DNA from: Erysipelotrichaceae bacterium OttesenSCG-928-M19
GTDB taxonomy: Bacteria; Bacillota_I; Bacilli_A; JAJDGJ01
Assembly: GCA_030265585.1 (NCBI GenBank)
Contig: JAJDGJ010000003.1
Location: 1 to 58,761, forward strand
Direction of reading: 5' to 3'
DNA: 58,761 nt
Shown: positions 1 to 58,761 of the stretch, one piece after another
Position numbering within the stretch: the stretch's first letter is position 1
Layout: the number at the start of each line of letters is the position of its first letter
The notes under the pieces: model-generated
What the model was told of the DNA's origin: nothing
Seen by the model: the letters and a program-made list of their open reading frames with translations, nothing else
The model's database searches: none
Position numbers and translations under genes: made by a program

Positions 1-39
1 GCATCTCTAATTTACTAGTGGTAATATTAATAAGAGTAG

Positions 40-543
40 GTGATCATTATTAATCCAATTATAAAAAAAATCATGAGAATTGCTGCTGCTATTATTTTTG
101 TCATAATACTTTTAGCTATCTTTAATCCTGAAGAAGAAAAAAGATTCACACAATATAAGTTTGCCCAGTTAAGAAATCAAGAAAATTTCAATTATGTAAC
201 TAGTACCGAATGGCGTACTTTTAATGAAGCTTATAAGTTTGCTATCGAGGTCCCTGATTTTAAAGGTGATATTTTAAGTGCAGGCACATATGAAATGAAA
301 ATTGTTGACTTTGCAGACTATCGAAATGTTGTTCCACCAACATATAAAATTTTTGTTGGTAAAAATTATGATAAAATACAAGATTTAGCAGAATTAGAAC
401 CACGTTTAATTGTTGGTGGTAAAAACAATCAAGATAAAATTTATGAATTAGAGGTTAAAAAAGGTGATTATGTTTATATAATTCCCCAAATGAGTCGCGA
501 AAGAGTAAGTGGCTATATTTATTTAGAAATGAAGAACAATTAA
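40..543 (+). CDS. Hypothetical membrane-anchored protein
   Basis: I do not recognise a family. One hydrophobic segment near the N terminus (about residues 12-27) is followed by a charged region and then a soluble C-terminal domain. That domain has an SAGTYEMKI stretch near residue 83 and a VKKGDYVYI stretch near 140. These resemble the small beta-rich modules with G-(T)YE and KKGD motifs seen in many Gram-positive surface proteins, so an extracytoplasmic location is likely. The start is uncertain: GTG at 40, ATT at 49 (after a GGTGAT site) or ATG at 73 are all possible. The gene ends 38 bases before the glpK start codon with no terminator, so the two may be co-transcribed. Confidence 0.6.
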   Translation: MIIINPIIKKIMRIAAAIIFVIILLAIFNPEEEKRFTQYKFAQLRNQENFNYVTSTEWRTFNEAYKFAIEVPDFKGDILSAGTYEMKIVDFADYRNVVPPTYKIFVGKNYDKIQDLAELEPRLIVGGKNNQDKIYELEVKKGDYVYIIPQMSRERVSGYIYLEMKNN

Positions 544-581
544 AAGCAATAATTGTTCTCTTTTAGTGTGAGGTGTTTATA

Positions 582-2078
582 ATGGAAAAATATATTTTAG
601 CTATTGATCAAGGAACTTCATCAACACGAGCTATTGTCTTTAATAAAGAGGGTCACGTTAAAGCTATGGCCCAGCAAGAATTAACTAATTATTTTCCTCA
701 TCCTGGTTGGGTTGAACAGGATGCTGTTGAAATATGGTTATCAACGCTAGCAGTTCTCTCCCAATTATTTATCAAAGAAAGCATCAAACCAGAGCAAATT
801 AAAGCTATCGGAATTACCAATCAAAGAGAGACTACCGTCATCTGGGATAAAAATACTGGAATACCTGTTTATAATGCGATTGTCTGGCAATCAAGACAAA
901 GTTCCGATATTTGTGAGTTTCTTATCGAAAATAATTATCAGGAAATTTTTCAAAATAAAACAGGATTACCAATTGATGCTTATTTTTCAGCAACCAAGAT
1001 AAAATGGCTGTTTGATAATGTCACTGGTGTTAAAGAGAAAGCTAATAATGGTGATTTGTTATTTGGTACTATTGATACGTGGTTATTGTGGAATCTCTCC
1101 AAAAACAAAGTTCACTTTACTGACTACACTAATGCTTCTAGAACAATGATTTACAATATCTATGATTTAAAATGGGATCAAGAGTTATTGGATATATTAG
1201 AAATACCAACTAGTATTCTTCCAAAAGTTAAGGATTCTTCACAAATTTATGATTATACTAATCCTGCCCATTTCTTTGGTTTAGAAATACCAATTGCGGG
1301 CATGGCAGGTGATCAACAAGCTGCTCTTTTTGGACAAGCTTGCTTTGAGGCTGGTTCAATGAAAAACACCTATGGCACAGGATGTTTTATGTTGATGAAT
1401 ACTGCCCATAAACCTGTTAAATCAAAAAATGGTTTGATTACTACGATAGCTTGGGGCTTAGATAATAAAATAACTTATGCCTTAGAGGGTTCTATTTTTG
1501 TTGCTGGTAGTGCTGTTCAATGGTTGCGTGATAGTCTAAAAATAATTGATACGGCTGCACAATCAGAAACTGATGCACAAAAAGTAGCTGATAATGGAGG
1601 TGTCTATCTTGTTCCCGCTTTTGTAGGATTAGGTTCACCATACTGGGATATGGATGCAAAAGCAGCCATCTTTGGTTTAACAAGAGGTTCAACAAAGCAT
1701 CATATAACTAGAGCTACATTAGAAGCAATTGCTTATCAAACTAAGGATATTATTGAAATAATGTGTCAAGAAGCTAACTTAGAATTAAAAACTTTAAAAG
1801 TTGATGGTGGAGCAACAGCAAATAGTCTACTAATGCAATTTCAGGCAGATATCTTAGATACAGATATTGTATTACCAACTAATAGCGAAACAACAGCATT
1901 AGGCGCTGCCTATTTAGCTGGTTTAGCGTGTAATTACTATGATTCACTTGCTGATATAAAAAATAATTGGCAAATTAATAAAGAATATCATAGTAAAATG
2001 ACTAAGCCAATTAGAGAGAAATACTATCGAAATTGGAAGAAAGCTATTGAAGCTACTAAATTATTTAAAGAAGAATAA
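582..2078 (+). CDS. glpK: Glycerol kinase
   Basis: FGGY-family kinase of 498 residues, the usual length, phosphorylating glycerol to sn-glycerol 3-phosphate with ATP in the cytoplasm. The N-terminal phosphate-binding loop [12 protein letters not shown] (from residue 9), the [14 protein letters not shown] segment, GTGCFML and the C-terminal [16 protein letters not shown] motif are all present. His230 in the HFFG segment sits where Gram-positive glycerol kinases are activated by phospho-HPr (His232 in Enterococcus), so PTS control is plausible. ATG 582 is preferred over an in-frame GTG at 573 because the TGAGGTG ribosome site at 569-575 overlaps that GTG. No glpF or glpO lies next to it. A strong terminator follows. 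Confidence 0.96.
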
Positions 2079-2092
2079 GTTAAATAACGATT

Positions 2093-2116
2093 AAAAACCG
2101 CTAAATGCGGTTTTTT
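2093..2116. terminator. Bidirectional terminator between glpK and lysE
   Basis: A 9-bp stem (AAAAACCGC at 2093-2101 with GCGGTTTTT at 2107-2115) has a 5-base loop and ends in T residues. The A-run on the other side lets it also terminate the convergent lysE-like gene, whose stop codon abuts it. Confidence 0.85.
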
Positions 2117-2728
2117 CTATTTCATAAACATATCTTGAGCTAGTATAATAAAATCATAAAATAATTTTAGGCCATAGAAAATAATAACACTACCACAAAC
2201 TATATTAATAATACGTAAAACTTTATTAGTAATAACATTGGAAAAGAAACTAATAATCGTTGTCACTGTTAGAAACCAAGTAGCAGAGGCACACATTACA
2301 CCAATAATAAACATGATTCCATAATCTTTAGAGGCACCCAAAAGAAGACTACCATCAACAATAGCTTGCGGATTAAACCACGTTACAACACAAGCAGTAG
2401 CTATTAATTTAAGCCAAGGCATATCAACTTCAACAGAAGTATCAAGTTCGCTCTTTGATTTAATAATACTATATCCAATATAGATAACAACTAAACTACC
2501 AATCAACAATACTAAGAATCTTAATATATCAGATTGTTGCATAATAGTGCCTAAACCATAAAAACATATTAAAGCAAGCGTAACATCAAAAAAAGTAATT
2601 ATTAAAGCTGTCATATATGCTCTAAATTTAGTTTGTGACAACGCTGAATTAATAACAAATAAATTTTGAAGTCCAATTGGTGCAACATAAGCAAAGCCAA
2701 TTCCTAAACCAATTAAAAATATATTCAT
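2117..2728 (-). CDS. LysE/ArgO-family amino acid exporter
   Basis: Integral membrane protein of 203 residues with about six hydrophobic segments, the size of the LysE superfamily. The N-terminal AYVAPIGLQNLFVIN segment matches the conserved P-x-GP-x-N signature of LysE/ArgO transporters, and TWFNPQAIVDG near residue 115 matches the second conserved repeat. It probably exports a basic or other amino acid from the cytoplasm. It is divergent from a MocR-type regulator, which is a frequent arrangement and suggests that this regulator controls it. The substrate cannot be told from sequence. A TATAAT box lies at 2770-2775 on the minus strand. Confidence 0.85.
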   Translation of the reverse strand: MNIFLIGLGIGFAYVAPIGLQNLFVINSALSQTKFRAYMTALIITFFDVTLALICFYGLGTIMQQSDILRFLVLLIGSLVVIYIGYSIIKSKSELDTSVEVDMPWLKLIATACVVTWFNPQAIVDGSLLLGASKDYGIMFIIGVMCASATWFLTVTTIISFFSNVITNKVLRIINIVCGSVIIFYGLKLFYDFIILAQDMFMK

Positions 2729-2757
2729 AAATAACCATCCTTTACAACCATTAGTAA

Positions 2758-2848
2758 TGTACTAGTACCATTATATCGATTTAATTATATTGTGTACCCA
2801 ACCAAAATATTTTTTTTGCCCAACCACTTACTAAATTTATGTTATACT
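2758..2848. promoter_or_regulatory. Divergent promoter region with direct repeats
   Basis: The intergenic region between lysE-like and mocR-like genes carries two identical CCCAACCA octamers at 2797-2804 and 2819-2826, 22 bp apart (two helical turns on the same face). A palindromic GTACTAGTAC lies at 2759-2768. The minus-strand -10 is at 2770-2775 and the plus-strand -10 (TATACT) at 2843-2848. MocR/GabR dimers are known to bind direct repeats, so the octamers are the best operator candidates. This is an inference. Confidence 0.5.
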
Positions 2849-2864
2849 GTATTAAGGTGATCTT

Positions 2865-4337
2865 ATGCAAAAAAATAAAATTACAATTGAAGCAATTGAC
2901 TGGCAACCTAATAAAAACTCGAAAATACCTTTATATCAACAAATCATTGATTATATCAGTAAAAAAATTACTAGTGGGGCATGGTTAATAAATGATATTA
3001 TCCCCTCACAACGTGAGCTTGCTAACAAATTTAAAGTTAACCGTAGTACGATTGTCTATGCTTTAGATGAATTAATTGCTTATGGAATATTAGAAACTGA
3101 ATCTGGTTCTGGAACAAAAGTAGCTAACAACACTTGGTCTTTGCTTTATAATGATAATAATTTAAATTGGAAAACTTATATCAATGCTGGTGAGTTTATA
3201 GAGAATATCCCAACTATACAAATTATTAACGAATTAGAGTTTAAAGACTACATCCGCTTAAGCACTGGTGAGTTAGCACCTAAATTATTTCCTTTGCAAA
3301 AATTTCAAAAAATTTCTAGTCTATTAACTAATAAAATTACTTCGTTAAATTATCTTGGACCTCTTGGTTTGCTAGAATTAAGAGAAGAGTTAGTCAAACA
3401 TTTAGCAAAAGTTAACATTAAAGCAACCACAGATAATATTCTGATTACTTCAGGCTCATTGCAAGCTTTACAACTATTATCGATTGCAATGATTAAACCA
3501 AATGCAAAAGTATATACTGAAACACCAACATATCTAAAATCACTACAGTTGTTTCAATCCGCAAAAATAAACTTAAAAGGTATCGAAATGGATCAAGAAG
3601 GTATCAAATATTGGCAAATTAATAAGGATAACAATGACAGTACATTTTTGTACACTATTCCTGATTTTCATAATCCAACAGGTATTACTTGCTCATTAAC
3701 GCGAAGAGAAGAGTTATTAAAGTTTGCACAAGCTAATCAGCTAGCCATAATCGAAGATAGTGCTTATACTGAACTATATATTGATGAACAACCGCCACCA
3801 TCATTAAAATCACTAGACAACTCTAATCAAGTACTTTATTTAGGCACAGCCTCAAAATCATTAGCACCAGGTCTACGTGTTGGTTGGATAGTAGGCCCTG
3901 AGTCAATTATTAAACGATTAGGTGATGTTAAGATGCAGATTGATTATGGGGCTAGTTCAATGTCACAATGGCTAATGTATGAGTTTTTTCATTCAGGAGA
4001 ATATGATAATCATTTACAAAATATTAGACAAGAATTAAAAAAGCGAAGGGATGAAATCTTAAGCTTTCTTAATGAAAACTTCAACAAACATGCTAGTTGG
4101 ACAATTCCCAAAGGTGGCTTTTATATTTATATCCAATTTAATCAAAAAATATCAATAGAAACACTATTTAAAAAAGCATTGCATAAAAAAATATTACTTA
4201 ATCCTGGTAATATTTATGATTATAAAGACAACAATGCAATTAGAGTTTCTTATGTATATGAAGATATTGAGACTCTAAAAGAAAGTCTGTTAGTAATATT
4301 AAAATTAATAAAAAGCGAAGAAAAACAGGGAAAATAA
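2865..4337 (+). CDS. MocR/GabR-family PLP-dependent transcription regulator
   Basis: Chimeric regulator of 490 residues. A GntR-type winged helix (about residues 15-85, with PSQRELANKFKVNRSTI in the recognition region) is fused to an aminotransferase-like fold (about 115-480). The PLP-binding lysine is K331 in TASKSLAPGLRVGW, and the PDFHNPTG motif of fold-type I enzymes is present near residue 265. Such proteins sense an amine or PLP ligand and regulate a nearby gene, here most likely the divergent LysE-like exporter. The start is set by an AAGGTGAT ribosome site three bases upstream. It could be PdxR-like, but no pdxST genes are in view. Confidence 0.9.
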   Translation: MQKNKITIEAIDWQPNKNSKIPLYQQIIDYISKKITSGAWLINDIIPSQRELANKFKVNRSTIVYALDELIAYGILETESGSGTKVANNTWSLLYNDNNLNWKTYINAGEFIENIPTIQIINELEFKDYIRLSTGELAPKLFPLQKFQKISSLLTNKITSLNYLGPLGLLELREELVKHLAKVNIKATTDNILITSGSLQALQLLSIAMIKPNAKVYTETPTYLKSLQLFQSAKINLKGIEMDQEGIKYWQINKDNNDSTFLYTIPDFHNPTGITCSLTRREELLKFAQANQLAIIEDSAYTELYIDEQPPPSLKSLDNSNQVLYLGTASKSLAPGLRVGWIVGPESIIKRLGDVKMQIDYGASSMSQWLMYEFFHSGEYDNHLQNIRQELKKRRDEILSFLNENFNKHASWTIPKGGFYIYIQFNQKISIETLFKKALHKKILLNPGNIYDYKDNNAIRVSYVYEDIETLKESLLVILKLIKSEEKQGK

Positions 4338-4346
4338 ATCCCTGTT

Positions 4347-5303
4347 TTATTTTAAATAATCTGATAACTTTAGCATCTCTGTAACATCATGTATCTCTAA
4401 AATAAGTGCCTCATCTAATGCTGTATCATAGAAATCAATTCCGTTACTGCCAATTGCAAGATTATATTTTCCTGCAGCAATTAAACGTCCTGCATAAGAG
4501 CCAAACTCAGATGCTAGATAACGATCTAATGCTGATGGTGAGCCACCTCGCTGAATATAACCTAGAATTGTTGAACGAGTTTCAACATTTGTTCTTTCTT
4601 CAATTTGCTGAGCTAGTTCAATAATATCACAAATATTTTCTACCATAACAAATAAAGTATTATTATGATTACTTATTTTTCGTGCTTCAACTATTGAACA
4701 AATTTTATCAAGATCAACACTATCTTTATCAATGAAAACTTCCTCAACGCCAGAAGCTATTCCAGAACGTAAAGCAATCTCTCCACAATTACGTCCCATT
4801 ACCTCAATTATCGAACAACGACTATGAGAACTAGAGTTATCTTTAATTCGGTCAATTGCCTCGACAACTGTATTAGTGGCACTATCATGACCAACCGCTA
4901 ACTTAGTTGATTGAACATCATTATCAATCGTTGCAGGAATACAAATAACTTTAATACCAAATTTACTAATTCTTTGAGCACCTTTATAACTACCCTCACC
5001 ACCAATAACAACTAAATATTCAATGTCTTGATTAAGTAAGTTTAAAGCAGCATGTTGACAAACTTCATCTTTCATAAAATCTGCAAAGCGCGCTGTTTTT
5101 AAAAAAGTACCACCACGATTAATAATATCAGAAACATCACGGCTTTTTAATTGAAAAATGTTATTATTATATAATCCTAAATAACCATTTTCAACACCAT
5201 AGACATCCATTCCTAAATTAAGACAAGTTCGTGTTAATGCTCTAATAGCGGCATTCATTCCTGGAGCATCACCACCAGAGGTCAGTACTGCAACCTTTTT
5301 CAT
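4347..5303 (-). CDS. pfkA: 6-phosphofructokinase, divergent active site
   Basis: PfkA-type kinase of 318 residues that aligns without gaps to Bacillus numbering. Conserved are G11-D12 (SGGDAPGMN), R72, T125/D127/D129 (TIDND), R162, E222, R243 and R252, and the allosteric arginines R21 and R25. Two positions differ from the usual ATP enzymes: Mg-binding D103 is Glu (GGEGSYKGA) and H249 is Tyr (LGYIQRGG). G104 argues for ATP rather than pyrophosphate. The start codon lies 2 bases after the thrS stop and its ribosome site is inside the thrS 3' end, so it is probably co-transcribed with the T-box-controlled thrS. The usual pfkA-pyk pairing is split by thrS. Confidence 0.9.
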   Translation of the reverse strand: MKKVAVLTSGGDAPGMNAAIRALTRTCLNLGMDVYGVENGYLGLYNNNIFQLKSRDVSDIINRGGTFLKTARFADFMKDEVCQHAALNLLNQDIEYLVVIGGEGSYKGAQRISKFGIKVICIPATIDNDVQSTKLAVGHDSATNTVVEAIDRIKDNSSSHSRCSIIEVMGRNCGEIALRSGIASGVEEVFIDKDSVDLDKICSIVEARKISNHNNTLFVMVENICDIIELAQQIEERTNVETRSTILGYIQRGGSPSALDRYLASEFGSYAGRLIAAGKYNLAIGSNGIDFYDTALDEALILEIHDVTEMLKLSDYLK

Positions 5304-5305
5304 TC

Positions 5306-7204
5306 CTAATTTCCTTTTGACTCAATATCTTTATTAATTAACGCCATGAACTCAGCAACTGGTACTGTAACTTGCTCTTCACTTCCATATTTACGATATG
5401 TAACTGAATTATTTTTTACTTCTTCATCACCAATTACAAGTGAATATGGTATTTTATTAACTTGAGCATCTCTAATTAAATAACCTAGTTTTTCCTCTCT
5501 GCTATCGACACTTGATCTTAAATCAGCAGCAAAGAATTTTTGATTTAATTCATAAGCATAATCTTGATGAACTTCACTTACTGGAATAATCTTAATTTGT
5601 TCAGGAGCTAACCAAGTTGGAAATGCTCCTACATAGTGCTCAATTAGGATACCCATAAATCTTTCAATTGATCCTAGACAAGTTCTATGTAACATAATAG
5701 GTCTTTGCTTTGAGCCATCTGCTGCGACATAAGTCATATCGAATCTTTCTGGTAAATTCATATCTAATTGAATAGTTCCACACTGCCAAACTCGTCCAAT
5801 TGAATCTTTTAATTTAAAGTCTAGTTTAGGACCATAGAATGCTCCATCACCTTCATTAATTGTAAAATCATAACCACCTGCATTAGCTGCTTTAGCAAGA
5901 GCAGCTTCTGATTGTTCCCAAATTTCATCACTTCCAATAGCATTATCTGGTTTTGTTGATAACTCCATTGCAAAAGTTAATCCAAAAGTTGAATATACTT
6001 CTTCAAATAATTTAATAATTCCAATTACTTCTTCTTCAATTTGATCTGGTCTAATATAAAGATGAGCATCATCTTGAGTAAAACATCTAACTCTAAATAA
6101 ACCATGTAAAGCACCACTTGCTTCATGACGATGGACAATTCCTAATTCACCAACACGCATTGGCAAATCACGATATGAGTGAATATCATTTTTATAAACT
6201 AAGATTCCACCTGGACAATTCATTGGTTTGATTGCAAACTCATGTTTATCAATTTCAGATAAATACATATTTTCTTTATAAGTAAACCAGTGTCCTGATA
6301 CTTCCCAAAGCTCTTTATTAAGCATGATTGGTGTTTGTATCATTTTATAGCCAGCCTTTTTATGAACCTTATGCCAGAATTTTAGTAATTCATCTTTAAT
6401 AATCATCCCTTTTGGTAAAAAGAATGGAAAGCCTGGACCATATTCACTTAACATAAATAAATCAAGCTCTTTACCTAATTTTCGATGATCCCTCTTTTTC
6501 GCTTCTTCTAAAAATTCTAAATGAGCTGCTAATTCCTCTTTACTCTTTTTAGCAACACCATATATTCTTTGTAACATTTTATTATCTGAATCACCACGCC
6601 AATAAGCTCCAGCAAGTGATAATAATTTAAAGTTTTTGATTAACTTAGTATTCTCAACATGAGGTCCACGACATAAATCAACAAACTCACCTTGGCGATA
6701 TAAAGTTATTACTTGATCTTCTAATCCTTCTATTAATTCAACTTTATATTCATCATCAGCAAACATTTTTAAAGCTTCATCTTTACTAACAACTACTCTC
6801 TCTATCGGAATTGCTTCAGAAACAATTTTACTCATTTCTTTCTCTATTTTAACTAAATCTTCCTCTAAAATTTGTACTGGAGCATCCATATCATAATAGA
6901 AGCCACCTTCAATTGTTGGACCCACACCAAATTTAGTATTTGGATATAATCTTGTCACAGCGTGAGCTAACAAATGCGCAGCAGAATGATTTAAGATATC
7001 CTCTGCTTCTTCATCTTCTAATTTAATTAATTTAATTTTTGCATCAGCTTCAATTGGACGCCCTAATTCATAAATCTCATCGTTAACATAACCCGCAATT
7101 ACATCTTTTCGCAAAGATTTTGAAATATTTTCAGCAATTTCACCAAGCGTAATGCCAGAGTCAAACTCCTCTACACTTCCATCTAAAAACTCAATTTTAA
7201 TCAT
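5306..7204 (-). CDS. thrS: Threonine--tRNA ligase
   Basis: Class II aminoacyl-tRNA synthetase of 632 residues, normal length. Domain order is TGS (1-60), the HxxxH second additional domain (HSAAHLLAH near 72), the catalytic core with NCPGG supplying the zinc cysteine, FRVRCFTQDDAH motif 2 and HRTCLGSIERF motif 3, and the C-terminal anticodon-binding domain. It charges tRNA-Thr. ATG 7204 is chosen because AAAGGA precedes it by a proper distance; an in-frame ATG 9 bases upstream is inside that site, and further upstream lies the T-box. Its expression should be controlled by the tRNA-Thr T-box. It reads on into pfkA with no terminator visible between them. Confidence 0.97.
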   Translation of the reverse strand: MIKIEFLDGSVEEFDSGITLGEIAENISKSLRKDVIAGYVNDEIYELGRPIEADAKIKLIKLEDEEAEDILNHSAAHLLAHAVTRLYPNTKFGVGPTIEGGFYYDMDAPVQILEEDLVKIEKEMSKIVSEAIPIERVVVSKDEALKMFADDEYKVELIEGLEDQVITLYRQGEFVDLCRGPHVENTKLIKNFKLLSLAGAYWRGDSDNKMLQRIYGVAKKSKEELAAHLEFLEEAKKRDHRKLGKELDLFMLSEYGPGFPFFLPKGMIIKDELLKFWHKVHKKAGYKMIQTPIMLNKELWEVSGHWFTYKENMYLSEIDKHEFAIKPMNCPGGILVYKNDIHSYRDLPMRVGELGIVHRHEASGALHGLFRVRCFTQDDAHLYIRPDQIEEEVIGIIKLFEEVYSTFGLTFAMELSTKPDNAIGSDEIWEQSEAALAKAANAGGYDFTINEGDGAFYGPKLDFKLKDSIGRVWQCGTIQLDMNLPERFDMTYVAADGSKQRPIMLHRTCLGSIERFMGILIEHYVGAFPTWLAPEQIKIIPVSEVHQDYAYELNQKFFAADLRSSVDSREEKLGYLIRDAQVNKIPYSLVIGDEEVKNNSVTYRKYGSEEQVTVPVAEFMALINKDIESKGN

Positions 7205-7230
7205 CTTAATCATCCTTTCTTTTTTAAATA

Positions 7231-7454
7231 AAAAAAAGTTCATCCCAAAGGACGAACATTCGCGGTACCACCTTAATTTACTCGACAATAATAATTATCA
7301 AGCCTCTAACTTTTTAACGCAAAGTAACGGCACACTTTTTCAAGGGCAGTTCATAGGGAGTAATTATAACACTATCCTATTTGGCTTCCACCAGTCCAAA
7401 CTCGCTATAAGTATTCATCTTATAATCATATCCTAATCACAACATTTGTGTATA
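7231..7454 (-). ncRNA. T-box leader (tRNA-Thr responsive) with terminator
   Basis: The canonical T-box sequence AAGGTGGTACCGCG lies on the minus strand at 7261-7274. It is followed by a terminator: a GTTCGTCC/GGATGAAC stem at 7238-7257 with a T-run at 7231-7237. Stem I is recognisable by GGACTGGTGGAAGCC, and an 8-bp helix there is flanked by a candidate threonine specifier ACT at 7359-7361. Uncharged tRNA-Thr should stabilise the antiterminator and allow thrS expression. The specifier assignment fits the downstream gene. This leader accounts for the gene-free 7205-7513 stretch together with its promoter. Confidence 0.93.
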
Positions 7455-7460
7455 GACCAC

Positions 7461-7489
7461 ATTATAGCACTAGTTAAATATATGTGCAA
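7461..7489 (-). promoter_or_regulatory. Promoter of the T-box/thrS transcript
   Basis: On the minus strand TTGCAC (7484-7489) and TATAAT (7461-7466) are separated by 17 bp. This is a near-consensus vegetative promoter placing the start about 7454, just before the T-box stem I. Confidence 0.8.
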
Positions 7490-7513
7490 GTGTTTTGAAT
7501 AATTTTTATTTTA

Positions 7514-8932
7514 TTAATACTCAACAGCATGAATTTTTAAAAAATTAGTAATCGGAGTTCCATCAGGATGTCCACCAGTAACAATAACAAAATCTCCTTT
7601 ATTTAAACCAATATTCTTAGCCTCCATATTAACTATTTCATACTTTGATTCAATGCTTTGATAAACTCCTTTTTTAATTCCGATAACACCCCAATATAAT
7701 GCTAACGAATACAAAGCACTATCATATTGTGATAAAGCATAAATCGGACAAGTTGGACGATATTTGGAAATTTGATGAGCCGTCGCCCCACTTTCTGTAA
7801 AACAAAAAATTGCCTTTGCATCTATTTTAGCTGCTAATTCAACTGCACTAATCCCAATACCATCGTAAGGATTATTACTAACGCCATCAATAAATTTCTT
7901 TAGAATTTTATTGTGATCAATTGTTTCTTCTGAACGAGAAACAATTTTACTCATAAACGTTAAAGCTTGAATCGGATATTCACCCTTAGCTGTTTCTCCT
8001 GAGAGCATTACTGCATCAACACCATCTATCACAGCACGAGCCACATCACCAACTTCTGCTCTAGTTGGACGTGGATGTTTTTCCATTGAATCTAGCATAT
8101 GTGTTGCCACAATAACAGGTTTGCCGATATTATTGCATTTTTCACAAATTTTCATTTGAACTAAAGGAACATCTTCCATTGGTATCTCAGTGCCTAAATC
8201 GCCACGTGCTATCATAATACCATCAGCCTCTGCTAAAATACTATCAAGATTGTCAATGCCTTCTTGATTTTCAATTTTAGCAATAATTTGCATATCATTA
8301 CGATTATTTTGAAGACATAGTTTTCTTATTTGAGCAATGTCCTCTTTCCTTCTTGTAAAACTAGCTGCAATATAACTAGCTCCATTTTGACAAGCAAATT
8401 TAATGTCATTAATATCTTTCTGTGATAAAAAATCCATTCTCAATATAGCATTTGGGACATTAATTCCCTTATTTTCTAATAAGTAACCACTATTCATTAT
8501 TTTAGTTTGTATTCTATCATCATAAACATTAATAACTTCAAGCTCAATTAAACCATCATCAATTAAAATCTTACTTCCTTTAGTTACACATTCATTTAAA
8601 CGTGAATAGGACATCGAAATTGCCTTTGCATCACCAATAATTTCGTGCATATAAATATCTAAATAATTATCCTTCTCTAAATAAACTCGAGTATCCCTAA
8701 GCTTATTAACTCTAATTTCTGGTCCCTTAGTATCACAAAGCCAAGCTGTATAAGTAGCTAATTCCTTATTTAATTCATTTAAATATGCAATGTTTTTTAA
8801 GACTTCAGCATGTTGAGCATGAGAAAAATTTATACGTAAAACATTTAAACCATTCAAAATAGCTTCTCTTAAGATTTCTTTTGATTCGATAGCAGGCCCC
8901 ATAGTTGCAACTATCTTTGTTTTTTTAACCAT
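7514..8932 (-). CDS. pyk: Pyruvate kinase
   Basis: 472 residues, the standard length without the extra C-terminal PEP-utiliser domain found in Bacillus. The N-terminal KIVATMGPA and RINFSHA motifs, the catalytic lysine in IIAKIENQEG (about residue 220), MIARGDLGTEIP and the MLDSMEKHPRPTRAEV segment are intact. It converts phosphoenolpyruvate and ADP to pyruvate and ATP. The ribosome site AGGTG precedes ATG 8932. Only 27 bases separate it from the upstream DUF3592-like gene, so it may be in the same transcript. No hairpin terminator is seen before the thrS promoter. Confidence 0.96.
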   Translation of the reverse strand: MVKKTKIVATMGPAIESKEILREAILNGLNVLRINFSHAQHAEVLKNIAYLNELNKELATYTAWLCDTKGPEIRVNKLRDTRVYLEKDNYLDIYMHEIIGDAKAISMSYSRLNECVTKGSKILIDDGLIELEVINVYDDRIQTKIMNSGYLLENKGINVPNAILRMDFLSQKDINDIKFACQNGASYIAASFTRRKEDIAQIRKLCLQNNRNDMQIIAKIENQEGIDNLDSILAEADGIMIARGDLGTEIPMEDVPLVQMKICEKCNNIGKPVIVATHMLDSMEKHPRPTRAEVGDVARAVIDGVDAVMLSGETAKGEYPIQALTFMSKIVSRSEETIDHNKILKKFIDGVSNNPYDGIGISAVELAAKIDAKAIFCFTESGATAHQISKYRPTCPIYALSQYDSALYSLALYWGVIGIKKGVYQSIESKYEIVNMEAKNIGLNKGDFVIVTGGHPDGTPITNFLKIHAVEY

Positions 8933-8959
8933 TTAAATCACACCTGTTTTTATTATTTT

Positions 8960-9532
8960 TTATCGCTCTGCTATAAAAATAGAAATACAAACCATTGCAA
9001 AAAGTATTAAAGCAATCGTAGATATTTTTATTCTTCTATCATCTGTACAATCTTCAGGATTATCACTATCTATATAAATATCATATTTATTACCTTCTTT
9101 ATAATACTTATTTATTTTTCTTTTACTATAAGTTGTATTAACAAGACTAGTATATTTTTCACCTTTATACTCATACTCAAACTTTGGTGTATATAAACTA
9201 GTACCACGAATTGACTGATAATAATATCCTACATATTCAGCAATAATCTTTTGCGTACACTTCATTGCTAAATAAATATCACGTAGTCCTATTCCTAAAC
9301 AGAGAAGACCTACTGCTAAAAAAGTACCTGCATTGATTAGTAAAGATTCTCCAGTTAGATAACCTAAAATAGTGATTATTCCAAAGATAAAAAAGAAGAT
9401 AATCAACATTAATAATAATTTTCTTTTATAAACTATTGGTTTCTTGTAATCGTAAGATTGTTTATGATAAGTATAAATAGCTATTATGCCACAAACAAGC
9501 CAAGCCATTCCAATGACTAGTACACCATTCAA
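8960..9532 (-). CDS. DUF3592-like membrane protein
   Basis: 190 residues with an N-terminal hydrophobic segment, a hairpin of two more around residues 39-85, and a final one at about 168-186. Between the last two lies a soluble stretch with PKFEYEYKGEKY and IYIDSDNPEDC, the pattern (Y-x-G-x-x-Y then I-Y-x-x-x-x-P) of DUF3592-type domains. Function is unknown. The start is a TTG supported by a GGAGG site seven bases upstream, since no ATG in frame is well placed. A TATAAT-like box within the 42-base gap to copA suggests its own promoter, and pyk may be read from it. Confidence 0.65.
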   Translation of the reverse strand: MNGVLVIGMAWLVCGIIAIYTYHKQSYDYKKPIVYKRKLLLMLIIFFFIFGIITILGYLTGESLLINAGTFLAVGLLCLGIGLRDIYLAMKCTQKIIAEYVGYYYQSIRGTSLYTPKFEYEYKGEKYTSLVNTTYSKRKINKYYKEGNKYDIYIDSDNPEDCTDDRRIKISTIALILFAMVCISIFIAER

Positions 9533-9574
9533 GCAAATTCCTCCATATTTTTTGTTTTTAATATTATAACATAT

Positions 9575-11995
9575 TTATAGCTTGATGTTTCTTAATCTTA
9601 AAGCATTTAATAAAACAGATATTGAACTAAAACTCATTGCCGCTGCAGCAATAGTTGGATTTAATAGAGGTCCACCAAAAATATGTAACAGTCCCATGGC
9701 AATTGGTATTCCTAAAACGTTATAACAAAAAGCCCAAAATAAGTTTTGTTTGATATTATTAATCGTTAATTTAGATAAACGTAGAGCTTTAGCAACATCC
9801 CTAAGATCATTTTTTATTAATACAATATCACCTGATTCAATAGCAATATCAGAACCAGAACCAATAGCGAGTCCAACATTGGCTTGTACTAATGCAGGTG
9901 CATCATTAATACCATCACCCACCATAGCGACTATCTTATTTGATTCTTGTAATTTAATAACTTGATTTATTTTATCATTTGGCAATACTTCAGCAACAAC
10001 CTGATCAATTTTTAATTGTTGTGCTATTGCCTGAGCTGTAATTTTATTATCTCCCGTCAACATTACAATATCAATACCTAATTGCTTAAGTTTCTCTATA
10101 GCTTCAATACTATTATCTTTTATTTTATCGGCAACCGCTACTAAGCCTACAACCTTCTTATTTAAAATAATATGCATTACTGTTTTTCCTTGATTTGAAA
10201 GCTTAATAAACTCAGCATCATATTCACTATTTAATGAATAGTCATTTAATAGTTCTTTATTTCCTATCATAACTTCTTGATTATTTACTACTGCTTTAAT
10301 GCCTTTTCCTACAAGATTTTCAAAATTCTCACTATCAAATAAAGATAATTCTCTTTGTTTTGCTTCATTAACAATTGCTTGTGCTAAAGGATGCTCACTA
10401 TTATTTTCAACACTAGCAATTAACTGTAAAATATAATTTTCATCATCGACAATTAAATCTGTTAAAACTGGTTTGCCAATTGTCAGTGTTCCTGTTTTAT
10501 CAAAAATAATTGTATCTATTTTATGAGCTGTTTCTAGAGCTTCTCCTGATTTAATTAAGATACCTTCACTTGCTCCTTTTCCAGTACCTACCATAATTGC
10601 TGTTGGTGTTGCCAAACCAAGTGCACAGGGACAAGCAATAATTAAGACTGAAGTCATGATAGTAACAATAAACTTTAAGTCTTCTGTAGAAAATAACGCC
10701 CATCCTAAGCCAGCAATAATTGCTAATATGATAACGATAGGAACAAAATAACCACTTATAATATCCGCAAGCTTAGCGATTGGTGCCTTAGTGGCCTGTG
10801 CATTTTCAACAAGCTTAACAATTTGAGCTAAAGTAGTATCTTGCCTAACTCTAGTAGCACGATACTTAAAATAACCATTTTTATTAATACTTGCACCAAT
10901 TACTTCATCACCTATTCCTTTAGTTACTGGCATACTTTCACCACTAATCATCGCCTCATCAACACTGCTTTCACCTTCAGTAATAAGACCATCAACTGGA
11001 ATTTTAAAACCTGGTTTGACAATGATAATATCACCGATATTGACATCATCAATATCTTTTTCAATTTCTTGATTACCTTCAAAGACTAAGGCTTTCTTAG
11101 GTGCTAAATCAATTAGTTTTTTTATAGCTTCACTTGTTTTACCTTTAGCTTTAGCTTCAAAGTATTTACCTAATAAAATTAGCGTTATGATTGTTGCAGC
11201 AGATTCATAATATAATTGCATAGCTGCACTACTATCCCCTAACGCAATTGTAATTGTTAAATAAAAACTATATAAAAAAGCGACACTAGTTCCTAAAGCA
11301 ACTAAGCTATCCATATTTGGGTAACCTTTAAAAAGGCTTTTAAACCCATTTATATAAAATTGACGGCCAGTAATCATCACAATTATTGTTAATAATAATT
11401 GAAATAAGGCAAAATTAAGAGGATTAGACATAGGATCAATAATTTGAGGTAGTGATAAATTAAAAAACATGTGTCCCATCGAAACAATTAAAAGAGGAAT
11501 TGTGACTATTAAAGCAACAATTAATTTCCTTTTTAAACTAACTGCTTGTTCTTGTTGATAGTCTCTTTTCTCTTGTTTAATTTCAACAAGTTTATAACCT
11601 GCTTCACTAATTGCCTTTTTTAAACTTGAAACATTAACTAGATTATTATCATACTCTATCTTTACTTTATTACTTGCTAGATTAACTTGTGCTAACTTTA
11701 CACCAGTTAATCCATTTAAGACGCGCTCAACATTACTAGCACAACTAGCACAATGCATTCCTTCAACTAGAAACACTTGTTCAATAAAATTATCAATAAC
11801 ACCATAACCTAAACCTTCAATTGCTTTAACAATATCTTGGCGCTTTATTTTTTCACTATCATACACGACAACTAAGTTATTTAAAATTAAATTAACATTT
11901 GCTTCAAGCACACCATTTAAACTATTTACTTTTTTTTCTATTGCTGATGCACAACTTGCACAACTCATTCCTTCTACTGTTATTTCCACTTGCAT
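9575..11995 (-). CDS. copA: Copper-exporting P1B-type ATPase
   Basis: 806 residues with two N-terminal metal-binding HMA domains (GMSCASC near residue 9 and GMHCASC near 84) and about eight membrane segments. The membrane Cu(I) motif CPC is at 455-457, the phosphorylation site D499 in DKTGTLT, and the SEHPLA nucleotide-domain motif and GDGINDAP hinge are present. The CPC and HMA motifs mark Cu(I) or Ag(I) efflux. It follows an ArsR-family gene after 13 bases, forming an arsR-copA operon. No CopZ chaperone or CsoR/CopY is adjacent. Expression is likely controlled through the palindrome ahead of the regulator gene. Confidence 0.94.
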   Translation of the reverse strand: MQVEITVEGMSCASCASAIEKKVNSLNGVLEANVNLILNNLVVVYDSEKIKRQDIVKAIEGLGYGVIDNFIEQVFLVEGMHCASCASNVERVLNGLTGVKLAQVNLASNKVKIEYDNNLVNVSSLKKAISEAGYKLVEIKQEKRDYQQEQAVSLKRKLIVALIVTIPLLIVSMGHMFFNLSLPQIIDPMSNPLNFALFQLLLTIIVMITGRQFYINGFKSLFKGYPNMDSLVALGTSVAFLYSFYLTITIALGDSSAAMQLYYESAATIITLILLGKYFEAKAKGKTSEAIKKLIDLAPKKALVFEGNQEIEKDIDDVNIGDIIIVKPGFKIPVDGLITEGESSVDEAMISGESMPVTKGIGDEVIGASINKNGYFKYRATRVRQDTTLAQIVKLVENAQATKAPIAKLADIISGYFVPIVIILAIIAGLGWALFSTEDLKFIVTIMTSVLIIACPCALGLATPTAIMVGTGKGASEGILIKSGEALETAHKIDTIIFDKTGTLTIGKPVLTDLIVDDENYILQLIASVENNSEHPLAQAIVNEAKQRELSLFDSENFENLVGKGIKAVVNNQEVMIGNKELLNDYSLNSEYDAEFIKLSNQGKTVMHIILNKKVVGLVAVADKIKDNSIEAIEKLKQLGIDIVMLTGDNKITAQAIAQQLKIDQVVAEVLPNDKINQVIKLQESNKIVAMVGDGINDAPALVQANVGLAIGSGSDIAIESGDIVLIKNDLRDVAKALRLSKLTINNIKQNLFWAFCYNVLGIPIAMGLLHIFGGPLLNPTIAAAAMSFSSISVLLNALRLRNIKL

Positions 11996-12008
11996 AATCT
12001 TATCCTCC

Positions 12009-12362
12009 TTAAATCAATTTACATTCACAAACACCTTTACAACCACATTTTTCAACAGCAAGCATTCTGTTAGTATCTTCAATAAAATTTTCATTTTCTT
12101 TTAACTTTCTTAAATATGTAAATATATCTGCATATTCATTGAGACATTGTTCATTAATACGATAATATCTATTATTTTTATTTTGACGTAATTCAACAAT
12201 TCCAGCTTCCTTTAAAACCTTTAGATTTCGCGAAGTGTTGGCCTGTTTTAATCCTAGACCAATTAAAATATGAGTCATACACAGCTCACGATCAAGTAAT
12301 AATACAACCATTCTTAAGCGATTGTAATCAGCTAAAACTTTAAAAATTGTACTCTCATTCAT
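12009..12362 (-). CDS. ArsR/SmtB-family metal-sensing repressor
   Basis: 117-residue winged-helix repressor with the ArsR order of helices and the recognition segment LKQANTSRNLKVLKEAGIV followed by the wing NKNNRYYRI. C28 occurs in RELCMTHI at the alpha-3 metal-site position, but the usual second cysteine there is missing. A C-terminal tail carries four more cysteines (C106, C108, C112, C114 in KCGCKGVCEC). The gene leads an operon with copA, so copper or a similar soft metal is the likely signal. ATG 12362 has a GGTGAT site; ATG 12374 lacks one. It could respond to Cd, Ag or Zn instead. Confidence 0.88.
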   Translation of the reverse strand: MNESTIFKVLADYNRLRMVVLLLDRELCMTHILIGLGLKQANTSRNLKVLKEAGIVELRQNKNNRYYRINEQCLNEYADIFTYLRKLKENENFIEDTNRMLAVEKCGCKGVCECKLI

Positions 12363-12374
12363 TAGTATCACCAT

Positions 12375-12402
12375 AACTATATTACCATATAGTAATATAG
12401 TT
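12375..12402. promoter_or_regulatory. 28-bp perfect palindrome, probable ArsR operator
   Basis: AACTATATTAC (12375-12385) and GTAATATAGTT (12392-12402) are exact reverse complements around a 6-base centre. It lies just upstream of the arsR start codon on the minus strand, where the promoter must be. Long imperfect palindromes of this kind are typical ArsR/SmtB operators, so autoregulation of arsR-copA is inferred. Confidence 0.75.
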
Positions 12403-12483
12403 GTACAATAGAATACTCTTTATCTTTTAGGACTTTATTTATATAAATCAAATAGTAATTACAACATTTTGAAAGGAGTAATT

Positions 12484-13074
12484 ATGAAAACAAGAAAAAT
12501 TTTAATTTTATTATTACTAATTCTTTTATTAAGCACAGGCAATATTAATGCATTAAATAAATACGATAAAAAGATCTATCCTAAAATTAATTTTAAAAAA
12601 TATAAGAACAGTTCATTTAAAAAATATCCTAAAAAGAAAGGAACAATCTTAGTAACACCTGATAAATACAAAAGGATTCTTCCTATTGGTCATGCGGCAA
12701 TTGTAATTGATAAGAATTATGTTTATGAAGCAACTTCAAAAGGTATAATTAGAGGCATGAACAATTGGCATTATACTAAGAAAAGAGTCTTTGGTTTAAG
12801 AGTTAAAAAACTTAGTGATAAAGCACATAATAAAACAGTTGATAGTTTAAGAAAGCATCTTGGAAAAAAATACAATTTTAATTTTCTAAACACTAAAAGA
12901 AGAGATCGTTTTTATTGTTCACATCTTATTTTTTCAGCGTTTTATGATCGTTATAAAATAAATCTTGATACTAAATTATTTGGCTTAGCTGGTAAAAAGA
13001 ATGGTGCTATTCACCCTCTTGAATTAGTTTTATCGAAAAACACTAAAATTGTTTATCACTATGCTAAAAAGTAA
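12484..13074 (+). CDS. Secreted YiiX-like permuted papain-fold hydrolase
   Basis: 196 residues with a clear signal peptide (MKTRK then a leucine/isoleucine core to about residue 24). The mature part has GHAAIVID (candidate catalytic His, about residue 71) followed by YEATSKG and, later, RDRFYCSHLIFSAFY (candidate catalytic Cys). The His-then-Cys order and the F-x-C-S-x-L/h motif match the YiiX/YebB permuted NlpC/P60-like superfamily of amidohydrolases. Its substrate is unknown; cell-wall peptides or lipids are possible. ATG 12484 follows GAAAGGAGTAATT. Its 3' end overlaps the next lipoprotein gene by 14 bases, which suggests coupled translation. Confidence 0.75.
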   Translation: MKTRKILILLLLILLLSTGNINALNKYDKKIYPKINFKKYKNSSFKKYPKKKGTILVTPDKYKRILPIGHAAIVIDKNYVYEATSKGIIRGMNNWHYTKKRVFGLRVKKLSDKAHNKTVDSLRKHLGKKYNFNFLNTKRRDRFYCSHLIFSAFYDRYKINLDTKLFGLAGKKNGAIHPLELVLSKNTKIVYHYAKK

Positions 13075-14065
13075 AATAGCTATTATCTCATTATTAGTAT
13101 TACTCTTTGGTTGTTCAAACCTACAAGAAAGCAGTAACCAAATAGTCTATAACAATAATATAGTTTTAACTAATTTTGATCAACAAAAAACTACTGTCTT
13201 CTCTTTTAATGACAGTAATACCAAAAGCAATAGTATTGAATTTCCAAAAACAAATGTTATGCAAATTGATGATAATAAGATTAATAGTAACGAGTTTTGT
13301 GCTATATCAAATACTCTTAAAGATAATAAACTAATATGTTTAAATCTAAAAACAACTGAGCAGATTATAGTTTCACAAAAAGATGAACATCCAACTCTTT
13401 TTGAACAAGACAAAGAAACCATCTATTATAGTAGTAACTTTGTTGATAACAATTATCTTGTTGGTTATCAAAAAAGCACAAAAATAAGCAAGCAACAAAA
13501 AATGGATTATTTCTTTAATCGTTTTATAATAGCTAATGATTATATATACGCCTTTGTTAGTGATAAAAAACATCAAGAATATCTTTTGAAAATTAATAAA
13601 GACGATTTAAAAATTAAAGAAAAGATTAAGTTAAAAAACAAAATTAATCTTGCTACTAAACCATTGTTGATAACTAATCAAATAGCTTATGTTTCTTATG
13701 ATAATAATAACCATTATTTTAATGAAATTAATCTTCTGTCTAAACAAATTAACAAGAAAAAATTAACAGCTCAAACATATGGCAAATTATTATATAGTAA
13801 CAATCATTATTATTTACTTAAATCAGATAACTATCTTGAAAAAAATTATTCAAAGCAGTTTGAAATCATCAATCGCACTACCTTAAATATTCAGAATAAA
13901 ACATTTGATTATGAAATAATTGATTTTCATATCAAAGATAAAATACTATATTTTTTAACTGAAGACAAACTGTATTTATATGATATAAACAAGCTTACAG
14001 AGCATCAAATTATTACATATCAAAATAAAAATAATGATACGATCAGTGGTTTACTGATCAAATAA
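13061..14065 (+). CDS. Lipoprotein with probable beta-propeller-like body
   Basis: 334 residues, beginning with a signal peptide and lipobox LLFGC, so it is predicted to be anchored to the outer face of the membrane. The rest shows repeated short strand-turn units (for example YIYAFVSDKKHQ, YSNNHYYLLKSDN and LYFLTEDKLYLYD), which suggests a beta-propeller-like fold, although no family is recognised. ATG 13061 overlaps the end of the upstream hydrolase gene in another frame and there is no strong ribosome site, so translation probably depends on coupling. The two products may work together at the cell surface; this is inference from context only. Confidence 0.7.
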   Translation: MLKSKIAIISLLVLLFGCSNLQESSNQIVYNNNIVLTNFDQQKTTVFSFNDSNTKSNSIEFPKTNVMQIDDNKINSNEFCAISNTLKDNKLICLNLKTTEQIIVSQKDEHPTLFEQDKETIYYSSNFVDNNYLVGYQKSTKISKQQKMDYFFNRFIIANDYIYAFVSDKKHQEYLLKINKDDLKIKEKIKLKNKINLATKPLLITNQIAYVSYDNNNHYFNEINLLSKQINKKKLTAQTYGKLLYSNNHYYLLKSDNYLEKNYSKQFEIINRTTLNIQNKTFDYEIIDFHIKDKILYFLTEDKLYLYDINKLTEHQIITYQNKNNDTISGLLIK

Positions 14066-14097
14066 AAAAGGTGAATATATTAATATTCGCCTTTTCT
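14066..14097. terminator. Bidirectional terminator
   Basis: The stem AAAGGTGAATAT/ATATTCGCCTTT, with one wobble pair and a short loop, is flanked by A-rich and T-rich tracts. It separates the lipoprotein gene from the convergent HAD phosphatase gene. Confidence 0.8.
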
Positions 14098-14098
14098 T

Positions 14099-14890
14099 TT
14101 AAAATAATTGTAATTTTTTTAAGGTTTTATAGACACCCTCATCATTAATATGTTCACATACATAATCAGCTGCTTCTTTAACATCTAAACTTGCATTACC
14201 CATGGCAACACCAAAGCCAACATATTTCAACATATCTAAATCATTTTGTCCATCACCAAAAGCAATAGCATTTTCTGGATCAAGTTTTAAATGAGCTAAT
14301 ACTTTTTTTATACCATTAGCTTTAACTCCATTATTGGGAACAAAATCAAAAACATCGACACTCCAATAAGTCATAACTGAGTGTTTTAAAATTGGTGCAA
14401 AGTATTTCATATTGGCAGTTGTTTCATAACAAACTAAATGATCTACTGATTTATTAAATGTTTCATCAATATCCTTTTCAATAGGACAGCTAAAGCCAAC
14501 AGATTCACAAGATTTTCTTGCAACTTCATTCATTTTAGTAATAATATTAAATCCATATCCAACTAAGCATAGTGCTAAATCTAATTCCTTAGCTTTTGCA
14601 ATAATAGCACTAACATCCTCAGGATGAAGGTAATTTTTATAGACTAATTTATCTTTATGATAGATTGCTTGACCATTGCTTGTCACTAAATAGTCAAAAT
14701 CAATTTCTTTAATAAATTCATTAAGTTGTTCTAGCATTTCAATTGGTCGCCCAGTAGCAACACAAGTTATTATCCCCTGCTTTTTTAACTGTTTTAAAGC
14801 AAAGATTGTCTTATCAGAAATCTTATTATTATAATGACTATATAAAGTACCATCTACATCAAAAAAAGCAATCTTTATTTTATTTTTCAT
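14099..14890 (-). CDS. Cof-type HAD-IIB sugar-phosphatase-like protein
   Basis: 263 residues of the HAD superfamily, Cof/YkrA-like subclass IIB. Motif I is FFDVDGTLY (nucleophile Asp at about residue 10), motif II lies at VTSNG, a TGR follows the first helix, and motif IV is AFGDGQNDLDML near residue 210. It probably dephosphorylates a sugar phosphate or a cofactor such as FMN; family members are promiscuous. ATG 14890 is preferred because GGTGATGGA precedes it, while the ATGs at 14899 and 14902 overlap that site. The gene stands alone, convergent with the lipoprotein gene. Confidence 0.9.
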   Translation of the reverse strand: MKNKIKIAFFDVDGTLYSHYNNKISDKTIFALKQLKKQGIITCVATGRPIEMLEQLNEFIKEIDFDYLVTSNGQAIYHKDKLVYKNYLHPEDVSAIIAKAKELDLALCLVGYGFNIITKMNEVARKSCESVGFSCPIEKDIDETFNKSVDHLVCYETTANMKYFAPILKHSVMTYWSVDVFDFVPNNGVKANGIKKVLAHLKLDPENAIAFGDGQNDLDMLKYVGFGVAMGNASLDVKEAADYVCEHINDEGVYKTLKKLQLF

Positions 14891-15000
14891 TTCCATCACC
14901 ATTTTTATTATATTATAAATTCAAAGAATAGTAAAATGATAACCTAAATTGTAGAATGAATAATGTTTGTTTATTTCTTTCATTGATAGATTTTATATGA

Positions 15001-15006
15001 TATAAT
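15001..15006 (+). promoter_or_regulatory. -10 box of the RNase J gene
   Basis: TATAAT preceded by TGA lies 38 bases upstream of the rnjA start codon. No good -35 sequence is visible at the right distance, so only the -10 is called. Confidence 0.45.
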
Positions 15007-15044
15007 GGTTATGCTATAAACAAAAACTATAGAAAGGAGTAACT

Positions 15045-16715
15045 ATGAAAAAAAATAAAAATGAAACAGCTATTTATTGTCTTGGTGGCTTAGGCGAAGT
15101 TGGAAAAAACTCCTATTGCGTTGAGCACGAAGATACAATCATTTTGATTGATGCTGGTGTTAAATTCGCTGGTGATAATGCATTACCAGGAATCGATTAT
15201 GTGATTCCTGATTATACATATCTCAAAGAAAATAATGATAAACTTAAAGCACTAATAATTACACACGGCCATGAGGATCACATTGGAGGTATTGTTTTTT
15301 TAGCGCAAACATTAAATTTATCAGTTGTTTATGCCTCTGGATTAGCATGCAGTCTCATAAGAAAAAAATTAGACGAGAAAGGCATTAGAAATATTAAATT
15401 AATTGAGTTTGATAGTGAAAGTGAATTAAAATTTGATAAATTAAAAGTCAGTTTCTTTCGTCAAACACATTCAATACCTGATTCATATGGGATGTTGATT
15501 AAAACACCTAATGGTAATATTGTCACAACAGGAGATTATAAATTTGATTTAACACCTGTTGGTGATATGGCGCAAATTCAAAAAATGGCTTTAATTGGAA
15601 AACAAGGTGTTGATTTATTAATGTCTGATAGCACCAATTCTGAAGTTCCTGGTTTTACAATGTCAGAAGCTGAAGTTAGTGATTCAATTAACGATATTTT
15701 CAGAAATACACCATATCGTTTAATAATTGCCACTTTTGCTTCTAATATTTCTCGTGTTCAACAAATTATTGAAGCAGCACAAAGATTTCATCGTAAAATT
15801 ATTGTCTTTGGACGAAGTATGGAAAATACAATTGAAGTAGCACGTAATACTGGTATTATTAAAGCACGTGATGATTTGTTTGTTAAGCCTGCAGCTGGTT
15901 TAAAATTACCAGCTAATCAAATTCTTATTTTGTGTACAGGTTCACAAGGTGAACCACTAGCTGCCCTTAGTAGAATAGCTAATGGTTCTCATAAACATAT
16001 TAAAATCATTCCTAATGATACTGTTGTTTTCTCTAGTTCACCTATTCCAGGTAATGCTTTAAGTGTTAATCATACGATTAATCAATTATCAAAAGCAGGA
16101 GCCAATGTTATTACAAATTCAATCTTAAATAGTATTCATACCTCGGGACATGCTTCTCAAGGGGAACAGAAACTAATGTTACAATTAATGACACCAAAGT
16201 ATTTCTTTCCTATCCATGGTGAATATCGTATGTTAAAAGCTCATGCTAGAACAGCTACAGAGATCGGTATTCCTAAAGAAAACACTTTTATCTTATCTAA
16301 TGGCGATGTCTTAGTGCTAAATAAAGGTAAAATTAGACTAGGTGGTCGTGTTCATAGTGATGATATTTATGTTGATGGTAACGATATTAGTGGCTTATCA
16401 ACTAAAGTTATTCGTGATCGTGTCCACTTAGCTAATAATGGTTTGGTTGCAATTATGGTTGCAATTGATTCAAAAACTAATAAACTACTAGCAAAACCGC
16501 AAATTATTTCACGAGGCTTTGTTTACATGAAAGAAAATGTTGAATTGATTAAAGAAACACAAAAGATTGCTAATGACACTATGATTGCTGTCTTAAAGAA
16601 AAAACCAACTTTCAAAGATATTAAAGAGGCTTTAAAAACTCAAGTTGGTCCCTATCTTTATCAAGAAACACATCGTAATCCAATTATTGTTCCTTTGATT
16701 ATCAACAAAAAATAA
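15045..16715 (+). CDS. rnjA: Ribonuclease J
   Basis: 556 residues, the family's usual size. The metallo-beta-lactamase motif H74-x-H76-x-D78-H79 (THGHEDH), the QTHSIPDS and TGDYKFD motifs, the beta-CASP domain (FASNISRVQQI, FGRSMENT) and the IHTSGHASQGE motif near 370 are all visible, followed by the C-terminal domain. It is a 5'-3' exo- and endoribonuclease central to RNA decay in Firmicutes lacking RNase E. AGAAAGGAG precedes ATG 15045. No rpoY (RNA polymerase epsilon) gene precedes it, unlike in Bacillus. It could be rnjB-like; J1 is the default reading. Confidence 0.95.
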   Translation: MKKNKNETAIYCLGGLGEVGKNSYCVEHEDTIILIDAGVKFAGDNALPGIDYVIPDYTYLKENNDKLKALIITHGHEDHIGGIVFLAQTLNLSVVYASGLACSLIRKKLDEKGIRNIKLIEFDSESELKFDKLKVSFFRQTHSIPDSYGMLIKTPNGNIVTTGDYKFDLTPVGDMAQIQKMALIGKQGVDLLMSDSTNSEVPGFTMSEAEVSDSINDIFRNTPYRLIIATFASNISRVQQIIEAAQRFHRKIIVFGRSMENTIEVARNTGIIKARDDLFVKPAAGLKLPANQILILCTGSQGEPLAALSRIANGSHKHIKIIPNDTVVFSSSPIPGNALSVNHTINQLSKAGANVITNSILNSIHTSGHASQGEQKLMLQLMTPKYFFPIHGEYRMLKAHARTATEIGIPKENTFILSNGDVLVLNKGKIRLGGRVHSDDIYVDGNDISGLSTKVIRDRVHLANNGLVAIMVAIDSKTNKLLAKPQIISRGFVYMKENVELIKETQKIANDTMIAVLKKKPTFKDIKEALKTQVGPYLYQETHRNPIIVPLIINKK

Positions 16716-16728
16716 TTATAGCAAATAT

Positions 16729-16798
16729 AAAAGATTCCATCTTAAACTCACTAGTTGTTTTCAACTTTATAAAGTAGTTTAAAAAGGAATCTTTTTTT
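16729..16798. terminator. Long bidirectional terminator after rnjA
   Basis: The outer stem AAAAGATTCC (16729-16738) pairs with GGAATCTTTT (16785-16794). Inner helices TAAACT/AGTTTA and AGTTG/CAACT fill the 46-base interior, and the T-run overlaps the stop codon of the convergent racemase gene. It serves both convergent genes. Confidence 0.8.
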
Positions 16799-17864
16799 AT
16801 TTAAATATTTTCGTTACATATGGTGATGCCATACTTGTTAACATGGCTGAATAGCAACATCTAAAAGAAATACAATCACCTAAGTTATATGTAGTGGAAC
16901 TCTTAGTAACATCTAGAATCATATGATCAGAGCTACCACCAAGTATCTTAATTTGATCATCTAAAGGCTCAAGTGCCTCAATAATTACATCCTGGCGACC
17001 GATTGCTAAAATAGCACGATCAATAGCACCATAATCAATATACTCATTTTCATTGCCGAAGGCATCCTTACCTTTTTGACCAATTGGTAGTGATGGCTTA
17101 TTTTTTAATTCAACTATCTCTGCAGATAAGATAAACGCATCATCTTCAAAACCATTAATTTTTATATCATTAGTGCTATCTTCACCTAAGAGGATTGCTT
17201 CACCTATACGCAAAAAATTTATTTCAGGATTTAATTGATTATTAAAGAATAACCTTGTTGTACAAGTTGAACCCCCACTAATCATTTCAATTTCATAATA
17301 ACATTCATCTTTTATTTTATGCTTTAAATCAACCAAAATTTGGGTGTTCTCAACACTAGGCATAATACTTCTATAACAACCAACATTAGTACCAATACCG
17401 CTTAATTTAATATTATCTAACTTTAATATCTCTTTGATTGTTGGCAAAACATCAGCTACTAATACACCTTCACGTAAATCACCGACATCAACCATCAAAA
17501 TAATATTATGAATCTTATTTTTTTCTTGTGCCCTTTTATCTAACTCCTTGATAATATCAAGTTCTGATTGTAGACTGTAATCACAATATTCTACTACATC
17601 ATCTAATTCACTTAGTCTTGGAATTCTAATTAAAGTATAGTTTATATTTGGTAAATTTAGTTTCACTTTTTTTATATTATCAATTCTACTATCACCAAAA
17701 TATTTAATACCTGCTTTTTGAACTGCTTTGATAATATCTAGATTAGCAAGGACACCTTTAGTAATAAAAGTAATATTGATTTGTTTATCACTTAACATCT
17801 CTTGTAATTTTATTGCATTATTAATAATTTTGCTCAAGTCTATTTCTAAATATGGACTCTTCAT
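16797..17864 (-). CDS. Alanine/ornithine racemase-family PLP enzyme
   Basis: 355 residues with the alanine-racemase TIM-barrel order. PYLEIDLSKI starts the protein, the PLP lysine is K36 in TFITKGVLA, and ISGGSTCTTRL and GSSDHMILDVT match the subgroup that includes the ornithine racemase of amino-acid-fermenting clostridia. The second catalytic residue of true alanine racemases (C-terminal Tyr) sits in a separate domain that is not clearly present here. It likely racemises or isomerises an amino acid; substrate unknown. It lies 14 bases downstream of a DUF1963 gene, so the two are probably one operon. A role in D-ornithine or D-alanine supply is speculative. Confidence 0.75.
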   Translation of the reverse strand: MKSPYLEIDLSKIINNAIKLQEMLSDKQINITFITKGVLANLDIIKAVQKAGIKYFGDSRIDNIKKVKLNLPNINYTLIRIPRLSELDDVVEYCDYSLQSELDIIKELDKRAQEKNKIHNIILMVDVGDLREGVLVADVLPTIKEILKLDNIKLSGIGTNVGCYRSIMPSVENTQILVDLKHKIKDECYYEIEMISGGSTCTTRLFFNNQLNPEINFLRIGEAILLGEDSTNDIKINGFEDDAFILSAEIVELKNKPSLPIGQKGKDAFGNENEYIDYGAIDRAILAIGRQDVIIEALEPLDDQIKILGGSSDHMILDVTKSSTTYNLGDCISFRCCYSAMLTSMASPYVTKIFK

Positions 17865-17878
17865 AGTTGCCTTCCTTT

Positions 17879-18712
17879 CTATCTGAAATATGAACAGATA
17901 ACATTATTGAAATTTAATGCTTTTAAATCCTCTTCTTTAATGAACCAACAAATGTTAGTTTCATCTTCATTATCAAAATAATCAGCTGCTAAGCTTAATT
18001 GCAATAATAAAATATAATCATGATATTTATAATCACTTAAACGAATATCTTCATCAAAGTTATCCGGATAACCAAGTAATTTACTAGAATGCATCACTTC
18101 TAACACTTTTTCATCGTCTAAAATAAAATCAAGATCCTCTAAATAATTACTATCTTTAATCATACTATCATAATCATCTAGTTCATCACGATATTCATAA
18201 AGAGCTGAAGCCATCTTCCCTTTAAAGCTATCCCATTCTATTGTTGTTGAGTTTATATGATCAAATGCTTTTTCAAAAGTAATTTTTATTTCTTCTTCAA
18301 TCATCGTTTCATTATCATCATCTTCATCTACTTCTGGATTATCATCTTCATCATATTCATCTTCAATATCATAATCTAATAAATCATCATCAGTTATAAT
18401 ATTTTCAATATATCTTATTTCAAAGGGTTTATCTTCCTTTTCAAATGAGTATTCATGATTAATAAAAAATTGTAGTAAGCCTTTTTTTGGAAATAATTCA
18501 TTATCAGGTAGGTCATTACAATTTATTTGGATTAAAAACTCAAATGTTTCACTTGAATCAAAGGAGACAGGATATTCATCATCCTCTAAAAGATAGGCTT
18601 TGCCACCTACCTTACTATCCCAAGCTTTACAAATATCATTAGATTCCTTGATAATAATTGTTTCCTTAATTTGTGCTACTTTATTATAGATATTACTTAT
18701 TGTCTGTTCCAT
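17879..18712 (-). CDS. DUF1963 (YwqG-like) protein
   Basis: 277-residue acidic protein. The N-terminal half has KVGGKAYLLEDDEYP and FLIQINCNDLPDNE followed by KKGLLQFFINHEY. This is the K-x-GG ... P, Q-h-N/D ... P, G-x-L-x-F pattern of DUF1963/YwqG. A run of Asp/Glu occupies about residues 111-140, and LLQLSLAADYF ... CWFIKEEDL near the C terminus matches the end of the family. Function is unknown; no membrane segments or signal peptide. ATG 18712 is preferred to a TTG at 18718 because GAGGTG sits eight bases before the ATG. It is upstream of the racemase gene in the same operon. Confidence 0.8.
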   Translation of the reverse strand: MEQTISNIYNKVAQIKETIIIKESNDICKAWDSKVGGKAYLLEDDEYPVSFDSSETFEFLIQINCNDLPDNELFPKKGLLQFFINHEYSFEKEDKPFEIRYIENIITDDDLLDYDIEDEYDEDDNPEVDEDDDNETMIEEEIKITFEKAFDHINSTTIEWDSFKGKMASALYEYRDELDDYDSMIKDSNYLEDLDFILDDEKVLEVMHSSKLLGYPDNFDEDIRLSDYKYHDYILLLQLSLAADYFDNEDETNICWFIKEEDLKALNFNNVICSYFR

Positions 18713-18783
18713 CGACAATTCACCTCGATTTAATTATACCTTAACAACTTGTATAGTCAAGCTATTTTACTAGTGCTTAACAT

Positions 18784-18810
18784 AAAAAAAGCGCTACTTA
18801 GTAGCACTTT
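18784..18810 (-). terminator. Terminator of the BMP lipoprotein gene
   Basis: On the minus strand AGTGCTAC pairs with GTAGCGCT around a three-base loop and is followed by seven T residues. It directly follows the lipoprotein stop codon. Confidence 0.85.
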
Positions 18811-18812
18811 AA

Positions 18813-19841
18813 TTATTCACTTGGAACAGTGATTTCTCCATTAATAATTTTGTCTTTATATTCGTTTACAACTTTCATAATATCTTCATTTAAGTTTGGG
18901 TTTTCATCAGGAAGTCCAACTCCACCATCTTTTAAATCATATTTTAAAGTTTGGTTTCCTTTGAAAGTACCATCTAAGATTGATTTAGCAACATCATAAG
19001 CTGCTACATCAGCACGTTTTACCATTGAAGTTAAGATAACAGATTTATCACCATCATAAATTCCATCTTCGTATTGATCACGATCAACTCCAATTACCCA
19101 AACATCTTTACCTTGGTCACCAACTAGTTCTTTTGCTGAATTAATAACACCATTTCCAGCACCACCAGCAGCAACAAAGACAACGTATGCTCCATCACTA
19201 TACATTTGGTTAGCAATTGTCTTAGCTTTTGTAGCATCATCAAAGCTTCCAACATACTTTACATCAATCTTCATGTTTTTATCAACTGCTTTAACACCTT
19301 CTACATAACCAACTTCAAATCCAGTAATTACTGGACTTTTCATTCCACCAACAAACCCAACTTTATCTTTTCCTTCTGCTTTAGCTTTTTCTGCAGCTGC
19401 AACACCAGCTAAAAATGAACCTTCATTAGCAGCAAAATCAGCTGATACGACATTTTCCCCTTTAAGCTCTGTATCAATAATTAAAAACTTTTGATCTGGA
19501 AAGTTCTTTTGAACTTCATCCATTGGTTCTGCAAAAGTGAATCCTGCAGCTAAAACTAATTGATTATCTTTTCCTGATAACGTAGTTAAGTTTGATACAT
19601 ATTCTGCCGCTGCACCTGATTGTAAAGGCTCTGCTAAACAAGCACCTTGATCTTTAAACTCAGCTTCAAACTTTTTCAAACCTTCATAAGCGCCTTGATT
19701 GAACGACTTGTCATTTACCCCAGTTTTATCTGTGACAATAGCAATCTTTGCTGTACAATCAACAGCTTCACTTGTTCCCCCACAAGCACTAACTCCTAAA
19801 ACAAGAGCTAAAGCTGCAGCAACTCCTAATAATTTTTTCAT
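18813..19841 (-). CDS. BMP/Med-family substrate-binding lipoprotein
   Basis: 342-residue lipoprotein with lipobox LGVSAC (C20). The mature part has VTDKTGVNDKSFNQGAYEG, the BmpA/Med/PnrA signature, and a second lobe with FVAAGGAGNGVINSA and VWVIGVDRDQYE. Family members are nucleoside (often purine nucleoside) binding components of ABC importers. No permease or ATPase gene is adjacent, so its partners must lie elsewhere. Codon use is richer in GC than the neighbours and the promoter and AGGAGG site are near consensus, suggesting strong expression. The gene is monocistronic, with its own promoter and terminator. Confidence 0.92.
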   Translation of the reverse strand: MKKLLGVAAALALVLGVSACGGTSEAVDCTAKIAIVTDKTGVNDKSFNQGAYEGLKKFEAEFKDQGACLAEPLQSGAAAEYVSNLTTLSGKDNQLVLAAGFTFAEPMDEVQKNFPDQKFLIIDTELKGENVVSADFAANEGSFLAGVAAAEKAKAEGKDKVGFVGGMKSPVITGFEVGYVEGVKAVDKNMKIDVKYVGSFDDATKAKTIANQMYSDGAYVVFVAAGGAGNGVINSAKELVGDQGKDVWVIGVDRDQYEDGIYDGDKSVILTSMVKRADVAAYDVAKSILDGTFKGNQTLKYDLKDGGVGLPDENPNLNEDIMKVVNEYKDKIINGEITVPSE

Positions 19842-19871
19842 TAATAATGTCCTCCTATTGTTTATAAAAAT

Positions 19872-19900
19872 AATATACCTTATTATTTATGCAATTGCAA
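19872..19900 (-). promoter_or_regulatory. Promoter of the BMP lipoprotein gene
   Basis: TTGCAA (19895-19900) and TATATT (19872-19877) on the minus strand are separated by 17 bp, just upstream of the AGGAGG and start codon. Confidence 0.75.
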
Positions 19901-19905
19901 TGGTT

Positions 19906-20883
19906 TTATTGTGCTGCTGATGAATAAAAAATCTTGCCTTTAGCACTTGGATCAATATAACCTTTAATATTATTAATAACAACTGGCACTTCACCTAAAC
20001 CAACAGTAATTAACTTTGGTTTACCATCGTAATAAATTGCATTACCACAGGCATAAATACCCTCAACATTTGTTTCTAAAACTCGGTTTGTTTTATAACC
20101 AAACTCATATTTTTCTAAATTTAAAGCTCCAAAATCTGATATTTTAGTAATATTACCATAAGTTACTAAAACATAGTCTTGTTGCAGTGTTACAATTTCA
20201 TTAGTCTCTTTATGAATTAAGTCAATTGAATCTAAATGATTTTGTGTCCCATTTAATTTATTAACTAAAAAAGACATATACTGATTTACACTAGAATCAT
20301 TAAGTTTTTCAATACTATCTTCTTTGGCACGATATTCATCACGACGATGAACTATATTTACCTGTTTAGCACTATCTTTAAACATTAATGCCCAATCTAA
20401 TGCACTATCACCACCACCAAGGATTGTTAAAGTTTTATTTTCAAAAAGATTAACATCTTGAACTGAATAAAGAATATTATCAAACTCATCTTCATTATCT
20501 AAACCAATTTTACGAGGTGAAAAAACACCATTTCCAACTGTAAATAAAATAGTTCTTGATTGATATGTTTTATTCTTATTACTTTTTAAAACAAAGTGAT
20601 CGTCTTTTTTAACAATTTCAACAATTTCCTCATTTAGATAGACATCAACTAAATCATGATCATTTTCTTTGATTTGTTCATCTAAACGCGCAATAAAGTC
20701 TTTTGCTTTTATTTTAGTATATCCTGGTAAATCATAAATATATTTATCAGCATACAATGCAGTAAGTTGACCACCCATCATTGGCATCGACTCAATTAAA
20801 TTAACTGACATTTGTCTAATGGCAGCATAAACCGTTGCATACATTCCAATTGGACCTGCTCCTATAATTGTTAAATCTTTCAT
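19906..20883 (-). CDS. Ferredoxin--NADP+ reductase, YumC type
   Basis: 325-residue thioredoxin-reductase-like flavoprotein lacking the CxxC redox pair. The N-terminal FAD motif TIIGAGPIGMYATVYAA, the MMGGQLTALYADKYIYDLPGY region characteristic of YumC, the NADPH motif TILGGGDSALDWAL and the C-terminal YACGNAIYYDGKPKLI are present. It transfers electrons between NADPH and ferredoxin or flavodoxin. A GGAGG site precedes ATG 20883. It is followed by the BMP gene, which has its own promoter. This electron route could feed the radical SAM activase NrdG found later in the window; that link is inference. Confidence 0.92.
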   Translation of the reverse strand: MKDLTIIGAGPIGMYATVYAAIRQMSVNLIESMPMMGGQLTALYADKYIYDLPGYTKIKAKDFIARLDEQIKENDHDLVDVYLNEEIVEIVKKDDHFVLKSNKNKTYQSRTILFTVGNGVFSPRKIGLDNEDEFDNILYSVQDVNLFENKTLTILGGGDSALDWALMFKDSAKQVNIVHRRDEYRAKEDSIEKLNDSSVNQYMSFLVNKLNGTQNHLDSIDLIHKETNEIVTLQQDYVLVTYGNITKISDFGALNLEKYEFGYKTNRVLETNVEGIYACGNAIYYDGKPKLITVGLGEVPVVINNIKGYIDPSAKGKIFYSSAAQ

Positions 20884-20933
20884 TTTATAACCTCCAATTC
20901 TTTAAAAAAAGATTGGGATTAACCCAACCTAAT

Positions 20934-21200
20934 TTATCTTCTTAGACCTAAACGTGAGATTAATTCGCGATATCTTGCTACATCATTATCTCTTAAATAA
21001 GCTAATAAGTTTCTTCTTTTCCCAACTAATTTCAATAAACCACGATTTGAATGATAATCATGTTTATGTGTTTTAAAATGCACATTTAAATTATTGATTC
21101 TTTCTGTTAAGATAGCTACTTGTACTTCTGTACTTCCAGTATCTTTTTCATCTTTTCCAAATTCTTTAATTAATTCTTGTTTTCTTGCTTGTGTAATCAT
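20934..21200 (-). CDS. rpsO: 30S ribosomal protein S15
   Basis: 88 residues, full length. The [20 protein letters not shown] and [19 protein letters not shown] motifs and the C-terminal [21 protein letters not shown] are the classic S15 sequence. It binds 16S rRNA early in assembly of the 30S platform. No pnp gene follows, unlike the common rpsO-pnp order; yumC lies 50 bases downstream. A near-consensus promoter inside the end of the upstream antiporter gene drives it, leaving a roughly 76-base leader. Confidence 0.98.
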
Positions 21201-21277
21201 TTTACTCTCCTTAATTATATTCTTATCCTAAAACCTAGAAAATATTTGGAGTTAATATTATCCAAGAATTAGGTACT
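21201..21277 (-). ncRNA. Candidate rpsO leader (autoregulatory)
   Basis: The roughly 76-base untranslated leader contains CCTAATTCTT near its start and TTTTAGGATAAGAAT near the start codon. CCTAA/TTAGG and ATTCTT/AAGAAT can both pair, but in crossing order, so they form either a pseudoknot or two alternative helices. S15 represses itself through leader structures in several bacteria, including a pseudoknot in E. coli. Calling this a regulatory RNA is inference. Confidence 0.35.
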
Positions 21278-21282
21278 TAGAT

Positions 21283-21311
21283 AGAATAACATATTATTTT
21301 AAAAATTGCAA
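21283..21311 (-). promoter_or_regulatory. rpsO promoter
   Basis: TTGCAA (21306-21311) and TATTCT (21283-21288) on the minus strand have a 17-bp spacer. The -35 box sits immediately after the stop codon of the upstream antiporter gene. Confidence 0.7.
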
Positions 21312-21312
21312 G

Positions 21313-22740
21313 TTAAAAGCCTGTTGTTAACTCCTCTAAAGTTGTTTTTTTACCAGCTAAAATAATTTTATCATTTAAGAGCAATCTTACATTACCTTTA
21401 GGAGTAATAACTTTCCCCTTTCGATTTATCATCACAATTAAAATATCATCTGGTATTTCTAAATTCATAATCAGTTGGTTAAGGGCACTACTTTCTTCAT
21501 CTATTTCAATTTCAAGCAAATCGGCACTAATTGTACCTGACTCATCATAAAAAGTTGTTAATGATAATTCTTCATCTTCAACTAAATTTAATTTTTTAGC
21601 AATTGGAATAAATAGTGATCCTTGAAATATAACTGATAATAAAGCAACAATGAAAATAATATTAAAAATCCAATTTGCCATAGCAACATTATAGCTTAAG
21701 GCAAAGGTTGCAAAAACGATTGATGCAGCACCACGAAATCCAGCCCATGAAATTAGTAATTTTTCTTTAAAGGAGTATTTAAAAAAGGATAGTATAGAAA
21801 AGACTGCAATCGGTCGGGCCACAAAAATAATAAAGACTGAGATGATGATACCATCAAGAGCAACATTTGGTAATTGCGATGGAAATACTAATAAGCCTAA
21901 GGTAAAGAATAAAATAATTTGCATTAACCAAGTTAAACCATCAAAATATTTAATCATACTAAAACGATGTACTATTTTACTATTACCTAAGATTATTCCT
22001 GTAAAGTATACCGCTAAAAAACCATTTCCAGATAAATACTCTGTAAAAGCATAAGAAAAAATAGCAATTGCAATTAATAAAATTGAATATAAACCATCAA
22101 TTTCTAAATTAATTTTATTTATGATTTTAACACCTATTTTACCAATTAATAAACCTAAAACAACTCCTAATGTAATTTGAATGACAATCATACTGATTAC
22201 ATTGACTTCTTGCCCTAAAGTAAGTGAAATGAAAATCAATGTAAGCATATATGACATAGGATCATTTGAGCCACTTTCCATTTCCAAAAGATAACCTAAA
22301 TTATTTTTTAAATTCAACTTTTGCGTATTTAAAATTGAAAAGACGGAAGCAGCATCAGTTGATGAAACAACAGCACCTAAAAGCATTCCTTCAACTAAAG
22401 ATACTTTAAAAAACCAATGGACAAAAAAACCAATTGCAAAAGCTGTAATAGCAACACCAAGAGTCGCTAGCAAGCTAGCTGGTTTTACACTTGTTTTAGC
22501 TTTTTTCCAATCAAGGCCAAAGCCACCATAAAACATAATGAAGATTAAAGCAAAACTACTAATATTTTTAGCTAGATTTGCATCATCAAAATAAATATTA
22601 CCTGGTCCATCATAACCAAGAAACATCCCAATTAAAATAAAAATAAGTAATGTTGGTACTCCTAGCTTAAACATTATCTTACTTGTAAAACAACTTATTA
22701 TTAAAATAATTGAGATTCCTAGTAAAAGCATAATAAACAT
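21313..22740 (-). CDS. CPA1-family cation:proton antiporter with TrkA-C domain
   Basis: 475 residues. About twelve membrane segments occupy residues 1-385, including GVPTLLIFILIGMFLGYDGPG and the conserved acidic pair region AVVSSTDAASVFSIL (Asp in the ion-binding helix) and MESGSNDPMSYML. The C-terminal soluble part (about 395-475) ends with IPDDILIVMINRKGKVITPKG, an RCK_C/TrkA-C-type ligand-binding domain. This is the NhaP2/CvrA architecture, exchanging K+ or Na+ for H+. ATG 22740 follows AGAAGG by eight bases. The C-terminal domain suggests nucleotide or c-di-AMP control, as known for some CPA proteins. Confidence 0.88.
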   Translation of the reverse strand: MFIMLLLGISIILIISCFTSKIMFKLGVPTLLIFILIGMFLGYDGPGNIYFDDANLAKNISSFALIFIMFYGGFGLDWKKAKTSVKPASLLATLGVAITAFAIGFFVHWFFKVSLVEGMLLGAVVSSTDAASVFSILNTQKLNLKNNLGYLLEMESGSNDPMSYMLTLIFISLTLGQEVNVISMIVIQITLGVVLGLLIGKIGVKIINKINLEIDGLYSILLIAIAIFSYAFTEYLSGNGFLAVYFTGIILGNSKIVHRFSMIKYFDGLTWLMQIILFFTLGLLVFPSQLPNVALDGIIISVFIIFVARPIAVFSILSFFKYSFKEKLLISWAGFRGAASIVFATFALSYNVAMANWIFNIIFIVALLSVIFQGSLFIPIAKKLNLVEDEELSLTTFYDESGTISADLLEIEIDEESSALNQLIMNLEIPDDILIVMINRKGKVITPKGNVRLLLNDKIILAGKKTTLEELTTGF

Positions 22741-22832
22741 TTACCTAACCTTCTTTCACAATTAGCTTACCATATTTTAACTAATTATTTAACAATGCAC
22801 AAAAATTATAGCTATCATTTTTTAAAAGATAG

Positions 22833-22860
22833 TTGTCGAATTTTGAAAATTTGTTATAAT
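22833..22860 (+). promoter_or_regulatory. Promoter of the acyltransferase gene
   Basis: TTGTCG (22833-22838) and TATAAT (22855-22860) are separated by 16 bp and lie directly upstream of the GGTGAT site at 22869-22874. Confidence 0.6.
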
Positions 22861-22880
22861 AAGTTACGGTGATAAAAATT

Positions 22881-23954
22881 ATGAGAATTAAAAATATTGA
22901 TATTCTAAAGACTATTGCTATTGCAATGGTAATCCTAATTCATTTTAGATATGATGTCATTGCTATGAACCCTGATACTTCAGATTTACATAAAGCTATT
23001 TACTTTATTTTACGTAATTTTTATAGTTGTGGGGTCATTTTATTTATAGTTATTTCTGGCTATTTAATAATAGATAAAAAATATTCATATGAAAATATAT
23101 TTAAAAAAATATTTATTCTTTATCTTTTAACAATATTTTATAAATTGGTAGCTATCTTAATTATGGAAGGCGGCCATTTTACACCATCGATGATTGGGAA
23201 TATTCTCTTTAATGGGGCTTTCAATGGAAGCTCTTTACAAGGAGATTATCGTACTAATCACCTTTGGTATATTTATGTTTATATGGGTATTTTGTTTTTT
23301 CAACCAATTATGTCAAGCATATATCAAGATAAAAAAAAGTATACAATTTTCGCTACTTTTGTAATATTAGTGACATTTATAATTATATTTACTTTTAATT
23401 TTCTGCAATTTGAAAATATTACTGGAACAGCATTCACTGCTTCACTTCCCTTATCAACAAAATATGCTCATATGTATGCTTTATATTTACTTGGTGGACT
23501 AATCAAAATGAATGAAGAAAAAATAGTTAATTATTTTAATAATTTAAAATATCGTGTAACTAAAGTAGTAACAATTTTATTGTTTACTTTAGGTACTGGC
23601 TCAATCTTGACTTATATTTTAAAATTTATGAATAAGGAAACTTTTAGTACTCCGGCCTATCATTACGAAACATTTTATGGTTTGGTAATGGGTGTATCTT
23701 TGTTTTGTTTATTTAGATATTGTTTGCCAGAGATACAAAACAAATATATTCAATTTATTTCTAAAAACTCTTTAGGAATTTATTTCATTCACTGGCCAAT
23801 TGAATATATAATCAAAAAATATTCTATTGAAATACCTTTCTTTCAAAATGTAATTACAGACTCTCTACTAAGTATTGCAATCCTCTTTATATGTGCGATT
23901 GTTATCTATTTATTTCAAAAAAACAAATACTTGGCAAAGCTAGTTACAATTTAA
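22881..23954 (+). CDS. Acyltransferase family 3 membrane protein
   Basis: 357 residues with about ten hydrophobic segments. The N-terminal IKNIDILKTIAIAMVILIHF carries the R/N-x-x-x-D-x-x-x and HF signature of acyltransferase 3 (OafA/WecH/YiaH-like) proteins, and the IYFIHWPIEYI segment near residue 310 matches the family's late conserved His. These enzymes O-acetylate or otherwise acylate surface polysaccharides, peptidoglycan or lipids. ATG 22881 has GGTGAT upstream; the in-frame GTG at 22869 is part of that ribosome site. It stands alone between divergent and convergent neighbours, so its target polymer is unknown. Confidence 0.88.
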   Translation: MRIKNIDILKTIAIAMVILIHFRYDVIAMNPDTSDLHKAIYFILRNFYSCGVILFIVISGYLIIDKKYSYENIFKKIFILYLLTIFYKLVAILIMEGGHFTPSMIGNILFNGAFNGSSLQGDYRTNHLWYIYVYMGILFFQPIMSSIYQDKKKYTIFATFVILVTFIIIFTFNFLQFENITGTAFTASLPLSTKYAHMYALYLLGGLIKMNEEKIVNYFNNLKYRVTKVVTILLFTLGTGSILTYILKFMNKETFSTPAYHYETFYGLVMGVSLFCLFRYCLPEIQNKYIQFISKNSLGIYFIHWPIEYIIKKYSIEIPFFQNVITDSLLSIAILFICAIVIYLFQKNKYLAKLVTI

Positions 23955-23957
23955 AAA

Positions 23958-24010
23958 GAAAAAGGAAGCTTTCGATAAAGTGCTTATCACTTTAGAAAAT
24001 TCCTTTTTTT
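23958..24010. terminator. Bidirectional terminator
   Basis: AAAAGGAA pairs with TTCCTTTT over a 32-base interior that itself contains ATAAAGTG/CACTTTA. A T-run follows. It separates the acyltransferase gene from convergent yebC. Confidence 0.8.
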
Positions 24011-24035
24011 ATTTATATATATATTAATTACACAA

Positions 24036-24752
24036 TTAGTCTTCTAATTCAACATTGTGATAAACTTCTTGAACATCATCTAACTCCTCAAGTGCATCAA
24101 TAAGTTTCTCGAATTTCTCAAAATCATCGGTTGCTAAATTAATTTGGTCATTAGCAAGCATTGATATTTCAGCTACTTCAAACTCTTCAATACCATTAGC
24201 TTTTAATGCATTTGAAATTGCTGAAAAATCTTCAACAGCACCATAAATAAGTGTTTGATTATCACTTTGTTCAATATCGTGAACATCAATATCATTTTCA
24301 ATAAATAACTCTAGCATTGCTTCATCATCATGTTTAGCAATGCCAATAACACTAGATGGTGTAAACATAAAAGCAACTGAACCATTAACTCCTAAATTAC
24401 CACCTGCTTTATTGAAAGCAGCCCTTACATCTGCTACTGTACGATTAACATTATCCGTTAAAGTATCAACTATAATAGCACTTCCTGCAGGACCATAACC
24501 TTCATATCTAATATGCTCATATGATTCATCGACACCAGACTTAGCTTTATTAATTGCACGATCGATTATTTCTTTTGTTACATTATATGTTTTTGCTTTA
24601 TCAAGAACCGCTTTTAATTGACGATTGCTCTCTGGATCTGGATCAGATTTTGCAGCCATATAAATCTCTTTACCAAATTTAGCATATATTTTGGACCTAT
24701 TTGCATCCTTACTTGCTTTAGCATATTTAATATTATTCCACTTTCTACCCAT
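24036..24752 (-). CDS. YebC/PmpR-family transcription or translation factor
   Basis: 238 residues, full length, with the invariant GRKWNNIKYAKASKDANRSKIYAKFGKEI start and the EGYGPAGSAIIVDTLTDNVNRT segment. Family members bind DNA as regulators, and YebC-type proteins have also been linked to translation of difficult (for example proline-rich) sequences. It is cytoplasmic with three domains and no membrane segments. It is divergent from a two-component system with an 85-base AT-rich gap that must hold both promoters. Specific targets cannot be read from sequence. Confidence 0.95.
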   Translation of the reverse strand: MGRKWNNIKYAKASKDANRSKIYAKFGKEIYMAAKSDPDPESNRQLKAVLDKAKTYNVTKEIIDRAINKAKSGVDESYEHIRYEGYGPAGSAIIVDTLTDNVNRTVADVRAAFNKAGGNLGVNGSVAFMFTPSSVIGIAKHDDEAMLELFIENDIDVHDIEQSDNQTLIYGAVEDFSAISNALKANGIEEFEVAEISMLANDQINLATDDFEKFEKLIDALEELDDVQEVYHNVELED

Positions 24753-24777
24753 ATTCTCACCTTTTCCACAACTTTAT

Positions 24778-24806
24778 TTGGTTTTTGCTATATTATATTA
24801 TATAAT
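24778..24806 (+). promoter_or_regulatory. Promoter of the two-component system
   Basis: TTGGTT (24778-24783) and TATAAT (24801-24806) are separated by 17 bp, 31 bases before the response-regulator start codon. Confidence 0.6.
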
Positions 24807-24837
24807 AAATACAAATAAAATAAAAGAGGTGTTTAAA

Positions 24838-25515
24838 ATGATTAAGAAAACGATATTAATTGTTGAAGATGAAGAGAAGTTAAGAAATTTAATTATTTCT
24901 TATTTATCAGATAAATACAATATTTTTGAAGCTCAAGATGGACAGGAAGCCTATCAAATATTTACAGAGGAACACATTGATTTAGTTATTAGTGATATCA
25001 TGATGCCAAATATGGATGGTTGGGAATTATTGAAGCAAATTAGAGCAATTTCAACAGTACCATATATTTTACTAACGGCTTTAGATGATGAAGTTTCACA
25101 ATTGAAAGGTTATGATTTAACGGTTGATGATTATATTACTAAACCATTTTCACTAAATATTTTAACAAAGAAAGTAGATGCTATCTTTAGACGTGATTCA
25201 GTTGCCTTTGAAAAACAAGGTGTCATTGAAGCAGGTATTTTAAAAGTGGATACAATTGGCAAAGCAGTTTATGTTAACAACGATGAAACTCATTTAATGC
25301 CAAAAGAATATGATTTATTATTATTCTTTTTAGAAAATCAAAATGAAGCATTAAATCGTGATTATATCCTAAATACTATTTGGGGTATGGACTATGATGG
25401 TGATGAAAGAGTTGTCGATACTCATATCAAAAAACTACGTAAAAAAATTGGTGATGCATCATCATACATAAAAACTGTTTTTGGAACAGGTTATAAATTC
25501 CAAATTGATGAGTAA
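24838..25515 (+). CDS. OmpR/PhoB-family response regulator
   Basis: 225 residues. The receiver domain has VEDEEKLRN (acidic pocket), the phospho-acceptor Asp in LVISDIMMPNMDGWELL (about residue 53), LLTALDD and the conserved Lys in ITKPF. The C-terminal winged helix (about 130-225) contains LMPKEYDLLLFFLENQNE and RVVDTHIKKLRKKIGD, typical of OmpR-type DNA-binding domains. AAGAGGTGTTTAAA precedes ATG 24838. The last base of its stop codon is the first base of the kinase ATG (TAATG), so translation is coupled with the cognate sensor. Confidence 0.95.
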   Translation: MIKKTILIVEDEEKLRNLIISYLSDKYNIFEAQDGQEAYQIFTEEHIDLVISDIMMPNMDGWELLKQIRAISTVPYILLTALDDEVSQLKGYDLTVDDYITKPFSLNILTKKVDAIFRRDSVAFEKQGVIEAGILKVDTIGKAVYVNNDETHLMPKEYDLLLFFLENQNEALNRDYILNTIWGMDYDGDERVVDTHIKKLRKKIGDASSYIKTVFGTGYKFQIDE

Positions 25516-26963
25516 TGAAAATTCATACTAGATTTTTCATTACCTTCTTTTGTTTTGCTTTGTTTTTTTCTATTTCATCTTATCTTGCTCAAGATTCTAT
25601 CTTTAAGCATAACCAAAGTGCAGAGGAAGCAAAAATTGCACAACAAGTTGTAACAATTAAAGATAGTTTAGAAAATAATCCTGATTTTTTATACACCTAT
25701 TTAACTAGTAATGATATTGGTCTAGATGTTGTTAGTTATAATGAGGAAACAAAAAAAGTAGATAAAATTCCTTATAATAACAAGATTAGTGAAATATCAA
25801 AATATGTTCTAAATGATTATCGTACTGAAGAAGATATTAAAGCAGTCTGTCGCCAAATTAATAGCTTACCCGAAAAGATTAAAAAAGAGAATCCACGAAA
25901 TTATGAAGGGGATTATATTATTCAAAGTTTCTGTGAACAAGATAAAATATATATTGTTACCTCTCATTTTGTTCAATATAATGCGGCTATTAAATTACTA
26001 CAACAATCATATTTACTTATTTTAGCAGCTACTATTATTATTTCAGCAATTCTTTCATATATTCTAGCTCGCTATATTTCAACTCCGATTACCAGAATTA
26101 GTTATGTAACAAAAAAATTAAGTAATCTTGATTTTTCTAATAAAGTTGAAGTAACTGGAAATGATGAAATTGGTGAACTAGCTACTAATATTAATATTCT
26201 TTCTGATAAATTACAACATTCAATCGAAAAACTTAAAGAAAGTATTATTATTGAAAAAGAGTCACGAGAACGACAAGTTCAATTATTTGCAAGCATGTCT
26301 CATGAACTTAAAACACCAATTACTATTTTAAAAGGAACCTTAGAAGGTATTAAGGATCAAATAGGCCCATATAAAAATCCTTTAAACTATGTTGATGATA
26401 TGATTGAAGAAACCAATAATATGGAAAATATTGTTTTAAACTTATTAAGCTATGCGAAATTTTCAGTTAATGATATTAAGTTAAGTTTTCAAGCTTATCA
26501 TCTTGAAGATTTAATCGATGATGCAATCTCACGATTATCTTATTTAATTGAAGAACATGAAATAACTTTAGAAACTAATATTGTTGATGATGTAGTAGAA
26601 GTTGATCAACCAAGTATCTCGATGGTCTTAAAAAATGTTTTAGAGAATGCAATCTTCTATTCAGAAAATAAGGCAAAAGTAGAAATCTTTACTTCATCAT
26701 TTACTGATTATGTTTTAATTCAAATCTATAATCATGGCACTAATATTGCTCAAGAGAATGTGATCCATATTTTCGAACCATTCTACCGCGCTGATAATTC
26801 TCGTGTTCGTTATAAAAATGGTACTGGACTTGGTTTAACAATCGTTCAGCAAATTCTAGATCAACATAATTCAAATTATTCAATGTACAATATTAATAAT
26901 GATGATGAATATGCAGTTTGTTTTGAGTTTACCTTACAAAAAGCTAAAAAGAAAGAAAGTTAA
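25515..26963 (+). CDS. Sensor histidine kinase
   Basis: 482 residues. TM1 is about residues 6-24 and TM2 about 158-180, enclosing an extracytoplasmic sensor region of roughly 135 residues with no recognised fold. It is followed by HAMP, the phospho-His in ASMSHELKTPITILKG (H-box), the N-box VLKNVLENAIFYSENK, and G boxes IFEPFYRADNS and GTGLGLTIVQQI. It autophosphorylates and passes phosphate to the response regulator encoded just upstream. The closest general pattern is VanS/PhoR-like. No target genes are adjacent, so the stimulus is unknown. Its stop codon sits in the terminator hairpin. Confidence 0.94.
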   Translation: MKIHTRFFITFFCFALFFSISSYLAQDSIFKHNQSAEEAKIAQQVVTIKDSLENNPDFLYTYLTSNDIGLDVVSYNEETKKVDKIPYNNKISEISKYVLNDYRTEEDIKAVCRQINSLPEKIKKENPRNYEGDYIIQSFCEQDKIYIVTSHFVQYNAAIKLLQQSYLLILAATIIISAILSYILARYISTPITRISYVTKKLSNLDFSNKVEVTGNDEIGELATNINILSDKLQHSIEKLKESIIIEKESRERQVQLFASMSHELKTPITILKGTLEGIKDQIGPYKNPLNYVDDMIEETNNMENIVLNLLSYAKFSVNDIKLSFQAYHLEDLIDDAISRLSYLIEEHEITLETNIVDDVVEVDQPSISMVLKNVLENAIFYSENKAKVEIFTSSFTDYVLIQIYNHGTNIAQENVIHIFEPFYRADNSRVRYKNGTGLGLTIVQQILDQHNSNYSMYNINNDDEYAVCFEFTLQKAKKKES

Positions 26964-26983
26964 TTATTAACTTTCCTTTTTTT
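26955..26983. terminator. Bidirectional terminator between the kinase gene and mscL
   Basis: The perfect 9-bp stem GAAAGTTAA (26955-26963) and TTAACTTTC (26967-26975) with a three-base loop is followed by CTTTTTTT. It overlaps the stop codons of both convergent genes. Confidence 0.85.
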
Positions 26984-27353
26984 GATCTTCAAGTAATTTT
27001 TTTATATCTTTTAAAACTGATAATTCTGATTCAACCTGAGCTGCCTCTTCTTTATTTTTAATAATAAATTTATTGTATGATTTAACAATGGTAAATAAAA
27101 CAAAGCCAATTATTATAAATGAAATAAAACTTGAGATAAAGATTCCATATTCAAATTTCATATCAAATACAGTGAAATATGAATCAACTCCTTTAGTAAA
27201 GCCAAGTAATTTATTAATAAACGGCATAATAAAACTATCACTAAAAGCTGTTACTAAATCTTTAAAAGCTGTTGCTAACAAGAGACCAGATGCTATTTCA
27301 ATTAAATTACCTTGTTTTAAAAAATCAGCAAATTCTTTAAAAAAACTTTTCAT
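26967..27353 (-). CDS. mscL: Large-conductance mechanosensitive channel
   Basis: 128 residues, normal MscL length. An N-terminal amphipathic helix (SFFKEFADFLKQGNLIEIA) leads into TM1 with SGLLLATAFKDLVTAFSDSFIMP, a periplasm-side loop, TM2 (about 70-92) and the C-terminal charged helix ELSVLKDIKKLLED. The pore-lining part of TM1 is more polar and divergent than in E. coli. It opens under membrane tension to release solutes on osmotic downshock. Its ATG shares a base with the trxA stop codon (TAATG), so it is translationally coupled to thioredoxin. Confidence 0.88.
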   Translation of the reverse strand: MKSFFKEFADFLKQGNLIEIASGLLLATAFKDLVTAFSDSFIMPFINKLLGFTKGVDSYFTVFDMKFEYGIFISSFISFIIIGFVLFTIVKSYNKFIIKNKEEAAQVESELSVLKDIKKLLEDQKKES

Positions 27354-27661
27354 TATCTTCCCTCTTCTACTAATGCTAAGATTTGATCTTTGGTTACAAA
27401 ACCAACTTTTTGATTTACAACAGCTCCATCTTTAAATAATATTATTGTTGGAATCGACATAACATCATAACGATTGGAGATATCACTTGCTAGATCCACA
27501 TTTAACTTTCCAACTTTAATATCACTTTCATTAGCAACTTGCTCAATGAATGGTGCAATCATTTTACATGGGCCACACCAATCTGCATAGAAGTCTACTA
27601 ATACTATTCCCTCTTTGATTTCTTCATCAAAATTATTACTGTTTAATTCAACTAATGCCAT
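27353..27661 (-). CDS. trxA: Thioredoxin
   Basis: 102 residues with the canonical active site ADWCGPCKMIAPF (Cys about 29 and 32), the cis-proline segment SIPTIILFKDG and the C-terminal VGFVTKDQILALVEE. It is the general dithiol reductant of the cytoplasm. ATG 27661 is preceded by AAGGAGGCG at the right distance; the longer reading frame upstream has no ribosome site. The stop codon overlaps the mscL start. A TACAAT-like -10 lies in the upstream 50 bases, but the -35 is unclear. Confidence 0.96.
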   Translation of the reverse strand: MALVELNSNNFDEEIKEGIVLVDFYADWCGPCKMIAPFIEQVANESDIKVGKLNVDLASDISNRYDVMSIPTIILFKDGAVVNQKVGFVTKDQILALVEEGR

Positions 27662-27756
27662 TAGATACGCCTCCTTATTTAATCTAATATATTGTAACAT
27701 AATTGATTTTAAATTGAAAACTAGATTGCTATTTTTTTAAGTTTTACGCTTATTCA

Positions 27757-27787
27757 ATTGACTAGAATAGTCAATCAAGTTATAATA
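27757..27787 (+). promoter_or_regulatory. Promoter with overlapping palindromic operator
   Basis: TTGACT (27758-27763) and TATAAT (27782-27787) with an 18-bp spacer form a strong promoter for the riboswitch transcript. A perfect inverted repeat, ATTGACTA (27757-27764) and TAGTCAAT (27768-27775) with a 3-base centre, covers the -35 box. That placement suits a repressor. The binding protein is not identifiable; it does not match the NrdR box. Confidence 0.7.
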
Positions 27788-27793
27788 CTATTG

Positions 27794-27970
27794 AAGTTAA
27801 TATTAAGGGAATGTGGTGTAAATCCACAACAGCCCCACCGCTACTGTAACATTAAATTAATGGAGTCAGGATACTTAATAATAACTAACAAAAACAGTAT
27901 TTTTCGGAGGGAATTTGCTGGTTTATGATAGAATATTGCCATAAACCATACAACCTTCGGGTTGTTTTTT
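27794..27970 (+). ncRNA. Cobalamin riboswitch with intrinsic terminator
   Basis: The conserved core AGGGAATGTGGTGTAAATCC is followed by the B12 box ACAGCCCCACCGCTACTGTA and GAGTCAGGATAC. These are the diagnostic cobalamin-aptamer elements. A hairpin GGTTTATG/CATAAACC (27920-27947) comes next, then the terminator CAACC-TTCG-GGTTG with a T-run (27951-27970). The layout predicts that cobalamin binding ends transcription before the DUF4430-nrdD-nrdG operon. The short leader suggests one of the compact cobalamin-riboswitch subclasses. Confidence 0.93.
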
Positions 27971-27994
27971 AATATTAAAAAAGGAGTTTTTAAA

Positions 27995-28528
27995 ATGAAA
28001 AAGAAGTATATTATTAGTATTATTATTGTTATTGCAATTGTTTTTGGAATTACACAAATTGATTTTAGCAGTACCAATCAAAAGAATACCGATCCCAATA
28101 TTTCTATAGGTAAAGCAAGTGATCAAGAGAATGCAAAAAAACTATCATTTACTATAGATATGACTATTTTAAAAGAGGATAAATATTATAATAAACTCGC
28201 TAGTGAATATCAAAAATATGTTAGTGAAGATGGTTATCTAATTAATAATTTGAGTGTTGAAATTACTAAAGATTACACTGTATCAGAAGTATTAGATGCT
28301 ATTGCTAAAGAACAAGATATTGCTATTGAATATGGCTCATTTGATAATTTTAGTTATATTAAAGGTATCAACCATATCTCTGAAAAAGCTATTGGTGATT
28401 TAAGTGGTTGGATGTATACCATTAATGGTGAATATCCAAGTACTGGAATTGATCAAACTAAGTTAAATGATGGTGACAAGATAGTTTTTGTTTATAGTTC
28501 AGGTGAAGATATGGAAGGAATGGAGTAA
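27995..28528 (+). CDS. Membrane-anchored DUF4430 (transcobalamin-like) protein
   Basis: 177 residues with an N-terminal membrane anchor (about residues 6-22) and no lipobox cysteine, so the body is extracytoplasmic. The C-terminal half has YTVSEVLDAIAKEQDI, the SGWMYTINGEYPSTGID segment and LNDGDKIVFVYS. This is the DUF4430 pattern, a domain related to the C-terminal domain of transcobalamin. It directly follows a cobalamin riboswitch, so cobalamin capture at the cell surface is the leading idea, though no substrate is proven for this family. AAAAAGGAG precedes ATG 27995. The nrdD start is two bases after its stop codon. Confidence 0.82.
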   Translation: MKKKYIISIIIVIAIVFGITQIDFSSTNQKNTDPNISIGKASDQENAKKLSFTIDMTILKEDKYYNKLASEYQKYVSEDGYLINNLSVEITKDYTVSEVLDAIAKEQDIAIEYGSFDNFSYIKGINHISEKAIGDLSGWMYTINGEYPSTGIDQTKLNDGDKIVFVYSSGEDMEGME

Positions 28529-28529
28529 A

Positions 28530-30782
28530 ATGAAGGAAATCAAAAAAAGAGATGGACGCATTGCAGCCTTTGATCCAAACAAAATAATTAATGCTATAGA
28601 AAAAGCTAAAAAAGAAGCAAAAGAAGATTTTAATGTTATTGATATCTATAATGATGTTTTTTTGGAAATGCAAACTTTAGATGAATGGCAAGTTGAAACT
28701 ATACAAGATTTAATTGAGGAAAAATTGATTGCTGCTAACCTAGCTTTAACAGCAAAGAAATTTATTATCTACCGTAATAAACGAACTGAATTACGTGAAA
28801 AAAATAGTAAATTAATGGCTATATTAAAGGAGCTTACTTTTAGTGATGCAAAGGATAGTGATTTAAAAAGAGAAAATGCTAATATTGATGGTAATACACC
28901 GATGGCAACAATGCTTCGTTATGGCTCTGAATCAGCAAAAACTTTTTATAAACAATCATTAATTAATCCTCTCCATGCTCAATTGCATAATGAGGGATTT
29001 ATTCACATTCATGATATGGATTTTTATTCATTAACAACAACGTGTACGCAAATTGATCTACTGAAACTATTTAAAGATGGTTTTTCAACTGGTCATGGTC
29101 ATTTAAGAGAACCTAATGATATTTCAAGTTATGCTTCTTTAGCGTGTATTGCTATTCAATCAAATCAAAATGATCAACATGGTGGGCAATCTATTCCAAC
29201 TTTTGATTATGCTATGGCTCCAGGTATTAAAAAGACTTTTAAAAAGCTTTATCATAGTAACTATTTAAAGTATCTTGAAATAACTAATCCTGAGCTAATT
29301 GAGAGTTATCAGAACTTTTTAAAAAATAATCAAGAGGAAGTTTCTTTATCTAATTTAGCACATTATCAAGAACTTGAATATAATATTTTTCATGATAAAA
29401 AAGCTCAAGACTTTGCATATAAGAATGCCTATGATGAGACAAATAATAAGACTTATCAAGCAATGGAAGCTTTTTTGCATAATCTAAATACCATGCATTC
29501 ACGTGCTGGAGCTCAAGTACCTTTTAGTTCAATAAATTATGGTACTGATACTTCAATTGAAGGACGTATGTTAATTGAGAATCTTTTAAAAGCAACTCAA
29601 GCTGGCTTAGGAAATGGTGAAACATATATTTTCCCAATTCAAATTTTCAAAGTAAAAGATGGAATTAATTTTAATGAAACTGATCCTAACTATGATTTAT
29701 TTGAATTAGCTATTGCTACTTCTGCTCAAAGACTATTTCCTAATTTTTCCTTTATTGATGCTACTTTTAATAAACAGTACTACGATCCTAATAATCCTAA
29801 TACAGAAATAGCATATATGGGATGTCGTACTAGAGTAATTTCAAATATTCATGATCCTAAAAATGAAGTTGTTACAGGTCGTGGTAATCTATCATTTACA
29901 ACATTAAATTTGGTTCGTTTAGCATTAATATCTAAAGATACTAATGATTTCTTTAAAAAATTAGACTATTATAGTGATACAATTTGTGAACAACTCTTAG
30001 ATCGTTATGAAATTATAAAACATAAAACTAAACAAAACTTTCCTTTTTTGATGGGTCAAGGTGTGTGGCATGATAGTGATAAACTAACAGGTGATGAAGA
30101 AATAGGTGAAATCTTAAAGCACGGAACTTTATCTTTAGGCTATATTGGACTTGCTGAGTGCTTAGTTGCCTTGATTGGAAAACATCATGGTGAAAGTCAA
30201 GAAGCGCAAGATTTAGGTTTAAAAATTATTACTTTTTTGCGTAATAAAGTCGACCAAAAAGCTCAAGAAACTCAATTAAACTTTTCTTTAATTGCAACTC
30301 CAGCTGAAGGTTTATCAGGTCGTTTTACTAAAATAGATCGTAATAAATTTGGTGAAATTAAAGATATTACAGATCGTAAATACTATACAAATAGTTTTCA
30401 TGTTCCAGTTTATTATCCTACTAAAATAATCGACAAATTAAAAATAGAGGCCCCTTATCATGAACTGAGTAATGCTGGCCATATTAGTTATGTCGAAGTC
30501 GATGGTAACCCTAATCAAAATCTTGAAGCTTTTAAAGAGATTATTGTAGCAATGAAAAACTTAAATATTGGTTATGGTTCAATTAATCATCCAGTTGATC
30601 GTGATCCTATCTGTGGCTATGTAGGTGTTATAAATGATGAATGTCCACAATGTCATCGTCGTGAAGGAAATCAAAAATTTGAAAGAATTAGACGAATTAC
30701 TGGTTATTTAGTAGGAACATTAGATCAATTTAATGAAGCTAAAGCAGCAGAAGAAGCTGATCGTGTTAAACATGATAATTAA
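28530..30782 (+). CDS. nrdD: Anaerobic (class III) ribonucleoside-triphosphate reductase
   Basis: 750 residues. An ATP-cone regulatory domain fills the first 90 residues (KKRDGRIAAFDPNKIINAIEKA). The core has HSRAGAQVPFSSINYG, active-site C432 in YMGCRTRV, and a C-terminal zinc site (CGYVG then CPQCHRREG). The glycyl-radical residue is G725 in RITGYLVG. It reduces ribonucleotides without oxygen, after activation by NrdG. ATG 28530 is two bases after the DUF4430 stop with ATGGAGTAAA as ribosome site, so it is part of the riboswitch-controlled transcript. It overlaps nrdG by 11 bases. Confidence 0.96.
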   Translation: MKEIKKRDGRIAAFDPNKIINAIEKAKKEAKEDFNVIDIYNDVFLEMQTLDEWQVETIQDLIEEKLIAANLALTAKKFIIYRNKRTELREKNSKLMAILKELTFSDAKDSDLKRENANIDGNTPMATMLRYGSESAKTFYKQSLINPLHAQLHNEGFIHIHDMDFYSLTTTCTQIDLLKLFKDGFSTGHGHLREPNDISSYASLACIAIQSNQNDQHGGQSIPTFDYAMAPGIKKTFKKLYHSNYLKYLEITNPELIESYQNFLKNNQEEVSLSNLAHYQELEYNIFHDKKAQDFAYKNAYDETNNKTYQAMEAFLHNLNTMHSRAGAQVPFSSINYGTDTSIEGRMLIENLLKATQAGLGNGETYIFPIQIFKVKDGINFNETDPNYDLFELAIATSAQRLFPNFSFIDATFNKQYYDPNNPNTEIAYMGCRTRVISNIHDPKNEVVTGRGNLSFTTLNLVRLALISKDTNDFFKKLDYYSDTICEQLLDRYEIIKHKTKQNFPFLMGQGVWHDSDKLTGDEEIGEILKHGTLSLGYIGLAECLVALIGKHHGESQEAQDLGLKIITFLRNKVDQKAQETQLNFSLIATPAEGLSGRFTKIDRNKFGEIKDITDRKYYTNSFHVPVYYPTKIIDKLKIEAPYHELSNAGHISYVEVDGNPNQNLEAFKEIIVAMKNLNIGYGSINHPVDRDPICGYVGVINDECPQCHRREGNQKFERIRRITGYLVGTLDQFNEAKAAEEADRVKHDN

Positions 30783-31215
30783 TTTAGCAGGTATTATTGA
30801 TGATAGTATTGTTGATGGTCCTGGTTTAAGAATTGTCATCTTCTTTCAAGGTTGTCAACATGATTGTTATAACTGCCATAACAAAGATACTCATAGCATG
30901 GAAGATAATAAATTAATGAGTGTTGCTGAGATTGTAAGTTATGTTAAAGCAAATCCTTTAATCAATAAAGTAACTATCAGTGGTGGAGAACCATTTCTTC
31001 AATATGATGGTTTACTAGAATTATGTCAAGCTTTGCAAGATTATAAATTGTGGCTTTATACTGGCTATACCATTGCTGAGTTAAAAGCATTGAACTATGA
31101 TGCTGTCTTTCAATATTTAGAGGCCTTAGTTGATGGTAAATTTATTGAAGCACAAAAAACATTAGATTTACCTTATATCGGTTCCAAAAATCAAACAATC
31201 CACTATTTTAAATAG
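30772..31215 (+). CDS. nrdG: Anaerobic ribonucleotide reductase activating protein
   Basis: 147-residue radical SAM activase with the NrdG form of the cluster motif, FFQGCQHDCYNCHN (CxxxCxxC at about residues 25-32), and the SAM-binding TISGGEPFLQ. It generates the glycyl radical on NrdD with SAM and a reduced 4Fe-4S cluster. ATG 30772 lies inside the 3' end of nrdD in another frame, so translation is coupled. It is short but normal for NrdG. The stop codon lies in the terminator hairpin. Electrons may come from flavodoxin or ferredoxin via an enzyme such as YumC. Confidence 0.95.
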   Translation: MIINLAGIIDDSIVDGPGLRIVIFFQGCQHDCYNCHNKDTHSMEDNKLMSVAEIVSYVKANPLINKVTISGGEPFLQYDGLLELCQALQDYKLWLYTGYTIAELKALNYDAVFQYLEALVDGKFIEAQKTLDLPYIGSKNQTIHYFK

Positions 31216-31225
31216 TGGGTTTTTA
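31199..31225 (+). terminator. Terminator of the DUF4430-nrdDG operon
   Basis: CCACTATT (31200-31207) pairs exactly with AATAGTGG (31211-31218) and a G-T-rich run follows. It includes the nrdG stop codon. Confidence 0.85.
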
Positions 31226-31259
31226 TTTTAAATTAATATATTATGGATATGTAAAATTA

Positions 31260-31287
31260 TTGCAATATTCTATCTTCATGATATAAT
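31260..31287 (+). promoter_or_regulatory. Promoter of a small lipoprotein gene
   Basis: TTGCAA (31260-31265) and TATAAT (31282-31287) have a 16-bp spacer and lie upstream of the AAAGGAGA site of the lipoprotein gene. Confidence 0.6.
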
Positions 31288-31316
31288 ACTATTATAATAA
31301 ATAAAGGAGATTAATT

Positions 31317-31736
31317 ATGAAAAAAAGTTTATTAGCATTATTATTAGCAGTATTTTTAGTAACAGGCTGTGGTGGAGCTGCAGATGATGGGGTAGACCGT
31401 TTATCAAAAACTGATTATATGAATCAAATGGTTGAAAAAGCTGAAGATATGACTGCTCTGTCAAGTGAAATGACTACAGCACAATCATCAAGTGATATTG
31501 ATAAATATATTGATGATGCTAATGCAATCATTGATGAAATGATTGATTTAAATGGACCAAAGGATCATGAAGACAAAGAAAAATCAGTTGATGATGCCTT
31601 AACAAAAGTAAAAGAAATACTAGAGTCATTAAAAGGTATTAAAGAAGGTGATACTTCAGCACTAACAGATTTTTATACTAGTTACGCTGAAGTCATTCCT
31701 GAGTTAACTGAAGCATTAACAGCATATGAAAAATAG
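31317..31736 (+). CDS. Small lipoprotein, helical, function unknown
   Basis: 139 residues with a textbook lipoprotein signal (MKKSLLALLLAVFLVTGCGG; lipobox VTGC). The mature part is acidic and almost entirely helical. Residues about 45-125 form long amphipathic helices with alternating Asp/Glu and Lys, suggesting a helical bundle. No family is recognised. It is monocistronic with its own promoter, AAAGGAGA site and terminator, which suggests good expression. A role at the outer membrane face (cell-envelope stress or adhesion) is guesswork. Confidence 0.8.
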   Translation: MKKSLLALLLAVFLVTGCGGAADDGVDRLSKTDYMNQMVEKAEDMTALSSEMTTAQSSSDIDKYIDDANAIIDEMIDLNGPKDHEDKEKSVDDALTKVKEILESLKGIKEGDTSALTDFYTSYAEVIPELTEALTAYEK

Positions 31737-31755
31737 CTAATTTAGCTATTTTTTT
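31729..31755 (+). terminator. Terminator of the small lipoprotein gene
   Basis: AAAATAGCTA (31730-31739) and TAGCTATTTT (31743-31752) form a 10-bp stem with a three-base loop and extended T-run. Confidence 0.85.
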
Positions 31756-31759
31756 ATGC

Positions 31760-31784
31760 AAAAAAAGAATAACTAAAGTTACTC
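31760..31784 (-). terminator. Terminator of cvpA-mutS2
   Basis: On the minus strand GAGTAAC pairs with GTTATTC (one wobble) and a run of six or seven T residues follows, just beyond the mutS2 stop codon. Confidence 0.75.
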
Positions 31785-31786
31785 CT

Positions 31787-34117
31787 TTATTTTAATTCGA
31801 CAATTGTAGCCCCCTGACCACCTTCATTATATTCTGCAAAATAGTATTTAGCCACATGCTTATTACTTCCTAATGTTTCATGAACTGCTTTTCTTAAAGC
31901 ACCAGTTCCAAAACCATGAACAATCCTTACTTGATTAAGATTAGCAAGCAATGCATCATCTAAGTATCGGTTTAATTCGATTAGTGCTTCTTCTACTCGC
32001 AATCCAATTAAATTTAACTCTGTTTTAACTTGCTTACTTGTATGTTTTTTTTGTTTAATTTTCTTTACTTCTTCTTTAGGCTTTTTTGAAAGATACTTTA
32101 TCTCATTATGTTTTACTTTAGTCTTTATATTACCAATAGCTACTTCATAATTTTTCTTTGGTAAAACTTTAGTAATAACACCTTGTCTTTTTATTTTAAT
32201 TATTTCTACTAAATCATCAACATTAAATATTTGATTATCATTATCTATTTTAGTTGTTTCATCAAAGTATAAAGTATCAAATTCCTTATTTAACTCATTA
32301 ACTTTGTGATTAATAAAATTATCTTGTTCTTTTAGCTTATCAATAATTATTTGTGCCTGTTCTTTACTAGTATTTATAATTTGATTAGCTTCTTCTTTTG
32401 CTTTAACTAAGATTCTCTCATTTTTTTCAAGTGCCTTAACCTCAGTTTCTTTAATCTTATTATTAAGTTCTTGATACTTACTAATTTCTAACTCTAAAGC
32501 ATTTTGTTGCAATTCAACATCTTGTTGCTGAGCTTGTAATTTTAGCAACAATTCATCACTAGTATTCAAATCATCATTATAATATTTTCTAGCTTGCATA
32601 ATTATCTCATCATCTAAACCTAAATAATGCGCTATTTCAAAGGCATTTGATGAAGCGAAAGTATCAAATGATATTTTATAAATAGGACGACTACTCTGCT
32701 CATCAAAAACCACACTTGCACTACGAACATGATTATTAGTTAAAGCATAGTTTTTTAATTTTGAATAGTGTGTTGTTACAATAACACTAGCATCTTTTTT
32801 GTATAAGTATTCTAAGATTGCTAAAGCTAAATTCTCACCCTGTCTTGGATCAGTTCCTGAACCTAACTCATCAAGAAGAACCAAGCTATATTTACTAACA
32901 TTTTTTGTAATGTGAGATACATTAGTTAAATGTGAAGAAAAAGTTGATAGTGACTCACTAATTGATTGCTCATCACCGATATCTACAAAAATTTCACTAT
33001 ATATTGGTAGATTAGATTTTTCAGCAGCACTGATAGCTAAACCTGATTGTGCCATCAGACTAAAAAGTCCTACCATTTTTAAGGCAACTGTCTTACCACC
33101 AGTATTAGAACCACTTAAAAGCACGATACGATATTTTGTCTCGTTATTACAAATAAAGAAATCATTAGCGATAACATCATCTTGTGGTATAAGAGGATGA
33201 CGACCAGCAAAGATTTCTAATTTAGCACTATCCTTGTTAATTGTTGGAATGTTACCATCAATTTCAAGACTGTACGCGGCCTTTGCTTTAATTAGATCTA
33301 ATGTAGTTAAAATACTAAAATTACTTAAAATAAGATCTTCATTTTCTTTAACAAGATTTGTTAGTTCTTGTAATACAATATTTATTTCTTCATTTTTTTG
33401 ATATTCTAAAGACTGTAGATAATTGTTCAATTCAACAACTCTACTAGGCTCAATAAAAACCGTTTGTTTGGAGCTTGATTCATCGTGAATTATTCCTTTG
33501 ATGGTATTCTTGCTTGCCATCTTAACCATTACAACAGCACGATTATTACGAAAAGTAATAACATTATCCATTAAATGCTCACTATTATTTTTTATGAAAT
33601 CTCTTAAATAAACCGTTATCTTTTGATTAGTCTGAGAAATTTCGCTATTAATATGAATTAAATTAGCCGTAGCATCCTCATAAACTAAACCTTGATAATT
33701 AATCATCGCTTTCACTTCTTTGGTAATTGCTTTAATTGATACTAGTCTCTCAATTTTATCTTTAAAATACTCATATTCCTCTTTATTATCAATATCTTTA
33801 TAATAATTTTTTAAAGAGACTATTGTTTCCTCTTGTTCTATTATTTCGTTCAACTCTAATCCACTTAATATATTATTTTGAGCAATATTATTAAAATAAA
33901 CTAAAATATCTTTAAGCCCCACTAAACTATATTCATTATAGGAAAGAAATAATTTCATTATCTCATCGGTATTATTTAAAGCTTCAATCACATTATCATA
34001 ATTAGTGCTATGTTGCATAGAAACTATCTTTTCCTTTGTTGATTGCAATTGTGCTTTTGTAGCTACCTGATTTAAAATTTCATCAAATTCAAGCTTTTGA
34101 TAGACCTTATTATGCAT
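31787..34117 (-). CDS. mutS2: Endonuclease MutS2
   Basis: 776 residues, normal length. The N-terminal core and clamp lead to the ABC-type ATPase with Walker A LLSGSNTGGKTVALK (about residue 330), the SLSTFSSHLTNVS signature and the Walker B LVLLDELGSGTDP. A long coiled coil (about 510-630) follows. The C-terminal Smr domain has LNLIGLRVEEALIELNRYLD and VRIVHGFGTGALR, the nuclease-type motif. MutS2 is implicated in suppressing homologous recombination and, in Bacillus, in splitting collided ribosomes. Its start overlaps the cvpA end by 8 bases. The Bacillus polX gene usually found between them is absent. Confidence 0.96.
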   Translation of the reverse strand: MHNKVYQKLEFDEILNQVATKAQLQSTKEKIVSMQHSTNYDNVIEALNNTDEIMKLFLSYNEYSLVGLKDILVYFNNIAQNNILSGLELNEIIEQEETIVSLKNYYKDIDNKEEYEYFKDKIERLVSIKAITKEVKAMINYQGLVYEDATANLIHINSEISQTNQKITVYLRDFIKNNSEHLMDNVITFRNNRAVVMVKMASKNTIKGIIHDESSSKQTVFIEPSRVVELNNYLQSLEYQKNEEINIVLQELTNLVKENEDLILSNFSILTTLDLIKAKAAYSLEIDGNIPTINKDSAKLEIFAGRHPLIPQDDVIANDFFICNNETKYRIVLLSGSNTGGKTVALKMVGLFSLMAQSGLAISAAEKSNLPIYSEIFVDIGDEQSISESLSTFSSHLTNVSHITKNVSKYSLVLLDELGSGTDPRQGENLALAILEYLYKKDASVIVTTHYSKLKNYALTNNHVRSASVVFDEQSSRPIYKISFDTFASSNAFEIAHYLGLDDEIIMQARKYYNDDLNTSDELLLKLQAQQQDVELQQNALELEISKYQELNNKIKETEVKALEKNERILVKAKEEANQIINTSKEQAQIIIDKLKEQDNFINHKVNELNKEFDTLYFDETTKIDNDNQIFNVDDLVEIIKIKRQGVITKVLPKKNYEVAIGNIKTKVKHNEIKYLSKKPKEEVKKIKQKKHTSKQVKTELNLIGLRVEEALIELNRYLDDALLANLNQVRIVHGFGTGALRKAVHETLGSNKHVAKYYFAEYNEGGQGATIVELK

Positions 34118-34586
34118 TTAACCACCACCTATAAATAATATTATACTCATTAAAATCACTGGATAAAAAATAACTATCTGTTATCTCTTGTGAAAAATCA
34201 ATAAACATTCCTAGATTAATAATAATGATGCTTGCTAAACAAATTACTAAATAACCTAAGGCTAATGAAAGAAGCATTCCACCTACACGATCGAAAAAAG
34301 AAAGAAAACTTTTTCTAATTATTTTTCTAGCAATAATATTTATAAATAACATCAAAAATAACCCTACTACAAGAATAATAAGATATTTGATAATTTCATT
34401 ATTGAAATCCACTGTATTAATAATATTATCACTTAAAAGATTCAAACTAAAATTAAATATTTGATCTGCAACCATAAAATAACCAATCCAGAAAACTAAA
34501 TTGATTAAACCAATCATAAAACCTTTTATATAGCCTACAATTAAAAGAAAAATTAAGATTGCTATTATTATTATATCAATAACCAT
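34110..34586 (-). CDS. CvpA-family membrane protein
   Basis: 158 residues with four predicted membrane segments (about 2-20, 26-46, 63-84, 100-125). The opening ILIFLLIVGYIKGFMIGLINLV contains the G-x-x-K/R-G pattern of CvpA, and FFDRVGGMLLSLALGYLV matches its conserved later helix (D-R-x-x-G). In Firmicutes this gene regularly sits between zapA/rnhC and mutS2, as here. Its function is unclear; E. coli CvpA is needed for colicin V production and purine-linked phenotypes. It overlaps mutS2 and is divergent from rnhC across about 120 bases. Confidence 0.88.
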   Translation of the reverse strand: MVIDIIIIAILIFLLIVGYIKGFMIGLINLVFWIGYFMVADQIFNFSLNLLSDNIINTVDFNNEIIKYLIILVVGLFLMLFINIIARKIIRKSFLSFFDRVGGMLLSLALGYLVICLASIIIINLGMFIDFSQEITDSYFLSSDFNEYNIIYRWWLNA

Positions 34587-34707
34587 ATAATCACCGCCTT
34601 TATTGTATCATAGAATTGTTTTTAAAATCTAGATATCGTGTACAAATACGCTACATTATTTACTTTTTAAGTTATGACATGCTATAATTAGATGGGGAGT
34701 GGTAAAG

Positions 34708-35637
34708 ATGAATGTTGTAATAGTTGCTAGTGATCAACTACTTGAACAAATTAAACAATATTATTCTAGTGAATTAGACCATGAAAATAATATTCCACAC
34801 ACCAAATTTGTTGTAACCACCAAAGATTTAAAAGTAATTGCTTATCAAAGTAACAAGGTAATGTTTCAAGGTAAAGATGCCTCAAAACAAGCTTCACTTT
34901 GGGAAGCACAAAGCATGTTAAATATTGCTGTATCTCCTAGTGAGAAAGCTATTAAAAACAATAATTGTTTTGTTGTAACTAACGAGAGTGAGCATATTGG
35001 TAGCGATGAAGTTGGTACTGGTGATTATTTTGGACCTGTTGTTGTCTGTGCAAGTTATCTTAATGAAGACATTGTTAAACAAGTAAGCCAGCTTAATTTA
35101 CAGGATTCAAAAAAACTCGATGACTTTCAAATTAGAGAATTAGCTAAAACATTAAAGAAAATAGTTCCACATGTTGTTTATGTTTTAGATAACAAGAAAT
35201 ATAATGAAGCTATTATGGCAAATAACTTAAATGTTATTAAAGCTAAAATGCATAATTATGTTTTACTGAAACTAATAAAGTTAATTGATAAAAAACCAAT
35301 GGTTGTCGTTGATCAGTTTTGTTTACCAGAAACCTATTATTCTTATTTAAAAGATACTAAGAACGTTGTCGATAATATTTGTTTTGAAACTAAAGCGGAA
35401 GATAAATATTTGGCAGTTGCTATAGCATCGATTATCGCTCGTGATGCATTTTTAGCGCAAATGGATCAAATTAGTGATAAAATAGGAATGAAGATACAAA
35501 AAGGCGCTAGTGATTTAGTGGATACACAAGGAGTGGAAATCATTAAAACACATGGCTGGGCAATTATGAACGATATTGCTAAGCTACATTTTGTAAATAC
35601 GCAAAAAATAAAAGATAAAATTAAACAGGAGGAATAA
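34708..35637 (+). CDS. rnhC: Ribonuclease HIII
   Basis: 309 residues. The N-terminal TBP-like domain (about 1-85) with SLWEAQSMLNI is followed by the RNase HII/HIII catalytic fold with HIGSDEVGTGDYFGPVVV (DE of the active site), LQDSKKLDD, a middle acidic residue in VVVDQFCLP and SIIARDAFL. It removes RNA from RNA-DNA hybrids. ATG 34708 is chosen over an in-frame GTG at 34699 because GGGGAG lies eight bases before the ATG. A TATAAT at 34683-34688 gives a likely -10. Only two bases separate it from the ferritin gene, so the two are one operon. Confidence 0.95.
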   Translation: MNVVIVASDQLLEQIKQYYSSELDHENNIPHTKFVVTTKDLKVIAYQSNKVMFQGKDASKQASLWEAQSMLNIAVSPSEKAIKNNNCFVVTNESEHIGSDEVGTGDYFGPVVVCASYLNEDIVKQVSQLNLQDSKKLDDFQIRELAKTLKKIVPHVVYVLDNKKYNEAIMANNLNVIKAKMHNYVLLKLIKLIDKKPMVVVDQFCLPETYYSYLKDTKNVVDNICFETKAEDKYLAVAIASIIARDAFLAQMDQISDKIGMKIQKGASDLVDTQGVEIIKTHGWAIMNDIAKLHFVNTQKIKDKIKQEE

Positions 35638-35639
35638 TA

Positions 35640-36143
35640 ATGAAAAAAGAGTTAGCAGATTTAATTAATAACCAAGTAAACTTTGAGATTTACTCTGCAC
35701 ATATTTATTTAAATATGGCATGTTATTGTGGAGCAGAAGGATTAGAAGGCTTTAGAAATTGGATGAACATTCAATATCAAGAGGAGATGTCACACGCTAA
35801 TAAGTTAATTGACTACCTATTAGATAATGGTTATACTCCAAAAATAACTAATTGGGAAGAGAGTCCTGGAACAGACTATACAAACATTTTAGAAGTTGCT
35901 CAAATCTCTTTAATGCATGAGAAAGTTGTTACAGAAAGATTTAATTATATGATGACTAAAGCTCATGAGTTAGGTGATTATGCAACAATTAATTTATTAA
36001 ATTGGTTCATTGATGAACAAGTTGAAGAAGAAGCAAGTTTCGAAGCAATGATTCAAAAGATAAATATGGTTAAAGATGCTGGATTGTACCTTTTAGACCA
36101 AGAATATGGTGCTCGAACATTTGTCGATAATACTAAGGAATAA
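35640..36143 (+). CDS. ftnA: Non-haem ferritin
   Basis: 167 residues of the FtnA type. Ferroxidase ligands are visible: Glu in NFEIYSAHIYL (about 17), the E-x-x-H pair in YQEEMSHANKL (about 49-53), Glu in MHEKVVTERF and the later E-Q-V-E-E-E helix. It stores iron by oxidising Fe(II) and mineralising it inside a 24-mer cage. AGGAGGAATAATA precedes ATG 35640. It is directly downstream of rnhC, an unusual partner, and is closed by a strong terminator. No Fur box is evident upstream. Confidence 0.95.
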   Translation: MKKELADLINNQVNFEIYSAHIYLNMACYCGAEGLEGFRNWMNIQYQEEMSHANKLIDYLLDNGYTPKITNWEESPGTDYTNILEVAQISLMHEKVVTERFNYMMTKAHELGDYATINLLNWFIDEQVEEEASFEAMIQKINMVKDAGLYLLDQEYGARTFVDNTKE

Positions 36144-36150
36144 ATTATAA

Positions 36151-36178
36151 AAGCAAGTTTTAAAAACTTGCTTTTTTA
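36151..36178. terminator. Bidirectional terminator after ftnA
   Basis: AAGCAAGTTT (36151-36160) and AAACTTGCTT (36164-36173) form a 10-bp stem with three-base loop and T-run. It also overlaps the stop codon of the convergent PHP gene. Confidence 0.9.
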
Positions 36179-37018
36179 TATGCTTTGTTCTCTTATCTTA
36201 TTGTACTCTATTACAAAATCATTAACGCGTTTATTATACTCTTTTAAATCAATGTTTTCAACAATGTTTAATTCTAAATCATAAGCTTGTTGACATGCCA
36301 ACTTATAAGCACTATCACTAATCTGTAATGGTGAATGGGCATCTGAATTGATTACTACCTTAGCATCAAACTTTTTAACTAATTCCCAAAATTCAAGTCG
36401 TGGATATGAATATTCATGTTGATATAATCCTAATCTTTCACCATAGCGAACACCGCCAGCATTATATTCTAGATAAACATCATATTTAATAGCTGCTTTA
36501 ATTAACCTCACTGACTCATCATAACAATTCTCATCAAAGTATTCTAAACTATTCATAAATAAATCAGGATGGGCAACAAATAAGAATAAACCTGTTTTCA
36601 TTGCTTCAATACATTGATCAACATAGTTTTTAATATGTCTTGAACTAAGACGATTTCCATAATAGGTATTAGACTTATGGATATTTCGATAATGTTGTCC
36701 TAAAATTAAATAATCTATTTGATTATTATAAAACATATCAACTAATTGATAGAGTAACTCTCTTTGATACTCAGCTTCAAAACCACGAAGAACAGTTATT
36801 TTGTCTTGATATTTTATCTTTAGGTTTTTTAAATCTTCTAAATAGGAGTTTTTCTCTTCGTACTCCATTCTAAAGGCTGTATTTTTAGTTGGATAAGCTA
36901 TATGATCACTAATTCCTATTATTTGATAGCCGTCCTTAAGTCCTTGTTCAACCATTTCCTGTGCACTACCAAAAGCATGCTTACACAGATAAGTATGAGT
37001 ATGTAAATTATATTTCAT
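36176..37018 (-). CDS. PHP-domain phosphatase, HisK-like histidinol phosphatase
   Basis: 280 residues of the PHP superfamily. Metal-binding motifs are YNLHTHTYLC (HxH), IGISDHIAYP, RGFEAEY, LGQHYRN, FVAHPDLF and VVINSDAHSP, in the order of HisK-type histidinol-phosphatases. No his genes are adjacent, so another phosphomonoester may be the substrate. ATG 37018 is preferred because AAGGA lies upstream at a workable distance and an earlier ATG at 37030 abuts that site. It overlaps the end of queG by 11 bases and is the last gene of the pepF-queG-PHP operon. Confidence 0.85.
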   Translation of the reverse strand: MKYNLHTHTYLCKHAFGSAQEMVEQGLKDGYQIIGISDHIAYPTKNTAFRMEYEEKNSYLEDLKNLKIKYQDKITVLRGFEAEYQRELLYQLVDMFYNNQIDYLILGQHYRNIHKSNTYYGNRLSSRHIKNYVDQCIEAMKTGLFLFVAHPDLFMNSLEYFDENCYDESVRLIKAAIKYDVYLEYNAGGVRYGERLGLYQHEYSYPRLEFWELVKKFDAKVVINSDAHSPLQISDSAYKLACQQAYDLELNIVENIDLKEYNKRVNDFVIEYNKIREQSI

Positions 37019-38024
37019 CAAAATAATCATCCTTTAAAATATATTCAAAAGCTTCTTTAATTAATGGTGAAGTCATCTGTTGTTCGACTTTTCGATATAG
37101 TTGATAAATATCATCATAATTAGTCTTAAGATATGGCTGCAAAGCTAAGATAGCATTCTTTTTCATAATATTATGATTAAGCCAACTAAAAGACTTATCA
37201 TTAAATTGCTGGTGATAATCATTTTTACTTAAAACAATTACTTCACATAAATCAAGATAACCTATTTGTTCCTTAAAAGCAGCTGTATCCTTAACATCAT
37301 CATTAAAAGGACAAATGTTATTACAAATATCACAACCATAAATAACACTATTAATTAATTGTGGCTTAAATAATTCCCTTGATTGGGTTAAATAAGCCAG
37401 ACAGCTTTTATAATCTAATTCATAGTTATTCAAGCTGTTTGTTGGACAACTAAGCTCACATAATTGACAAGTACCACATTTACTTTCAATAAGTTGTGGT
37501 TGCTCAAAATTTACTTCTAAATCGCAGACAATTGTTCCATAAAATACTTCAGAGCCATATTTCTCATTGATTATCATACTATTTTTTCCATAAAAACCAT
37601 TACCACAAAGATAAGCAAAATAGCGATCATCTAATATTTTAGTATCACAAGAATAAAAATATTCTAAATCAGCTTTCTCTTTTTTTAAATAATTAACTAT
37701 TTCATCTAATTTAGCATAAATAAGTTGATGATAGTCTTGGCCATAGCTTGCTTTTGAAAAATGACCAATCATTTTTTTAGTAGTAGAAATATTTTTTTGG
37801 TGATAAGATAAGCCCACTGAAATAATCAACTGTGGGTTACTGACTACTTTAGCAACATTTATATAATCTTGATAAGGCAAGTTTTTACGTATTAAAAGTT
37901 TATGATTAAAATATTGTTTTTCGATTTTCAAAAGATATTCATCGTCGATTAAACAATGTGAAAAGCCGACTATCTCAAATCCCAAAGCATGACAATAATT
38001 AGCTATTTGCTGACTTGTTAACAT
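37008..38024 (-). CDS. queG: Epoxyqueuosine reductase
   Basis: 338 residues. The N-terminal half contains the cobalamin-binding QueG domain (residue 1 to about 170). It is followed by two 4Fe-4S motifs, CGTCQLCELSCPTNSL and CDICNNICPFN, and a shorter HEAT-like tail. It makes the last step of queuosine synthesis in tRNA and depends on cobalamin, which links it to the cobalamin riboswitch found about 9 kb away. Its start overlaps the pepF stop by 7 bases. The tail is slightly shorter than in long QueG proteins, but all cluster cysteines are present. Confidence 0.92.
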   Translation of the reverse strand: MLTSQQIANYCHALGFEIVGFSHCLIDDEYLLKIEKQYFNHKLLIRKNLPYQDYINVAKVVSNPQLIISVGLSYHQKNISTTKKMIGHFSKASYGQDYHQLIYAKLDEIVNYLKKEKADLEYFYSCDTKILDDRYFAYLCGNGFYGKNSMIINEKYGSEVFYGTIVCDLEVNFEQPQLIESKCGTCQLCELSCPTNSLNNYELDYKSCLAYLTQSRELFKPQLINSVIYGCDICNNICPFNDDVKDTAAFKEQIGYLDLCEVIVLSKNDYHQQFNDKSFSWLNHNIMKKNAILALQPYLKTNYDDIYQLYRKVEQQMTSPLIKEAFEYILKDDYFDEI

Positions 38025-39787
38025 TGTTTAAAATCTTCAATTGTTTGTTGATAGACTTGCATTGCTTTAGCAAAAATAGCACTGTCTTCTAGGTTTATAT
38101 CTAAAATTTTTAAAGCTTCTAGAGGATAAACTGAGTCGCCAGCTTTTAAAAATGATAGATACTTATCAATAATATTGGCTTCATTATTTAAGATACGATC
38201 AACTATATTAATTGAAACACTAAAACTTGTCGCATATTGATATACATAGTAATTGTAATAAAAATGTGGTATTCGTGACCATTCATACTTAATTAAATCA
38301 TCGACAACAATACTATCACCAAAATATTGTTTATTTATTTTAAAATATAATTCATTTAGTACTTCATTGCTTAACTCCTCATTATGTTCAACCAGAAGAT
38401 GTGATTCTAATTCAAAACGTGCAAACATTGTTTGTCTAATCATTGTTGTTCTAAATTGTTCTAATAAGTAATTATAAAGATACTTTTTAGTGTTTTTATC
38501 TGTAGTGTTGTTCAATAAATAATTAATTAAAATTAATTCGTTAACTGTACTTGCTACCTCAGCAATAAAAATCTTATAGTTAGCATTTTGATACGGATTA
38601 TTCTTATTCGCAAAATAACTATGAATTGAATGTCCTAATTCATGAGCTAATGTAAAAACATCATTTAATTCATCATGGTAATTTAATAAAATATATGGAT
38701 CACTTAAGTAAGAACCACCTGAATAAGCACCGCTTCTTTTACCTTTATTCTCATAGACATCAATCCAACGATTATTTAAAGCATCATTTAAAACACTTAG
38801 ATATTCATCATTAAAAATAGCTAAAGCTTCTAAGACTAATTCTTTAGCAGATTCATATGAGTATTTTTGTTCAACATCAGCAACCATAGTTGTATAAACA
38901 TCATATAAATGTAATTCATCTAGCTGTAATTCATTTTGTCTTAATTTCATATATTCATGATTGATAGCTAAATTATTTTCAACTGTCTCCAATAAATTAT
39001 AATATATTTTCTCTGCTATTTTATTAGGTTCTAAAGCTTGTTGTAAGGTAGATTGATAACTTCTATTTTTCATCGTTACGACACTCTCTTTTAACTCATT
39101 GATATAGTTAGTCGCTAAAGTTTGATTAAAGCTCTTATATGAGTGTAATAGTGCTTCAAAAGCTGATTTTCTTAATACTCTATCACTACTTCTAATATAA
39201 TTCGCATAGCTTCCTTCACTTAATTCATGCTCATTGCCATCAGCATCAACAGCATTAGAAAATTGTAAGTCTGAATTTGTAAAGGCACTAAACAATTGAT
39301 AAGCAGCCGAACTAGTTAAATTATATGTTGAAATAATTTTTTCTTCTTTATCACTTAAATAACGTTTTTTATTATGAATAATATTTGAAATTGTTTTATG
39401 ATAATCTTGATATTTTTCTTCACCGATAATTTCATTTAAGATTTTTGTATCCACTTTAGAAATTTTAGGAATCAAAAATGATATCTCAATCATTAAATTA
39501 TTATATTCACCTTTAACCTTATTAAAGATAGCGATATATTGATCATTAGTAAAATCAGTATCTTGTTGGTGAGAAAAATAAACATAAATATTTTCAATTT
39601 TGATTGCTAATTCAAAATATAATGCTAACGCATCAACAATCATTTGTTTATCAAACTCAATATTTTGATACTCTTTGATTTTATTAGCTAATTCAAAACA
39701 AGTAGCTAAATCTTTTTCTAAGTTCTCTGGATTATACATTCTTTCTAAATCCCAAGTATTCTTTTTTAATTGTTCATGACGTTCCAT
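38018..39787 (-). CDS. pepF: Oligoendopeptidase F, M3 metallopeptidase
   Basis: 589 residues with the zinc motif LAHELGHSIHSYFA (HExxH type, about residue 385) and the downstream zinc Glu in FIAEVASTVNE. The N-terminal helical half matches the PepF prolidase-like bundle, including NTWDLERMY at the start. It hydrolyses oligopeptides of about 7-17 residues in the cytoplasm. TTAGGAGGTAAAAT precedes ATG 39787. It leads the pepF-queG-PHP operon with overlapping genes. No peptide transporter is adjacent. Confidence 0.94.
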   Translation of the reverse strand: MERHEQLKKNTWDLERMYNPENLEKDLATCFELANKIKEYQNIEFDKQMIVDALALYFELAIKIENIYVYFSHQQDTDFTNDQYIAIFNKVKGEYNNLMIEISFLIPKISKVDTKILNEIIGEEKYQDYHKTISNIIHNKKRYLSDKEEKIISTYNLTSSAAYQLFSAFTNSDLQFSNAVDADGNEHELSEGSYANYIRSSDRVLRKSAFEALLHSYKSFNQTLATNYINELKESVVTMKNRSYQSTLQQALEPNKIAEKIYYNLLETVENNLAINHEYMKLRQNELQLDELHLYDVYTTMVADVEQKYSYESAKELVLEALAIFNDEYLSVLNDALNNRWIDVYENKGKRSGAYSGGSYLSDPYILLNYHDELNDVFTLAHELGHSIHSYFANKNNPYQNANYKIFIAEVASTVNELILINYLLNNTTDKNTKKYLYNYLLEQFRTTMIRQTMFARFELESHLLVEHNEELSNEVLNELYFKINKQYFGDSIVVDDLIKYEWSRIPHFYYNYYVYQYATSFSVSINIVDRILNNEANIIDKYLSFLKAGDSVYPLEALKILDINLEDSAIFAKAMQVYQQTIEDFKQC

Positions 39788-39824
39788 ATTTTACCTCCTA
39801 AGTTAAAATAGAATGGTTACCATT

Positions 39825-42050
39825 CTATTTTCTAACTTTTATTTTAATTGCTTTACCTAATTTACCCTTAGTTGAATAAGTTTTTTTGTATGTACGATTA
39901 GCCTTACCTTTTTTATAATAAGTACTATAACGAGTTGCTTTGTTTTTACTAGTTGATGCTAATTTACCATTTACATAATTCCACTCCATTTTATGAGTGA
40001 TTTTACCATTTGAATATTTTAAACGTTTTTGATAAGTTTTTTTCTTATCTTTATAACTATAAGAATTAATTTGTTTAACAGCACCTTTAGTTGTATATAA
40101 ATAAGTTTGCTTTACTTTACCGGCACTATAATTATAAATATATGATTGTTGAGCCATACTACCTTTAAATCGAACTTTTACTGGATAAGAAGTCGTTCTT
40201 GTATACTGTCTTGTTTTAGGATTAAATGCCTTATTTCCTACATAATAATATTCGTTTTTATTACCTGAACGTTGCATTCTAAGTCGATTACTACTAACTT
40301 TAATTGCTGCAATTTTATCATTTAAAGGATTAACTTTAGTAAATTTATTGGCTTTACTAGTATAACTTCTTTGTCCATAATTATTTGCTCCTGAACTATA
40401 GACATTACCAGAAGTACATAATACATAAATATTAGTATTATTATATCTAACAACTTGTTTAATTACTTCACCTTTTGGCAGTAACGTATTTAGATTAATT
40501 CGATTAGCTTTTGCTAGTGTTGCAGTTTTACCATTTCCTAATTGACCTAAATTATTTTTACCCCAAATATAATGTACTGAACCAACTTTTTCATACTCAA
40601 TAACCGTCTTATCAGCACTTGAAGAAGTATTTGAGTTATTAACAACCGTGTTAGTTACATATACTTTTGATTTTGGAATATAAACTGATCCTGAATTAGG
40701 ACTTGAATCCTTTTGAATACGATAGTATGATCCTGATGTTCCTAAAATAATAACAGTTGAACCATTTTTTTCGTAGTAATATGGAGATTTCGCTGAAGTT
40801 GATGCACTTGCATAAACTTTAGTATATTCATTACTTAAAACACCATCAGTTGCTGATTTACCTGAATTAATGATTCCAATTTTAAGACGATTTTTATCAA
40901 CATTACCTGCCAATTCATCAACACGACGATAATTATAGGCGTTTTTATATCCCCAATGTGGATCAGATGCATATTTAACATTTGCACCAGCTTTTTTATT
41001 TCCTAAATGAGTTCCATGACCACCAATAGCACTAGCTGGATTAGCATAGCTTCCAGACATATTTGAATAGTATTTAGCAATCGCAGTTGCCATTGAACTA
41101 TATCTTGTTGCTGAGTTAGGGCAACTATCATAAGCACCCCAACCAAAAGGATTATTGTAATGACGTGCTAAATTTGAAGTTCCATTTGCTGATTCATTTA
41201 GCATTATTCCATAAAGCATTCCAGCATTTACTTGATAAGTACTTTGTTGTCCTGTAAAGCTTGATCCCTTTTTATAGACATTTGAATAATAACCATTATA
41301 TTTACTAGTGAAAGACGAAAGTCCCGCACAAGAACGTGAAAATGTTTTTGTTTGAGTAAATTTCTGTGCTGCATTTGATTGCTTTTGAACTAAGTATTTA
41401 TCTAAAGCACTTGTTGATACTTTTGAAACTGAACGCATCGGTACATATTGATAATAATCATAGTAAGGATTACTAGCATTTGCAGCTCTCGTTCTTACTT
41501 TCTTTTTATAATCGCCAACCATTGTATTATAGTTAGTATAATAATAAATACCATCATATGAATAATATACAGTATTGTTCTTTAAACCTTTCGGTACATC
41601 AGTATAACCTATATTATAAGTAATATAGTTACCATAGACTAATGCAAAATACATTTTGTTACCTACTACTTGATAACGTGACACATCTAAACCACTAAGA
41701 GATTTTCCTCCAGTCGAAAAAGAAAAATATGGTATTGAGCTAACTTTTTTGGCTTTAGCTCCGCCACCTTTAAAACATGCTCCACCTTTCTTGATCCATC
41801 CCTCAACACCTGAAACCATTATTTTATAATAGTTTGTTGTTGAAGCTAAAAGTGGTACATCTCTTTGATACAATGGATTAATATATGTTAAAACTTGCTT
41901 ACCATCAGATTTAGCGTAAACATTACATGTTGTATTACTGTTGCTTAAAACTAACATTGTTTCATCAGCAGCAAAGACATTATTTGGTTTACTAATAAGT
42001 AAGATAGTAAACAAAAATAATAGACTAGATAATCTTATTACTTTCTTCAC
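39825..42050 (-). CDS. Secreted glucosaminidase with SH3, RCC1-like and basic repeat domains
   Basis: 741 residues beginning with a signal peptide (cleavage near AFA-AD, residue 28). An SH3-like domain lies at about 35-95. A glucosaminidase domain is around 270-390, with LYGIMLNESANGTSNLARHY (candidate catalytic Glu), NNPFGWGAYDSCP and GKKAGANVKYASDPHWGYK-like strings. A second SH3-like stretch is about 405-465. Then come RCC1-type repeats (HYIWGKNNLGQLGNG, VYSSGANNYGQRS) around 480-600 and a very basic tail (about 610-741) of KTYQKRLKYSNGKITHK-type repeats resembling YwqK/MORN-variant motifs. It probably cuts peptidoglycan and binds the wall or another polymer. Confidence 0.8.
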   Translation of the reverse strand: MKKVIRLSSLLFLFTILLISKPNNVFAADETMLVLSNSNTTCNVYAKSDGKQVLTYINPLYQRDVPLLASTTNYYKIMVSGVEGWIKKGGACFKGGGAKAKKVSSIPYFSFSTGGKSLSGLDVSRYQVVGNKMYFALVYGNYITYNIGYTDVPKGLKNNTVYYSYDGIYYYTNYNTMVGDYKKKVRTRAANASNPYYDYYQYVPMRSVSKVSTSALDKYLVQKQSNAAQKFTQTKTFSRSCAGLSSFTSKYNGYYSNVYKKGSSFTGQQSTYQVNAGMLYGIMLNESANGTSNLARHYNNPFGWGAYDSCPNSATRYSSMATAIAKYYSNMSGSYANPASAIGGHGTHLGNKKAGANVKYASDPHWGYKNAYNYRRVDELAGNVDKNRLKIGIINSGKSATDGVLSNEYTKVYASASTSAKSPYYYEKNGSTVIILGTSGSYYRIQKDSSPNSGSVYIPKSKVYVTNTVVNNSNTSSSADKTVIEYEKVGSVHYIWGKNNLGQLGNGKTATLAKANRINLNTLLPKGEVIKQVVRYNNTNIYVLCTSGNVYSSGANNYGQRSYTSKANKFTKVNPLNDKIAAIKVSSNRLRMQRSGNKNEYYYVGNKAFNPKTRQYTRTTSYPVKVRFKGSMAQQSYIYNYSAGKVKQTYLYTTKGAVKQINSYSYKDKKKTYQKRLKYSNGKITHKMEWNYVNGKLASTSKNKATRYSTYYKKGKANRTYKKTYSTKGKLGKAIKIKVRK

Positions 42051-42068
42051 AGTATCACCTCGTGGATT

Positions 42069-42098
42069 ATTATATCATATAATCATGCATTATCTCAA
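42069..42098 (-). promoter_or_regulatory. Promoter of the glucosaminidase gene
   Basis: TTGAGA (42093-42098) and TATAAT (42069-42074) on the minus strand have an 18-bp spacer, about 20 bases before the start codon of the gene. Confidence 0.6.
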
Positions 42099-42134
42099 AA
42101 ACATTCATTTACCATACATAAAGAATGTAATATA

Positions 42135-42160
42135 AAAGAGATAATAATTATTATCTCTTT
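42135..42160. repeat. 26-bp perfect palindrome, terminator or operator
   Basis: AAAGAGATAATAA (42135-42147) and TTATTATCTCTTT (42148-42160) are exact reverse complements with no spacer. It lies between tatD and the glucosaminidase gene. As RNA it folds into a hairpin that could end the tag-tatD transcript, but there is no clear T-run. As DNA it lies 37 bp upstream of the glucosaminidase -35. Confidence 0.6.
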
Positions 42161-42216
42161 ACTTAATACAAAAATCTTTTACATCTTTAATAACTTATTG
42201 CTATAAAGTTTACTTG

Positions 42217-42999
42217 TTAACTAATATTAAAAAACTTGCAAGCATTATCATAGGTCTTTTCAATTACCTCAGTTTCAGTTATCTCTTTTAGTTGAGCAAT
42301 TTCTTTGGCTACGTAATAACAGTACTCGGGATAATTAGTTTTCCCTCGATATGGTACTGGTGTCAAATATGGACAATCAGTCTCAATTAACAATTTATCT
42401 AAAGGTATTTCTTTGGCTACTTCCTTAGTTTTTCGAGCATTAGAAAAGGTAATAACACCAGATATAGAAATCATCATATTTAATTTAATGAATTCTTTTG
42501 CCATATCTAATGAAGACGAATAAGAATGCATAATACCACCAATACTAGAGATATCTTCCTGTTTTAAAATATCAAAAGTATCTTTGGTAGCTTCACGGTT
42601 ATGAATAATAATTGGTTTACTCTTTCTTTTTGCCATTCTTATTTGATTTATAAAAAACTCCTTTTGTTTTTCAGGTTTAACAGTATCCCAGTGATAATCT
42701 AAACCAATCTCTCCTAAAGCTACTACACAGGGTTCATCTAGCATATTTTCTAAGCGCTCTAAATCAGCTTGACTAACTCCATTACAATCATTTGGATGAA
42801 TTCCTATAGCTGCATAAATTATCCCTGGAAAACGATAAGCTAAATCAATTGCTTGAAGACTTGTTTCCATATTATAACCGATACAAACCATCTTACTAAT
42901 GCCACCAGCAAGTGCCTTTTTTACAATATTATCAATATCTTTAATAAATGGTTTACCATTTAAATGAACGTGGGTATCAAATAACATTCCCTTTTCCAT
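42217..42999 (-). CDS. tatD: TatD-family DNase/deoxyribonuclease
   Basis: 260 residues of the amidohydrolase-type TatD family. Motifs are LFDTHVHLN (HxH), GEIGLDYHWD, PIIIHNREA, GIMHSYSSS, IETDCPYLTP and the final FNIS. It is a metal-dependent 3'-5' exonuclease acting on DNA or RNA, with additional roles proposed in D-aminoacyl-tRNA or oxidised-DNA repair. ATG 42999 is chosen because AAAGGAG lies 11 bases upstream; a closer in-frame ATG follows it. It overlaps the end of the tag gene by 23 bases, so both belong to a small DNA-maintenance operon. Confidence 0.93.
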   Translation of the reverse strand: MEKGMLFDTHVHLNGKPFIKDIDNIVKKALAGGISKMVCIGYNMETSLQAIDLAYRFPGIIYAAIGIHPNDCNGVSQADLERLENMLDEPCVVALGEIGLDYHWDTVKPEKQKEFFINQIRMAKRKSKPIIIHNREATKDTFDILKQEDISSIGGIMHSYSSSLDMAKEFIKLNMMISISGVITFSNARKTKEVAKEIPLDKLLIETDCPYLTPVPYRGKTNYPEYCYYVAKEIAQLKEITETEVIEKTYDNACKFFNIS

Positions 43000-43498
43000 A
43001 TCTATAACAACTCCTTTCATGACCTTCAACTAGTCCCAAAGCACAATATAGTGATTCAATTGTTGAAGGACCAATAAATTTAAATCCCATTTTCTTGTAA
43101 GCTTTAGCACAGGCTAAATAATCTTGTTGATACTTTTTATAATTAAATAAAATATAATCTTTTAAATCAATTTGTTTTTGTACAATTAACTGCGCATTAT
43201 TAATGATGGCTATAATTTTTAATCGATTACGTACAATATCACTAGCTTCCATTAACTCACTAATGTTTTTTTCATTCATTTTAGCAACTTCTTCAAGAAT
43301 AAAATTATTAAATCGTTTATTGAAATTCGCTCTTTTATCTAAAATGACTTTCCAACTTAAACCTGATTGCATCAATTCAAGCGATAACAATTCAAATAAT
43401 TTATCATTATCATCTACCATTATACCATATTCATTATCGTGATATTCAATCATTACTTGATCACTTTCATTACTTGCCCAAGAACATCTTTTCATCAT
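42977..43498 (-). CDS. tag: DNA-3-methyladenine glycosylase I
   Basis: 173 residues. The signature KRCSWASN at the start, IEYHDNEYG (Tag normally has YHDxEWG; here the Trp is Tyr), the LMQSGLSWKVIL helix and the C-terminal zinc ligands in HERSC are present, so the zinc-snap fold is complete. It removes 3-methyladenine from DNA. ATG at 43498 or 43495 both follow AAGAGG. Its stop codon is TGA, the only one among the 53 genes in this window. It overlaps tatD. Confidence 0.94.
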   Translation of the reverse strand: MMKRCSWASNESDQVMIEYHDNEYGIMVDDNDKLFELLSLELMQSGLSWKVILDKRANFNKRFNNFILEEVAKMNEKNISELMEASDIVRNRLKIIAIINNAQLIVQKQIDLKDYILFNYKKYQQDYLACAKAYKKMGFKFIGPSTIESLYCALGLVEGHERSCYRYGKGNVI

Positions 43499-43513
43499 TA
43501 ATACCTCTTAAAC

Positions 43514-43534
43514 AAAAACAGCCTGTAGGCTGTT
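43514..43534 (-). terminator. Terminator of rpmE
   Basis: AACAGCC (43517-43523) pairs with GGCTGTT (43528-43534) around a four-base loop. A-residues on the plus strand give the T-run on the transcript. Confidence 0.85.
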
Positions 43535-43535
43535 C

Positions 43536-43745
43536 TTATTTTTCTTCTTTGTTGTATTTTTGTTTAAACTTCTCAACACGACCAGCAGCACTTGCAAATC
43601 TTTGTCTTCCTGTATAAAATGGATGACAGTTTGAACAAGTATCAACTTTTATATCTTCAATTGTTGATCCAGTTTCAAATGTTGTATCACATGTTGTACA
43701 TGTAACAGTTGTTTGTTTATAATCTGGATGAATTCCTTTTTTCAT
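43536..43745 (-). CDS. rpmE: 50S ribosomal protein L31 (zinc form)
   Basis: 69 residues with the zinc ribbon TCTTCDTTF and [11 protein letters not shown] (two CxxC pairs), so it is the C+ form rather than the zinc-free YtiA type. It sits in the central protuberance of the 50S subunit. The gene is monocistronic, with its own near-consensus promoter and a leader hairpin just upstream of the ribosome site. A rho or prfA gene, often adjacent elsewhere, is absent. Confidence 0.97.
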
Positions 43746-43800
43746 TTAGTATCGCTCCTTCCGCCATTGCATCTTTGTGCAATGATAAGTTACCTCAACT
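43746..43800 (-). ncRNA. rpmE leader hairpin, candidate L31 leader
   Basis: On the minus strand CATTGCA/TGCAATG (43778-43784 and 43765-43771) forms a perfect 7-bp stem with a 6-base loop directly before the AAGGAG ribosome site. Ribosomal L31 leaders are known in Firmicutes and act as autoregulatory binding sites. Assignment to that class is inference. Confidence 0.4.
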
Positions 43801-43830
43801 ATTATATCATAATAAGTTTATGAAAAGCAA
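43801..43830 (-). promoter_or_regulatory. rpmE promoter
   Basis: TTGCTT (43825-43830) and TATAAT (43801-43806) on the minus strand, spacer 18 bp. Confidence 0.75.
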
Positions 43831-43883
43831 CTATTTAAGTAAAATAACTAAGCACTATTTTTATACTAACACAATTAATTATT

Positions 43884-46547
43884 TTATAGAAACATATTTT
43901 CATCTTGATAGTATTTTATATATATTATCTTAATAATATTTACTAAAATAAAGTATCCAATAATAATCAAGATTAACCAACCATAAAAACTTAATGGTAA
44001 GGCATACATTTCTAGCCCTTCATTAAACCCTAGATATGGTAATGCAGTTCCCAGTACAACACCTAAGGTTGTAACAAAAATAACGATTAATGAAGCATGG
44101 CTTTTTCTAAAAGATATCTTTGGCGTTCGTAAAATATGAATTACTAAGGTTTGTGACCATAATGATTGAATAAACCAACCAGTATTAAAAATTGCCATAA
44201 ATAATATTTGATGTTGTAAATCTAAAGTATGATAACTACCACCTAAAATTTGTGGTGCAATGATAAAGTATAATAATAAATATGTGATAATATCAAATAT
44301 TGAACTTGTTGGTCCAAACCATTTCATAAAGGTTGTTATTGATGATGTATCCCAATTACGTGGTCTTTCTAAGTATTTTTCATCAACATTATCCCAAGGC
44401 ATTGAAATGCATGAGATATCATAGATGAGATTCAACAATAAAATTTGGATAGGTAACATAGGTAAAAAAGGTAAGAATATGCTAGCAATTAATACTGAAA
44501 ACATATTGCCAAAATTTGAACTAATTGTCAGCTTAATATATTTTATAATATTACCAAAAATCTTACGTCCTGATAGAATACCCTTTTCTAAAATCATTAA
44601 ATCTTTTTCTAATAAAATAACATCAGCTGACTCTTTAGCAATATCTACTGCTGTATCTACAGAAATTCCCACGTCAGCTTCTTTCATTGCCAAAGCATCA
44701 TTAATTCCATCGCCCATAAAACCTACAACATGATTATTATCTTTTAATACGCGAACTATTCTTGTTTTTTGTTGAGGAGATAGTTTCGCAAAAATATCGT
44801 TTTTTTCAACAGTATTATGCAATTCATCATCATCCATCACTTCAATTTCTTGACCAAAAATAACTTTTAAATTCTTAATTCCTACTTGTTCACAAACTGC
44901 TTGACTAACTAACTCATTATCACCCGTTAAGACTTTTACTCTAACACCATGATCAGCTAATGCTTTAATAGCAGCTTTAGCAGACTCTTTTGGAGGATCA
45001 AGAAAAGCTAGATAGCCAATTAAAACCATATTTGATTCATCTGCAATTGAAAACTCACTTAGAGTTGCCGGATTAGTTTTCTGCGCCACTGCTATTACCC
45101 TAAATCCATTAGCACCCAATGAATTAACTGTTTTTAAAATTTTCATTTTTAATGACTCATCTAATATCTTTATCTCACCCTTAAGATCAACATACTTAGA
45201 AATACTGATTATTTCTTCAACAGCTCCTTTAGTAATTAACTGTGTTTTATTATTTTTATCTTTAATTACCACACTCATACGACGACGCGTAAAATCAAAA
45301 GGAATTTCATCTATTTTTTGATAATAGTTTAAATCAACACTTAACTCATCTTGAGCACTCTCAATAATTGCTAAATCCATTAAATTCTTTAAACCAGTTT
45401 GATAATAACTATTTAAATAAGCATGTCGTAAAACACGACTATCTTCATTGCCTAGAACATCTAAATGATATTCTAAAACAATCTTATCTTGAGTTAGTGT
45501 ACCCGTTTTATCAGTGCATAAAATATCCATAGCCCCAAAATTTTGAACTGCATTAGTATTCTTAATTATAGTTCCCTCTTTGGCCATCGTTACAGTACCT
45601 TTAACAAGGTTAGTAGTAATAATCATTGGTAACATTTCTGGTGTTAAGCCAACTGCAATTGATAAAGCAAATAGGCCAGCTTCTAACCAATCACCCTTAC
45701 TAATACCATTAATTAGAAATACTGTTGGTACCATCATTAACATAAAGCGAATTAATAGCCATGAAACTGAATGCAAACCTTTTTCAAAGCTAGTCGTATT
45801 ATCTTCTTTAACAACATTTTGCGCAATACGCCCAAATTCAGTGTTTGATCCTATTGCAATAACAATGGCAATGGCACTACCACTTATAATTGTACTACCC
45901 ATAAAAAGTAAATTATCATAATCATATAAAGAATCATTACTTTGCGGTTGATATTTTTTTGAAAATTTTTCAACTGGATTGCTTTCACCAGTCATTGAAA
46001 CCTGTGAAACAAACAAATCCTTAGCCTTAAGTATTCTTAAGTCAGCAGGAATCATATCACCTGCTGATAAATAGATGATATCTCCACAAACAAGTTCCTC
46101 CATAGCTGTCTCAATAACTTTTTTATGGCGTCTTTTTAAAGCACATGTTATTTTAACTAATGATTTTAACTTAGCTGCTGCTCTATTAGAACGTTCCGTT
46201 TGAAAAAATGTTAATAAACCACTCAAAAGAACCATTGTTACAATGATAATAATAGCTGTTAAATCTTTTTGTGCTTCACTAACTAATAAATAATCAGTAA
46301 AAAATGAGACACTTGCTAAAATAAGTAAAACAATAGTGAATGGATTAATAAAGGCTTTAAATAGTTTATTAAAAATACTATTTCCTTTACTATATACAAT
46401 AATGTTTTTACCATCATTAGCTTGTCTTTCTAATACCTGATTTTTGTTCAGTCCATCTAAAGAGGTACTATAATAATTTAATACTTCTCTAGAACTTAAC
46501 TTAATTATTTTTTGATATTTTTTTTTTGTTTCTTTATTATTGAACAT
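43884..46547 (-). CDS. mgtA: MgtA-type magnesium-transporting P-type ATPase
   Basis: 887 residues, the length of MgtA/MgtB. An N-terminal cation-ATPase domain (SLDGLNKNQVLERQANDGKN) leads to about ten membrane segments, with SMTGESNPVEK, the phosphorylation site D346 in LCTDKTGTLTQDK, the KVLTGDNELV segment, MGDGINDALAMKEADVGI and LLNLIYDISCISMPWDNVD near the end. The last string is characteristic of MgtA rather than Ca ATPases. It imports Mg2+ into the cytoplasm. A long leader with an M-box riboswitch and a small upstream ORF precedes it, in keeping with Mg2+ control. AGGAGGAGAGAAAG lies before ATG 46547. Confidence 0.95.
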   Translation of the reverse strand: MFNNKETKKKYQKIIKLSSREVLNYYSTSLDGLNKNQVLERQANDGKNIIVYSKGNSIFNKLFKAFINPFTIVLLILASVSFFTDYLLVSEAQKDLTAIIIIVTMVLLSGLLTFFQTERSNRAAAKLKSLVKITCALKRRHKKVIETAMEELVCGDIIYLSAGDMIPADLRILKAKDLFVSQVSMTGESNPVEKFSKKYQPQSNDSLYDYDNLLFMGSTIISGSAIAIVIAIGSNTEFGRIAQNVVKEDNTTSFEKGLHSVSWLLIRFMLMMVPTVFLINGISKGDWLEAGLFALSIAVGLTPEMLPMIITTNLVKGTVTMAKEGTIIKNTNAVQNFGAMDILCTDKTGTLTQDKIVLEYHLDVLGNEDSRVLRHAYLNSYYQTGLKNLMDLAIIESAQDELSVDLNYYQKIDEIPFDFTRRRMSVVIKDKNNKTQLITKGAVEEIISISKYVDLKGEIKILDESLKMKILKTVNSLGANGFRVIAVAQKTNPATLSEFSIADESNMVLIGYLAFLDPPKESAKAAIKALADHGVRVKVLTGDNELVSQAVCEQVGIKNLKVIFGQEIEVMDDDELHNTVEKNDIFAKLSPQQKTRIVRVLKDNNHVVGFMGDGINDALAMKEADVGISVDTAVDIAKESADVILLEKDLMILEKGILSGRKIFGNIIKYIKLTISSNFGNMFSVLIASIFLPFLPMLPIQILLLNLIYDISCISMPWDNVDEKYLERPRNWDTSSITTFMKWFGPTSSIFDIITYLLLYFIIAPQILGGSYHTLDLQHQILFMAIFNTGWFIQSLWSQTLVIHILRTPKISFRKSHASLIVIFVTTLGVVLGTALPYLGFNEGLEMYALPLSFYGWLILIIIGYFILVNIIKIIYIKYYQDENMFL

Positions 46548-46594
46548 CTTTCTCTCCTCCTATCAATAATTTGACTAGAAAAGATTTTGTATCC

Positions 46595-46800
46595 AAATAA
46601 AAATCTTTGTTGGACAACACAACAAAGACAATAAAAAAACATCACTTGTTGAGTTTTAGCACTGAATAACGTAAAAAACATAATGTTTTTAGCTACTTTA
46701 TTGAAAGCCTTAAGCCGACAATCACTGTTCTACCCATTGGCATCTTTCGATGTTTTTGAGCAGTAGCCTATATTTAGACAGGAGCCTCACCTAACGATTA
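46595..46800 (-). ncRNA. M-box magnesium riboswitch with terminator
   Basis: The minus strand holds the M-box hallmarks in order: CGTTAGGTGAGGCTCCTGT (46778-46796), ACTGCTCAAAAACATCGAAA, GATGCCAATGGGTAGAACAG and, at the end, CAGTGCTAAAACTC (46651-46664). A terminator candidate, CTTTGTTG pairing with CAACAAAG (46605-46627) plus ATTTTTATTT, follows 24 bases later. High Mg2+ should fold the aptamer and end transcription before mgtA. This and the leader ORF account for the gene-free 46548-46980 stretch. Confidence 0.94.
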
Positions 46801-46824
46801 ATAAACTTAGTATTAAATAGATTT

Positions 46825-46884
46825 TTATATTATGGAGTGAACAACAAAATCTTGACTATCTTCACTCATCCTTGGAACTTCCAT
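46825..46884 (-). CDS. Leader ORF upstream of the M-box (19 codons)
   Basis: ATG at 46884 follows a good ribosome site (AAAGGTGG at 46893-46900, eight bases spacing) and reads MEVPRMSEDSQDFVVHSII before a TAA at 46825. The peptide is acidic with a proline at position 4, the kind of composition found in the MgtL leader of enteric bacteria, which helps sense low Mg2+ and proline supply. GTGAACAA and TTGTTCAC flank and partly include the start region and can pair (8 bp), so initiation may be structured. This could be a real leader peptide or an accident of the 5' UTR; coding evidence is only the ribosome site and start. The TATACT box at 46918-46923 is upstream. Confidence 0.55.
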   Translation of the reverse strand: MEVPRMSEDSQDFVVHSII

Positions 46885-46917
46885 TGTTCACACCACCTTT
46901 CACTATTTTCAACTATT

Positions 46918-46923
46918 AGTATA
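46918..46923 (-). promoter_or_regulatory. -10 box of the mgtA leader transcript
   Basis: TATACT on the minus strand at 46918-46923, about 35 bases before the leader ORF start. The -35 region is weak (TAGTTT at 17 bp), so the call rests mainly on the -10. Confidence 0.45.
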
Positions 46924-46980
46924 CCATATAATTAAAATAAAAACTACTTTAATGATAAGTAGTTTAATAAATCATAAGAC

Positions 46981-47517
46981 TTATAGTAAAAAAGTGACTG
47001 TACTAAACAAAATAAGAAGAATAATTATTACAATAATAAGCATTCTTTTGGCAAATGGTTGCGCATAATTTAGCAAGCTAGAAAAAACAGTATTATCTAA
47101 ATAAGGCCTTTTATCTGCCTTATTATAGTAATATAAACCACCATACTTAATTAAGGCAGTATTATCATCTTTATTTAAATTGTTTTTCTTAATATTTTTA
47201 ATACTTTTTTCAAGTAAGTAATGACAAATAATAATATAGGTTACTAAAAACAATAAAGAAATAATTGCGCAATAAATTGAATCAAGCATTACACTCATAA
47301 TCATAACTACAGCAAAGGCTAAAGTAAATTTCTTGATTTTATAAATAAATAAATCTTTTTGTTCTTTAACATAATTATTATTTTGCTTTAAATTTAAATA
47401 AATAAAGCGCATTGGATATTCAATTAATGTTTTCTTAAAACTATAATAGTATAAAACCAAACATAAAACTATGATAACAATAAAGATGGTATTGGTTATA
47501 TAAGTTTCTAAACTCAT
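46981..47517 (-). CDS. Membrane protein of unknown function (DUF5808-like tail)
   Basis: 178 residues with about four hydrophobic segments: 8-24, a pair at 68-100, and a last one at 157-178. A soluble segment of about 55 residues lies between the third and fourth, with LIKYGGLYYYNKADKRPYLD and SLLNYAQPFAKR. It resembles the Y-x-N-x-x-D-x-R ... N-h-A-x-P-h tails of DUF5808/DUF1648-type regulators of membrane or toxin functions. The homology is weak. It overlaps the rex stop by one base (stop/start overlap at 47517), so translation is coupled and it may be read with rex. Confidence 0.6.
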   Translation of the reverse strand: MSLETYITNTIFIVIIVLCLVLYYYSFKKTLIEYPMRFIYLNLKQNNNYVKEQKDLFIYKIKKFTLAFAVVMIMSVMLDSIYCAIISLLFLVTYIIICHYLLEKSIKNIKKNNLNKDDNTALIKYGGLYYYNKADKRPYLDNTVFSSLLNYAQPFAKRMLIIVIIILLILFSTVTFLL

Positions 47518-48143
47518 TAATATCCCATCCTTAAATCATAAATAAGCGATTGAATAACCTGCATGATATCAATATCATCAATTAGAATATCTCTATCATC
47601 ACAGAATACTTTTGTTCCAGTAAAGTTTACAACTCCTTTAATACCTAATGAAACCAATTCATTTAAAACTTCTTGAGCAATATCACCAGATACTGCTAAA
47701 ACAGCAATATGAGAATTTTTGTCAATCAAATCATTAATTTTATGATAATCTAAAACTTCAACCCCCATAAAAGTAGTTCCAATTAAAGATTGATCAACTT
47801 CATAAATTTGAGAAAGATAACTGATACTATCTTGGACATCATAGTATTTAGCAACCGCACTCCCAAGATGACCAAGTCCAATTAAAATAACACCTTCTCG
47901 CTTTGTTAAATCAAATTCAGTCTCAAAAATATTAATAATGGATTCAATTTGATAACCTGTTCCCTTTTTCCCAAGTTTACCGATTTCAGAAAAATCTCTT
48001 CTAATTGTCGTTGAATCAATTTTTAAGAGGTTTGCTAATTCAGTTGAGGTAATTTCACAAACATTTTGCGCTTTCAAACTTTTAAACAGTTTATAATAAA
48101 GTGGTAGTCTTTTCCTTGTTGCATATGGAACATACTTACTCAT
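47517..48143 (-). CDS. rex: Redox-sensing transcriptional repressor Rex
   Basis: 208 residues. The N-terminal winged helix has LKIDSTTIRRDFSEIGKLGKKGTGY, the invariant Rex DNA-binding segment. The Rossmann NAD(H) domain has VILIGLGHLGSAVAKY, and the C terminus carries GVVNFTGTKV and the domain-swap helix. It represses fermentation and respiration genes when NAD+ is high and lets go when NADH binds. No Rex operator was found next to a gene in this window, so its targets lie elsewhere. It sits upstream of and coupled to the DUF5808-like gene. Confidence 0.97.
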   Translation of the reverse strand: MSKYVPYATRKRLPLYYKLFKSLKAQNVCEITSTELANLLKIDSTTIRRDFSEIGKLGKKGTGYQIESIINIFETEFDLTKREGVILIGLGHLGSAVAKYYDVQDSISYLSQIYEVDQSLIGTTFMGVEVLDYHKINDLIDKNSHIAVLAVSGDIAQEVLNELVSLGIKGVVNFTGTKVFCDDRDILIDDIDIMQVIQSLIYDLRMGY

Positions 48144-48191
48144 TTTAAATCACCTTTTTCCCTTTTATTTGTTTAAATCATAACATATTTA

Positions 48192-50963
48192 TTATTTTTT
48201 TTCATTTACTAAACTATAAATTTGATAATCAAATTCATTATCTAGTAGTGGTTTTTCAGCAAATACATAATTTTCAAAGATTACCTTAAAACAACTAGCA
48301 AATAATCTTTCCTTTAAATAAAAGTTTTTATATGATTGATACTCCTCAAACATTGAGGCATTCTCTTGGGCCTTCTTTAAATCATTATTTAAATAATAAC
48401 TAATTGCTAGAAAACCTCTTGTTACAAGTATTGCATCAACTAATAAATTATCTTTTAATAACAGACGTAAACAACGATTGAAACTTTCAATTGCTTCGTG
48501 ATATTTCTTATCAGCTAAATAGACTTGACCAAGGTAGTGATAAATACTAGCTTGGAAAGTACCATCAATATCAAAGTTAGTATTGTTAGTTATACTTAGA
48601 CCTTTCTTTAAATAATAAATAGCTTTCTCTGGATTGTTTTTAACCATATAATAATAACCCCTAAAACGTGAATAAGTTATCATTGACTTTGTATAGTCAA
48701 TTGAGAAAGTATCTAATAATTGAATTGATTTAAGCAATTTATTCAAAATCGTATCTAACATATTATAATCATTTGCATTAATTGAATAGTAGATCATCAA
48801 ATAATATGTATTATGTCTTTTGATTGTGTCTTCCATATTATCAGTAACACTCATTAAAATATTAATGGCTTCGTAGGATTGCTCATTATCAACTTTTTGT
48901 AAATAATAGCGAGCCTTCATCGTATAAAACAAGATTGACATTTCCTTAAAATAAGAAGTGAAAACATTATTGCTCGTTAGATTATTTAGTTCTTTTTCTA
49001 AATCATTTAATATATAGTTGAAATTTTCATCTTGATCCAAATAAAGTGAGTCAATTAAAGAGACACCCATTATTGAAAACAATTCACATGGAGCATAGTT
49101 TTTTATAGAATAGTATTTAATTTTATATTCAATTTCTTTAATTTTATTATTAGCTGCTTGATAATGCTCTAATAAACTTTGATATAAATATAATGGAGAT
49201 TCAACATCAAGTGAATTAACTTCTAAGTTGTTAGCAATCGTATTATGTAATTGTCTTTTAATATACTTATTCAAGCTATTATAAACATAGTCTTTAAAAA
49301 GATCGCTTGAAATTTGATAAACGATACTTTGATTACTTTTATATGAAATAACAATTTCATCTTCTTCTAATTTTCTTAAAATCTCAATTAATTCCAAATC
49401 AGAAAATGTAACCAATGTTTTTAAATTTTTAAGTGATGTTGAACGAACAAAAATAGCTAATAGATCAATAACTCTTTTTTCATTTAATGATAAATTTTCA
49501 TAAATTCGCGCAAAAATCAACTCATTACTTAAACTATCTACATTATCATATTTTAAATAATGCTTAATAAAAAATGGATTGCCTTGGGATTTCTTAAAAA
49601 TAATATCAATATAACTATCAGAAATAATCTTCTGATATTTCTTTCGTTGTAGATAATCTTTAACATCACTACGCAACCATGGCGTAATTGTAAGTAATTG
49701 GGTATGTTCAAACATAGCAACTTCATTTTGCTTTGATTGCGTCGTTGTGAAAATAATAAATAAATTATCTAAACTAGCCTCACAAATCTTTGCAAAGAGC
49801 TTTTGAGAAGAAATATCTAGATAATTAATATCTTCTATTATTAAAACAATTTTATTGTTAGCTAGTAATTTTTCTAACATTTTAATAAAATATTGATCAA
49901 AATAATAATAACGTTTTTCAACTTTCATTGCTGCATTAGCATCTCTTAAAGAGAGTGTTAAAATGTCATTAAAACTTAAAGTGTTAAATGTTGTCGCTAA
50001 TTCAGAAATAAATGGCTCTATACTACGATAAACATAATCACGGTCATTTTGATAACAATGAATTTTAAAAACATGGACATCCTTTTTTATATAAGCTAAA
50101 AATTGATTAATTAAGAAACTTTTTCCTAAACCAGTTTCACCACTAATAATATAAGAAGCTGAATTATTATATTTGATTAAACGATCATATGAAGCAATAA
50201 GCTTTTTTAAAATAACTTCATTCTCAGTACTTATATTCGTAATTCTTTTGTTTTTTATCATCGATAATTTCATATTAACAATTTTTTCATATAGCTTTAC
50301 AGTTTCTTGTTCACATTTAATTTTTAAATTATTACTTAAAATATTGCTTATTGTACTATAAGCCTCAATCGCCTTATCATATTCATTTCTCTTTAAATAT
50401 ATTTTCATTATTTCGCGATACGATTCTTCATCATATTCATAATACTTTACTTTTTGAACAAGCATTTTTAATGCCGCATCCAAATCATCACTTTCTTGAT
50501 ATTCAAAAATTAATTTATCACAAGCATCAATATAAATATTAAGTAACTGTTCTTGAATTTTATTCATCCATTTTTGAAAGTTTGTCATTTTAATAAGTTT
50601 TAAATTGTCTAAAAACTTATCATATAATTCAATTACTTCGTGTGGATCATTTGATTTAATAAGTTTAAGATAATCACAATTATAAATATAATTAGGATTT
50701 AAAGCAATAATATTATTTCCTTCAGTTATAATAATATCCTTATCTAAAACCTTTCTTAATGTATACAAAGCATTTCTTAAATTCTTTCTAACTTCAGTTT
50801 CATCAACATTCTCCCACAACAAAGAAGCAACCTCTTTTCGTTGCACTTCATTATTAATTAATAAGTAAGCAAATAGTATTTCAGTCTTTTTAAATGGAAA
50901 TTTAACTTCTTCATCATTTCTCTTTACTTTTACTTCACCAAGTAAATTAATATCAAATTTCAT
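48192..50963 (-). CDS. SARP/BTAD-AAA-TPR transcription regulator
   Basis: 923 residues. An OmpR-type winged helix (about 1-95, FPFKKTEILFAYLLINN ... RNALYTLRKVLDK) leads into a bacterial transcriptional activator domain (about 100-240). An AAA-type ATPase follows with Walker A GETGLGKSF (K281) and Walker B IVLIIEDINY (D378). The rest, from about 600, is helical TPR-like repeats, as in SARP/LuxR-type giant activators. Such proteins are best known from Actinobacteria, but related ones occur in some Firmicutes. The ligand and targets are unknown. It is 48 bases upstream of rex on the same strand. Confidence 0.82.
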   Translation of the reverse strand: MKFDINLLGEVKVKRNDEEVKFPFKKTEILFAYLLINNEVQRKEVASLLWENVDETEVRKNLRNALYTLRKVLDKDIIITEGNNIIALNPNYIYNCDYLKLIKSNDPHEVIELYDKFLDNLKLIKMTNFQKWMNKIQEQLLNIYIDACDKLIFEYQESDDLDAALKMLVQKVKYYEYDEESYREIMKIYLKRNEYDKAIEAYSTISNILSNNLKIKCEQETVKLYEKIVNMKLSMIKNKRITNISTENEVILKKLIASYDRLIKYNNSASYIISGETGLGKSFLINQFLAYIKKDVHVFKIHCYQNDRDYVYRSIEPFISELATTFNTLSFNDILTLSLRDANAAMKVEKRYYYFDQYFIKMLEKLLANNKIVLIIEDINYLDISSQKLFAKICEASLDNLFIIFTTTQSKQNEVAMFEHTQLLTITPWLRSDVKDYLQRKKYQKIISDSYIDIIFKKSQGNPFFIKHYLKYDNVDSLSNELIFARIYENLSLNEKRVIDLLAIFVRSTSLKNLKTLVTFSDLELIEILRKLEEDEIVISYKSNQSIVYQISSDLFKDYVYNSLNKYIKRQLHNTIANNLEVNSLDVESPLYLYQSLLEHYQAANNKIKEIEYKIKYYSIKNYAPCELFSIMGVSLIDSLYLDQDENFNYILNDLEKELNNLTSNNVFTSYFKEMSILFYTMKARYYLQKVDNEQSYEAINILMSVTDNMEDTIKRHNTYYLMIYYSINANDYNMLDTILNKLLKSIQLLDTFSIDYTKSMITYSRFRGYYYMVKNNPEKAIYYLKKGLSITNNTNFDIDGTFQASIYHYLGQVYLADKKYHEAIESFNRCLRLLLKDNLLVDAILVTRGFLAISYYLNNDLKKAQENASMFEEYQSYKNFYLKERLFASCFKVIFENYVFAEKPLLDNEFDYQIYSLVNEKK

Positions 50964-51030
50964 TAAAACACCTCAATCTTTTTGACACTTTATATTTTAC
51001 CATATCTTTTTAAATAATAGTATGATTTAA

Positions 51031-51063
51031 TAAAAAAAACGCACTTAGTATAACTAAATGCGT
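51031..51063 (-). terminator. Terminator of the FAD enzyme-purA operon
   Basis: ACGCACTTAGT (51039-51049) pairs with ACTAAATGCGT (51053-51063) with one wobble pair and a 3-base loop; a run of T residues follows on the minus strand. It overlaps the stop codon of the last gene. Confidence 0.88.
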
Positions 51064-51347
51064 ACGATAAAATAGGCAAGAAACAATAATAAAATCATGA
51101 ATATAACAGAAAATAAATAGAAGATTATCATTAATGATTTGTCTTGTTTACTCATTTTAGGTTTAGCTTTAGGATTGTAATCGACCTCTAATGGATCAAC
51201 TTCCTTAAAATTTAATTTGTATTCCGTAACAAGAGCTAAAGCACTATCATAATCAACCTTATGAATATCCATACATAATTTAATTGCTTTTTGTTTATTA
51301 TTCCTTTTAATTTGTTTTATTACTTTTTTATCTAACTTTATTTCCAT
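51054..51347 (-). CDS. Small membrane-anchored protein with bL12-C-like domain
   Basis: 97 residues. The N-terminal half, KKVIKQIKRNNKQKAIKLCM then DYDSALALVTEYK, resembles the ribosomal-protein L7/L12 C-terminal-type pattern (I-K-x-x-x-x-x-K-A-I-K ... A-x-x-x-V). Small bacterial proteins of that type are common but of unknown role. The C terminus (about residues 75-95) is one membrane segment after a basic linker (PKAKPKMSKQDK). ATG 51347 lies one base after the purA stop codon, and no strong ribosome site is present, so it is coupled to purA. The function is unknown. Confidence 0.6.
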   Translation of the reverse strand: MEIKLDKKVIKQIKRNNKQKAIKLCMDIHKVDYDSALALVTEYKLNFKEVDPLEVDYNPKAKPKMSKQDKSLMIIFYLFSVIFMILLLFLAYFIVRI

Positions 51348-51348
51348 T

Positions 51349-54070
<2,722 letters not shown>

Positions 54071-54093
54071 TTTATAGGGCCTCCCTTGCCAAT

Positions 54094-54162
54094 AAAAAAA
54101 GGTAACAAAAAGCAAATATAACGCTTGTTACCTATTGTATGAAAGTCTTCTTCCATACCACC
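54094..54162 (-). ncRNA. Unassigned structured leader or small RNA ahead of the purA operon
   Basis: From a near-perfect promoter the transcript begins about 54162 and contains a hairpin (GTATGGAA/TTTCATAC, 54137-54158, loop GAAGAC). It then contains a strong terminator (GGTAACAA/TTGTTACC, 54101-54132, T-run 54094-54100). Twenty-three bases later lies the FAD-enzyme start codon. I cannot match it to a known riboswitch, and no antiterminator is obvious. The transcript stopping at the terminator would be about 69 bases. A 10-codon ORF (MVVWKKTFIQ) starts at its very 5' end, possibly without a leader. It covers most of the gene-free 54071-54396 stretch with its promoter and that of yozE. Confidence 0.6.
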
Positions 54163-54168
54163 ATCTAA

Positions 54169-54197
54169 ATTATACAACACAAGTTATAGAGTGTCAA
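54169..54197 (-). promoter_or_regulatory. Consensus promoter of the purA operon leader
   Basis: Exact TTGACA (54192-54197) and exact TATAAT (54169-54174) with a 17-bp spacer on the minus strand. This is the strongest vegetative promoter in the window. Confidence 0.88.
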
Positions 54198-54285
54198 ATT
54201 TAAATTTTAAAACTTTAAAATTAAATTATTATTAGTAATTATTAATTATAACTATCTTTACTATACTATTAATATTTTTAATAAA

Positions 54286-54371
54286 TTGCTTTGTATATTG
54301 ACTAATGGTATAATTAATTTGAGAATAACTAACTTATTATTTCACTAAATATCCTTATTGTTTAGGATATT
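54286..54371 (+). promoter_or_regulatory. Promoter and 5' UTR hairpin of yozE
   Basis: TTGCTT (54286-54291) and TATAAT (54309-54314) with a 17-bp spacer form the promoter. Downstream, AATATCCT/AGGATATT (54348-54371) makes an 8-bp stem with an 8-base loop directly before the AAGAAAGGAG ribosome site. The hairpin may affect translation or stability; no known class fits. Confidence 0.5.
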
Positions 54372-54396
54372 ATTACTTAAGAAAGGAGTTTTAACA

Positions 54397-54603
54397 ATGA
54401 CATTTAAAGAATGGATTAAAGAATTTGAAGATCGAGATCATCCATTTGCGGAAATTGCCAAAGCAATTTATGAAGATAATGATTTCCCAACTGACGATGA
54501 TTATGAAAAAATAATTGATTATATCAACAAGCGTGTTGATGATAATAGTAAAATTCAATCATTTAACGATGCAATTGAAGAATATAATAGAACAAAAAAA
54601 TAA
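54397..54603 (+). CDS. YozE-like (UPF0346) small protein
   Basis: 68 residues. TFKEWIKEFEDRDHPFAEIAKAI followed by DNDFPTDDDYEKIIDYI matches the YozE SAM-like helical family of Firmicutes, small proteins of unknown function with an E/D-rich surface. ATG 54397 follows AAGAAAGGAGTTTTAACA; the longer upstream frame has no such site. It is monocistronic with its own terminator. Confidence 0.8.
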   Translation: MTFKEWIKEFEDRDHPFAEIAKAIYEDNDFPTDDDYEKIIDYINKRVDDNSKIQSFNDAIEEYNRTKK

Positions 54604-54622
54604 AAGTCTAACTTTTATTTTT
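54594..54622 (+). terminator. Terminator of yozE
   Basis: AAAATAAAAG (54597-54606) pairs with CTTTTATTTT (54612-54621) around TCTAA and continues into a T-run. Confidence 0.75.
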
Positions 54623-54654
54623 TTATGCTATACTATTTTAAAGGAGTTGTTAAT

Positions 54655-55815
54655 ATGAATAATTTTGATGAAATACTAGATCGACGTCAATATCATGCTA
54701 TTAAATTTAAAGATCTAAGCACTGATTACTTAATGTTAGGTACTGCTGATATGGACTTTAAATCATCTTCAGCTGTTCAAGATGCCTTATTAAAAAAAGC
54801 ACAACAAGGAAATTATGGTTATGAGTTAAAAAGTGCTGATTACTATCAAGCTATTATTGATTGGTATCAAAGACATTACAATTGGCAAATAACTAAAGAG
54901 ATGATCGCTGTTGCTCCAGGAATTTGGACAAGCTTAAAAATGTGCATTGATACTTTCTCACAAATTGGTGATAAAATTTTAGTTCACTCACCTACTTTTC
55001 ACCCTATAGTTAATATTGTTAAAAAAAGTCAAAGAGAATTAGTTATTAATGATTTAATTTATAAAAACAATTATTATTCTATTAACTTTGATACTCTTGA
55101 AAAGCAATTAAAAGATAATATTAAAATATTTATTTTAATAAATCCTCATAATCCATCCGGTCGTGTTTTTACAAAAGATGAATTAATTAAAATTGGTGAA
55201 TTATGCTTAAAATATAATGTTTTAGTTATTAGTGATGAAGTTCATGGTGGAATTGTTTTTGATAACAATAAGCACCTTCCTTTTGGAAGTATTAATAAAA
55301 CCTTCTCAACTAATTCAATTATTATTAACTCTGCCTCAAAAGCCTACAATCTTCAAGGTTTAACTCATGCCTATTTAATTATTGCAAATAATGAATATCG
55401 TGAGCAGTTTGAAGAAACGCTATCATGTTATGATTTAGATTTCGCAACTAATATTTTTAGTATGACGGCATTAAAAGCAGCTTATAATGAAAGCGATCAA
55501 TGGTTACAAGATGTTAATAAGTATTTACAAAACAATTTAGATTATCTTGATAACTATTTAAAAGAAGAGCTTTCACAAATAAAATTGATTCGTCCTGAAG
55601 CTAGTTATTTAGCGTGGTTAGATATTTCTGCACTAAGATTGTCTACTAGTGAAATTAAAGAATTATTTATTAATAAAGCCAAAATGTATTTTTCATTTGA
55701 AGAAAGCTTTAATATGCATGAAGGTAACTTTATAAGAATTAACTTTGGTTGTCCACTTAGCGTTCTACAAGAGGCTTTAAAACGCCTTAAAGAAGTGTTA
55801 CAAGATTTTGAATAA
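54655..55815 (+). CDS. MalY/PatB-family aminotransferase (cystathionine beta-lyase)
   Basis: 386 residues of fold-type I PLP enzymes, MalY/PatB subgroup. GTADMDFKSS near the start, YGYELKSADYYQAIIDWY, the INPHNPSGRVF motif, VISDEVHGGIVF and the PLP lysine in INSASKAYNLQGLTHAY are typical. The C-terminal arginine motif is FIRINFGCP. It likely cleaves cystathionine or other C-S compounds, giving homocysteine and pyruvate. AAAGGAG precedes ATG 54655. It runs into the radical SAM gene 13 bases later, which may share its transcript. Confidence 0.9.
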   Translation: MNNFDEILDRRQYHAIKFKDLSTDYLMLGTADMDFKSSSAVQDALLKKAQQGNYGYELKSADYYQAIIDWYQRHYNWQITKEMIAVAPGIWTSLKMCIDTFSQIGDKILVHSPTFHPIVNIVKKSQRELVINDLIYKNNYYSINFDTLEKQLKDNIKIFILINPHNPSGRVFTKDELIKIGELCLKYNVLVISDEVHGGIVFDNNKHLPFGSINKTFSTNSIIINSASKAYNLQGLTHAYLIIANNEYREQFEETLSCYDLDFATNIFSMTALKAAYNESDQWLQDVNKYLQNNLDYLDNYLKEELSQIKLIRPEASYLAWLDISALRLSTSEIKELFINKAKMYFSFEESFNMHEGNFIRINFGCPLSVLQEALKRLKEVLQDFE

Positions 55816-55828
55816 GAAGGAGAATTAT

Positions 55829-56692
55829 ATGAAATATGAAGGTATAATCTATCGTCCTCCAAGTGAGGCGCGCAGCTTGTTAATACAAGTTACAATTGGA
55901 TGTTCACATAATAAGTGCACCTTTTGTTCAATGTATCAAGATAAACAATTTAGAATACGAAAATTGGAAGATATCTTAAATGATATCGATGAGATAGTAG
56001 ACAAAGAAAGTATAACTAAAGTATTTCTTTGTGATGGTGATGCATTAGTAGTACCAACTAATGATTTAATTGTAATCTTAAAAAAAATTAAACAACAGCT
56101 ACCCAATGTTAAGCAAGTATCTAGTTATGCAACCTTTCAAGATATTCAAAGAAAGAGTCTGGCTGAGTTAACTTTACTATATGAAAATGGTTTAACACTA
56201 CTATATTTGGGTGCTGAGTCTGGTTTAGATCTAGTTCTTAATAATATCAATAAGAAGATTAGTGCTCAAGAAATGATTGAGGCCAGTAAAAAAGCCCAGG
56301 CTGCAAAAATGAAGTTAAGTATTATGATTATTGTAGGCTTAGGTGGTAAAGCCTTATCTAGAGAGCATGCCCAAGCTAGTGCTACTTTACTCAATCATAT
56401 TAATCCTGATTTTGTCGGTTTATTAACCTTGATGATTATTGAAACAACACCACTCTATCAACAAGTGCAAGAAAATAAGTTTATTCCTTTAACGCCACGA
56501 GAGTCAATTGAAGAAATACGAATAATTATTGAAAACCTTGAAATAACAAATTGTTTATTAAGTTCAAGCCACATTTCAAATTATCTTAACATTAAAGGTT
56601 ATTTTAGAGAAGATAAAGCTAAAGTATTAAATGAAATTGATAATTTTTTAATCCAAAATAAAGAGCTTAAAGAAGGTTATCAAGCACTCTAG
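55829..56692 (+). CDS. Radical SAM protein of unknown function
   Basis: 287 residues. The cluster motif GCSHNKCTFC (CxxxCxxC, about residues 22-29) is preceded by IYRPPSEARSLLIQVTI, a start shared by a large uncharacterised bacterial group. FLCDGDALVVP and YLGAESGLD match the SAM-binding strands, and TTPLYQQVQENKFIPLTP occurs near the C terminus. No auxiliary cluster or B12 domain is visible. GAAGGAGAATTAT precedes ATG 55829. Its place after MalY hints at amino acid or sulfur chemistry, but that is inference. Confidence 0.82.
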   Translation: MKYEGIIYRPPSEARSLLIQVTIGCSHNKCTFCSMYQDKQFRIRKLEDILNDIDEIVDKESITKVFLCDGDALVVPTNDLIVILKKIKQQLPNVKQVSSYATFQDIQRKSLAELTLLYENGLTLLYLGAESGLDLVLNNINKKISAQEMIEASKKAQAAKMKLSIMIIVGLGGKALSREHAQASATLLNHINPDFVGLLTLMIIETTPLYQQVQENKFIPLTPRESIEEIRIIIENLEITNCLLSSSHISNYLNIKGYFREDKAKVLNEIDNFLIQNKELKEGYQAL

Positions 56693-56704
56693 ATAGTATA
56701 GTAT

Positions 56705-56742
56705 AGTTTTTGAAGGTCTATTCTTTTAAAAACTTTTTTATT
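56705..56742 (+). terminator. AT-rich terminator after the radical SAM gene
   Basis: AGTTTTT (56705-56711) pairs with AAAAACT (56728-56734) and six T residues follow. The stem is weak, with one G-C pair per arm end. The remaining gap to 56902 shows a TATAAT near 56806 but no other clear feature. Confidence 0.5.
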
Positions 56743-56902
56743 GTCTTTTTAATTTCTTTTAAAATAACTATTCTGCTTAATGGTTTACTTATTTAGTAAT
56801 TTGTCGTATAATCAAAGACAGTGACAAATATATGTTTAAGCTCTATTTTTTTTGCATATTAATGTTAAAATTTAGTTAGTTAAATAAAAGGATGGTTAAT
56901 AA

Positions 56903-58045
56903 ATGTTGTTTCTTAGTCTAGCAATTATATTAGTGTCAACAAAAGTGCTAGGAATGCTTTGTAATAAAATCGGCATGCCCGGCGTTTTAGGGTATATTCT
57001 TGCGGGTATTATTCTTGGTCCAATGGTATTAAATGTTGTTTCTTCCACTTCAGAGATAAAATTATTAGCACAGATTGGTGTTATTTTCTTAATGTTTTAT
57101 GCAGGACTAGAAACTAATACTGAAGAATTTAAAAGAACTGCCCTACCTTCTACTCTAGTAGGTGTCGTTGGTGTTATCGCTCCTTTAATTCTAGGTTATT
57201 TTACAGCTGGTTTTTTCTTTGATGATTTTTGGACAAAGATATTTATTGGTGTAATTTTGACAGCAACAAGCGTTAGCATCACTGTTGAAACACTAAGTGA
57301 AATGGGGAAATTAAAAGGAAAAGTTGGTAATATAATTCTTGGAGCAGCTATTATTGATGATATTATTGGTCTAGTTATTGTCTCAATTACTGTATCTTTA
57401 ATAGCAAATAGTGGCGGAGGCATAGATGGTCATTCTTTAGCTAGTGTCTTTGCGAATATTGGTGCTTTCGGCTTAATAGCTCTTGCTGTATTATTCTTTG
57501 TACCCCGACTAATTAAGTCATCAGGTCTTGATTTTTCAAGAAAAGGAGCAACTCCTTTAGTTTTAGCTTTTGCATTACTTCTTGCCTTTACATCAGATTT
57601 TTTTGGTATCGCAGAAATAATCGGATCATTTGTTGCAGGATTAACTTTATCATCAATTAAAGGAAAACGAAAAATAATTAGTAATATTAAAACTATTTCT
57701 ACAAATTTTCTATCTTTAATCTTCTTTGCGAATATTGGTTTAGAGGCAGCTATTCATGGCTTAACACCAACGATTGTTTTAATGATTGTCGCTTTAACTT
57801 TTATTGCAATTATTAGTAAACTAATTGGATGTGGTTTTGCCGCTAAAGTATTTAGAATGAGCAATCGCCAAGCGATTCAAATTGGCTCAGGAATGGTATC
57901 TCGTGGCGAGGTTGCTATTATAGTTGCAAATATTGGACTTTCACAAAATATTATTGATCAGGATACTTTTGTTATAATGCTTGCAGTTACTGTTTTAACA
58001 ACTGTTATTGCACCTATATTATTAAAATTTGCTTTCGCAGAATAG
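56903..58045 (+). CDS. CPA2-family cation:proton antiporter
   Basis: 380 residues, almost entirely membrane, about twelve segments. GMPGVLGYILAGIILGPMVLNVV near the start, LFLMFYAGLETNTEEFKR-type helix ends, TATSVSITVETLSEMG and IIDDIIGLVIVSI match the KefB/GerN-type Na+(K+)/H+ antiporters (the Asp-Asp pair lies in IIDDIIG). There is no soluble TrkA-type domain at the C terminus, so it is the short form. AAAAGGATGG precedes ATG 56903. It is monocistronic with a terminator. It complements the CPA1 antiporter found earlier. Confidence 0.9.
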   Translation: MLFLSLAIILVSTKVLGMLCNKIGMPGVLGYILAGIILGPMVLNVVSSTSEIKLLAQIGVIFLMFYAGLETNTEEFKRTALPSTLVGVVGVIAPLILGYFTAGFFFDDFWTKIFIGVILTATSVSITVETLSEMGKLKGKVGNIILGAAIIDDIIGLVIVSITVSLIANSGGGIDGHSLASVFANIGAFGLIALAVLFFVPRLIKSSGLDFSRKGATPLVLAFALLLAFTSDFFGIAEIIGSFVAGLTLSSIKGKRKIISNIKTISTNFLSLIFFANIGLEAAIHGLTPTIVLMIVALTFIAIISKLIGCGFAAKVFRMSNRQAIQIGSGMVSRGEVAIIVANIGLSQNIIDQDTFVIMLAVTVLTTVIAPILLKFAFAE

Positions 58046-58065
58046 TATCACTATTTAATTTAGAC

Positions 58066-58096
58066 AAAAAAAAGCCTTAAAATATGGCTTTTTTTA
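58066..58096 (+). terminator. Terminator of the CPA2 antiporter gene
   Basis: AAAAAGCC (58069-58076) pairs with GGCTTTTT (58086-58093) around a 9-base loop with continued T-run. Confidence 0.85.
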
Positions 58097-58205
58097 TTTA
58101 TTGGTAGAATTTCAAAATCATTACTGAGGAATACATACTAATTTAATATTATAAATAAATCAATATCATCACACTTGCATAGTAATGGTTTTCTAATTCA
58201 ATTAC

Positions 58206-58240
58206 ACAAAAAAAGTAAGTCACAACAGCAACTTACTTTC
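58206..58240 (-). terminator. Terminator of the HD-domain gene
   Basis: AAAGTAAGT (58212-58220) pairs with ACTTACTTT (58231-58239) over a 10-base loop; T-run follows on the minus strand. The 58097-58205 gap holds nothing else I can identify. Confidence 0.8.
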
Positions 58241-58245
58241 TATTA

Positions 58246-58740
58246 CTAGTCATTTAAATAAATATTTTCAATTAATTGTTTACCAGTTTTTGTTTTAAAG
58301 ATATTTCTCATTCCTGCTTCAATGCTAGCTTTATCTAAACCACTCTCTTCTGCATTAACAATAAAGTCAGCCTCCAATAAAATTCTATGGACTAGATCAT
58401 TTTCAATTGAATAAGTATGATGATTCTCAACAACATATGTCACTCTCTCAATTATTTCATTTGAATAACAAAGTTTTTGAAGAAATGGAACCACAAGTTC
58501 ACGACTTTCTCTTTCTTGATAGTTTCCTGTCGTATTTCCATACTTAATTCTGCATGTAGGACATGAAATGTCATGAACAATTGCTGAAACATTTAAAATT
58601 TCTTGTTCATTAGCACTTAATCCTTCCTCTTCTCCAATTAATCTTGCATAGGTATAAACCTTAAGCAAATGTGTAATGTCATGAATATCTCCTTTTGAAT
58701 ATTCAATCATTGCAGTTAATGTTTTATTATTTTTAGACAT
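58246..58740 (-). CDS. HD-domain phosphohydrolase
   Basis: 164 residues of the HD superfamily. H24 (DITHLLKVYTYARLIGEEEG), the H56-D57 pair (IVHDISCPTC), a His pair in VENHHTYS and Asp in LLEADFIVNAEE form the metal site, in the order seen in metal-dependent phosphohydrolases of nucleotides or (p)ppGpp-like compounds. A CPTCRIKYGN stretch holds two cysteines with unknown role. ATG 58740 follows AAAGGAG; the in-frame upstream start overlaps that site. The operon context upstream is outside the window. Substrate unknown. Confidence 0.85.
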   Translation of the reverse strand: MSKNNKTLTAMIEYSKGDIHDITHLLKVYTYARLIGEEEGLSANEQEILNVSAIVHDISCPTCRIKYGNTTGNYQERESRELVVPFLQKLCYSNEIIERVTYVVENHHTYSIENDLVHRILLEADFIVNAEESGLDKASIEAGMRNIFKTKTGKQLIENIYLND

Positions 58741-58761
58741 AATAAAAACTCCTTTCATTTT

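Follow-up and report, generated by a model that had tools for sequence, protein, structure and literature searches.

The leader of the COG2509-purA operon of Erysipelotrichaceae bacterium OttesenSCG-928-M19, which lies at 54197-54071 on the minus strand of the stretch analysed (58,761 nucleotides, hereafter the window), is likely, on the evidence of sequence comparison, to be a transcription-attenuation leader, and probably works as an on/off or dimmer device for purA expression. Its terminator sits between the operon promoter and the first gene, and this is conserved in one congener. The parts of the leader, their order, and their conservation in the congener are read directly from the DNA; termination in the cell and variable read-through are what we infer beyond that anatomy. 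In the mechanism proposed here, a very strong sigma-70-type promoter would start an RNA of roughly 69 nt that would fold into a 5′ hairpin and then an intrinsic terminator; much of the transcription would end ahead of the first gene, and COG2509 and PurA would be made by read-through only. The succession of promoter, structured leader, and terminator directly before the first Shine-Dalgarno is shared with intrinsic-terminator attenuators of biosynthetic operons in general; the window leader differs from them in that neither a leader peptide nor an antiterminator fold was found in it, nor any known site for a ligand or protein.

The first gene of the operon (52634-54070, minus strand) encodes a 478-aa enzyme whose COG2509 label comes from the first-pass annotation; the Pfam domain FAD-depend_C and a distant PDB relative, 3nlc, support an FAD-dependent protein but nothing more specific. 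The second is purA (51349-52632, minus strand), encoding adenylosuccinate synthase, whose step lies at the branch point where AMP is made at the cost of IMP and GTP. A 105-aa ORF with a hydrophobic C-terminal segment (51054-51371, minus strand) overlaps the 3′ end of purA and has no match in Pfam or NCBIfam, and directly downstream of the operon, on the same strand, lies a gene for a large, transcriptional-activator-like protein of 923 aa with BTAD, AAA_16, and TPR domains (48192-50963).

The leader was examined on the minus strand of 54198-54071. Its promoter (54197-54169) agrees with the consensus at 12 of 12 positions, with an exact TTGACA as the -35 element (54192-54197) and, after a 17-nt spacer, an exact TATAAT as the -10 element (54169-54174), just as the first-pass annotation had read it; the 1.12 Mb assembly has only eight exact consensus promoters, while a reversed control pattern matches it once. 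The spacing from the -10 element predicts a transcription start at a G near 54162 (54161-54163). Hairpin 1, GUAUGGAAG-AAGA-CUUUCAUAC, follows at 54137-54158; the hairpin noted earlier is therefore present, although its loop is not the GAAGAC then described, as one further G-C pair closes and leaves AAGA. The terminator hairpin, AGGUAACAAGCG...UGCUUUUUGUUACCU, occupies 54100-54133 and can be written as AGGUAACAAGCG...UGCU-UUU-UGUUACCU, with 12 pairs, a bulge of three U, and a U7 tract directly after it (54094-54100), all of which is kept in the congener. The Shine-Dalgarno, AAGGGAGG, is read directly at 54080-54087, and the ATG of the COG2509-type gene stands at 54070, so that the coordinates agree with the earlier placing of the terminator within about 69 bases of RNA and 23 bases ahead of the first gene. 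These 23 nt leave no space for a second promoter, and the gene thus depends on read-through; moreover, the gene upstream of the leader, YozE-like with its start at 54397, is divergent, and consequently the terminator can act only on transcripts of the leader promoter.

The predicted 70-nt leader RNA is exceptionally stable (-21.2 kcal/mol, z = -4.3), none of 200 shuffled sequences folding as well. When the terminator helix is forbidden, the best remaining fold is worse by 7.9 kcal/mol in the window and by 8.9 kcal/mol in the congener; no antiterminator fold competing with the terminator was found in either leader, where the alternatives cost 8-9 kcal/mol. Nearly all of the RNA is paired, the single-stranded parts being the first 4 nt or so and a gap of 3-5 nt that separates the hairpins. 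This bears on the alternative, also raised by the first-pass annotation, of a trans-acting small RNA of roughly 69 nt that lies before the operon by chance, with incidental read-through. The leader is indeed a complete transcription unit, from promoter to terminator, ahead of the gene, but the dependence of that gene on read-through, the Shine-Dalgarno placed right after the terminator, the unconserved sequence of hairpin 1, and, above all, the almost complete lack of a single-stranded stretch that could serve as a seed make such a small RNA unlikely.

Within the order, the comparison covered four genomes, with a single congener (G001), whose COG2509 protein is 83% identical to that of the window. 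In the congener, the promoter is kept exactly, including the same letters in TTGTGTTG-TATAAT-TTAGATGG, the terminator stem is retained letter for letter, and U7 is invariant, while the DNA ahead of the promoter is diverged; the blocks identical in the two species are TTGTGTTGTATAATTTAGATGG, GGTAACAAGCG, TTTTTGTTACCTTTTTTTATTG, and the -10/discriminator block. Hairpin 1 has kept its fold with a different sequence, GUACACAG/CUGU-UC-GUAC in the congener versus GUAUGGAAG/CUUUCAUAC in the window, through paired changes of U-A to C-G, G-C to A-U, G-U to C-G, and A-U to G-C. Eight pairs are retained despite eight changes at 16 stem positions (P = 0.0007 under a random-substitution model), a value obtained from one pair of sequences in a structural alignment chosen with a 2-nt bulge in the congener, and the congener hairpin taken alone is not exceptional, since 16% of shuffled sequences fold as well. 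The two genomes of the sister genus (G002 and G003, with loci L003 and L004; judging by isolate names, those of L039 and L040, these are termite-gut Bacilli) lack the leader, having neither hairpins nor a terminator before COG2509-purA, and pass from a near-consensus TTGACT-17-TATAAT promoter straight to the Shine-Dalgarno, which indicates that some lineage of this family either acquired the leader or lost it. The conservation of the hairpins in close relatives, proposed earlier as a check, is accordingly found for hairpin 1 (as a fold) and the terminator in the congener, but not in the sister genus. That only two species carry the leader, and that in the sister genus this operon has its near-consensus promoter but no terminator, count against attenuation.

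The invariance of the terminator-stem letters while hairpin 1 drifted suggests that the letters themselves are constrained and not their pairing alone, and it is what favors reading the DNA inverted repeat GGTAACAA-N16-TTGTTACC as mainly a repressor operator, with termination secondary. Nevertheless, the U7 tract after the repeat is also invariant, the hairpin lies within the transcribed leader, and neither the window assembly nor the congener genome has the stem motif anywhere else, which makes an operator quite improbable. A DNA search recovered no further copies of the leader in its own genome, and among 395 genomes of the class the terminator pattern was found in the window and the congener only, besides one match with a different loop in G380.

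The first-pass annotation had compared the geometry of the leader with that of a riboswitch or attenuator. The succession of promoter, hairpin, terminator, and gene is real and kept in the congener, and an attenuator is likely, but the aptamer part of the comparison is unsupported. A small purine- or redox-linked riboswitch, in which hairpin 1 would be the aptamer and the expression platform would be the terminator, would fit this geometry and the purine-linked operon, and guanine-type purine riboswitches do precede COG2509-purA in two other families; against it, the covariance search with Rfam gave nothing above gathering at the leader, and relaxing the E-value brought up no credible match, in line with the earlier failure to match it to a known class (purine, PRPP/ppGpp, preQ1, ZTP, SAM, fluoride, or c-di-nucleotide). 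No conserved nucleotides of a ligand-binding loop were found, the loop and stem letters of hairpin 1 differing between the two congeners; no antiterminator is predicted, the element was found in one genus only, and the order of the window already has purine riboswitches before purL, NCS2 purine permease, and adenine deaminase genes (as read from sequence), not before purA. Such a riboswitch is therefore improbable, and nothing found supports a new metabolite-sensing riboswitch here. Elsewhere in the window, Rfam models score above gathering for an M-box magnesium riboswitch (46634-46805, minus strand) and a cobalamin riboswitch (27772-27891, plus strand). ANTAR antiterminator sites consist of two hairpins with six-base loops, with A at position 1 and G at position 4, the second overlapping the terminator; by inspection, the loop of hairpin 1 has four bases in the window and five in the congener, and the leader is no such site. 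The literature search returned no paper on a bacterial purA leader, and the sole mention of COG2509 was irrelevant.

Attenuation coupled to translation of a short upstream ORF is very improbable. A possible ORF does start from an ATG inside hairpin 1 of the window (GGTATGGAAGAAGAC), and a conserved leader peptide ends at the terminator in another family (f11, below), but the congener has no ATG-initiated ORF downstream of its predicted start, and no Shine-Dalgarno stands at a proper spacing. As for the ATG in TTAGATGG, its position is no later than the predicted start, and translation from it gives unrelated peptides in the two species. No short ORF upstream of the terminator is common to the window and the congener, and both leaderless-ORF and upstream-ORF readings of the window leader were rejected on this comparison. 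Together with the energies obtained when the terminator helix is forbidden, this means that neither an intrinsic antiterminator nor a leader peptide was found for the putative attenuator. As neither a competing antiterminator fold nor a conserved leader ORF is found, control of the attenuator, if there is any, would most likely be external to the RNA, either a fixed partial read-through setting the level of the operon or a factor acting in trans on the terminator stem, and hairpin 1 would have a structural role at the 5′ end (protecting the RNA, causing a pause, or shielding that end) rather than being an aptamer.

Other families of Bacilli place terminator-bearing leaders of other kinds before COG2509-purA, and this was counted in favor of attenuation. 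In families f6 and f17, the purine riboswitch RF00167 precedes the operon (L008:3015-3116 and L016:3070-3171), with a third case, L015, recognized by sequence likeness; in L008 and L016 it is of the guanine type, as judged by eye from the C in the ligand-binding junction. These leaders share with that of the window the operon, the position, and the terminator end, whereas the window leader has no purine aptamer. In family f11, all five species having COG2509 (L005, L007, L009, L010, and L133) carry an ORF of 17-19 codons about 70-130 nt before it, with the pattern MK.TNLE..L..L.YI. (for example MKLTNLETKLTNFIYILSI), a good Shine-Dalgarno, and a stop codon that abuts a terminator hairpin, followed by the invariant palindrome TGGTATATACCA. 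This is a candidate leader-peptide attenuator of COG2509-purA; like trp-type leader-peptide attenuators, it has a terminator immediately before the operon, as in the window, but the window has no conserved ORF ending there. In family f8 (L006, L012, L014, L017, L134, and L135), most species have GTGCACC...GGTGC-type terminators, with GCACC/GGTGC arms 30-40 nt before COG2509, and several have an unconserved short ORF upstream.

A fourth kind of leader, a conserved RNA of about 93 nt that is not in Rfam, was found in 15 genomes of family f12 at E < 1e-8 (L013, L019, L088-L094, L096, L097, L099, L110, L114, and L115; for example L013:1396-1484). It precedes COG2509-purA or, in two genomes (G047 and G074, with no COG2509 match at the threshold used), purA directly, which indicates that it tracks purA. 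Its hairpin and terminator show modest covariation, with seven double-change cells, a count that 2 of 500 shuffles reached, and a covariation score that none of 500 reached. The RNA is predicted to be bistable between the pairings 1-2/3-4 and 2-3/1-4, with computed gaps of -4.8 to +7.5 kcal/mol, mostly near 0, and the 3′ arm and U-tract of its terminator can form pairs with the A-tract and segment 1. The evidence that 2-3/1-4 may form is its formability (95% of cells) and computed energy; it shows no double changes, as it should if segment 1 nearly repeats segment 3. A covariance model of this leader (R2), run over 217 genomes of the class, had a single match outside f12, at the leader of an asnA-like gene in G003, which was interpreted as a terminator in common (T-box-like, to judge from its sequence); matches upstream of trpS-like genes (L130 and L131) were weak. 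The f12 leader resembles that of the window in its strong promoter, predicted start near GG, hairpin 1, short linker, terminator, U-tract, A/T-rich spacer, and Shine-Dalgarno, but it is bistable and the window RNA is not, and in sequence the two do not match significantly (E 0.8-4): R2 gave no match at the window leader and E = 4 at that of the congener, and a model built from the latter two leaders (R1) gave only weak matches elsewhere, two of which fall exactly at f12 leaders (E = 0.8-3.3). It is unlikely that the window and f12 leaders are divergent forms of one unrecognised purA attenuator family that senses purine nucleotide supply without a classical aptamer; if they were, sensing might depend, for example, on the kinetics of RNA polymerase or on an RNA-binding protein that responds to purines and acts on the terminator stem. 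The f12 leader, which is not in Rfam and goes with purA, is the more novel lead and the strongest candidate among these RNAs for a new regulator.

The purine-linked signal suggested by the first-pass annotation is in this way backed indirectly, by the presence of purA in the operon, by the guanine-type riboswitches of relatives, and by the f12 leader that follows purA. In summary, several families of Bacilli have each a different terminator-type leader before COG2509-purA, which suggests repeated selection for attenuating the purA step, and these leaders are concrete RNAs for testing it.
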